In this document: piece by piece, positions 1-31,318 of the stretch
Position numbering within the stretch: position 1 is the stretch's first letter
How the letters are laid out: every line of letters starts with the position of its first letter
Source: a virus
Length of the DNA: 31,318 nucleotides
Virus record (IMG/VR): IMGVR_UViG_3300036985_000722
Coordinates: 1-31,318 of that record
Direction: 5' to 3' (one strand)
The notes under the pieces: model-generated
What the model saw: only the letters and a program-made list of their open reading frames with translations
Told to the model about the DNA's origin: nothing
The model's database searches: none
Made by a program: the position numbers and the translations under genes

Positions 1-5
1 ACCAT
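1..5 (-). CDS. Possible start of a further gene, cut by the window edge
   Basis: A minus-strand ATG lies at 5-3, nine bases after the lysozyme stop codon, which is tight spacing typical of this operon. Only the start codon and two more bases are inside the window, so nothing can be said about the product. Confidence 0.25.
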
Positions 6-13
6 ATTAAACC

Positions 14-460
14 TTATTTTTTAAAGTATAAGTCCGATTCGGCTTTTCGTCTCCTTACAAGTCCCAGCAATACTTTACCGCCAGCCTTTGTCCACTTGGC
101 AAATTCGCCAGCAATCGTTTCGTCGTTTGGATTAATATTTATCTTTTTTAGCAATGTTGATTTTTGCAAACTTCCAATCCCTACATTATAGGCAAAACAA
201 ACCAAAGCCGAAAATTGATTTTCGTTTACTTCTTTAGTCAAACACTTTTTAACGCCTAAAGCAAAATTATTCATTACCGTTTCAAATAATGCGTTGGCTT
301 GCTCTTGCGTTATTACGTCGCCTTGCTTTACTGGTGTTTTATCGGGATAAAAAGTATTTCCCCAACCGATTGTCCAAACCTTTGCTGGGCATTGGTAAGC
401 CGTTAATTTGCAACCTTCAAAATGGTGCATCATGTCTATTCCTAGTTTGTTAACCTTCAT
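14..460 (-). CDS. Phage endolysin, GH24 (T4-type) lysozyme
   Basis: This is a muramidase that would cut the glycan strands of host peptidoglycan at the end of infection. Starting from the ATG at 460 it is 148 aa, normal for the family. Near the N-terminus it has HHFEG, then YQC, then VWTIGWGNT. Glu15, Cys24 and Thr30 keep the E-x8-(D/C)-x5-T spacing of the T4 lysozyme catalytic triad, with Cys in the Asp position, a replacement known in the family. A C-terminal GLVRRRKAE segment is also typical. There is no signal peptide or SAR anchor, so release should depend on a holin. An in-frame TTG lies 12 bases upstream, but the ATG is preferred; it overlaps the end of the holin-like gene by 11 bases. 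Confidence 0.93.
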   Translation of the reverse strand: MKVNKLGIDMMHHFEGCKLTAYQCPAKVWTIGWGNTFYPDKTPVKQGDVITQEQANALFETVMNNFALGVKKCLTKEVNENQFSALVCFAYNVGIGSLQKSTLLKKININPNDETIAGEFAKWTKAGGKVLLGLVRRRKAESDLYFKK

Positions 461-677
461 TTTCTTTGTCAAATTTTTTCTTAAATATCTTTTCGGCCGC
501 GGTAATACCTAAAGCGGCCGCGGATAAGGCGGCCACCGAATATATTAAAGGCTCGTTTTGATTTTTTAAAAGAGTATAAGACAAGGTAATTGCGCTTACA
601 ACTCCAACAAGGCGTTTGCTAGACGCCTCTCCGTTCTCGCTTAAAAATCCTTTTAACCAATCAAAAAACTTTATCAT
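450..677 (-). CDS. Putative holin
   Basis: This is a 75-aa membrane protein directly upstream of the lysozyme. It begins with an amphipathic stretch (MIKFFDWLKGFLSENG) and a polar SSKRL turn, then has two hydrophobic segments at about residues 24-37 and 45-60, and ends in a charged tail rich in Lys and Glu. Size, two-helix layout and position suggest a holin that forms the membrane lesion and lets the endolysin out. Its ATG overlaps the TGA of the preceding 42-aa gene as ATGA, so translation is probably coupled. No sequence motif proves holin function, and the membrane protein at 789-983 is an alternative candidate. Confidence 0.6.
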   Translation of the reverse strand: MIKFFDWLKGFLSENGEASSKRLVGVVSAITLSYTLLKNQNEPLIYSVAALSAAALGITAAEKIFKKKFDKENEG

Positions 678-802
678 CTCCCTTGACCTCTGTATTTTTT
701 AGGTTTGTTTAATGCTTTAGAATATGCTTTTTTGGCTTTGCCGTTTCGCCTTGTCCCAAAAGTTATTTTTATTGCACTTGTCGTCGCTTTAGACTTTGCC
801 AT
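674..802 (-). CDS. Small highly basic protein ending YRGQGR
   Basis: This 42-aa reading frame starts at an ATG at 802, overlapping the end of the previous gene by 14 bases, and its stop overlaps the holin-like start as ATGA. Coupling at both ends, with the gap otherwise empty, makes it a real gene despite its size. The product is very basic (15 Lys or Arg in 42 residues) and almost without acidic residues. It has KSKATTSAIKITFGTRRNGKAKK near the start, which I read as 1-25 with Lys, Arg, Thr and Ser dominant, and ends KKYRGQGR. I recall similar short basic proteins in Bacteroidota phages but know no function. Nucleic acid binding or a virion role are guesses. Confidence 0.75.
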   Translation of the reverse strand: MAKSKATTSAIKITFGTRRNGKAKKAYSKALNKPKKYRGQGR

Positions 803-983
803 TATCTTTAAGCTTCTTAATTTCGTTTATTATTTTATAAACCAAATAAACTATTGATAAAATAGAAATTACTGAGGTAAAAACTACGTTAACCATTTGA
901 AGACCAGCCATAGCAGTAACATTTGCAAAGATTGCCAAGAAAGTAGACGGCACTCCTAGTTCATCGCTTTTCAATATATTCAT
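789..983 (-). CDS. Small membrane protein of the lysis cassette
   Basis: From the ATG at 983 the product is 64 aa. It has a short polar N-terminus, a long hydrophobic stretch from about residue 13 to 53 that could make one or two membrane helices, and a Lys-rich C-terminus. It is the first gene after the terminator at 1031-1058 and heads the group of two membrane proteins, basic miniprotein and lysozyme. It could be the holin, an antiholin or an unrelated membrane protein. An upstream in-frame TTG at 1010 would add nine residues, but it sits inside a likely -7 promoter element, so the ATG is preferred. Confidence 0.65.
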   Translation of the reverse strand: MNILKSDELGVPSTFLAIFANVTAMAGLQMVNVVFTSVISILSIVYLVYKIINEIKKLKDNGKV

Positions 984-1007
984 TTCGTTTAATTGCTTTT
1001 CGTTTAT

Positions 1008-1015
1008 CAAAAATA
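1008..1015 (-). promoter_or_regulatory. Possible -7 element for the lysis cassette
   Basis: Read on the minus strand this is TATTTTTG, a full match to the Bacteroidota TAnnTTTG element. It lies just downstream of the terminator and about 25 bases before the ATG at 983. The nearest TTTG upstream is only 13 bases away, shorter than usual, so the -33 half is weak. Confidence 0.4.
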
Positions 1016-1030
1016 AGGCATTTTAAGGCA

Positions 1031-1058
1031 AATAAAAAAGGGCTAAAACTTAGCCCTT
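1031..1058 (-). terminator. Rho-independent terminator after the tail genes
   Basis: The arms at 1038-1046 and 1050-1058 form a perfect 9-bp stem (AAGGGCTAA with its complement) around a 3-nt loop. In the minus-strand RNA the stem is followed directly by a U-rich run. It sits between the last small tail-module gene and the lysis cassette, so it probably ends or attenuates late transcription there. Confidence 0.85.
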
Positions 1059-1067
1059 GTATTACCC

Positions 1068-1355
1068 TTACTTTTCTTTTAACGCCTCGTAAAGCGGCCC
1101 TAAAACAAGCACAGTAAAGCCTTTTGCCTTTACCTTCTCTTTGATTAAATCAGCATCGCTTTTGCTTATTTCCATGTCGCCATCTGAGTAGTAAACTTTC
1201 TTGGCTAACTCGTAAAGCCGAATCGGGTCTTCCTTTTCCTCGGCTGCAAATAAGGCGTTGCCGACCATCTTTGACAAAGACACGTCTTCGCCGTTTTCGT
1301 TCTTAATTTTGTTGCCTTCAATGTCAGTTAGGGCAATCGCTAGGTTTACAATCAT
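1068..1355 (-). CDS. Hypothetical protein at the end of the tail module
   Basis: This 95-aa soluble, Lys- and Glu-rich protein is not recognised. Its start overlaps the stop of the preceding 96-aa gene as ATGA, and it is followed at once by a terminator, so it is the last gene of the tail transcript. The middle (about residues 33-60) looks helical and charged, and the end (FTVLVLGPLYEALKEK) is more hydrophobic. No signal peptide or membrane segment is seen. A role as a fibre chaperone or accessory is suggested only by position. Confidence 0.8.
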   Translation of the reverse strand: MIVNLAIALTDIEGNKIKNENGEDVSLSKMVGNALFAAEEKEDPIRLYELAKKVYYSDGDMEISKSDADLIKEKVKAKGFTVLVLGPLYEALKEK

Positions 1356-1642
1356 GTTGTTTCAATTAGTGTTAGATTTAATTTCTCGGCAATATAGGAA
1401 AAGGCAAAATTATTGTCGCCGTCCCAAGCCAAATAAGTATCGCCGCTCATGGTAATATTTCCCTCGGCTAAGGTTTGACCAACAACCAAAGGCATTGCCT
1501 CAGTACCTTCACCGCTTGAATTTAGCGAATAGTAGAAACTGCAAGACGATTCAAGGTTATCGTTGATAATAATTGCATTTAGCAAATTAGCTTCTTGGCT
1601 TTCGCCGTTTTTCCAAATTAAAATTGGTTCGATTAATTTCAT
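1352..1642 (-). CDS. Hypothetical small protein next to the tail fibre gene
   Basis: This 96-aa protein opens MKLIEPILIWKNGE and looks beta-rich, with alternating polar and hydrophobic residues and WDGDNNFAF near residues 74-82. It is encoded 19 bases after the fibre gene and joined by ATGA overlap to the next one. I know similar short proteins beside fibre genes in phages of this phylum but no defined function. It could be a fibre-associated structural protein or a chaperone. Confidence 0.8.
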   Translation of the reverse strand: MKLIEPILIWKNGESQEANLLNAIIINDNLESSCSFYYSLNSSGEGTEAMPLVVGQTLAEGNITMSGDTYLAWDGDNNFAFSYIAEKLNLTLIETT

Positions 1643-1661
1643 TATTTTTATGGTTTAATTT

Positions 1662-4600
1662 TTATACTTCTACTGCTCCTATGTAATACTCAACTCCACC
1701 TACTTTAACTCTTAGTCTTCTATTTGGTGTGATTGAGGCAATGCTTGCCGCTCCTAAACGCCAAGCGACTCCAGACCTACCTTCGGTTTCTGGACTTAAT
1801 GTCATTATTTCATTTGTAAAAGTTGTTCCATTAACTCTAAGTTTGTCGCCTGAGTCTGTCTCCGTGGAAATTAACACATTTCCGTTCCCTTCAATAACCA
1901 TTGAAATGGCCGTACTTGGGCCATTATTATAAATATTTCTAAATCTAAAACGTCCAGTTGTTCCATTAAAATGAGACTCAATTCTTGAGAAAGTAAGAGG
2001 ACTTGCTGCGGTATTGTAAACAGTATCAATTCCGTGAGATTCACCAGAAGACCATCCAGCTATTCCGCCAATCATTATGTCCCTAAATGCGCTTCCAGAT
2101 GTTCCAGCATTTACTAATAAACTACCCTCAACTTGTAGTTTTTGACCTGGCGAAGCAGTGCCGATGCCTACGTTGCCTCTGTCTAAAACTAAAACATTAT
2201 TATATGCTGTATTATTGTTTATTTGACTAAAATTCCATTTTACAACTCCAGATGTAACGGTTTGCTTTAGTATAAGTTGATAAGCTAAACTAGTTGAATA
2301 ATCCCATCTTTGAACATTTACGTCATCAGCTGACGACTCTGAAGAAACGTGTAAAGGAGCTAAAGGGGTAGTTTGTTTAATTCCAACAAACCCTCCATTT
2401 TTTACAGTCATTAAACTAGTTAGCGAACCATTAACAATATTTAAATCTCCAGTAGTTAATAATCTTACGTTGTCTGTTCCTGCATCAATTCCCAAAGTTT
2501 GAATATATAACGCCCCACTTGACCTTTGTAGCCTTAAATATTTACCATTATTTAAATAAATTTCATCACTTGACCTAATTGCTCCGTTAACGTCTAGCTT
2601 ATAGCCAGCGTCTATGGTTGTGCCAATCATTACGTTAAATCCTGTTAAAGCTTGTAAAGAAAGAGCTGAGGCTTCAATACTTAATGGTTGATAACTTCCA
2701 TAAAATGAACTATCTACTCCAAAAATTGTAGACCGACCTGAACTATTTACTCCATCGTTATCAATTCTTATCCCTTTTGCAGTTCCACCAAATGCAACAG
2801 TAGTTCCATTTGCACTATTATATGCAGTTAAAGAATAAGTAGCAGCAGCGCCTCCAACTCCAACCTTACTTAAAAACGTAGCAGCACCTCCACTTTGAGC
2901 AATTCTTAAATATGTTCCTTGAGAAACTCCGCTTACAGTTGCATTTATTAAAAAATCCCCAGTTGTTTGATTTTCACGACCAATATCGTAATGAAATCCA
3001 GCCGATATACTTCCTAATCGTAAAGAAGGCGTTAATTGATTTGATGCTAAATGCAATAAATTAGTTGGAGAATTTGTATTTATCCCAATGTTTGTTCCAT
3101 TGTCAAATATCTGACTATTTCCAACTGTTGTAGAGCCCGTAAACTTTGGCAAATAGTTAGTAGTACCCGTTCCCGTTACTGGATTAGTTAAAGCGTTCTG
3201 CTTTGAGTTAAACGTAGTCCAATCGGTACTAGATAGAAAGCCACTTTGTGAACCACTTGCTTGCTGAATCGTAATGTTAGGAGTTGTCCCTCCGCTAGAA
3301 GCCAATGGAGTGGAAGCAGTAACAGAGGTAATTGTTCCAGTTCCGTAAGCAGTAGAATCGATTGACCCATCTGCTTTTAGAAATTGGCTAGATGTTCCAC
3401 CACTACGAATAAAAGAGGTTGAGGTAACACTATTAATAAATACTGCCGTTCCTGTATTGTTTAATTTTAAAACATTTTGAATTGTACCATTTAAGTTAGT
3501 TCTAAAAAAATGACCAGCTCCAGCTCCTGTCCAATATGAGTCATAAAATTGGATTCCAGTATTATTTTCATACCAAATTTTAGTACCCTCAACTAATAAA
3601 CCAGAATCCCCTTCGAAAATAATTCCAAAATTACCGCTGCTCATATTTAAACGAATATCTCCGTTTAAAATATCTATTTTAAATTGAGGGTTATTTGTGT
3701 TAATTCCAAGCCTATCGTTTGTAGCATCCCAAAACAGATTAGACTCGCTGCTAATTGCAGTCGTTCCAGTAAAATACGCAACTTGTCCGCTGGCTCCCGT
3801 TCCCGTGACTGGGTTAGTCAAAGCGTTTTGCTTGCCGTTAAAAGTTGTCCAATCCGCCGAACTCAAAGCGCCTCGATTTGTCGCGCTTGCAGTCGGTAAA
3901 TTAAATGTATGCGTTGCCGTTGCGCTTGCAATTGCAAAGTCCGTTCCAGATGTCCCAACCGCAAAGTTTTGGACTTGAGCCGTTAAGCCATTAAGCGCCG
4001 TTAAACCAGTTGTGAAAGTTGTAATTATCTGGCATAAATGGTTGTCCTCAGTATGCAAAGTAATTGTACGTCCCGAATGATTAACGTAATATCGAATCGC
4101 AAGCCTATCCGTTAAAGCCAGCGCCGTAGTCGGTACGGCAAGCGTAGAGAAATAAGAAATAACATTAGTTCCAAACGCGATTAACTCTGGAAACGTGCTA
4201 TTTGATGCGATTAAGGTAGCCGTTCCGCCCGAATTTACTTTGTATAATTCAACATAAAAAGTAGGTGAGCCGCCGCCACTTGAGGCGCTAAAATAGGTCT
4301 CAAAGTTCCAGTTTCCCGCTGGAATCTCTAATAAATTTGGGTCGCCAGCGTCCGTAATAAACGAGGCAATGTAGCCGTTTGCATTAATTGTAAAATCAGT
4401 ACCCGCTCCCAAAATAGGAACTTTGTTTAATTCTTTATAAGCAACTCCGCCGATTGTCCCTTGGTTAACCGAGCCGTTTAAATAGTAGCTAACAGATGAA
4501 CCGCCACCGCTAGACTCTGGGAAATCCGCCAAAGAGCCGTCGCCTCGAATGTATTGTCCAACAGTTCCAGCGCCAGTAACGGCAAGCGTTCCCGCCGTTG

Positions 4601-5144
4601 TTATTGGACTATTAGCAACGCTAAACGCCGACGGCATAGTTAACGCCACCGAGGTTACGGTACCAGTCCCATAAACGTTAGAATCAACGGACCCATTAGC
4701 CTTTAAGAATTGCGCCGATGTACCGCCAGCCTTTACAAAAGACCCCGCTTGGATTGTTTGCGCTCCTAAATTAACGGTAGTTACCGCGCCCGTGTAAGGA
4801 ACATAACCGCCGCTCGAGTTTTCCCATTTAGACGTGGACGAATTGTAAACTAAAACTTGGCCATTGCTTGGGGAAACAATCTGAACGTCGTTTAAGTCGT
4901 TTAGGTCCAAGTTGCCTTGGTCGGTGTTTTCCCATTTGCCCGTTACCGAGTCATAACGCAAAATTTGCCCGTTCGTTAAACCGCTAATTGCGACGTCGTT
5001 TAGTTCGTCTAAATTCTCAGGTAAGCCGCTTAAAAACGTGGCCTTTGTCGTCTGTTTATTTGCGCCGCTTTGCCAAATTAGGATAATATCGGTATCGCCA
5101 GAGGTTGACGCAATTGGGAAATCTATATATCGTCTATTTGCCAT
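1662..5144 (-). CDS. Tail fibre / receptor-binding protein
   Basis: This 1160-aa protein is almost entirely short beta repeats, as expected for a trimeric fibre reaching the host surface. The N-terminus (MANRRYIDFPIAST) is followed by two LNDLNDV-type repeats ending in KWEN. There are at least eight copies of a GxGxxxPxxKLxVxG-like repeat, for example NVGIGTASPGQKLQVEG. A module of (F-x-[KR]-x-GGTS-x-QFLKA-x-GS) plus GTGT[VI]TSV occurs near residues 135-165 and 575-610. A second module (LSS-x-DWTTFN-x-KQNALTNPVTGTG) occurs near 425-450 and 635-660. The C-terminus (about 1120-1160: NRRLRVKVGGVEYYIGA) resembles the ends of other Bacteroidota phage fibres. No S74 autoprotease is seen. The part encoded at 1662-3700 looks more A/T-rich than 3700-5144, consistent with exchange of the distal part. 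Confidence 0.88.
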   Translation of the reverse strand: MANRRYIDFPIASTSGDTDIILIWQSGANKQTTKATFLSGLPENLDELNDVAISGLTNGQILRYDSVTGKWENTDQGNLDLNDLNDVQIVSPSNGQVLVYNSSTSKWENSSGGYVPYTGAVTTVNLGAQTIQAGSFVKAGGTSAQFLKANGSVDSNVYGTGTVTSVALTMPSAFSVANSPITTAGTLAVTGAGTVGQYIRGDGSLADFPESSGGGSSVSYYLNGSVNQGTIGGVAYKELNKVPILGAGTDFTINANGYIASFITDAGDPNLLEIPAGNWNFETYFSASSGGGSPTFYVELYKVNSGGTATLIASNSTFPELIAFGTNVISYFSTLAVPTTALALTDRLAIRYYVNHSGRTITLHTEDNHLCQIITTFTTGLTALNGLTAQVQNFAVGTSGTDFAIASATATHTFNLPTASATNRGALSSADWTTFNGKQNALTNPVTGTGASGQVAYFTGTTAISSESNLFWDATNDRLGINTNNPQFKIDILNGDIRLNMSSGNFGIIFEGDSGLLVEGTKIWYENNTGIQFYDSYWTGAGAGHFFRTNLNGTIQNVLKLNNTGTAVFINSVTSTSFIRSGGTSSQFLKADGSIDSTAYGTGTITSVTASTPLASSGGTTPNITIQQASGSQSGFLSSTDWTTFNSKQNALTNPVTGTGTTNYLPKFTGSTTVGNSQIFDNGTNIGINTNSPTNLLHLASNQLTPSLRLGSISAGFHYDIGRENQTTGDFLINATVSGVSQGTYLRIAQSGGAATFLSKVGVGGAAATYSLTAYNSANGTTVAFGGTAKGIRIDNDGVNSSGRSTIFGVDSSFYGSYQPLSIEASALSLQALTGFNVMIGTTIDAGYKLDVNGAIRSSDEIYLNNGKYLRLQRSSGALYIQTLGIDAGTDNVRLLTTGDLNIVNGSLTSLMTVKNGGFVGIKQTTPLAPLHVSSESSADDVNVQRWDYSTSLAYQLILKQTVTSGVVKWNFSQINNNTAYNNVLVLDRGNVGIGTASPGQKLQVEGSLLVNAGTSGSAFRDIMIGGIAGWSSGESHGIDTVYNTAASPLTFSRIESHFNGTTGRFRFRNIYNNGPSTAISMVIEGNGNVLISTETDSGDKLRVNGTTFTNEIMTLSPETEGRSGVAWRLGAASIASITPNRRLRVKVGGVEYYIGAVEV
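3060..3870 (-). repeat. Duplicated coding module inside the fibre gene
   Basis: Segments near 3167-3240 and 3799-3870 are imperfect copies about 70 bp long; both read as variants of LSSxDWTTFNxKQNALTNPVTGTG. The flanking GTGT[VI]TSV module near 3310-3420 has its partner near 4660-4740. Such internal duplication is typical of fibres that lengthen or recombine within the gene. Confidence 0.8.
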
Positions 5145-5146
5145 CT

Positions 5147-8100
5147 TTAGGAAATTGGGTAAACGTATGCGGTCGGTACTTGGCCAAAGGTAATGCGCGC
5201 CACGCGTGTGGCAAAATCATACTCCCAGCCAATTACTTGCATTCGCACGGTTGTATAACCAGAGTAATTAAGCGAAACGGGTAAATAAGCGTTTCCCATT
5301 GTGGCGCCCTTGCGTCTAAACGAACCCTCTAAACGATAGCTTAAAGCGTTGTAAAGTGTCAACACATTACGAGCGTAACAATCGCGCAAAGTAGGGGAAT
5401 AGCCACCCAAAAGGGCTTGGTTTTCAAACGTTATATTGGTTTGCGAGTAGGTAATTGAGCCGTTGGCATTTACTTGCAAAAGAAACGTTGAGGTCTGGTA
5501 ATTGTTATTATTTGAGTCCTTTAAAAAGACTTGAATTTGTACGTTTGCCTCGCCTGTATAATCGTAATTCGTAAACGTAACGGTTAGATTTCTTTGCGTG
5601 CTAGAAATTGTCGTAACAATTGGCGAAACCGCCGCCCCCGTTGGTATTATTCCAGACAAACTATTTACCAAAACAAAGGTCGAATCAATAGTAAATCCAG
5701 CCGCGGCAACAAATTGCCGTTGGTATTGACCATTTACAACGCCGCCGCTAAAACTTAGCGTATTGGCGCCAAGTGTATCCGTTAATCGGTTTACTTGAGT
5801 AACCGCGCCGCTAGGAACTTGAATAATATTAGGAGTAGCCGCTAGGGATTTCTCAACAAAGACAATTGCTGGCAATTCGCCAATTCTTAGCCAGTTTTTA
5901 GACGCCGTAATTACTAAGTCGCTAAAAACTAAATCGTCCTTTCGGATACTAGTATAAGCGCGCGCCGTCTCGTAAACCTTTGCAACGCTACTTGGGTTTC
6001 GTTTCCCTTCAAACGTTGGAATTATCTTTGCCGCCGTAACTACCGCGCTGCCAGTTAAACCAAAATATTTTAATTCTATTGACAAAAACCCAGCGGTCGG
6101 CAATACAAAAGACGAAAGTTTAAATTTCCGCGTGTCGTCGTCCTTTGTTGAATAAAAAACAAAAGTGTTATAAGTCTCGGACCATGCCAATAGGTTTATG
6201 CTCCCAACGATTGCCGTTCCTAAATAGCGGTCAACGCCTCCAGAATCAACGTGTTTAATTGCAATAGCCAAAGCGCTTGCCGCGGTTGCATAATTAATAT
6301 CTATTTCTAAATCCAAACTCAATCCAGCAAAGTCCAAGAAAACTGGTTTTGATGTAATTGGCTGGTCGGTATCGTCGCCGTTAGGCATAAATCGAATGTC
6401 CCAGCTAACGCCTTCGTTGTCATCAAAAGTTGTTTGAGATGGGATATTATTAGGGAAAATTTGAATTATTGGCGTGTCGGGGTCTGGCGTAATGGTCCAA
6501 TCGTAAAGTTTATAAGGCCCTTCCAAAAACCAAGAATCCTCGTTTAAGTTTTCGCCGTTTGTTATAATTGATTGGCCTAAGTCTCCTTGTGTTAAAGTAA
6601 GTTTTTTAATTGGTCTTTGGTATTGTAAAAGCTGGTCGCCTCCTACTGGTATCCAAGTCGTGTCCTCGTTGTCTTGGTCTCCAACTTCTTCGCTTAAATA
6701 ATCCTCAAAAACGTTAAACATGATTTTATTAGGGCCAGTATCTGCAACGCCTACAAATGTGTTTTCTCCAAACGTTATGGCTCTATAAGTATTTTGACTA
6801 GGTGAGGCCGTAGCGGTCCAAGTAATTGCGTCAGTTGAATAATAAATGCGATTAGCGCCACTTTCAACTAATCCAACAAAGTAGCCGTTTCCGTAAGTTA
6901 TTCCAGTAGCGTTAAAATTTAAATTTGCAGTATTCCAAGTAATTCCGTCAGTTGAATAACGATAACCAGTAGTAAATTTACCGTCCCCAAAAAATACGGT
7001 TATTGCGTTCCAAGTTAAATTTCTTTGAGTCCAAGTAATTCCGTCGGGTGAGGTCATGACATTTCCCCCAGTAACGCCAGCGCCGCCAGTACTAACCGCA
7101 ACAAAAATTCCGTTTCCGTAAGCTACGCTAGTAAAATCGGCGTTCATTGGCGTCGACCTACTTGTCCAATTAATTCCATTTGGTGAGGTCATTACACGGT
7201 TACCCGTCCCAGTTCTTGAAACTGCAACAAATAATCCATTCCCGTAAGTTACGGATTGCCACCACAAGGCCGCCGCTGGCGTTCGACTAGTCCAGTTTAT
7301 TCCATTTGTTGAACTATAGGCAAATGCGGTTAATGTGCCGCTTACGTCTGCATATCCAAGCCCGACAAAGACATTATTTCCAAAAGCTAATGCGTCTACT
7401 TGCCAACTCCCTGGTATTGATTCAGTCCAGTTAATTCCGTCATAAGAATACGCCCGAAATGCTGAAAAACTTGCAACAAAAATTCCATTTCCGTGCGCAA
7501 TTGTTTTATAACCATTAGTTACGGTTGCGTTTGTCCAATCAGCAATTTCCGTGGCGGGGTTATTAACAAAACTTGCCTTTACTCCAAAATAATTCCAATC
7601 ATGAATAAAAATTTTTGTTGTGTTTATATTTCTAGCTATTGCGCGCTGAATAACCCAACGGCCGTCTCTCTGAAATAAAACCCATCCAAAAGACTTGCAA
7701 ATTTCTAGCAAGAAATCAAAAGCGTTTAATTGTAATTCGTCAAACGTAAGCTCTTGAATTTTTAAATTTTCGTTTTCGCCTTGCGCAAAAATAGATAACG
7801 TATTATCCATTACTAGACCCTCGTAAAGGTCATTACAAACCTCATAATCTAACTCGAGGTCTAACGACTTTAACTGTTCAAAAATTAACTCTCCTAAATC
7901 AATGTCATACGTTGGACCCGTTAAAGTAATTTCTTTTAATTGCGCCAATCCGTCGGTCGCAGTAATAACAACGGGGTAAGGCGGGTCTTGGAACGGCTCG
8001 CCAGTTATGTCGTTTAGTAAATAGCCTTTAAAGACAACATTACCCTCAAATTTATGTACAACTAAAAACTCGCGGTCCGAGTAGCTAAAGAAATTTCTAA

Positions 8101-8323
8101 AATCCGTAACGTCTGTCGAATAAAACGAAATGGTAAGCGTTGCCGACATAATCGAGGACGTAATGTCTTCGTTGTCTTCGCGCTCGTATTTGTGGGTCGC
8201 TGGCGCCTCGGTTGCAATTAATTCCGTTGACGTGCCAACAAAGCCGTCTTGGTATATTTCTACGACGTTCGAATAGTTGTCAATATCTTTAAAAAGTATC
8301 GTGTATTTAAGACCGTATGCCAT
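5147..8323 (-). CDS. Tail tip / baseplate protein with inserted seven-bladed beta-propeller
   Basis: This 1058-aa structural protein lies between the tape measure and the fibre, the place of tail-tip hub proteins. Residues 1-260 and about 535-1058 are beta-rich tail-protein sequence without obvious enzyme motifs. Between them, at about residues 262-534 (bases 7540-6720), are seven repeats of roughly 39 residues built around [YF]GNGxFVAV, then YSxDGINWT. A stray WTNATV strand before the first repeat would complete the last blade, the usual ring closure of a propeller. The insert may bind a sugar or protein receptor, or decorate the tail; that is inference. It is followed after two bases by the fibre gene. 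Confidence 0.82.
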   Translation of the reverse strand: MAYGLKYTILFKDIDNYSNVVEIYQDGFVGTSTELIATEAPATHKYEREDNEDITSSIMSATLTISFYSTDVTDFRNFFSYSDREFLVVHKFEGNVVFKGYLLNDITGEPFQDPPYPVVITATDGLAQLKEITLTGPTYDIDLGELIFEQLKSLDLELDYEVCNDLYEGLVMDNTLSIFAQGENENLKIQELTFDELQLNAFDFLLEICKSFGWVLFQRDGRWVIQRAIARNINTTKIFIHDWNYFGVKASFVNNPATEIADWTNATVTNGYKTIAHGNGIFVASFSAFRAYSYDGINWTESIPGSWQVDALAFGNNVFVGLGYADVSGTLTAFAYSSTNGINWTSRTPAAALWWQSVTYGNGLFVAVSRTGTGNRVMTSPNGINWTSRSTPMNADFTSVAYGNGIFVAVSTGGAGVTGGNVMTSPDGITWTQRNLTWNAITVFFGDGKFTTGYRYSTDGITWNTANLNFNATGITYGNGYFVGLVESGANRIYYSTDAITWTATASPSQNTYRAITFGENTFVGVADTGPNKIMFNVFEDYLSEEVGDQDNEDTTWIPVGGDQLLQYQRPIKKLTLTQGDLGQSIITNGENLNEDSWFLEGPYKLYDWTITPDPDTPIIQIFPNNIPSQTTFDDNEGVSWDIRFMPNGDDTDQPITSKPVFLDFAGLSLDLEIDINYATAASALAIAIKHVDSGGVDRYLGTAIVGSINLLAWSETYNTFVFYSTKDDDTRKFKLSSFVLPTAGFLSIELKYFGLTGSAVVTAAKIIPTFEGKRNPSSVAKVYETARAYTSIRKDDLVFSDLVITASKNWLRIGELPAIVFVEKSLAATPNIIQVPSGAVTQVNRLTDTLGANTLSFSGGVVNGQYQRQFVAAAGFTIDSTFVLVNSLSGIIPTGAAVSPIVTTISSTQRNLTVTFTNYDYTGEANVQIQVFLKDSNNNNYQTSTFLLQVNANGSITYSQTNITFENQALLGGYSPTLRDCYARNVLTLYNALSYRLEGSFRRKGATMGNAYLPVSLNYSGYTTVRMQVIGWEYDFATRVARITFGQVPTAYVYPIS

Positions 8324-8326
8324 TTT

Positions 8327-10282
8327 TTAGAATTTTCTTGCCCGTGTTTTATTTGCTCGGTTTAGCGTTCCAACTAGACTGTCGCCGCTAATCGTAAAGG
8401 TAACATTTCCGCCCATCATATTTTGCAATTTAGACAAAGGCGCAATAACCTCTGGGTTTGTTCTGGCGCCCGTGTATTCCCCAACTAGCGCCGACGTTGG
8501 GCCGCTAACAATACCACCGTTAGCAAACGGCGTTAAACCCCCGATTCCTTTAGCAGCACCTCCCTTTAACAAAGCACCAAAACCACTTTTGGCGCCAGCA
8601 GCTTTACCAGCCGACATGACCGCGCCGCCAGTTAAAATGTTTAAAGTTATCGCCGCCGCAATTGCTGCCGCAAACTTTAAAACCATTTGTTTTAAAGCGT
8701 CAAAAATACCTTGAAAACTTATTTTACCAGTCTCGGCAAGTTGGCCTAAAGCTTGGCCAAACATATCCCCAACTAATAAAGCGGCTCCCATGTTTTGCGC
8801 AACTAATTGAGATTCGTAAGCCATTTGTTTTTGGGCCTCGGCTGCCATGTTTAAACGCAAAATTGCATCCTCTGGAATTATAATGCCTGGCATTGTTAAA
8901 GCAATTTGTTTATTCATTGCCAAAATACTAGCCGACGCGCTTTGGACCATTTGCAAACGCTCTGGACTCATTTGTTTGGTAACGTCTGTTTGTTGCCCGC
9001 TAAATGCGTCTCTTTGCCCTACTTTGCCAAGTGTTGCGTTTTGTGTCTTTAAAAATTCCTCGGCCTCTTTTCTAAGTTGTTTTACTCTTTGTTCGTGCGC
9101 CTTTTGTCTTGCGGCCGCTTGCTTTTCCACCTCTGCGGTATTGGTCTTTGTTTCCGCGGTTGTTTGTGCGGTTGCTCCCGCAAGTAATTGCTCGGAATTA
9201 AATTGCTCTTTTCTTAGCTTTACATAGGTTTGAAATAATGCTTTTGAATCCTCAACTGTGTGACCCAATTTTATCATTTCGTGCAAGAATTTGGTTTGGG
9301 ATTCACCAGCCAGAACAGTTGACATACTTAAATTATCAAACTCGCTGGCAACGTCTTTAACCGTTCTTGTTAAATCGTCCGTTGAATCGTTAACCCGCAA
9401 AAGGTATTCCCTCGCATTGTCCGAGGATTCGGCGATTGTCTCAAAAGGATTCATTAACTCAATAATTTCCCCTAAATTTCTAAGCGAGGATATTACATTA
9501 TTAATGTCTTTAATAAACCAGTTTATAAAGCCGCTAGACGAATCGCCAATGTTTTTAAATAGCTGGGTAATGTTATCCTCTAAGTTAGAAATTACGCCTC
9601 CTGTGGTCTTAGAAATAGCCTCCATTGACCCCGAGACGCCTTCTAAATCGCCAAGGCTTAATAAATATTCTTGTATTGCTTTGTCCGATTTTGCAACCTC
9701 GGTTGTAATACCTTTAAAAGTAAATTGCACGACGTCGCCTTGGGCCGATGCTTTTATACCGAATTCTTTTAAACGCTCAAATTCGCCAGTTTGCGCGTCC
9801 AAAATTGCCTCGGTTAATTGGTCAAATGATTTACCAACCGAACTTGCAACGTCGCCCATTTGGCGCATTTGCTCCATTGTAGGAACAAAACCTCTGTTAG
9901 ATAACTTAACAAATGCGTCCGTTAACTCGTTGACTTGGAACGGTGTGGAACTTGCAAAATTAACAATCTGGTCCATTGCAGCCTTGGCCGCCGAGTTACT
10001 ACCTAAAGCGGTCGTTAAAACCGCCTCCATTTTTTGAAATTCAACGGTAGTTGCAAGAATCTGTTTACCAAAATTTATGAGTTGGTCAACGGCAAAAACG
10101 CTGGCTAAAGTTTTGCCAACGTCCGAAAAAGCGCCCGACATTTTTTTAGTCGAACTAATCGATTCGTCGTTTGATTTAGTAACGCTTTTGCTTATTCCGT
10201 CAACCTCCGATTTTAACTCGGTCATTGCCTTATTAAAATCTTTGAGTTGCGCTACTATGTCAACGTTTAATTTTGCGCTCAT
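8327..10282 (-). CDS. Tail tape measure protein
   Basis: This 651-aa protein sets tail length and is thought to leave with the DNA during ejection. The N-terminal third is helical and carries the tape-measure signature around residues 85-200, including STPFQVNELTDAFVKL and a following LGDVASSVGK-like stretch (written MGDVASSVGKSFDQL here). A central Gln-, Lys- and Glu-rich coiled region spans about residues 340-420. A hydrophobic Ala/Gly-rich segment at about 535-590 is followed by a beta-like C-terminus. At about 0.15 nm per residue it predicts a tail near 100 nm. Its ATG overlaps the chaperone stop as ATGA, the classic chaperone-to-tape-measure order. Confidence 0.93.
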   Translation of the reverse strand: MSAKLNVDIVAQLKDFNKAMTELKSEVDGISKSVTKSNDESISSTKKMSGAFSDVGKTLASVFAVDQLINFGKQILATTVEFQKMEAVLTTALGSNSAAKAAMDQIVNFASSTPFQVNELTDAFVKLSNRGFVPTMEQMRQMGDVASSVGKSFDQLTEAILDAQTGEFERLKEFGIKASAQGDVVQFTFKGITTEVAKSDKAIQEYLLSLGDLEGVSGSMEAISKTTGGVISNLEDNITQLFKNIGDSSSGFINWFIKDINNVISSLRNLGEIIELMNPFETIAESSDNAREYLLRVNDSTDDLTRTVKDVASEFDNLSMSTVLAGESQTKFLHEMIKLGHTVEDSKALFQTYVKLRKEQFNSEQLLAGATAQTTAETKTNTAEVEKQAAARQKAHEQRVKQLRKEAEEFLKTQNATLGKVGQRDAFSGQQTDVTKQMSPERLQMVQSASASILAMNKQIALTMPGIIIPEDAILRLNMAAEAQKQMAYESQLVAQNMGAALLVGDMFGQALGQLAETGKISFQGIFDALKQMVLKFAAAIAAAITLNILTGGAVMSAGKAAGAKSGFGALLKGGAAKGIGGLTPFANGGIVSGPTSALVGEYTGARTNPEVIAPLSKLQNMMGGNVTFTISGDSLVGTLNRANKTRARKF

Positions 10283-10641
10283 TGTAGTTTATTGGTTATC
10301 GTGTCAAAAATGGCTTCTGTTTCAAATTTAAGGTTTTGCCACGTTAACCCAATTTCGTATGCCTTTTCCTTTTCCGCTTGCGTTGGTATCTTAACTGGTT
10401 TGGCATCTAATAACGGAATTTTCCAGAATTTCTCTGGCTTACGGATTAGGTCGCTTTTCTTTGTAACGTTTACGTTGTTAAGCTGCACCCAAAGAGTCCT
10501 AAACAAATTCTCTTGTTTTGATTCTCGCATTTGGTGACCGTATGCAATTGATTGATATTCGGCGAACGACATAAAATAAAAAGAGTCGGGCAAAAGGCCC
10601 AACTCCCCAATGGCATAATGCCAAATATCGTTAAAAGTTAT
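10279..10641 (-). CDS. Tail assembly chaperone T domain, made by -1 frameshift
   Basis: This frame has no ATG near its beginning and stays open right up to the A10 slippery run. After the slip it reads ITFNDIWHYAIGELGLLPDSFYFMSFAEY, here split for clarity as ITFNDIWHYAIGE then LGLLPDSFYFMSFAEY. That pattern (a helix, LG-x-x-P-x-x-F, then a Ser/Thr-Pro-x-E-like segment) is typical of phage tail assembly chaperone C-terminal domains. Joined to the 120-aa upstream protein it gives a 240-aa fusion, like lambda gpGT, which recruits tape measure and tube subunits. Separate translation from the in-frame TTG at 10602 is possible but less likely. Confidence 0.85.
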   Translation of the reverse strand: MTFNDIWHYAIGELGLLPDSFYFMSFAEYQSIAYGHQMRESKQENLFRTLWVQLNNVNVTKKSDLIRKPEKFWKIPLLDAKPVKIPTQAEKEKAYEIGLTWQNLKFETEAIFDTITNKLQ

Positions 10642-11000
10642 TTTTTTTTTGATACTTCTTGCCCTGGCATTTCAACCTGAGTAATTGCCGACAATCCAAA
10701 CATAATTGTTTGCATTATTTTTCCGAGTTCCTCTGGGTTAGTCATATCGACCCAGTCCAAAATATCGTCAAAAGTTAAATCTAATTCCTTGTCTTTAAAT
10801 ATCGCCTCCACATAAAGAGCCGAATAAATAAATTTTGCAATCGATTTAATTTGATTTACTCCTGTGGTTGTAAGTTGCTCAATTGTTAATTGAACGTCGT
10901 ACCCTTGCGTTTCGCTAAAATGGATTAACGCGCCCATCCCAAATTTTAAAGGATAGGCGCTACCATTTATTTTAACAGTTGTTCTCCCAGTATAATTCAT
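10638..11000 (-). CDS. Tail assembly chaperone, G-like short form
   Basis: This 120-aa protein lies between the tail tube and tape measure genes, the conserved place of the chaperone. It begins MNYTGRTTVKINGSAYPLKFGMGAL, split as MNYTGRTTVKING and SAYPLKFGMGAL, then becomes mostly helical with an acidic middle (FDDILDWVD near residues 77-85). It ends in SKKK at the slippery run and a stop. As in lambda gpG, most ribosomes would make this form and a minority the longer fusion. It is not expected in the mature virion. Confidence 0.85.
   Translation of the reverse strand: MNYTGRTTVKINGSAYPLKFGMGALIHFSETQGYDVQLTIEQLTTTGVNQIKSIAKFIYSALYVEAIFKDKELDLTFDDILDWVDMTNPEELGKIMQTIMFGLSAITQVEMPGQEVSKKK
10641..10650 (-). 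other. Programmed -1 frameshift site (A10 run)
   Basis: Ten consecutive A residues on the minus strand contain an A-AAA-AAA heptamer in the correct phase, immediately before the TAA stop of the upstream chaperone frame. A one-base backward slip enters the open downstream frame at an ATA codon. A 5-bp hairpin (arms 10611-10615 and 10619-10623) lies about 18 bases downstream, farther than usual stimulators, so its role is unclear. Confidence 0.8.
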
Positions 11001-11019
11001 ACGGGCAAGTTAGCAAAAA

Positions 11020-11442
11020 TTAAGTTGATGCTGGTACTACGGTAGCCTTAAGCAATGGACCTTTTCCAGTAAATTCAACGGAATAAGTAACCGCGGATTC
11101 CATTTCAGCTGAAACGCTGATTGAGGCAACGGATGCGTTACCGTAAAACACTAGGTCGCCAGTAATGTTGGTCGTAAACTTTAGAGCCACAACGGTTCGG
11201 CCGCTCAATAGTGTGTAAAGGTCGCCGACGTTGTTTACGTCGTCAAATTGCACTAAACCGTCAGTTGAAACAGACCAGTCGCGAAGACCCGCAATATGGT
11301 CGGCCCAACCTCCATCGTCCTTACAAGTTGCGTCGGCAAGGTCAACGTTTACAGATAATTCCGAGGACGTAGCGCAACCAACCATAACGTTGGCAACGTA
11401 AACGTTTAGCAAAGTGCCGTTAAATTTTCCAGCTGTAGCCAT
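11020..11442 (-). CDS. Major tail tube protein (copy 2)
   Basis: This 140-aa beta-rich protein directly precedes the chaperone pair, where the major tail protein is expected. It shares a chain of motifs with the gene at 11666-12130: WSxSTDxL, GDLYxLL, VxSxxxSAEME and SVxFxGxxxL. The mix of Ser, Val and Thr strands fits a tube subunit that stacks as hexameric rings around the tape measure. A possible promoter element lies 57 bases upstream, which suits a highly expressed protein. Which of the two copies builds most of the tube cannot be told from sequence; position favours this one. Confidence 0.85.
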   Translation of the reverse strand: MATAGKFNGTLLNVYVANVMVGCATSSELSVNVDLADATCKDDGGWADHIAGLRDWSVSTDGLVQFDDVNNVGDLYTLLSGRTVVALKFTTNITGDLVFYGNASVASISVSAEMESAVTYSVEFTGKGPLLKATVVPAST

Positions 11443-11498
11443 ATTTTTAAGAGTTTAATTCGTTTTTTTTTTAAAAATAAAAGGTCTTATAATAAATG

Positions 11499-11506
11499 CA
11501 AACGTA
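11499..11506 (-). promoter_or_regulatory. Possible -7 element upstream of tail tube protein
   Basis: On the minus strand this reads TACGTTTG, a match to TAnnTTTG, 57 bases before the ATG of the tube gene at 11442. No clear TTTG is seen at -33, so this is only a candidate. Confidence 0.35.
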
Positions 11507-11510
11507 TAAA

Positions 11511-11666
11511 TTATTTTTTAAGCATTATCATTTCGCATTTGGTCCCGCTTGGGTCGCTTGGCTCTTTGCTAAAATAATATTGCAAATCATTTGGCGGCGT
11601 TGTAAAGCGTAAACACAAAGCTTTTAATTTGCATCGTTGCGGCTTGCATTTGATAAGGTCGGACAT
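11511..11666 (-). CDS. Cys-rich miniprotein between the two tail tube genes
   Basis: This 51-aa frame starts with an ATG whose A is shared with the TAA stop of the upstream tube-like gene (TAATG). The product has Cys7, Cys12, Cys18 and Cys44, with RFT right after the third Cys and CEM at the fourth. The spacing C-x4-C-x5-C-x-R-[YF]-T and the final CEM are the same as in the 63-aa protein encoded at 27185-27376. Four Cys in this pattern could bind zinc or iron; no family is recognised. It has no signal peptide. Its place inside the tail tube operon is unexplained. Confidence 0.7.
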   Translation of the reverse strand: MSDLIKCKPQRCKLKALCLRFTTPPNDLQYYFSKEPSDPSGTKCEMIMLKK

Positions 11667-12130
11667 TATGTGTAGACTAGAAAGTTGGAATCTTGGTCGA
11701 TAATTATTTCAAATAATTCGTCGATAATAAATCGTTCCGCTGGCAAGTCGGCTTGGTATAATTCGTTTACACCTTTAAAATTTACCGAAAAACTTGCAAC
11801 GTTTTCCATTTCCGCTGATTGCGTCAACGATTCGACCATTGCCAAACCTATAAAAATAGTATTTGTCTCAGAGCCAACCGATAGCCAGACGCGTTGTTTA
11901 GTTATTAACAAGTTATAAAGGTCGCCGTAAGAATAGCCGTCGTAAATAGTCAGCGCGTCAGTTGACAAAGACCAAGACCCAATTTTACTAATATGGTCCG
12001 TAAACATTCCGTTAGTATTTGAAACGGAATCCAATTTCTCCATTTCAACGCTTAACTCGTAAGCTTTAGATTTGGCAATCCTTTGCTCGCCAACTAAAAC
12101 AAAAAGCGTTGACCCGTTAAGCTTGGCCAT
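11666..12130 (-). CDS. Tail tube-like protein (copy 1)
   Basis: This 154-aa protein is a paralogue of the tube protein at 11020-11442. Both have the WSxSTDxL segment (here WSLSTDALTIYD near residues 52-63), GDLYNLL, and a VESLTQSAEME segment followed by FSVNFKG. This copy is longer by about 14 residues at the C-terminus, with an acidic, hydrophobic tail (IIDELFEIIIDQD). It could be the main tube protein, a minor tube or tail-terminator-adjacent ring, or a decorated variant. Its start overlaps the tail terminator gene by 14 bases. Confidence 0.8.
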   Translation of the reverse strand: MAKLNGSTLFVLVGEQRIAKSKAYELSVEMEKLDSVSNTNGMFTDHISKIGSWSLSTDALTIYDGYSYGDLYNLLITKQRVWLSVGSETNTIFIGLAMVESLTQSAEMENVASFSVNFKGVNELYQADLPAERFIIDELFEIIIDQDSNFLVYT

Positions 12131-12548
12131 CTATCCAATTTTCAATTGTTAATATTTCCCTATGAACAATATTTGTGTCGGTAATATTTGAAAGGCTGGT
12201 TTGTTGCAAAAGTTTAGCGGTTACAATTTTTCCAACCTGTAAAGCCAAATAATTTTCTGGGTAAAGGCAAACGATTTGTAAAATAGCGTCGGCTATGCTA
12301 TCGGCGTCTAGTCTGCCATAGGGCGCAATTGCAGCCGTTACAACGTCCAAAACGATTGTTGTAATGTAATTATATTCTTGGTTGTCTTTGTCGTCCGTTT
12401 GCGTCTGGTTTCCAATTAAAATAAAAGGAAAAACCGCGCTATCTGGCGCAAACGTATCGTAACAAGGGACCAAAGCACCTTTATAAGTAATTGTATTATT
12501 AAGCGCGGTCCAATAAGCTTTGCGGACAAATGGTTTAATATTTCTCAT
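12117..12548 (-). CDS. Tail terminator / tail completion protein
   Basis: This 143-aa protein lies between the gp10-like gene and the tube genes. A helical start (MRNIKPFVRKAYWTAL) leads into a segment with FPFILIGNQTQTDD near residues 40-53, then a beta strand pair (NYITTIVLDVVT). That layout resembles DUF3168-type tail completion proteins, which cap the growing tube and join it to the head. The start overlaps the gp10-like stop as ATGA. Assignment rests on gene order and general pattern, not a strict motif. Confidence 0.65.
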   Translation of the reverse strand: MRNIKPFVRKAYWTALNNTITYKGALVPCYDTFAPDSAVFPFILIGNQTQTDDKDNQEYNYITTIVLDVVTAAIAPYGRLDADSIADAILQIVCLYPENYLALQVGKIVTAKLLQQTSLSNITDTNIVHREILTIENWIDGQA

Positions 12549-12988
12549 TTTTCAAATAGTTTTTTTAACGTGCGCTCGATATTTTTAGGCAATTCTTGGC
12601 GTTGTTTCCAGACCGCTGGATAAAAGAAAGGGCGCGCTGGCAAGTTTACTTCTTTAATTCCGTCGCCTTTGTATTGAGCCGCAAACGCGGTTAATTCGCT
12701 TGGCACTTTAACTTTTGTTCCAGTTCCAAATTCAACGTAAGGCGCATATTCGGCGCCAACCTCAACGCCTCCAGTTATTTCGTTTTTGCTTGCCTTAATG
12801 GGTGTTGATTGAATGCTATTTTTTAAGGCGCCAGTATCAACGCGAACCTCGCTAGCTGCTTCGCTTTCAATTGCTAGTATTGAATCCTCAATTTCTGCAC
12901 GCACATAGTCGGCAACGTTTCCCTCTAAGTCTTTTAGGTACTTATAAAACGTGTTTAAACTTTGCTTATTAAACTCAATACTTAGCAT
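12545..12988 (-). CDS. HK97 gp10-like head-tail protein
   Basis: The 147-aa product carries the family signature clearly. An N-terminal helix is followed by VRVDTGALKNSIQ near residues 48-60, then a beta stretch with YAPYVEFGTGTK near 80-91 and PARPFFYPA near 116-124. HK97 gp10-type proteins act in head-tail joining or tail completion. It is encoded between the head closure and tail terminator genes, as usual, with an ATGA overlap downstream. Confidence 0.85.
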   Translation of the reverse strand: MLSIEFNKQSLNTFYKYLKDLEGNVADYVRAEIEDSILAIESEAASEVRVDTGALKNSIQSTPIKASKNEITGGVEVGAEYAPYVEFGTGTKVKVPSELTAFAAQYKGDGIKEVNLPARPFFYPAVWKQRQELPKNIERTLKKLFEK

Positions 12989-12990
12989 TT

Positions 12991-13332
12991 TTATTTACGT
13001 TGAATTGCAATAATTTTAATCATTCGGTCGTATTCAAGCGCGTCAATTACTGAATCAATAATTAAGGTCTGGCCCGCGTACGTTATAAACATAGACTTTG
13101 TAATTGTAACCAAAGGATTGTCGCGAATAATAATTTCCCATTGGTTTTTAATAACCATTTGGTCCTCGCTATTTAAACGCGCACCGCTTAAATTGGTAAC
13201 CTTTGCCCAACAAGTATAAGCCAAGCCAGAGGCCGAATAAAAACCGCCGTAACCGTCCGCACTTAAATTAGAATTATTAAACGAAATGCGTTCTCGCAAA
13301 TCGCCCGCTTTAATTTCCTTGTTAGTCCTCAC
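12991..13332 (-). CDS. Head closure / head-tail joining protein
   Basis: This protein closes the DNA-filled head and offers the docking surface for the tail (SPP1 gp16 / phage H_T_join family). The motif AGDLRERISF near the start, WAKVTNLSGAR in the middle, and a C-terminal YDRMIKIIAIQRK are typical. I chose the GTG at 13332 because it overlaps the upstream TGA as GTGA, the coupling style of the operon, giving 113 aa. A TTG at 13344 would add four residues. There is no ATG near the start. Confidence 0.78.
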   Translation of the reverse strand: MRTNKEIKAGDLRERISFNNSNLSADGYGGFYSASGLAYTCWAKVTNLSGARLNSEDQMVIKNQWEIIIRDNPLVTITKSMFITYAGQTLIIDSVIDALEYDRMIKIIAIQRK

Positions 13333-13919
13333 GCGCCAAACCAATTATAAGTTTTATACTGCATTAACAACGCTTTAACGCCTAAAGGCGATTCAATAGC
13401 CTGTAAGTCGCTAAAGTCTTCGCGGCGTTCGTAAAGCGTATTAACCAGCATCTTAATAGCTAGTTTAATGTCCTCGGGAACGGTTGTAAATCCAGCAATA
13501 TAAACCATTCTAAATTTGTAAGATTGGGAGCCGCTTATAATGTTAATCTTTGGAAAAACTCCAATATTTAGTTGGTAATTTAAAGCCGTTTCAACATTAT
13601 TTTGGTCAACGGTTACAACCTTAGTGACGTCGTTAGCTGCAACCAAAGGCCCGTAAGGGATTTGCCATTGGTAAGGGAACGAAAACGATTCTATTGTAAC
13701 AGTCTTGCGAATAATTGCCTTTCCCATATAGGCTTCGCAATGTATACGAGCCATTTTTATAAGGCTAGTTATTAAAGTGTCCTCGGCGCTGCCATCAATT
13801 CTGGCGTATTCTTTTGCCTCGGCCAATGTAACTGGCTCGGTAACTGGCGCAACGTCGGCAAATTGGATTGAATAACCCGTAAATGAGCCGTTAGTAGGTG
13901 TATATAGTAAATCACTCAT
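13329..13919 (-). CDS. Head-tail connector, gp6-like
   Basis: The product (196 aa from the ATG at 13919) binds under the portal as the first connector ring. The key segment is PVTLAEAKEYARIDG, then a long helix (EDTLITSLIKMARIHCEAYMG) that I place at about residues 45-65; this is the conserved core of gp6/YqbG-type connectors. A C-terminal helical part (EDIKLAIKMLVNTLYERRED) also fits. The ATG overlaps the glycosyltransferase stop by eight bases; an earlier TTG at 13946 is less likely. Confidence 0.83.
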   Translation of the reverse strand: MSDLLYTPTNGSFTGYSIQFADVAPVTEPVTLAEAKEYARIDGSAEDTLITSLIKMARIHCEAYMGKAIIRKTVTIESFSFPYQWQIPYGPLVAANDVTKVVTVDQNNVETALNYQLNIGVFPKINIISGSQSYKFRMVYIAGFTTVPEDIKLAIKMLVNTLYERREDFSDLQAIESPLGVKALLMQYKTYNWFGA

Positions 13920-14898
13920 TGTATATTTTTTTTGCTTTGTCAACAATAAAGGTATAAAACCTTTCCAATTCTTCTTCTTGGTATTTTAGCCGTTCCTCGG
14001 CAAGGTTGCGCATAATGTTTTGGTGGAAATCGTACAAAATTTCGTCGGTCATTAATTCCTCAATTTTTTTTGCCATTCCGTCGATGTCTTTACGGTCAAA
14101 GTAAAGACCAGCGGCCCCGAGACATTCTTTTAATCCGTCTGTCGGCGTGCATATAACTGGCAGTCTATTAATAGCAGCCTCTAAAGCAACTCGGCCATAG
14201 CTTTCGTAATCGCTTGGCATTAAAACAATATTTGTTTTCCCATAAATCAAATGAACGTCTGGCGTTTGTGGAACGTACTTTAAATTTTTATAAGTGTCGT
14301 CAATGATTTGCTCGCCGTAGCTACCTAGCACGCCCAAGAATTTAATTTTAGGCAATCGCCTTGCAAGTTCAACAAGAATATGGCCGCCCTTATTTTCGTT
14401 GCAATTAATTAACGTTACGTTTTGGCCGTGCTTACGATTATACTTTACGTCGTCCGCAAAGATTGGCGGTTTGCAAACAACTGACGCGTTAGGGTAAGGC
14501 CCGTTGCCTACGTTCTTTTGGTTTGCTTTGTTGTTATAAACAACGTGAATGTTATTAGCCTTAAATCTAACGTTTCTGTAATCGTGGTCGTTATGGCTTA
14601 AAAAAATCAATTGCTTTTTAAAGTTTCTTGCCCAATTAATTGCGACGCCAGTACTGTCCAAATGAGTAAATATTACGTCGGCATTTTGTAAGGCTAAAAA
14701 AAATTCGTTAGAATAATAACCAGTAATAAAATTTAAAAACTCAAACTTTTCGCCGTCTGGGTAAATTTGATTTTCTGGTAAAATAACTTCGATGTTGCAT
14801 CCCTTTTGATGCAAAAACTTTGCGTAATGCTGAACGGTCCACTCGGCGCCCGAGTTATGCGTTCCCGCCCACGCATGAACAAAAAAGACTACATTCAT
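13912..14898 (-). CDS. Glycosyltransferase, GT4-like (GT-B fold)
   Basis: This 328-aa enzyme should transfer a sugar from a nucleotide-sugar donor. The N-terminal half starts MNVVFFVHAWAGTHNSGAE, resembling the acceptor-side glycine loop of GT4 enzymes. The C-terminal half has the donor-site E-x7-E motif at about Glu232 to Glu240 (YESYGRVALEAA), followed by PVICTPTDGLKE. No membrane segment is seen, so it acts in the cytoplasm. It sits between capsid and connector genes, right after a terminator. That position suggests it modifies virion proteins or host surface sugars; the acceptor is unknown. Length is near the family norm. Confidence 0.85.
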   Translation of the reverse strand: MNVVFFVHAWAGTHNSGAEWTVQHYAKFLHQKGCNIEVILPENQIYPDGEKFEFLNFITGYYSNEFFLALQNADVIFTHLDSTGVAINWARNFKKQLIFLSHNDHDYRNVRFKANNIHVVYNNKANQKNVGNGPYPNASVVCKPPIFADDVKYNRKHGQNVTLINCNENKGGHILVELARRLPKIKFLGVLGSYGEQIIDDTYKNLKYVPQTPDVHLIYGKTNIVLMPSDYESYGRVALEAAINRLPVICTPTDGLKECLGAAGLYFDRKDIDGMAKKIEELMTDEILYDFHQNIMRNLAEERLKYQEEELERFYTFIVDKAKKIYNE

Positions 14899-14945
14899 AA
14901 ATGTTTTGATTTGGTTTTTGTAAACCTATTGATTTTTAGATAAAT

Positions 14946-14973
14946 AAAAAAACCCGCACAACTATTGTGCGGG
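14946..14973 (-). terminator. Strong terminator after the major capsid gene
   Basis: The arms 14953-14961 (CCCGCACAA) and 14965-14973 form a perfect 9-bp GC-rich stem with a 3-nt loop, followed in the minus-strand RNA by seven U. It lies 29 bases after the capsid stop codon. It would raise capsid mRNA over the connector and tail genes, or stabilise its 3' end. Confidence 0.92.
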
Positions 14974-15001
14974 AATTTTCAAATAAAACTAACCTATGAA
15001 A

Positions 15002-16204
15002 TTAGTTACCAGAGCCAGAGGCCAAAGCCGCGGCAAAGCTTCCGAAAACGATTGATTGAGAAGTGTAAACCGCAAGCGCGATTCTTTCCTCAACTCTAAC
15101 GGTTACAAAGTTTTTAGTAACGTTGTCGGCGTCTTGCTCAAAGAACTCAAGCGTAATGCCTTGACGTACAAACAACTGAGAACCAAGCGCCAAATCTCCA
15201 ACAAAGAAATCGCCAGCAACAACGCCGTTAATTGCGTAAACTGGAACACCCATAATGAACATTTGTCCGCCAGTCATTGAAACGTAGCTTGGCAAAATGT
15301 AAGCGCCAGCAGTTTCTTTCGTAGAAACTAGTTTCAAATAGTCAGACGGGTTAACCATGATTGCGTTAGGGCTATACTCGTTCTTAGTAGTTTGAACTAC
15401 TGCGGCCGCCAACACGTCAAATCTGTTAATCAAAGTTCCAAAAGGAACGTTGGTATAAGCAGACCCGTCAGTTGCGAAACCGTGCAAGTTTTGACCAGAA
15501 CCAGACCCGTAAAGGATTTGAGTATCTTCAATGTTCAAAAGTTTGCTAGGCGCACGGCTAGAAAGGTAAGCGATAAGGCCTGGAGTATCGTCCAACATTT
15601 CTTTTGTCAATCTCATAAAAGTAGGGATTGTACGGATTGAACGGTCTACCGCGGTCAAATCGAAATCGGACTGAGGCTTTGCAGAACCTTGCGCGGTTGG
15701 TGCAGCTGCGTTGTCGTATGCTGATTCGCGTACGAAACGAATTAGGTTGCTAGAGGTTTGACCAACTGGCAACAACTGACGAACGTTAACCTTACGGTTA
15801 GGAACAAACTTCAAATCTGGAACTCTGTCCGCTGGGATAACTTCGCCAGTATAAGCGTTTCCAACTGTCATGTCAGAACCTTTTAATTCAAGGTCCAACT
15901 TTACTTTGTTAGCGTTTCCGCTTTTGTAGTTTCCGAATGCGTCAGAGTTAAATGCCTTCTCTAGTTCGCTAGAAAAAGAATAACCTTTTTGAGCGCTTGC
16001 GAAACCCGCTTGCGTTCTTGCGTCTACTTGGTCCAACTGGCTTTGTAGCGCGGTTGCCTTTTCGTTAAGCTTTGCGGTTTCAGCACTAAGGTTTTTTCTG
16101 AATTCTTCGCCAGCTTCTTTCATTGCTTTAACGTCGGAAATCAACGCCTCGTTGCCTTCCAATTTCGCTAAAACAGAATCTAATTGTTTTGTTATTGCTT
16201 CCAT
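15002..16204 (-). CDS. Major capsid protein, HK97 fold
   Basis: The 400-aa product forms the icosahedral shell. Residues 1 to about 70 are helical and coiled-coil-like (LEGNEALISDVKAMKEAGEE, about 15-34), the delta or scaffolding domain that the prohead protease normally removes. The rest shows the family pattern, including TGEVIPADRVPDL near 120, RTIPTFMRLTKEMLDD near 190, and VTVRVEERIALAVY near 370. The protease gene is directly upstream, eight bases away, and a terminator follows. Codon use is more GC-rich than in the early genes, as expected for the most expressed protein. Confidence 0.95.
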   Translation of the reverse strand: MEAITKQLDSVLAKLEGNEALISDVKAMKEAGEEFRKNLSAETAKLNEKATALQSQLDQVDARTQAGFASAQKGYSFSSELEKAFNSDAFGNYKSGNANKVKLDLELKGSDMTVGNAYTGEVIPADRVPDLKFVPNRKVNVRQLLPVGQTSSNLIRFVRESAYDNAAAPTAQGSAKPQSDFDLTAVDRSIRTIPTFMRLTKEMLDDTPGLIAYLSSRAPSKLLNIEDTQILYGSGSGQNLHGFATDGSAYTNVPFGTLINRFDVLAAAVVQTTKNEYSPNAIMVNPSDYLKLVSTKETAGAYILPSYVSMTGGQMFIMGVPVYAINGVVAGDFFVGDLALGSQLFVRQGITLEFFEQDADNVTKNFVTVRVEERIALAVYTSQSIVFGSFAAALASGSGN

Positions 16205-16211
16205 GTGTGTG

Positions 16212-16925
16212 TTAAATAAATTTTTTAAGTTTAGGTATATATTCGAACTCCAAAGCCATTGCTAAAGTCGGGTCTTGTTCGATAACGAATTGAGTTGCCT
16301 CGGATTCCACGGCCAAAACTGATTTAATATCCAATGCCTTTAAATGTTCTTGAATTTGCTTTAATCCGATTTCTAAAGTAATCATTGAGTCGTCGGTAAG
16401 ATTGCCATTTCTAAGAATGCCGCAAAACTTTGCAATCATTTCCTCGCTTTTTGGCTTATCCCAAGTTTTCATTGATTCTATCGGGGTGTTTGGATTGGCT
16501 CCCCATGTAACAGTTGACCCTTCCCAAAGTTTAATTTCTCTAATCTCTCGGTAACCAGCTTTATTGTCGCTCTTTACAATTTCAAAGCCTACGGAATGCT
16601 CGTTAAATACGCCCTCAGAGTAAAGCTTTATTACGTCTTTGCCGTAGCTAGTTTCTGTAATCTTAGAAACAAAACGCAAGCCCTTAGCGTCCTCGCTTAA
16701 CTCCATAGGTTTAGCCAACGGCATTAAAGGGTTATGCTGCAATAAGTGCATTATTCTATTTCGTCCCATTGGCCCGTTTTCGCCTACGGTCTTTTTATAG
16801 GCCCCAGAAACGATAACGTCGCCGTCTGAGTCTATGTTATTGAACGCGGAAAAATAACCCGTTACGATGCCTTTAACGTCGTCCACGTCCTCAATAATTC
16901 CCTCGCTTATATTCTTGTAAATCAT
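16212..16925 (-). CDS. Prohead maturation protease, HK97 family
   Basis: The 237-aa serine protease cleaves the capsid delta domain and itself during head maturation. It has the expected blocks: GYFSAFNNIDSDGDVI near residues 23-38, HLLQHN with likely catalytic His64, EHSVGFE with likely nucleophile Ser111, and LWEGSTVTWGANPNT near residues 135-150. The C-terminal 70 residues are charged and variable, usual for a self-removed tail. It stands immediately before the major capsid gene. Confidence 0.93.
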   Translation of the reverse strand: MIYKNISEGIIEDVDDVKGIVTGYFSAFNNIDSDGDVIVSGAYKKTVGENGPMGRNRIMHLLQHNPLMPLAKPMELSEDAKGLRFVSKITETSYGKDVIKLYSEGVFNEHSVGFEIVKSDNKAGYREIREIKLWEGSTVTWGANPNTPIESMKTWDKPKSEEMIAKFCGILRNGNLTDDSMITLEIGLKQIQEHLKALDIKSVLAVESEATQFVIEQDPTLAMALEFEYIPKLKKFI

Positions 16926-16970
16926 GAGTTTCTTTTTTGTAAAAATAAAAGTCTAAATAAATAAAGCAAA

Positions 16971-16985
16971 CCAATAAATTATTGG
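16971..16985. repeat. Perfect 15-bp inverted repeat between GT25 and protease genes
   Basis: The sequence is CCAATAA-A-TTATTGG, overlapping the stop of the GT25 gene. On the minus strand a U-rich stretch follows. It may be a weak terminator or a protein-binding site; the stem is A/T-rich and short. Confidence 0.4.
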
Positions 16986-17557
16986 TTCACAAAATCGCGC
17001 ACTCTGTTTTCTGATTCTTGTAATAGGCTGGTATAATCTTTAAACCCGCCTTCAATATCGGAATCGCTTGGGCGCTGGTAACTTAGGAACGGGTAAACAA
17101 CGTAACTGTTGCCGCGTGGATGTACAATTGTCCTAAAATATTCGTCAATTGGCAAGGTTAAATCCAAGGTTGCCATCTCTTTGCATAGGCTATGCGAGTA
17201 GTAAATTGCGTGAGTTGTCCAAGCGCCGTAAGTACGGGCCAACGTCTTGTTTATTCTGTCTAGCCTTTGGTCTTTTATGTTGGCTCCCAGCATTAACATT
17301 TCCCAACCCTCTGGTAAATCCTTTATTGCGTTTTCTAAATTTGTCGCCCAACCTCGGTAAGTTGCGTCGTCTTCAAAAATTAAAACGTCGCCGTCAGCTT
17401 GCGTAAATATCTGTTTAAATGTTTGCCACAATCCAAGCCAACCCCATTCGTTTTTAATTGCTGGCACTCGCTCAAGTTTAAAATGCGGGCCTAATTCAAT
17501 TTCACACGCGCGCCATTTATCGCGGCGCGAATCCAAATTAATTACCTTGGCAATCAA
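16979..17557 (-). CDS. Glycosyltransferase, GT25-like
   Basis: This 192-aa protein matches the GT25 (LPS glycosyltransferase) pattern. It has VINLDSRRDKW at residues 5-15, a metal-binding FEDDA at 61-65, and MLMLGANI near 85. It ends with a conserved-looking YPFLSYQRPSDSDIEGG. Family members often add galactose or glucose to LPS, or to hydroxylysine in other systems. There is no membrane segment. It is encoded by an ATGA overlap after a Cys-rich protein and just before the head protease, deep in the head operon, so a virion protein or host surface glycan is the likely acceptor. The exact sugar cannot be told. Confidence 0.85.
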   Translation of the reverse strand: MIAKVINLDSRRDKWRACEIELGPHFKLERVPAIKNEWGWLGLWQTFKQIFTQADGDVLIFEDDATYRGWATNLENAIKDLPEGWEMLMLGANIKDQRLDRINKTLARTYGAWTTHAIYYSHSLCKEMATLDLTLPIDEYFRTIVHPRGNSYVVYPFLSYQRPSDSDIEGGFKDYTSLLQESENRVRDFVNQ

Positions 17558-17757
17558 TCAAAGCTATTTATTTGGTCCAAATCGCTTTCAACCATTTGCT
17601 CAAAAACGATTTTATTTTTTTGCCCTTTTAATGGTTGAGAATGCTCGTTTTCTCCGCTTATAATTACGTCTGGTATTTGTTTTGGAAAAGCCAAACAACC
17701 ACCTTTAAACCTTCTATAGTTTTTGCACCTATAACAAACTAGATTTACCGCTTCCAT
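17554..17757 (-). CDS. Small Cys-rich protein of the head operon
   Basis: The 67-aa product has Cys8-x2-Cys11 and Cys21 in CYRCKNYRRFKGGCLAFP, then IPDVIISG, a HSQPL segment and QKNKIVFE. Three Cys plus a His could bind a metal, as in a zinc knuckle. I know similar short proteins next to head genes in several phages but no function. It follows the MuF gene after two bases and overlaps the GT25 gene as ATGA. Confidence 0.8.
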   Translation of the reverse strand: MEAVNLVCYRCKNYRRFKGGCLAFPKQIPDVIISGENEHSQPLKGQKNKIVFEQMVESDLDQINSFD

Positions 17758-17759
17758 TT

Positions 17760-19310
17760 TTATTTCTTAAAGTATTTATCAATTAATTGGCCAATTTGTA
17801 CGGCATATTTAGTTGGATTAGAGGATAACTTATACTCCGCAAATCCTTCAGCCATAAACTCATTTATGTTTTCATCTGCATAATTTCCTAAATAAACATT
17901 ATTCAATTCAGCATAATTTTTATCTAAAGTTAATTCTTTAACCTCTTTTCTGTATCTACGTTTTAATTTTGCCATTTCATCCCAAAAAGATTTCATTTGG
18001 GGAAATTGGTAAATAGCATAATCATTTTTTATTGAAATTACATGGGCAAATTCATGGGTTAAAGTTGCTAAATCAACATTAGATAAATCAGCTTTAGATT
18101 TACTTGCGAATTTGGTATAAAATCCACTTGTATCAACTCTTTGAGCTACTCTGGCCTCAGTTGCGGTTGAATGCCCAAAATTTATTTTTGTAATTCTATT
18201 TGGATATGATTCCACAAATCCATAACTCTTTTTAGTTGACTGATAAAGTAAAGCAATTTGGCTTTTATCGTCTAAATGAGGGGATAAGTTGTACTCTTTT
18301 GTTAATTTATTTAATTGTTGATTATAGCGATTTAACTTCTCCAAACTCATTTCATCGCTTACAAATGTACGAGTAACTTTTAAAACCGTGTTTTTGTTAA
18401 TAATATCAGCTGATATTTTTTCAGCATCCTTTAAATTATTTGCAATTAAATTATCAGCTGGTTGCACAACGGGAACTTGTCTTGTTCCATTAGTTACAGT
18501 ATAAGCGCCAGATTGGGAGCCTAGTTTTCGCATAGGTAAGCCGTTGGCGTCTCGCATAATTCGAAACACAACCTTACAACGGCAATTGCAAATTTGTGAG
18601 GCTGGCGCGGTTGTTCCATCTCCTGGCCTATCCATTTCATAACCGCCAACAATAAAGGGTTGGTCAAATGGAATATAAGGTTTATTAATCATTGTTAAAT
18701 GGTCCTCGCGCGTTCTATTATCCGTGGCTGGAATCCATTTTTTTTCGTACATAAAATCCGAGGTTTTAGACGATTCCATTGCGGCCGTGTTTGTCGCCTT
18801 AACCATTTCAGTACGCGCAATTAATTTGGCGCGGTTAGTAAATATACCCGCAACGCTTTGCTCAATACTTCTTGCAATATCTGGAATTCCTTTGCCGTCT
18901 CTTAAACCACTACTTACAATTCGCTCAATAATATCTTTAGAGGTTTTATTTATGTCAATTAATACCCCACTTAAATTGGTCACGGCAAAACGGCGCATAA
19001 AGTCACGCCAGCCAGCGCGTAACTGTTCTTTTGTGGCTTTTTTTGGCGGTTGTATTGCGTTATACATTGCCTCGGCATACGCAACGCCAGCGGTAACGTA
19101 AAGGCTTTCTAAAACGTCAGCTAATGGCGCGGGACTAATTAGGTCGAATTGATTTATATTAGCTGGCGCTTGTTCAACTGCATCCAAGTACGGTTGCAAT
19201 TGTTTTTTTAAAGCCGCGTAAATTTGCTTTTCGTATCGCCTTTCGTAACGTCTTTGTAATGCGTCTAATTGATTAGCTAAGGCAATTTCTTTAGGCGTTG
19301 GTTTCGGCAT
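17760..19310 (-). CDS. MuF head protein fused to a zincin metalloprotease-like domain
   Basis: The 516-aa product has two parts. Residues 1 to about 250 are a Mu gpF / SPP1 gp7-type minor head protein: a Lys- and Arg-rich helical start, ARTEMVKATNTAAMESS near 165-181, DNRTREDH near 200, and CNCRCK near 241-246. Such proteins sit inside the head near the portal and can be ejected with DNA. After a linker, the C-terminal part has HEFAH at 419-423 and EFMAEGFAEY at 484-493, matching a zincin with two His and a distant Glu ligand. DNA for the C-terminal part is much more A/T-rich. The protease may be a delivered effector or toxin; its substrate is unknown. It overlaps the portal gene by 20 bases. 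Confidence 0.86.
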   Translation of the reverse strand: MPKPTPKEIALANQLDALQRRYERRYEKQIYAALKKQLQPYLDAVEQAPANINQFDLISPAPLADVLESLYVTAGVAYAEAMYNAIQPPKKATKEQLRAGWRDFMRRFAVTNLSGVLIDINKTSKDIIERIVSSGLRDGKGIPDIARSIEQSVAGIFTNRAKLIARTEMVKATNTAAMESSKTSDFMYEKKWIPATDNRTREDHLTMINKPYIPFDQPFIVGGYEMDRPGDGTTAPASQICNCRCKVVFRIMRDANGLPMRKLGSQSGAYTVTNGTRQVPVVQPADNLIANNLKDAEKISADIINKNTVLKVTRTFVSDEMSLEKLNRYNQQLNKLTKEYNLSPHLDDKSQIALLYQSTKKSYGFVESYPNRITKINFGHSTATEARVAQRVDTSGFYTKFASKSKADLSNVDLATLTHEFAHVISIKNDYAIYQFPQMKSFWDEMAKLKRRYRKEVKELTLDKNYAELNNVYLGNYADENINEFMAEGFAEYKLSSNPTKYAVQIGQLIDKYFKK

Positions 19311-20670
19311 AGTCTCCCATGTTGTCTACGTTGTCAACTGGTTGCGCTCCAAATTCATCCAAAGACATTAAGCCTTGCGGAATAAATGGTTTATTCATTA
19401 AGTCATTTTCGTACTCGCCGTAATTCATTGCCGCGCGTTTCTCGTTAGGTGTTAACCAGTAAGCCGCCGAAAGTTGTTGCACCAACTTATCCATGTCGTC
19501 TTGCATTTCTGGGTAAGCCATGTAATCAAAATCGACAAAATAATTACTCTTGCCATAGCTAGGCAAAAGCCAGTTGTTTAACACGTCTCTTATTTCGACG
19601 TGCAACGGTCTTACAACGTTATTAATTAGGGCCTTATAAGCGGTCTCGGTGTTGTTAAATGTACTTGCCTCGGTGTCGCCAAGTAGCTTTGCATCGACGC
19701 CGTAAACTCGGCAAAGAGAACGTAAAATTACTTTTTGGGTGTCAATTATAGACATATCAACCGCGTTCATACCCATTTGAACCCAAGACAGTTTGGCGGG
19801 GGTAATAATTACGTCGCCCGCTCTGTTTGCGCCTTGGTAGTTTGATGCGTAATCCTCTTTTAATCCTTGCGCTTGCTCGCGGGTAATGTTAACGCTACCG
19901 TCTCCCGTTAGTATCCCACGCGCGCCCATGTTTTGCAGCATAGACAAAAGCGCTTGTTTACCGTCGTTAGATGTCGTGAGGTCACGAACTGCGGACCGCA
20001 AAGGTGAGGCCCCGTAAAGATGGTTAGCCGTTCCAGCCGTGTAGCTTAGATTTATATTTTTTATATGTCCAACGTCATTGGCATTAATTCGGTCGTATCC
20101 GTTGTACGTTAGTCGGTATTCTTTAATTGGCTGATTTAGACCGCCCGAAATAATTTCCATAAACTGAGACGGCATAGAATAAAGCGCAATAATTGGCGCA
20201 TTTTCTTGACCACCACGACGGGCGCCATACATATAAGCGTTACCAGTAATCAAACGAAAGGCGGCTACTTCTTTTAACCACATATCCCAAGTCTGGAACT
20301 CGTTTGGCTTCTTTAAAAGTTTGTCAAATTCTGGGATACTTACTTCCTCCATTGCCTTAGTCCGTAGCTTTTCCGCGGACCATTTGGCGCCAGAATTAGC
20401 AGTTCCGCCGCTCATGGACTTGTAATATTTAAACGCTTTCTGGTCCTTAATTTCGTAGGTTATTAAAGGCGCCGAGGCAAGCTTGTTAATTATTAGGTTA
20501 ATAATTGAGTAAAGGTCTGAGTTAAGGTAAAGACCTTTTTCTATAAAATTTTGCGTTGTCGGTGCGGTCCAAATTACGTTGTTACCCAAGTACGGGAAAA
20601 CGGCGTTTAAATATGTGGTGTCCTTCTTGCTAAGTCCAACTAGGGATTTAAGGCGGTCTATATAATTCAT
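19291..20670 (-). CDS. Portal protein, HK97 family
   Basis: The 459-aa portal forms the dodecameric vertex through which DNA enters and leaves. Typical features include SDLYSIINLIINKLASAPL near residues 50-68, the wing region with a TGNAYMYGAR segment near 140, YGASPLRSA near 219, and the stem and crown helices starting with ETAYKALINNVVRPL near 345. The C-terminus (LTPNEKRAAMNYGEYEND) is also family-like. It lies between large terminase and MuF genes in the standard packaging order. Confidence 0.94.
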   Translation of the reverse strand: MNYIDRLKSLVGLSKKDTTYLNAVFPYLGNNVIWTAPTTQNFIEKGLYLNSDLYSIINLIINKLASAPLITYEIKDQKAFKYYKSMSGGTANSGAKWSAEKLRTKAMEEVSIPEFDKLLKKPNEFQTWDMWLKEVAAFRLITGNAYMYGARRGGQENAPIIALYSMPSQFMEIISGGLNQPIKEYRLTYNGYDRINANDVGHIKNINLSYTAGTANHLYGASPLRSAVRDLTTSNDGKQALLSMLQNMGARGILTGDGSVNITREQAQGLKEDYASNYQGANRAGDVIITPAKLSWVQMGMNAVDMSIIDTQKVILRSLCRVYGVDAKLLGDTEASTFNNTETAYKALINNVVRPLHVEIRDVLNNWLLPSYGKSNYFVDFDYMAYPEMQDDMDKLVQQLSAAYWLTPNEKRAAMNYGEYENDLMNKPFIPQGLMSLDEFGAQPVDNVDNMGDYAETNA

Positions 20671-20703
20671 TCCGTAATTGTTTTTTTGTAAAAATAGGGG
20701 ATT

Positions 20704-20727
20704 AATATAAAAAATTGATTTTATATT
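20704..20727. repeat. A/T-only inverted repeat between terminase and portal genes
   Basis: Arms AATATAAAA (20704-20712) and TTTTATATT (20719-20727) form a 9-bp stem with a 6-nt loop, just after the terminase stop codon. It has no GC pairs, so termination would be weak. Confidence 0.35.
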
Positions 20728-21939
20728 CTAAACGTGCCAAAAATCGTTGGCTTTAAGCTTGTCAAAGGCGTAGCGAATTGCGTCGATTGTGTGGTTATAG
20801 TCGTCCCGCGGGGTATCGCTGCGCTTGTCACTCCAAATATAATTGTTTAACTCTTTTATAATTGTCTTACTTTCAGCGGTTACCACAATTTGGTAGTCTT
20901 GCATTTTTATAATCCCATAGCGTACCGAGTCAGGCCCTTTTTTGCATGGCGTAATATTAAAACCTAAGTTGTAAACCTCATTAATCAAACGCGGTTCGGC
21001 GCTATCGGCAACAATCATGTCGTTAGGCTGGCAATGTTTACCAATTCTTTTTGCAATGTCGGCCGTTGTTAAACCAACCTCGGCAAAACATTCCTCGCAA
21101 TAAATTATTCCGTTGTCTTCGTCTACCGCAACTTTAATTAACGTCGTTGGGTCGACGCTAAATCCAAAGTCCATTCCAAAGCCAAAAGGTAAAGACGTAT
21201 CAAAATCGCCAATTTTCCAGTTTTCAAATATTACGCCCTCGGCTTTGTCCATCCAGTTACCTAAAACAATATGGTTGTACTTGGTCGGGTTGCGCTCGCG
21301 CATAACATTGAACCGATTTATAACCGTTGGGTTTAGGTTTTCTTGATTGTCTAGGTAAGTCGTGTGAATGTAAGTGCAATCGTTTTTTATGCCTATAAAT
21401 CCAGAATTAACGCCGTAATCCTCAAAAAATCGCTTATATACCCAATGTTCTTTGGTCGCTGGGTTCATTACCAACAACACGCGGTTTGGTGTGTCTACGG
21501 CCCTAACGGATAAGTCAATTCGGTCGAAAATGTCTTCGTCTACCAGTTCCTCGGCTTCGTCTAACAACCAAGTTGTTACGCCAGCGATTGATTTGAGGTT
21601 AGCCGTCGCGGTCCCTTGGCTTGTTTTAATGCCTCGAAATAAAATCTTTGAGCCTGTAACCTTGTTAATTATTTCGCTCTGGGTAATTTCAAAGTCGTTC
21701 TCTTTATTCATTAACTCGATTTTGTCTATGAATTCGGGAATAATTGAAATAAACGCACTCGTTAAAGTCCAACGGGTGAACAAAATAACGTGGCCGCTTT
21801 CGTAAGTAAGGTTTAAAAGAAACATTGATAATGTCCACGACTTTCCAGAGCCACGGCCGCCAGTTACTAAATAATAGCGCGTTTGGGGTTCGTCGTAAAA
21901 AAGAGGTTGGTATTTATCCAACAATTTTATTGCCTCCAT
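20728..21939 (-). CDS. terL: Terminase large subunit (TerL)
   Basis: This is the packaging motor: an ATPase plus a nuclease that cuts concatemers. In the 403-aa product, Walker A is GGRGSGKS at 27-34 and Walker B with the catalytic Glu is WLLDEAEE at 124-131. The RNase H-like nuclease part has GMDFGFSVDPT near 247, MIVADSAEP near 305, and DDYNHTIDAIRYA near 382, giving the acidic residues for metal binding. It resembles PBSX/Terminase_3-type enzymes. The ATG shares its A with the small subunit stop (TAATG). Confidence 0.96.
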   Translation of the reverse strand: MEAIKLLDKYQPLFYDEPQTRYYLVTGGRGSGKSWTLSMFLLNLTYESGHVILFTRWTLTSAFISIIPEFIDKIELMNKENDFEITQSEIINKVTGSKILFRGIKTSQGTATANLKSIAGVTTWLLDEAEELVDEDIFDRIDLSVRAVDTPNRVLLVMNPATKEHWVYKRFFEDYGVNSGFIGIKNDCTYIHTTYLDNQENLNPTVINRFNVMRERNPTKYNHIVLGNWMDKAEGVIFENWKIGDFDTSLPFGFGMDFGFSVDPTTLIKVAVDEDNGIIYCEECFAEVGLTTADIAKRIGKHCQPNDMIVADSAEPRLINEVYNLGFNITPCKKGPDSVRYGIIKMQDYQIVVTAESKTIIKELNNYIWSDKRSDTPRDDYNHTIDAIRYAFDKLKANDFWHV

Positions 21940-22196
21940 TATTTGGATTTAAGCCACTCAATCGGTGGCGTTACTTTGTCGCCTTGTGTAGTTACGTCGA
22001 TTTGTTGTTTAGGCATTCCGAAACGATAATTTAGCCATGTCTTAATGGCCTGAATATCGCCGTCTTTGCATCGGCTCCAAAGCGCTTGCCAAGCTTCCTC
22101 AGGGACGGCAATCGCGTCCATTTGCTCAATTATTTTTATTTCGTCGGCCTTTGGCTTTCTGCCCGCTCCTGGCCTTGCGCCTCCATTTTGTCCCAT
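21939..22196 (-). CDS. terS: Terminase small subunit-like protein
   Basis: The 85-aa product starts with NGGARPGAGRKPKA (residues 4-17), a basic segment common at the N-terminus of small terminases and thought to bind DNA. A helical region follows that includes AWQALWSRCKDGDIQAIKTWL at about 40-60. It is short for the family. Its position directly ahead of TerL, with TAATG coupling, supports recognition of the packaging site as its role. Confidence 0.82.
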   Translation of the reverse strand: MGQNGGARPGAGRKPKADEIKIIEQMDAIAVPEEAWQALWSRCKDGDIQAIKTWLNYRFGMPKQQIDVTTQGDKVTPPIEWLKSK

Positions 22197-22245
22197 ATGA
22201 AATAAACTGTTTATTCAGTAAAGGTAAAAAAAAGTCTAGCTAACC

Positions 22246-22806
22246 TTAAACCCTATTAAAAACCATCAAAGTGTATCCAAACCACGACGCATTTGTTGCC
22301 GCTTTTCTTAATTGGTTGGTGTCTTGCTCGTTGTATTTAAACCCGCGCTCGCATACTGTTGCAATTATGTAATCGTTATTTTTGCAATTAACGTGTCCAT
22401 TACCGTCTTGGCCTTCAATCGCCCAAGAAATAATAAGCGTTTTTTTGACGTGTTTACAAATGTTGTCTAAAAATAAAACTTCAAATTCTTCTGGGATATG
22501 TTCGCCAACTTCCAGCGACAATACTGCGTCAAACTTTTTTTTTAAATAGAACGCTTTAGACAGGTCTAGGACGCGTCCAATACCCTCGGTTAATGTTTCC
22601 GTATTCGGGTTCCCGTCGAAAGCCTCCACGGTCAAATTAGATGCCTTAAAGGCCCTTGCATAGTCACCCATTCCACAACCAAAGTCGACAACCGTTTTAA
22701 TTTCATTATCCAATAGATATTGGGTTAATGCATTGGCCAAGCTGCGGTCGTGAATGTGTCCAGTCCCGTCGGTAGTTTCCCAGAATCCTAATTCATTTAT
22801 TTGCAT
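22246..22806 (-). CDS. SAM-dependent methyltransferase
   Basis: The 186-aa class I methyltransferase has motif I TVVDFGCGMGDYARAF near residues 39-54, an acidic end to the next strand (VEAFDGNP), and a motif IV-like FDAVLSLEVGEHIPEE near 92-107. The substrate is not evident; methyltransferase-11-like proteins of this kind act on small molecules, sugars or proteins. It is the first gene of the late block, before the terminases, and a terminator lies only 27 bases upstream of it. With two glycosyltransferases downstream, sugar modification is a fair guess. It lacks DNA-methylase DPPY-type motifs. Confidence 0.8.
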   Translation of the reverse strand: MQINELGFWETTDGTGHIHDRSLANALTQYLLDNEIKTVVDFGCGMGDYARAFKASNLTVEAFDGNPNTETLTEGIGRVLDLSKAFYLKKKFDAVLSLEVGEHIPEEFEVLFLDNICKHVKKTLIISWAIEGQDGNGHVNCKNNDYIIATVCERGFKYNEQDTNQLRKAATNASWFGYTLMVFNRV

Positions 22807-22826
22807 ATTCTTTTTTTTTAAAAGTA

Positions 22827-22855
22827 GAAAAAAACCTTAACCACTCGGCTAAGGT
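22827..22855 (-). terminator. Terminator after the XRE regulator operon
   Basis: In the minus-strand RNA, ACCUUAGCC (22855-22847) pairs with GGUUAAGGU (22842-22834) through nine pairs including one G-U, with a GAGU tetraloop. A run of U follows. It separates the regulator pair from the methyltransferase and packaging genes, so late expression needs either readthrough or another promoter. Confidence 0.8.
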
Positions 22856-22891
22856 CTTAATTCAAACAAAAACCCAAAATAAACCTATAAA

Positions 22892-23143
22892 CTATAATAA
22901 CGTAATTACTTGATTGGTAACGTTTCCAGAAAAGTCGCAAAGCTTGCCGTTATGTTCAAACCTAACCTCTTTTTCTCGGCCATGATAAGCCGTTGCAAAT
23001 AACCTAATCTGACGTTGGACTAATTCTATGTTTACAAATATGCCTTGGCCGTAGTTAGTCCAATCGCTCCAGCTTCCATCTCTTAAACGGTATCTTATTG
23101 CTAACGAATAATCTAGCTTTAATTTTGGCGCAACTCTAGCCAT
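22892..23143 (-). CDS. Hypothetical protein cotranscribed with XRE regulator
   Basis: The 83-aa basic protein starts MARVAPKLKLDYSLAIRYRL and contains SWSDWTNYGQGIFVN near residues 24-38. It looks like a short beta-alpha fold. It overlaps the regulator gene by eight bases, so both are made from the promoter at 23359-23386, and a terminator follows. No family is recognised. It could be a partner of the regulator or an unrelated DNA-metabolism accessory. Confidence 0.8.
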   Translation of the reverse strand: MARVAPKLKLDYSLAIRYRLRDGSWSDWTNYGQGIFVNIELVQRQIRLFATAYHGREKEVRFEHNGKLCDFSGNVTNQVITLL

Positions 23144-23342
23144 TTTTTTTAACTCTAATTATAAGTTCCAACCCGATTGCGTCACAAATTTTCCGCAAAT
23201 TGTGAACAGAAATAGACTCAAAGCCATTCTCAAATTGGTTAATCGGTTGGTGACTTAAACCAATCTGTTGCGCCAAATCTAGCTGCGTAATGTTTAAATT
23301 TTTACGGATTTTTCTAATTAGTCGCCCTTCGTCTAAACTCAT
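23136..23342 (-). CDS. XRE-family HTH transcription regulator
   Basis: The 68-aa protein is essentially one HTH_3 domain: RLIRKIRKNLNITQLDLAQQIG, where the helix-turn-helix spans about residues 17-40 (ITQLDLAQQIGLSHQPINQFENG). A C-terminal strand (LELIIRVKKNG) may help dimerise. It is transcribed from a consensus promoter whose start would lie about ten bases before the ATG, giving a very short leader. Its neighbours are replication genes upstream and late genes downstream, so an early-to-late switch is plausible but unproven. Confidence 0.88.
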   Translation of the reverse strand: MSLDEGRLIRKIRKNLNITQLDLAQQIGLSHQPINQFENGFESISVHNLRKICDAIGLELIIRVKKNG

Positions 23343-23358
23343 TTTTGTAACGTTTCCA

Positions 23359-23386
23359 CAAATATAAGTTTTAAATAATTATCCAA
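23359..23386 (-). promoter_or_regulatory. Bacteroidota-type promoter for the XRE operon
   Basis: On the minus strand it reads TTG, a 17-nt spacer, then TATATTTG, a full consensus match. The segment TTGGATAATT and the TATATTTGTG end are shared with the promoter at 25612-25639, suggesting common control. Confidence 0.85.
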
Positions 23387-23405
23387 TTAAAAACAAAGAT
23401 TTTGT

Positions 23406-23747
23406 TTAAAACGGCAATAAATTAAAAATTCCCATTTGTATAAATTCTTCGCCCTTCTTTACAATGCATTTGCGAACGTTCAACTCAAAAACGTTTTTAT
23501 CGTTAAACCCGTATTTTTTCTGGGCAATATCCAAAAGCAATTTAACGGGGTTATCCAAATCGCTTGCCTTATTGCTAAACCCAAAGAAAAACTCAACGCG
23601 TAACATTTGCATGGCTTCAATTTTTCCCTTGGGCATACTTAGCAAAATAAATTCCTCGTAAGATTTGTAAGCTGGCGTTTTAAAGCGCTTGCCTTGCCAC
23701 GCCTCGTTTACGCTTAGAGGTTTGTGATTTAAATTAAAAACAATCAT
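23406..23747 (-). CDS. rusA: RusA-like Holliday junction resolvase
   Basis: The 113-aa endonuclease would cut branched DNA before packaging. It has PLSVNEAWQGKRFKTP near residues 10-25, as in the family N-terminus. The metal-binding acids Asp63 and Asp65 lie in SDLDNPVK, and Asp83 in GFNDKNVFEL; their spacing is close to Asp70, Asp72 and Asp91 of E. coli RusA. The start overlaps the previous 49-aa gene as ATGA. Confidence 0.92.
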   Translation of the reverse strand: MIVFNLNHKPLSVNEAWQGKRFKTPAYKSYEEFILLSMPKGKIEAMQMLRVEFFFGFSNKASDLDNPVKLLLDIAQKKYGFNDKNVFELNVRKCIVKKGEEFIQMGIFNLLPF

Positions 23748-23893
23748 TTACATTTTTTATAAACCCAAGAACAAGACAAAGTCCAAAATGATAGCAGTAA
23801 CATAAAAAGGACTAGGTTATTCACCTCGAGCAGCGTAAGTAAAGCAATCCCTACCAACGCCGCAAAGATTGCGTACAAGTATTTTTTTTTCAT
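23744..23893 (-). CDS. 49-aa membrane miniprotein
   Basis: This frame starts at an ATG immediately after the stop of the 90-aa gene and ends in an ATGA overlap with RusA. The product begins MKKKYLYAIF, has two hydrophobic segments at about 7-22 and 27-45 joined by a short EVNN turn, and ends YKKCK. The positive N-terminus and hairpin layout suggest an inner-membrane protein. Function is unknown. Confidence 0.68.
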   Translation of the reverse strand: MKKKYLYAIFAALVGIALLTLLEVNNLVLFMLLLSFWTLSCSWVYKKCK

Positions 23894-24166
23894 TTAAAAA
23901 GGTAACCCATCGGTTTCAATAATTCGCTTTTCTGTTGGCTTGTTTGCCACTTGTATCGCCTCTTTTTGGTAAAGTTCCAAATAATGCGTTGGCTTGCCTT
24001 CAACCTTTTGCGGCTTTTCCTTAATGTCAAGGTTTACCCATTCGGTATCGTTTTCGTTCATGTACTTTAACAACTTTTCTAAGTCGCTGCGATTCTGGCT
24101 AACCTTCCAAATTGGGCCAAACTTAGTTTCGATAATCTTTGCGTTTCCGCCGAAAATTTTTTCCAT
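23894..24166 (-). CDS. Small replication-module protein with SSB-like C-terminus
   Basis: The 90-aa protein starts MEKIFGGNAKIIETKFGPIWKVS. The core (EWVNLDIKEKP, then GKPTHYLELYQ, about residues 42-67) looks like short strands of an OB or similar beta fold. It ends in ETDGLPF, close to the acidic-hydrophobic tip (D-D-x-P-F) that bacterial SSB uses to recruit partners. It lies between a replication-type protein and RusA. I suggest a single-strand-binding or SSB-mimic role, but no family is certain. Confidence 0.8.
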   Translation of the reverse strand: MEKIFGGNAKIIETKFGPIWKVSQNRSDLEKLLKYMNENDTEWVNLDIKEKPQKVEGKPTHYLELYQKEAIQVANKPTEKRIIETDGLPF

Positions 24167-24178
24167 TGTTTTATTTGT

Positions 24179-24808
24179 TTAAATTAGTTTGTCTAAATTT
24201 TTATTCTCTTTAATTGATTCCAAAATAAATAGTTTCCAAATCTTATTCTTTGACTTGGCGCCAACTGTTGATTCCTCAACCCAATGCCTAGTTAATCTTA
24301 ATTCTTTTCTTACTTCTTTTTCTATTTCCTCTACGTTGTAAAGCCAAGGTTTTAAAATTCCTTTTTCTTGGAACTTGTTAAACCAGTTAACGCCCCAGTC
24401 GGCAATGTCTTTGCAATATCCAGTTTCTTTGGCTTGCTGGTAATTTTCTCGAAAAATGTTTTTACCAACCTCAAGCCAATAGGCTATTTCCTCGGGGCTT
24501 GGCTCTTTGTCTTTGTTGTTTTGGTTTTGTATCTCCATAACGATTTGGCTTTGGTGGTGCTGGTAATATTGATTAATCCAGCCGTTTACTGTCTTTTCGT
24601 TGACGTGGTAAAAATCCCCGTATTGGCCCCTAAGTCCAGCGTGCAAAATGTAATCAACTCTTTCGTCTGTCATCCAGCCAAATTTTTTAAACAAGTCGTT
24701 TAGGCATTCTATTAATTCTGTTGCGTCTTCTTTTTTGTATTCTTTAAATTGTTTTAGACCGCAAACAAATTCCATTTTTTTTAGGTGCTTAATTATTGTC
24801 TCTTTCAT
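24179..24808 (-). CDS. Replication-module protein (possible loader partner)
   Basis: The 209-aa helical protein directly follows the DUF6291-like gene and overlaps it by 20 bases. Around residues 35-80 it has KKFGWMTDERVDYILHAGL, then VNEKTVNGWINQYYQHHQ, a pattern I associate with DUF6633-like phage replication proteins. The C-terminal half is charged. Position and pattern suggest an accessory of replication initiation, perhaps contacting the host helicase; no catalytic motif is visible. Confidence 0.75.
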   Translation of the reverse strand: MKETIIKHLKKMEFVCGLKQFKEYKKEDATELIECLNDLFKKFGWMTDERVDYILHAGLRGQYGDFYHVNEKTVNGWINQYYQHHQSQIVMEIQNQNNKDKEPSPEEIAYWLEVGKNIFRENYQQAKETGYCKDIADWGVNWFNKFQEKGILKPWLYNVEEIEKEVRKELRLTRHWVEESTVGAKSKNKIWKLFILESIKENKNLDKLI

Positions 24809-25505
24809 GGTTTTTTTGGTTTTCTTTTTCTTTCATTAAGTCGTCGTAAATTTCGTCGAAAACGTTGTAAGTTTCTTTTTTTTCTGGGAGTTTAAAATTG
24901 CTTTTTAAATTATTTGACAAATAAAGATTAAACGAGTTTTCCGCTTTTGCAATTGTCATACATTCGCCTTCTTTTAATGTTGCCCATTTTTTAAAAAAAC
25001 CTTTTATTGTTTTGGTGTCGATGCTATGTACTTCGCTCATGCGGTCAAAGTACGGACGTTTTAAAGGCTTTTCTTTTTCAAAATCAATACGGACATCGTC
25101 CAAAGAAAAAAGAGCGCTCGCGCTTATTTGCTTTTTTACATTTTCATTTACATTAACATTACCATTTACATTACCATTTACATTACCAGCTAAGTTTGCT
25201 AGGCTTTGCTTAGCGTTGCTAGGGTTTGCTAGAACTTCGCTAGCATTGCTAGCTTTTGCTAGACCTCCTTTACGTCCAGCCTCGGCGCGTTGTTGTTTCT
25301 TTTCGTCCCAAACTACCAAGTCTCTTTTTAATTGCGTCTTGATTGGTAAAAAAGCAATCTTTAAAAGCTTATCGCTTTGCTCTGGGTTTTCGTCGTTGAC
25401 ATAGGCAAAAATATGCTTTATCAATTTTCCAGCGTCTTCGTCTGTTAATTCGTCAAATACCTCTTTTTGGTCGGTATAAAGGACAAAGGATTTTTTACCG
25501 TTCAT
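24789..25505 (-). CDS. DUF6291-like replication initiator candidate containing iterons
   Basis: The 238-aa product starts MNGKKSFVLYTDQKEVFDELTDEDAGK (residues 1-26), the DUF6291 pattern, with FLPIKTQLKRDLVVWDEK near 45-62 and AEAGRKGGLAKAS near 67-79. A low-complexity Ala/Ser/Asn/Leu linker and a NVNGNVNGNVN stretch (about 80-115) follow, then a helical C-terminal domain (about 130-200). The linker DNA holds seven 10-bp iterons, so the origin may lie inside this gene, as in lambda O. A TTG at 25526 would start within a terminator hairpin; the ATG at 25505 is preferred. Confidence 0.82.
   Translation of the reverse strand: MNGKKSFVLYTDQKEVFDELTDEDAGKLIKHIFAYVNDENPEQSDKLLKIAFLPIKTQLKRDLVVWDEKKQQRAEAGRKGGLAKASNASEVLANPSNAKQSLANLAGNVNGNVNGNVNVNENVKKQISASALFSLDDVRIDFEKEKPLKRPYFDRMSEVHSIDTKTIKGFFKKWATLKEGECMTIAKAENSFNLYLSNNLKSNFKLPEKKETYNVFDEIYDDLMKEKENQKNHERDNN
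25141..25188. repeat. A/T-rich 12-bp tandem repeats beside the iterons
   Basis: Units of about 12 bp (TTTACATTACCA and close variants) recur three to four times, coding NVNG repeats. The tract lies directly next to the iteron array. An A/T-rich stretch beside iterons is where many origins unwind, but in-frame repeat expansion would also explain it. Confidence 0.65.
25196..25262. repeat. Seven iterons at exact 10-bp spacing
   Basis: TTGCTAG or a one-base variant begins at 25196, 25206, 25216, 25226, 25236, 25246 and 25256. Copies 1, 3, 4, 6 and 7 are identical; copy 2 is TTGCTTAG and copy 5 is TTCGCTAG. The 10-bp period is not a multiple of three, so protein repetition cannot explain it. One turn of DNA per copy places all sites on one face of the helix. 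Best reading: a replication origin or operator inside the initiator-like gene. Confidence 0.75.
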
Positions 25506-25511
25506 AATAAA

Positions 25512-25548
25512 TAAAAAAGGCCCCAAACGTGTCGCAGTCGTCGGGGCC
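25512..25548 (-). terminator. Terminator in the leader of the replication gene
   Basis: Arms 25519-25524 and 25543-25548 form GGCCCC/GGGGCC, extendable inside by ACG/CGU, followed in the minus-strand RNA by six U. The start codon is only about seven bases further. It lies between the promoter at 25612-25639 and the gene it should serve, as an attenuator would. The apical loop contains CUGCGAC, complementary to GUCGCAG upstream in the same RNA (25586-25580). Confidence 0.75.
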
Positions 25549-25611
25549 AGTTGGTTATAAACCTATGAAATATTTAAGGCTGCGACCTCTCAAATATTCC
25601 ATTTCAATACA

Positions 25612-25639
25612 CAAATATAAAACTTTTTAAATTATCCAA
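25612..25639 (-). promoter_or_regulatory. Bacteroidota-type promoter for the replication block
   Basis: On the minus strand: TTG, 17-nt spacer, TATATTTG. It overlaps the end of the 55-aa HTH gene and would give a leader of about 100 nt that holds the pseudoknot-capable terminator. It is near-identical in its core to the promoter at 23359-23386. Confidence 0.85.
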
Positions 25640-25799
25640 CGAGGTAACGCCTTTTTAGTTCATTATAAATGCACATATAACTAACCCCAAATTCCAATGC
25701 AATTACCTTGGTTGGGGTTCGGTCTTGCCATCTTTCAAAGATTACCTCTTTTTCATATTCGGTAAGGTTTCTGCTCCTTTTTTTTGTCAATCCATCCAT
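25632..25799 (-). CDS. 55-aa HTH-like protein
   Basis: The frame starts at an ATG at 25799 and overlaps the upstream 42-aa gene by 13 bases. The product has a basic start (MDGLTKKRSRNLTEYE) and a likely helix-turn-helix at about residues 26-50 (DRTPTKVIALEFGVSYMCIYNELK in two parts: DRTPTKVIALEFG, then VSYMCIYNELK). It ends RRYLVG. The pattern suggests sequence-specific DNA binding. Its stop lies within the promoter of the replication block. Confidence 0.75.
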   Translation of the reverse strand: MDGLTKKRSRNLTEYEKEVIFERWQDRTPTKVIALEFGVSYMCIYNELKRRYLVG

Positions 25800-25915
25800 T
25801 TACCGTGTGTTTTTAAATGCCAAAATCTATGCATTATAACCTCAATAAATAATTTAAATAATGAGTTGGCTTGATATTCGCCAGCATCTACTTTTAAAAT
25901 GTATTTACTTTTCAT
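25787..25915 (-). CDS. 42-aa hypothetical miniprotein
   Basis: It starts in an ATGA overlap with the nuclease-like gene stop and its end overlaps the HTH gene start by 13 bases, so it is coupled on both sides. The product (MKSKYILKVDAGEYQANSLF at the start) has His- and Trp-containing C-terminal residues (MHRFWHLKTHGKW). No family is recognised. Confidence 0.6.
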   Translation of the reverse strand: MKSKYILKVDAGEYQANSLFKLFIEVIMHRFWHLKTHGKWMD

Positions 25916-26271
25916 AATAAATCCTTTATTTTAACTAAAACGCCAACGCTGGTATTATTGTCACCGCCTCGAATGTTTGGAGTTGCTTTTTTATCAATAA
26001 TTAATTGCCTTACAATTGCTTTTAATTCATCTGTTTTAATAACAATTGCCTTGGTTTCGGTAACCTTATAAACCCAGTAATCGGCTTGCGTTGTTTTGAT
26101 TCCAGACGGTTTGCCTCGGCTTTCGTACTCAATATAAATGTTACCAGTTTTTGCGCTTAATCGGTCTGTTTTAACCTCAAATTTTCGGTTAGAAACTATT
26201 TCGTCAAACCAAGTTTCGCCCTCTTGAACTCCAAACTCTAAATCGAATTTAAAGTCGTTATTATATTTCAT
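25912..26271 (-). CDS. PD-(D/E)XK-type nuclease candidate
   Basis: The 119-aa protein fits the core of a small PD-(D/E)XK nuclease. Asp10 in KFDLEFG and Glu12 precede a helix; KFEVKTDR gives the E-x-K pair Glu32 and Lys34, followed by a strand with GNIYIEYESRG near 43-53 and GIKTTQADYWVYK near 57-69. Such phage enzymes act as resolvases or repair nucleases. The neighbouring recombination genes fit this. It overlaps the 100-aa gene before it and the 42-aa gene after it by four bases each. Confidence 0.72.
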   Translation of the reverse strand: MKYNNDFKFDLEFGVQEGETWFDEIVSNRKFEVKTDRLSAKTGNIYIEYESRGKPSGIKTTQADYWVYKVTETKAIVIKTDELKAIVRQLIIDKKATPNIRGGDNNTSVGVLVKIKDLL

Positions 26272-26570
26272 AGGTCCGCAAGTTTTTCTATTAGATTTCT
26301 TGCCTCAAAATAAGCCGAGTAAAATTCGTCGTCTGTTATTTCTTTTATTTTATCAATTCTTAATCCATGCAATAACTCGGTCGAATGCATTTCGATTTTT
26401 GGATACAAATACAAGCCAAAACTTAACAAATCGTCGCCATAGTAAACGACATTTAAATAGGTCTTTTCGTCTAGCAATTTATAATAAACTCCGCTGCTAG
26501 TTGTAAAATATTGCGACAATATAACCGCTCTGGTTATACGCTCGGGAATGTTTAAAGTAAAATTTTTCAT
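26268..26570 (-). CDS. Hypothetical early protein, 100 aa
   Basis: It is a soluble protein opening MKNFTLNIPERITRAVILSQ, with an aromatic beta-like middle (YLNVVYYGDDLLSFGLYLYP, about 38-57) and an acidic helical end. No family is recognised. It is coupled to the nuclease-like gene by ATGA and lies in the early operon. Confidence 0.75.
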   Translation of the reverse strand: MKNFTLNIPERITRAVILSQYFTTSSGVYYKLLDEKTYLNVVYYGDDLLSFGLYLYPKIEMHSTELLHGLRIDKIKEITDDEFYSAYFEARNLIEKLADL

Positions 26571-26588
26571 AGGTTTTTTTTTAAAATG

Positions 26589-26678
26589 TTAAAGTAATTT
26601 AAGGCCGAGTAGGTATCCCAGCGCAAAGATTGGCGACAATGCCAAAATAGTGTAAATAATTTTTCCAATAATTTTCAT
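26589..26678 (-). CDS. 29-aa hydrophobic miniprotein
   Basis: A short frame fills the gap between the 110-aa HTH gene and the 100-aa gene. The product is MKIIGKIIYTILALSPIFAL, then GYLLGLKLL: a positive start and one membrane helix. There is no overlap with neighbours, so support is only the protein-like composition and position. Confidence 0.4.
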   Translation of the reverse strand: MKIIGKIIYTILALSPIFALGYLLGLKLL

Positions 26679-26736
26679 AAGTGTTTGGTTTAAATGTTTA
26701 GTAAAACTAATTAATAAATTAAATAATGCAAATATT

Positions 26737-27069
26737 TTAAACCTTTTTCTCAATCATTTTTTTAGATTCTGCCACGTCCAGCAACTTTCTAACCTTTCGA
26801 AATTCTAGTTTTTGGTCCTCTGCTATTTCTTTGCAATTGTATCCGTAAGTCGCCAGCGTTAAAATTCGTTTAATTTGATAGTCCGTTAAAATATGTAAAA
26901 TATTTTCGTCCATTAACTTGCGCGGGTAAATCTCGTGAAGCTTCATTTTAGTATAAAGCAAATACCCTACTTTTTGGTCGTCTATTCCTAGCGTTTTGGC
27001 TATCTTTTTTCTTGTAAATCCCTCTAAATAAAGGGACTTAACTTTTTCCATTATCTCGCAAGTTTCCAT
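26737..27069 (-). CDS. Early DNA-binding protein with two HTH segments
   Basis: The 110-aa protein has GFTRKKIAKTLGIDDQKVGYLL at about 17-38 and GYNCKEIAEDQKLEFRKVRKLL at about 76-97, each shaped like a helix-turn-helix. This doubled layout suggests binding to a repeated or bent site. It may regulate the early or replication promoters. The C-terminus is Lys-rich. Confidence 0.78.
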   Translation of the reverse strand: METCEIMEKVKSLYLEGFTRKKIAKTLGIDDQKVGYLLYTKMKLHEIYPRKLMDENILHILTDYQIKRILTLATYGYNCKEIAEDQKLEFRKVRKLLDVAESKKMIEKKV

Positions 27070-27188
27070 AATCTTTTAAATGTGGCGTTAAATGATAATT
27101 TTTGTATTTGGTATGTTGAGGCCACGCCTTTTGGCGCTAGGTCTCCAGGGCGTTCTATAAATTTGCCCATATATAGGTAGTTGCTCAT
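27051..27188 (-). CDS. 45-aa hypothetical miniprotein
   Basis: It begins in an ATGA overlap with the stop of the Cys-rich 63-aa gene and overlaps the start of the HTH gene by 19 bases. The product (MSNYLYMGKFIERPGDLAPK at the start, ending FKRLWKLAR) is basic. No function is known; coupling supports that it is real. Confidence 0.6.
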   Translation of the reverse strand: MSNYLYMGKFIERPGDLAPKGVASTYQIQKLSFNATFKRLWKLAR

Positions 27189-27376
27189 TTTGTTATTTCT
27201 TTTAGTTGATTCCAAACTGATTCAGCATTTTTGCCCCAGTACATTTCACACTTTCCGTTTTTAATTGGAGCGTCTATAAAATACGACTGCCAATGTTCGC
27301 AAGGTTTTGCCGTGTATCGGTAACAATTTTCTTTCTGGGGACAATTTGTCCCTGGGCACATCGTAATATCTGGCAT
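27185..27376 (-). CDS. Cys-rich miniprotein of the early operon
   Basis: The 63-aa product has Cys7, Cys12, Cys18, Cys26 and Cys43. The first three and the final CEM have the same spacing and neighbours (C-x4-C-x5-C-x-R-[YF]-T; then [YF]F, P, CEM) as the 51-aa protein in the tail tube operon. It ends with a short helix (ESVWNQLKEITK). A metal site is likely; no family is recognised. It lies between the Gp157-like gene and a 45-aa gene, overlapping the latter as ATGA. Confidence 0.82.
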   Translation of the reverse strand: MPDITMCPGTNCPQKENCYRYTAKPCEHWQSYFIDAPIKNGKCEMYWGKNAESVWNQLKEITK

Positions 27377-27378
27377 AT

Positions 27379-27864
27379 TTATTTTATTTGTAGGTTAAAG
27401 TTTTCGATTATTCTAGCGCCAGTTATATTTTCGCCGCGTTTAATGGCTTCTTTTATTGCTACTTTATCAGCCGTTACCACGTTTTTAATATTGATAAATT
27501 CCGCTGGCAAAGTTTCTACAATGTCAACCTCCACGGACTCGCTGCGACGTAATGAAAGCTTAAATAAAGGACTTTCTATTTTGTCTATTGCACTTACTAG
27601 CATTGCCTCTCTAAGAGCGTCCTTTAGCCTTGTAACGGCTCGGTCTTTGCTTTCTTTCATTGCTTTTAATCGCTTAATTTCTTGGTCGATTGCGTCTGAA
27701 TCGCTTTGAATGTTTGCGATTACCTTGGCATAATTGCCAGCCTTAGTTTGGAGTTGCTCCTGATTAATTACTAGCATTTGCTCCAGCTCAGGAGTTAGCT
27801 CCTCGGTTTCCAATAGAAAGGCTAACTCTTGAGCCTCTCTTGTTATTTCATATAAGTTTGCCAT
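27379..27864 (-). CDS. Siphovirus Gp157-like protein
   Basis: The 161-aa protein follows the Sipho_Gp157 pattern. A long helix pair covers residues 1-95, with IKRLKAMKESKDRAVTRLKDAL near 64-85 forming a coiled coil. Then comes a beta part starting FKLSLRRSESVEVD near 101, and GENITGARII near the end. Family members accompany phage recombination and replication genes; exact action is unclear. Its ATG shares its A with the ERF stop codon. Confidence 0.85.
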   Translation of the reverse strand: MANLYEITREAQELAFLLETEELTPELEQMLVINQEQLQTKAGNYAKVIANIQSDSDAIDQEIKRLKAMKESKDRAVTRLKDALREAMLVSAIDKIESPLFKLSLRRSESVEVDIVETLPAEFINIKNVVTADKVAIKEAIKRGENITGARIIENFNLQIK

Positions 27865-28406
27865 TATACTAGTCCGTCTAAGGTGTCTTGTTGGTCTTTA
27901 TTAAAATTGTACTTTGTAACCGCCTCGAGCGCTTGTTTCCGTTGTGCGTCTGTCCCGTTTAAATAGCGGACAATATAAGCAAACTGTTCGTCGGTTGGCG
28001 CAATCTTTGTAATTGCTGGTCCTTTGCCGTGGTCGTTTGTTGCGTCTGCGTCAGCGGTGTCGTCTATTAAAAACAATCCATTTAAAGCGTACTTTCTTGC
28101 ATAACTACTAGACGTTCCAAAACTTTGTGCAAGGTCCATCCCTTTTTTATGCAATTCAATTCCAGCTTGCCCGTTAACTGTGCGACTTTCTAAATCCTTT
28201 TGAATTAATGCAGTTGCCTCAATATATGGAATGCCAGCAACCTCTTTTGTTTCGTCGCTAAGTGTTAAAATGCAACCGTATTTTTTTAATAAAGGCTTTA
28301 CTGCCTCTAGTATGCCCTCATGTGTTCTGTAATTGTATTTGCCAAAGGCGTTATACATATTTTTTGGTGCTTTTAACTCAATTTGAATTTCAATTAATTC
28401 TTTCAT
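27864..28406 (-). CDS. erf: ERF-family single-strand annealing protein
   Basis: The 180-aa recombinase promotes annealing of homologous single strands, as P22 Erf does. It has KNMYNAFGKYNYRTHEGILEA near residues 15-35, GIPYIEATALIQ near 58-69, and SSSYARKYALNGLFLIDDT near 98-116 followed by an Asp-rich ADADATND. The C-terminal tail is variable. Together with RusA and the Gp157-like protein it forms a recombination set. Confidence 0.92.
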   Translation of the reverse strand: MKELIEIQIELKAPKNMYNAFGKYNYRTHEGILEAVKPLLKKYGCILTLSDETKEVAGIPYIEATALIQKDLESRTVNGQAGIELHKKGMDLAQSFGTSSSYARKYALNGLFLIDDTADADATNDHGKGPAITKIAPTDEQFAYIVRYLNGTDAQRKQALEAVTKYNFNKDQQDTLDGLV

Positions 28407-28417
28407 AGGTGTGTTGT

Positions 28418-28684
28418 TTAAAGGTTCCGTTCAATTTCAATTTCAATTTCTAATAATAAACTTGGCGTTGGTTTTACCTCAATTACCAAGTCGGTTTCAT
28501 CGTCGTAAAACGATAGGCTTGCCGTGTGGTCAATTGTAACCTCTAATTCGCCAAATGCTGGCGTCGTTTCGCTTTCGTCTTCGCCCCAGTTGGTAACTGA
28601 GTAATCGCCTAGCCAGGCGTACTCTTTACCCTCGTAAGTAAAATTAATTTCTTGGTCGTAAAATTGTTCTTGGTCGTAATTCAT
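28418..28684 (-). CDS. Very acidic small early protein
   Basis: By hand count the 88-aa product has 23 Asp or Glu against 3 Lys or Arg. It is aromatic and beta-like (NFTYEGKEYAWLGDYSV, about 14-30; ELEVTIDHTASLSFYDD, about 46-62), ending LLLEIEIEIERNL. No family is recognised. Charge and size would suit a DNA mimic that blocks host defence proteins, but many small phage proteins are acidic. Confidence 0.8.
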   Translation of the reverse strand: MNYDQEQFYDQEINFTYEGKEYAWLGDYSVTNWGEDESETTPAFGELEVTIDHTASLSFYDDETDLVIEVKPTPSLLLEIEIEIERNL

Positions 28685-28700
28685 AGGAGTCTTGTTTTAA

Positions 28701-28916
28701 TTAGTCTTCAAATTCAAAACGCTCTCGTTTTTGCTGAATAACTTTTAATAAGATGTAATCTTGCATTTGAATTTTAGTAAGTTCTTCGGCTTCAATTGGT
28801 TGACTATAAGCGAAAACAATTTTTTGAAATACCAAGTCAGAAAGAAAAACAAGTTCCTTAATTGACTTTTTTTCGTACCTGGTAACAAGGTGTTTTTGAT
28901 AAATAGAGGTTTTCAT
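28701..28916 (-). CDS. First gene of the early operon, hypothetical
   Basis: The 71-aa helical protein opens MKTSIYQKHLVTRYEKKSIK and has QMQDYILLKVIQQKRERFE near its end. It is not recognised. It is the first gene after the promoter at 28953-28982, with a leader of about 30 nt, so it is made at once after infection or induction. Confidence 0.75.
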   Translation of the reverse strand: MKTSIYQKHLVTRYEKKSIKELVFLSDLVFQKIVFAYSQPIEAEELTKIQMQDYILLKVIQQKRERFEFED

Positions 28917-28952
28917 TACGTTTTATTTTAGTTGTCTTTGTTATTACTGATT

Positions 28953-28982
28953 CAAAATTATTACTTATTTCTAATATTCCAA
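28953..28982 (-). promoter_or_regulatory. Bacteroidota-type early promoter
   Basis: Minus strand: TTG (28982-28980), 19-nt spacer, TAATTTTG (28960-28953). Both parts match the consensus with good spacing. It points into the early operon starting at 28916. Confidence 0.85.
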
Positions 28983-29056
28983 CATATTAACGAAATTATT
29001 TTTAACAAAAAGCAATCTTTTTTTTTACTATCAATTTTTATGCTTTTATCTTGCGT

Positions 29057-29311
29057 ATGAATGAGGCTCAAATAATTAATCCGTTTGGCTACCTAGTTGC
29101 TTCCAAGGTAGTCGACGAAAACCGCAAGCCATTGGATTATTGGCTTGACTACCTGGCTACGAATGAGCCAGCGGCCGAAAACGAATTTTACGTTTTGTTT
29201 GCTGATGGATTGTTGGTTAAAAAAGGACGCTCAAAGTTTGCGTCAAGCCAGTACCTAAAGGGCGAAAAGTATATACCATTTAGAAAAGTTTATGCCAGAT
29301 TACATGTTTAA
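29057..29311 (+). CDS. Lone plus-strand gene, unknown function
   Basis: From the ATG at 29057 the product is 84 aa; a TTG six bases earlier is less likely. It opens MNEAQIINPFGYLVAS, has PLDYWLDYLA near residues 25-34 and FYVLFADGLLVKKGRSKF near 44-61, and ends basic (FRKVYARLHV). It is soluble, with no recognised family. It is divergent from the early operon and convergent with the gene at 29561. A leftward promoter at 29487-29515 would make RNA antisense to it. No clear consensus promoter precedes it. Confidence 0.78.
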   Translation: MNEAQIINPFGYLVASKVVDENRKPLDYWLDYLATNEPAAENEFYVLFADGLLVKKGRSKFASSQYLKGEKYIPFRKVYARLHV

Positions 29312-29313
29312 TG

Positions 29314-29338
29314 AGTTGTCCGCAAAAAACGGACTACT
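29314..29338. repeat. Hairpin directly after the plus-strand gene
   Basis: GTCCG (29318-29322) and CGGAC (29330-29334) pair, extended by AGT/ACT beyond one mismatch. It starts three bases after the stop codon. No U run follows on the plus strand, so it may protect the RNA end rather than act as an intrinsic terminator. Confidence 0.5.
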
Positions 29339-29355
29339 GGTTAGCAAAAACTATA

Positions 29356-29469
29356 TTATGGCATTTTCGCCATAAATAGCCAAAAAATGTCACATATAAT
29401 GCACATTTTGTGACGTTTTTGTAAAATATCTTTAATCTTATCGGAAATTATCCGAGTAACCGTTTCCAA
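29356..29469 (-). CDS. Possible 37-aa leader peptide
   Basis: A TTG-started frame begins about eleven bases after the predicted start of the leftward transcript. The product opens (M)ETVTRIISDKIKDILQKRHK and ends with a hydrophobic CDIFWLFMAKMP. Composition is protein-like but the start is weak and nothing else supports it. Confidence 0.2.
   Translation of the reverse strand: METVTRIISDKIKDILQKRHKMCIICDIFWLFMAKMP
29385..29414. repeat. Interrupted inverted repeat GTCACA / TGTGAC
   Basis: Six-base arms flank an A/T-rich centre in the convergent gap. The layout resembles a dimeric regulator site. Other short inverted repeats nearby are ATGGC/GCCAT and TCGGA/TCCGA. Confidence 0.45.
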
Positions 29470-29479
29470 TTTGTCGACA

Positions 29480-29511
29480 GTTGTTACAAATTTATTTAAA
29501 AAGGTAACAAC
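29480..29511. promoter_or_regulatory. Operator-like inverted repeat
   Basis: GTTGTTAC (29480-29487) and GTAACAAC (29504-29511) are perfect 8-bp arms with a 16-bp centre. They bracket the spacer and -7 region of the promoter at 29487-29515. Further GTAAC or GTTAC half sites lie at 29456-29460 and 29556-29560. Confidence 0.65.
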
Positions 29512-29515
29512 CAAA
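29487..29515 (-). promoter_or_regulatory. Leftward promoter inside the operator
   Basis: Minus strand: TTTG (29515-29512), 17-nt spacer, TAAATTTG (29494-29487), a full consensus match. Transcription would run antisense through the plus-strand gene toward the early operon. Confidence 0.65.
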
Positions 29516-29545
29516 CCCAGAGGTTTACAAATTGCAAACTTTTGT

Positions 29546-29559
29546 TAACTTATAAGTTA
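29546..29559. repeat. Perfect 14-bp palindrome
   Basis: TAACTTATAAGTTA is its own reverse complement. It lies immediately after the stop codon of the membrane-anchored protein gene. It may be a regulator site or, with the A/T hairpin at 29561-29577 spanning that stop codon, part of a weak termination region. Confidence 0.5.
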
Positions 29560-29560
29560 C

Positions 29561-30109
29561 CTAAAAAAGCTTTTTAGCCACGCCGATTTGATGGACTTTT
29601 TGCAATGGCTGGTATTGATATTGAAACAAATATTTATTGTCCAAGTAGGCAACCGACGCCGACGGCTCCAGCAAAGAATTAACGCCAGCTCCCAAGTAAA
29701 TCCCTTTCGATTTTTTAATTATTGTTTCCGTTTTTGTCTCGGTAATTGTATTCGTTACGACTGGTATTTTAAAATCGCTTGTGGCGGTCATTTTTAAGAC
29801 CTCTCCCAAGACTTCACCGCTCACGCTTGTACTTCCATACTCAAAAGGAAACGACGCCGTAAACGCGCTAATTTTAGGCTTAAAATCGATTAGTATTGTA
29901 TCCCTTAAAAGTTCTGTTTTTATCTTTGTTTTAGGGACATAAACCGTGTCCTTTACCTCGACAATTAAAGTGTCCGTTTTTGTCACGGTTTCAAACTTAT
30001 AAAAGGTTTCGCTTTCAGGCTTTGGATAAAATATAAAAGCCACAATTATTCCAGCCAAAAAGGCCAGCAATGCAATTCTAATCTTTTGGTTGTCGGTTGA
30101 AAAATTCAT
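29561..30109 (-). CDS. Membrane-anchored periplasmic protein, spanin-like candidate
   Basis: The 182-aa protein has one N-terminal membrane helix at about residues 11-27 (IRIALLAFLAGIIVAFIFYP) after a short cytoplasmic part, then an exported domain. That domain holds heptad-like TETKTETIIKK and Thr/Val-rich strands. The end (about 135-182) looks like amphipathic strands finishing QIGVAKKLF, with an aromatic-rich YLFQYQYQP. Similar proteins (DUF6808-like) occur in Bacteroidota phages. It may link inner membrane to cell wall or outer membrane, as a spanin does, but no lipobox is present and it lies far from the lysozyme in this window. Confidence 0.7.
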   Translation of the reverse strand: MNFSTDNQKIRIALLAFLAGIIVAFIFYPKPESETFYKFETVTKTDTLIVEVKDTVYVPKTKIKTELLRDTILIDFKPKISAFTASFPFEYGSTSVSGEVLGEVLKMTATSDFKIPVVTNTITETKTETIIKKSKGIYLGAGVNSLLEPSASVAYLDNKYLFQYQYQPLQKVHQIGVAKKLF

Positions 30110-30327
30110 TGTTCAATAAATAAATTGTCCTGTTCTAATATTTTTCTAAATTCCTTTCGGCAATAATCGTAAGCTTTATAAGTTTCGTCGGTCAATTCTT
30201 TGTATTTCATTTCTGAGCGCAAAAGTTGGTCAAATTCCCAAATCGCACTCTTATAGTTTTCGCCGTTTATTGCGGCTTGAAAATCGCTATTTTCTTCAGG
30301 TAAATCAAATTCTAAGATTGCTTTCAT
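30106..30327 (-). CDS. Hypothetical protein, 73 aa
   Basis: The acidic helical protein begins MKAILEFDLPEENSDFQAAI and has SAIWEFDQLLRSEMKYKEL near residues 27-45. I know similar short proteins in other phages (an MKAILEFDLPE start followed by a helical bundle) but no function. It is joined by ATGA overlaps on both sides, to the metallophosphoesterase and the membrane-anchored protein. Confidence 0.8.
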   Translation of the reverse strand: MKAILEFDLPEENSDFQAAINGENYKSAIWEFDQLLRSEMKYKELTDETYKAYDYCRKEFRKILEQDNLFIEQ

Positions 30328-31205
30328 AGTGGAAATTTACAACTGTCCACTAACATTTCATAATTGTCGCCTTTAGGCGTTCTAATTCTTAAATGGTCTA
30401 AGTTTAATATTCGCCCGCCAGTTGGTTTTACAGGCGCTCCGCGTTCAACGTGCCATCCACCAAAGCCGTCCTCGTATTCTTCTTTATATGCGCCAGTTAA
30501 TGCAAGGTGAATTTGCTTTTGCACTAATTCGTGGCAATGCTTCCCTGGATTATAACCTACGCAATCCCTTACATCGTTACGACTAGAGTTTTCGTGAATG
30601 TGTCCCATAACAAAGATGTCCATATTTTCGTACATTTCTAGCGCTCGAGTCAAGTTAATGGCTCCCTTAGTAACTACCCCACCCCCCCCACTACCGTGGA
30701 AATACTTTAAATTTTTTGTCATATAGGTATTGCCCTCTATATGCTTTTTTATTACAAGCCAACCTCCATAACCTCCAGTATAAACGCTAGTTTTGTTCGT
30801 GTAATTTAGCAAGTCGACAAACCTTTGCAATGGGTCGGTTTCTAAATTTTTTATAATTCCAGTCTCGTGGTTTCCGTAACCGATAACAGTTAATAAATGA
30901 GCGTAAGGCGACCACCAATCAACCGCATTCTCAATTACGGCGTCTATATAGTTTGCCTTGTTGTGTTCGGGCAATACATCCTTTTTGCTTCGCCTTGGGT
31001 CATACTTGCCTTGCATTAAACAGAAAAAATCGCCGTTTATAAAAATTGGCATTTCTTGCTCTTTGCAGTAGTCTAAATGGCGCTTTAATTTGTCGCGGTC
31101 ACATTTGGGATTATCCCAATGGATGTCAGATAATAAAGCAATTTTGCACTCCTTTTGCTCAAGGCTTATTTGATGTAAGTTTCTTGAGATTCTTTTAATT
31201 TCCAT
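30324..31205 (-). CDS. Calcineurin-like metallophosphoesterase
   Basis: The 293-aa enzyme has all the metal-binding blocks: SDIHWD with Asp27 and His29, NGDFF with Asp59, GNHE at 111-114, and MGHIHEN near residue 210. It would hydrolyse a phosphoester; phage relatives are linked to DNA repair or nucleotide or RNA processing, but the substrate cannot be read from sequence. A Gly-rich loop (HGSGGGG) is encoded by a tract with eight consecutive G, which could be slip-prone. It is followed by the 73-aa gene with an ATGA overlap and preceded after five bases by a truncated gene. Confidence 0.9.
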   Translation of the reverse strand: MEIKRISRNLHQISLEQKECKIALLSDIHWDNPKCDRDKLKRHLDYCKEQEMPIFINGDFFCLMQGKYDPRRSKKDVLPEHNKANYIDAVIENAVDWWSPYAHLLTVIGYGNHETGIIKNLETDPLQRFVDLLNYTNKTSVYTGGYGGWLVIKKHIEGNTYMTKNLKYFHGSGGGGVVTKGAINLTRALEMYENMDIFVMGHIHENSSRNDVRDCVGYNPGKHCHELVQKQIHLALTGAYKEEYEDGFGGWHVERGAPVKPTGGRILNLDHLRIRTPKGDNYEMLVDSCKFPL

Positions 31206-31210
31206 TACAT

Positions 31211-31318
31211 TTATATTAGGTCTTCGCCTTTATAATCTGGATAATTAGTTTCCATATAATCAATCCGTCGAACATAAATCCAAGAAATCGGGACTATTAT
31301 AATTGATAAAATCGTAAA
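31211..31318 (-). CDS. 3' end of a membrane protein gene, cut by the window edge
   Basis: An open frame enters from the right edge and stops at 31211-31213. The visible 35 residues are a hydrophobic helix (FTILSIIIVPISWIYV), then RRIDYMETNYPDYKGEDLI. This is a C-terminal membrane segment with a cytoplasmic tail. The five-base gap to the next gene fits the operon. The rest lies outside. Confidence 0.6.
   Translation of the reverse strand, partial: FTILSIIIVPISWIYVRRIDYMETNYPDYKGEDLI

Follow-up and report, generated by a model that had tools for sequence, protein, structure and literature searches.

A likely phage replication origin within a DUF6291 gene, the proposed gene of its own initiator

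We find that the gene of a DUF6291 protein in an uncultured phage carries an array of DNA sites at a 10-bp spacing, and that this spacing is kept in a very wide range of phages, almost always inside the same gene of unknown function. As the gene usually sits next to replication genes, the array is most likely the place where these phages start copying their DNA, and DUF6291 is most likely the protein that starts it, although binding of the sites by DUF6291, unwinding, helicase recruitment and origin firing are inferred.

The repeated sites in the DUF6291 gene

The DNA analyzed (the window) is a linear IMG/VR phage contig of 31,318 bp (IMGVR_UViG_3300036985_000722). The gene at 24789-25505 on the minus strand encodes a full member of PF19808 (DUF6291; E 2.5e-26, 92.1 bits against a cut-off of 27.2). 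The features of the locus are as follows, all on the minus strand.

24789-25505: DUF6291 gene, proposed replication initiator; the ATG at 25505 is the start conserved in relatives, as judged from the start region aligned in nine of them, whereas the list of open reading frames gives an upstream TTG at 25526
25254-25490: DUF6291 N-terminal domain (Pfam residues 13-91), proposed iteron-binding domain
25189-25262: iteron array of eight TAGCAA-type sites in gene sense, with CTAGC or a variant at 25258-25262, 25248-25252, 25239-25243, 25228-25232, 25218-25222, 25208-25213 (CTAAGC), 25198-25202 and 25189-25193 (TTAGC)
25135-25186: A/T-rich block of 6-bp repeats (AATGTW in gene sense), proposed DNA unwinding element, encoding an Asn-Val-rich linker
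24809-25134: C-terminal part of the DUF6291 protein, proposed on inference alone to contact the helicase or its loader
24179-24808: next gene, 209 aa, of unknown function
25513-25548: terminator-like hairpin (GGCCCC...GGGGCC) plus U-tract directly before the start codon, a possible attenuator of the initiator gene

A sequence-only reading had proposed seven 10-bp iterons inside this gene as a likely origin, and its coordinates and copy numbers are right. TTGCTAG occurs exactly at 25196, 25216, 25226, 25246 and 25256, and the two imperfect copies are TTGCTTAG at 25206 and TTCGCTAG at 25236. In the TTG register all seven start 10 bp apart, whereas in the CTAG register the steps are 9/10/11, giving a 30-bp super-period. 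There is an eighth, partial site (TTAGC in gene sense, 25189-25193), and the gene offsets of the eight sites are 264, 274, 283, 294, 304, 313, 324 and 333. The neighboring A/T-rich tandem repeat (25135-25184) has 20% GC against 39% for the window. To assess whether the array could arise by chance, we recoded the linker synonymously with the phage's own codon usage; five copies of any one 7-mer appeared in 0 of 100,000 trials and six CTAGC in 1 of 100,000, although this own-codon shuffle is a weak test because the local codon choice is itself the signal. Two points of the earlier reading required correction. The imperfect copies are not random decay, as they lie where a perfect TAGCAA would be an in-frame TAG stop, and the gene is not strictly at the head of a replication block, because ERF and Gp157 genes lie upstream on the same strand.

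Nine viral contigs (L001-L009; sequences found in our searches are designated by L numbers) encode relatives with the best segments 74-85% identical, and all keep the array and the hexamer block. L001 and L002 have one additional site through a 9-bp insertion, L008 and L009 have lost two sites, and the hexamers vary by whole units. The hairpin before the start codon folds in the window, L001, L003, L006 and L008; L003 and L008 keep the stem by changes on both sides, suggesting an attenuator.

Conservation of the 10-bp period across phages

In order to investigate whether the array is tied to the gene, we searched the viral collection with a pattern that says nothing about reading frame or gene (TAGCAA N4 TAGCAA N5 AGCAA N4 TAGCAA, fixing 23 bases). 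Of 119 hits, 94 lie directly behind a DUF6291 domain on the same strand, as judged with a profile of our own. Most lie in proteins with the same layout, for example KGGKQKVANASKCKQKVANVADSDSDSD. In a Pfam scan of 88 proteins (85 array-bearing ones from this search and the window, plus three phage proteins), 86 matched DUF6291. Vibrio phage D478, a phage of another bacterial phylum, has the same core at exactly 10 bp. Tandem GATTTAGCAA repeats (4-7 copies, non-coding) near the ends of isolate phage records of ~30 kb (L021, L029, L031, L040, L058, L060 and similar) also match the pattern, but their records have no DUF6291 and we took them to be unrelated simple repeats.

We then collected genes using the N-terminal domain alone, so that the linkers were not selected. 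Many carry other cores, namely AACGA (L168, L193), TCGCAA (L200, elemo phages), AACAAA (L172) and AAACCCA (Vibrio phage 1.240.O, Pseudoalteromonas phage PS_L5). Against synonymous recoding with pooled codon usage, base identity at lag 10 is in excess with z 5.1 in the TAGCAA class and z 11.4 in all other classes, whereas lags 11 and 12 show nothing and lag 9 shows a weaker excess (3.4) in the TAGCAA class only. On single genes, 28 of 43 domain-found linkers pass a fold test at period 10, while at periods 8, 9, 11 and 12 about 9-12% of all 65 tested linkers do. The remaining 15 of 43, among them RAP44, BT-1011 and L194, do not reach z 1.645 for period 10.

As controls, we scanned a permuted core at 10 bp (6 hits) and TAGCAA at 9 bp (14 hits). 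Two of the six permuted-core hits turned out to be DUF6291 genes with their own ATACGAA dialect, whereas none of the 9-bp hits did. We next scanned the AACGA core, predicted from relatives beforehand, at 10, 9 and 11 bp. Raw counts alone are not evidence, as the 9- and 11-bp scans gave at least 120 hits each, more than at 10 bp; only the position behind DUF6291 separates the periods, with 8 of 61 hits at 10 bp against 0 of 120 at 9 bp and 0 of 120 at 11 bp (0 of 240 together; Fisher p 1.9e-6). Altogether, period-10 arrays of three different cores lie behind DUF6291 in 104 of 186 hits, and period-9 and period-11 arrays in 0 of 254.

Because 10 is not a multiple of 3, successive sites are read in three frames (xTA GCA AA, xxT AGC AA and TAG CAA), the third of which would be a stop. 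The search pattern left that base free. In 77 distinct coding arrays it is A in 76 and C in 1, whereas in the other hits it is T in 30 and A in 3. This explains the two imperfect copies in the window: 25206 has A in place of T (CTAAGCAA), and 25236 is shifted by one base into another frame.

Arrays outside the gene and the A/T-rich block

Two phage lineages carry the array outside the gene. In contig L041 it lies in a stretch without ORFs, with uninterrupted TAGCAA sites and GTAATA hexamers directly after it, whereas the DUF6291 gene of that contig, about 8 kb away, keeps only three sites and no hexamers. Recoding of TAG in L041 and L023 was rejected as an explanation for in-frame TAGs, since no ORF covers the array and it is thus intergenic. 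In contigs L022 and L076 (the same phage type) the DUF6291 linker has no array, and an intergenic array lies about 0.7 kb from the gene next to a very A/T-rich stretch. Although only two independent lineages are represented, the DNA array can leave the gene and the linker then loses it, which is the best evidence for the earlier proposal that the encoded linker is a by-product. In addition, DUF6291 genes of L043, L067 and L134 (L022/L076) have in-frame TGA codons at conserved glycine positions, and long ORFs appear only if TGA is sense, suggesting phages probably of TGA-recoded bacteria (Gracilibacteria or Absconditabacteria type) that carry the same iterons.

These results bear on whether protein-level selection or tandem-repeat slippage could account for a low-complexity linker whose DNA repeats have no role. 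The linker is a decapeptide repeat in protein terms, and its N-V repeats vary in copy number by two residues. However, the recoding tests, the different amino acids with the same period, the absence of DUF6291 hits at 9 bp, where in-frame protein repeats would appear, the arrays outside genes and the arrays of the same core in phages of TGA-recoded bacteria make this explanation very unlikely.

The A/T-rich block also shows constraint. In 128 distinct genes it uses AAT for Asn in 98.6% (60% elsewhere), GAT for Asp in 99.6% (67%), GGT for Gly in 97% (34%) and AGT for Ser in 86% (22%). TCA and TCT are as A/T-rich as AGT, so the constraint is more than base composition. Phased direct repeats also occur in operators and the array lies within the early operon, raising the possibility that it serves autoregulation of the DUF6291 gene or operon, by DUF6291 or another phage protein. 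We consider an operator in place of an origin unlikely, as the array lies mid-gene and not at a promoter, promoter-like matches are at chance level there, and it is regularly followed by the A/T-rich block with biased codons; the two roles are not exclusive.

Replication context and predicted structure

The gene after DUF6291 matches a primase/helicase (PHROG 239) in 20 of 38 distinct loci and DnaB_C in 10 of 38. In named phages the neighbor is a primase/helicase (elemo), DnaC-like (phi19:3, BT-1011), a primase (tooticki) or a DnaB-type helicase (1.240.O). In the window we recognized no helicase or primase gene, and the phage would depend on the host's. Its 209-aa gene directly downstream of DUF6291 is conserved in that place in the close clade but matches no Pfam family; helicase or primase genes occupy this place in other phages, and it may be a helicase loader. 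A calcineurin-like phosphoesterase gene is annotated near DUF6291 in elemo and Harreka phages (L011, L249), and the window has a similar-looking gene at its end (30324-31205, minus strand). Two further genes, at 13912-14898 and 16979-17557 (minus strand), look like glycosyltransferases by eye and lie inside the head gene region.

Iterons at 10-bp steps could also nucleate other nucleoprotein complexes, and ERF, RusA or other recombination genes are near in several phages, so that a partition, packaging or recombination site bound by DUF6291 or a partner is conceivable. This seems improbable, given that the nearest conserved partners are primase/helicase, DnaB and DnaC genes and that the order of initiator domain, iterons and A/T-rich block matches lambda O and SPP1 oriL. 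The GC-skew check suggested by the sequence-only reading was uninformative: no extreme falls at the array in the window, Harreka_1, tooticki6-1 or D478, and skew is confounded by gene direction.

An AlphaFold model predicts the N-domain as three helices (pLDDT 90.3), the third running from residue 47 to 89 and ending in the basic AGRKGG segment; the C-terminal part is helical in the model with moderate confidence. In the alignment the basic segment differs between dialects, with AG.KGG accompanying TAGCAA, SAE.R accompanying AACGA and GNLK accompanying TCGCAA. It is therefore a candidate for the recognition element, but it lies next to the array in the gene, so linkage could explain the association. 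L162-L164 and L167 are DUF6291 genes close to that of the window (N-domain about 70% identical, similar C-terminal part) but with the AACGA dialect instead of TAGCAA, a natural specificity swap. Fold searches gave no informative PDB match for the full protein or the N-domain, which does not exclude a known fold.

Comparison with known origins

No function is stated for PF19808, although some database members carry names such as replisome organizer or DnaD domain protein. The window protein is not a lambda O protein by sequence: a profile search up to E 0.1 reported only DUF6291, and 86 of 88 scanned proteins match DUF6291 and none is listed under Phage_rep_O. No DnaD or DnaB_2 match was reported either, only a weak match to PHROG 6451 (primosomal protein, E 0.005).

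In lambdoid phages, the origin lies in the middle of the initiator gene (O), iterons are followed by an A/T-rich tract, extra iterons lengthen the protein (Stx phages gain 13 residues; PMC7466680) and a helicase-loading gene lies downstream. Ori-lambda iterons, however, are inverted repeats that bind O dimers (PMC5043065) and are longer and fewer, whereas here they are direct 10-bp sites in about 5-8 copies. In SPP1, oriL lies within gene 38 and has direct repeats and an A/T-rich unwinding element, and the helicase loader and a DnaB-family helicase are part of the system (PMC6316719); no sequence relation was detected, SPP1 is not known to use a 10-bp period, and it has a second origin with the same repeats. 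In the iteron plasmids P1, RK2 and R6K, direct repeats in phase with the DNA helix lie next to an A/T-rich region and phasing matters (PMC5043065), but the initiator there probably binds iterons of about 20 bp outside or beside the gene, whereas here the period is a single helical turn and the array is coding sequence. The present array combines direct, phased iterons with the in-gene location, at the shortest possible phased period.

Taken together, we consider it likely that the array and the A/T-rich block form a replication origin embedded in the gene of its own initiator. In this reading, the N-terminal DUF6291 domain binds the 10-bp iterons, one copy per helical turn on one face of the DNA, the row of initiators opens the neighboring A/T-rich 6-bp repeats, and the C-terminal part recruits the replicative helicase or its loader from the phage or, as in this window, the host. 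With somewhat less assurance, but as more probable than not, we propose that DUF6291 defines a widespread class of phage replicator that is so far undescribed; we found no paper on DUF6291 and none describing such arrays in literature that excluded most subscription journals. The 10-bp spacing would be fixed by the protein assembly, while the recognized core drifts into several dialects together with the end of the DNA-binding helix; the same array is translated in all three frames with only the stop codon dodged, has left the gene in at least two lineages and persists in phages of bacteria with an altered genetic code.

This reading gives a proposed function and mechanism to a domain of unknown function found in at least several hundred viral contigs (567 confirmed in one scan), from phages of Bacteroidota, Gammaproteobacteria and, by their TGA codons, probably Gracilibacteria-like hosts. 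It also gives a sequence signature, a 10-bp array plus A/T hexamers behind DUF6291, from which origins of many uncultured phages could be located, and it is a clear natural case of a DNA element that dictates a protein's linker in three frames, with several iteron dialects on which initiator specificity can be studied.
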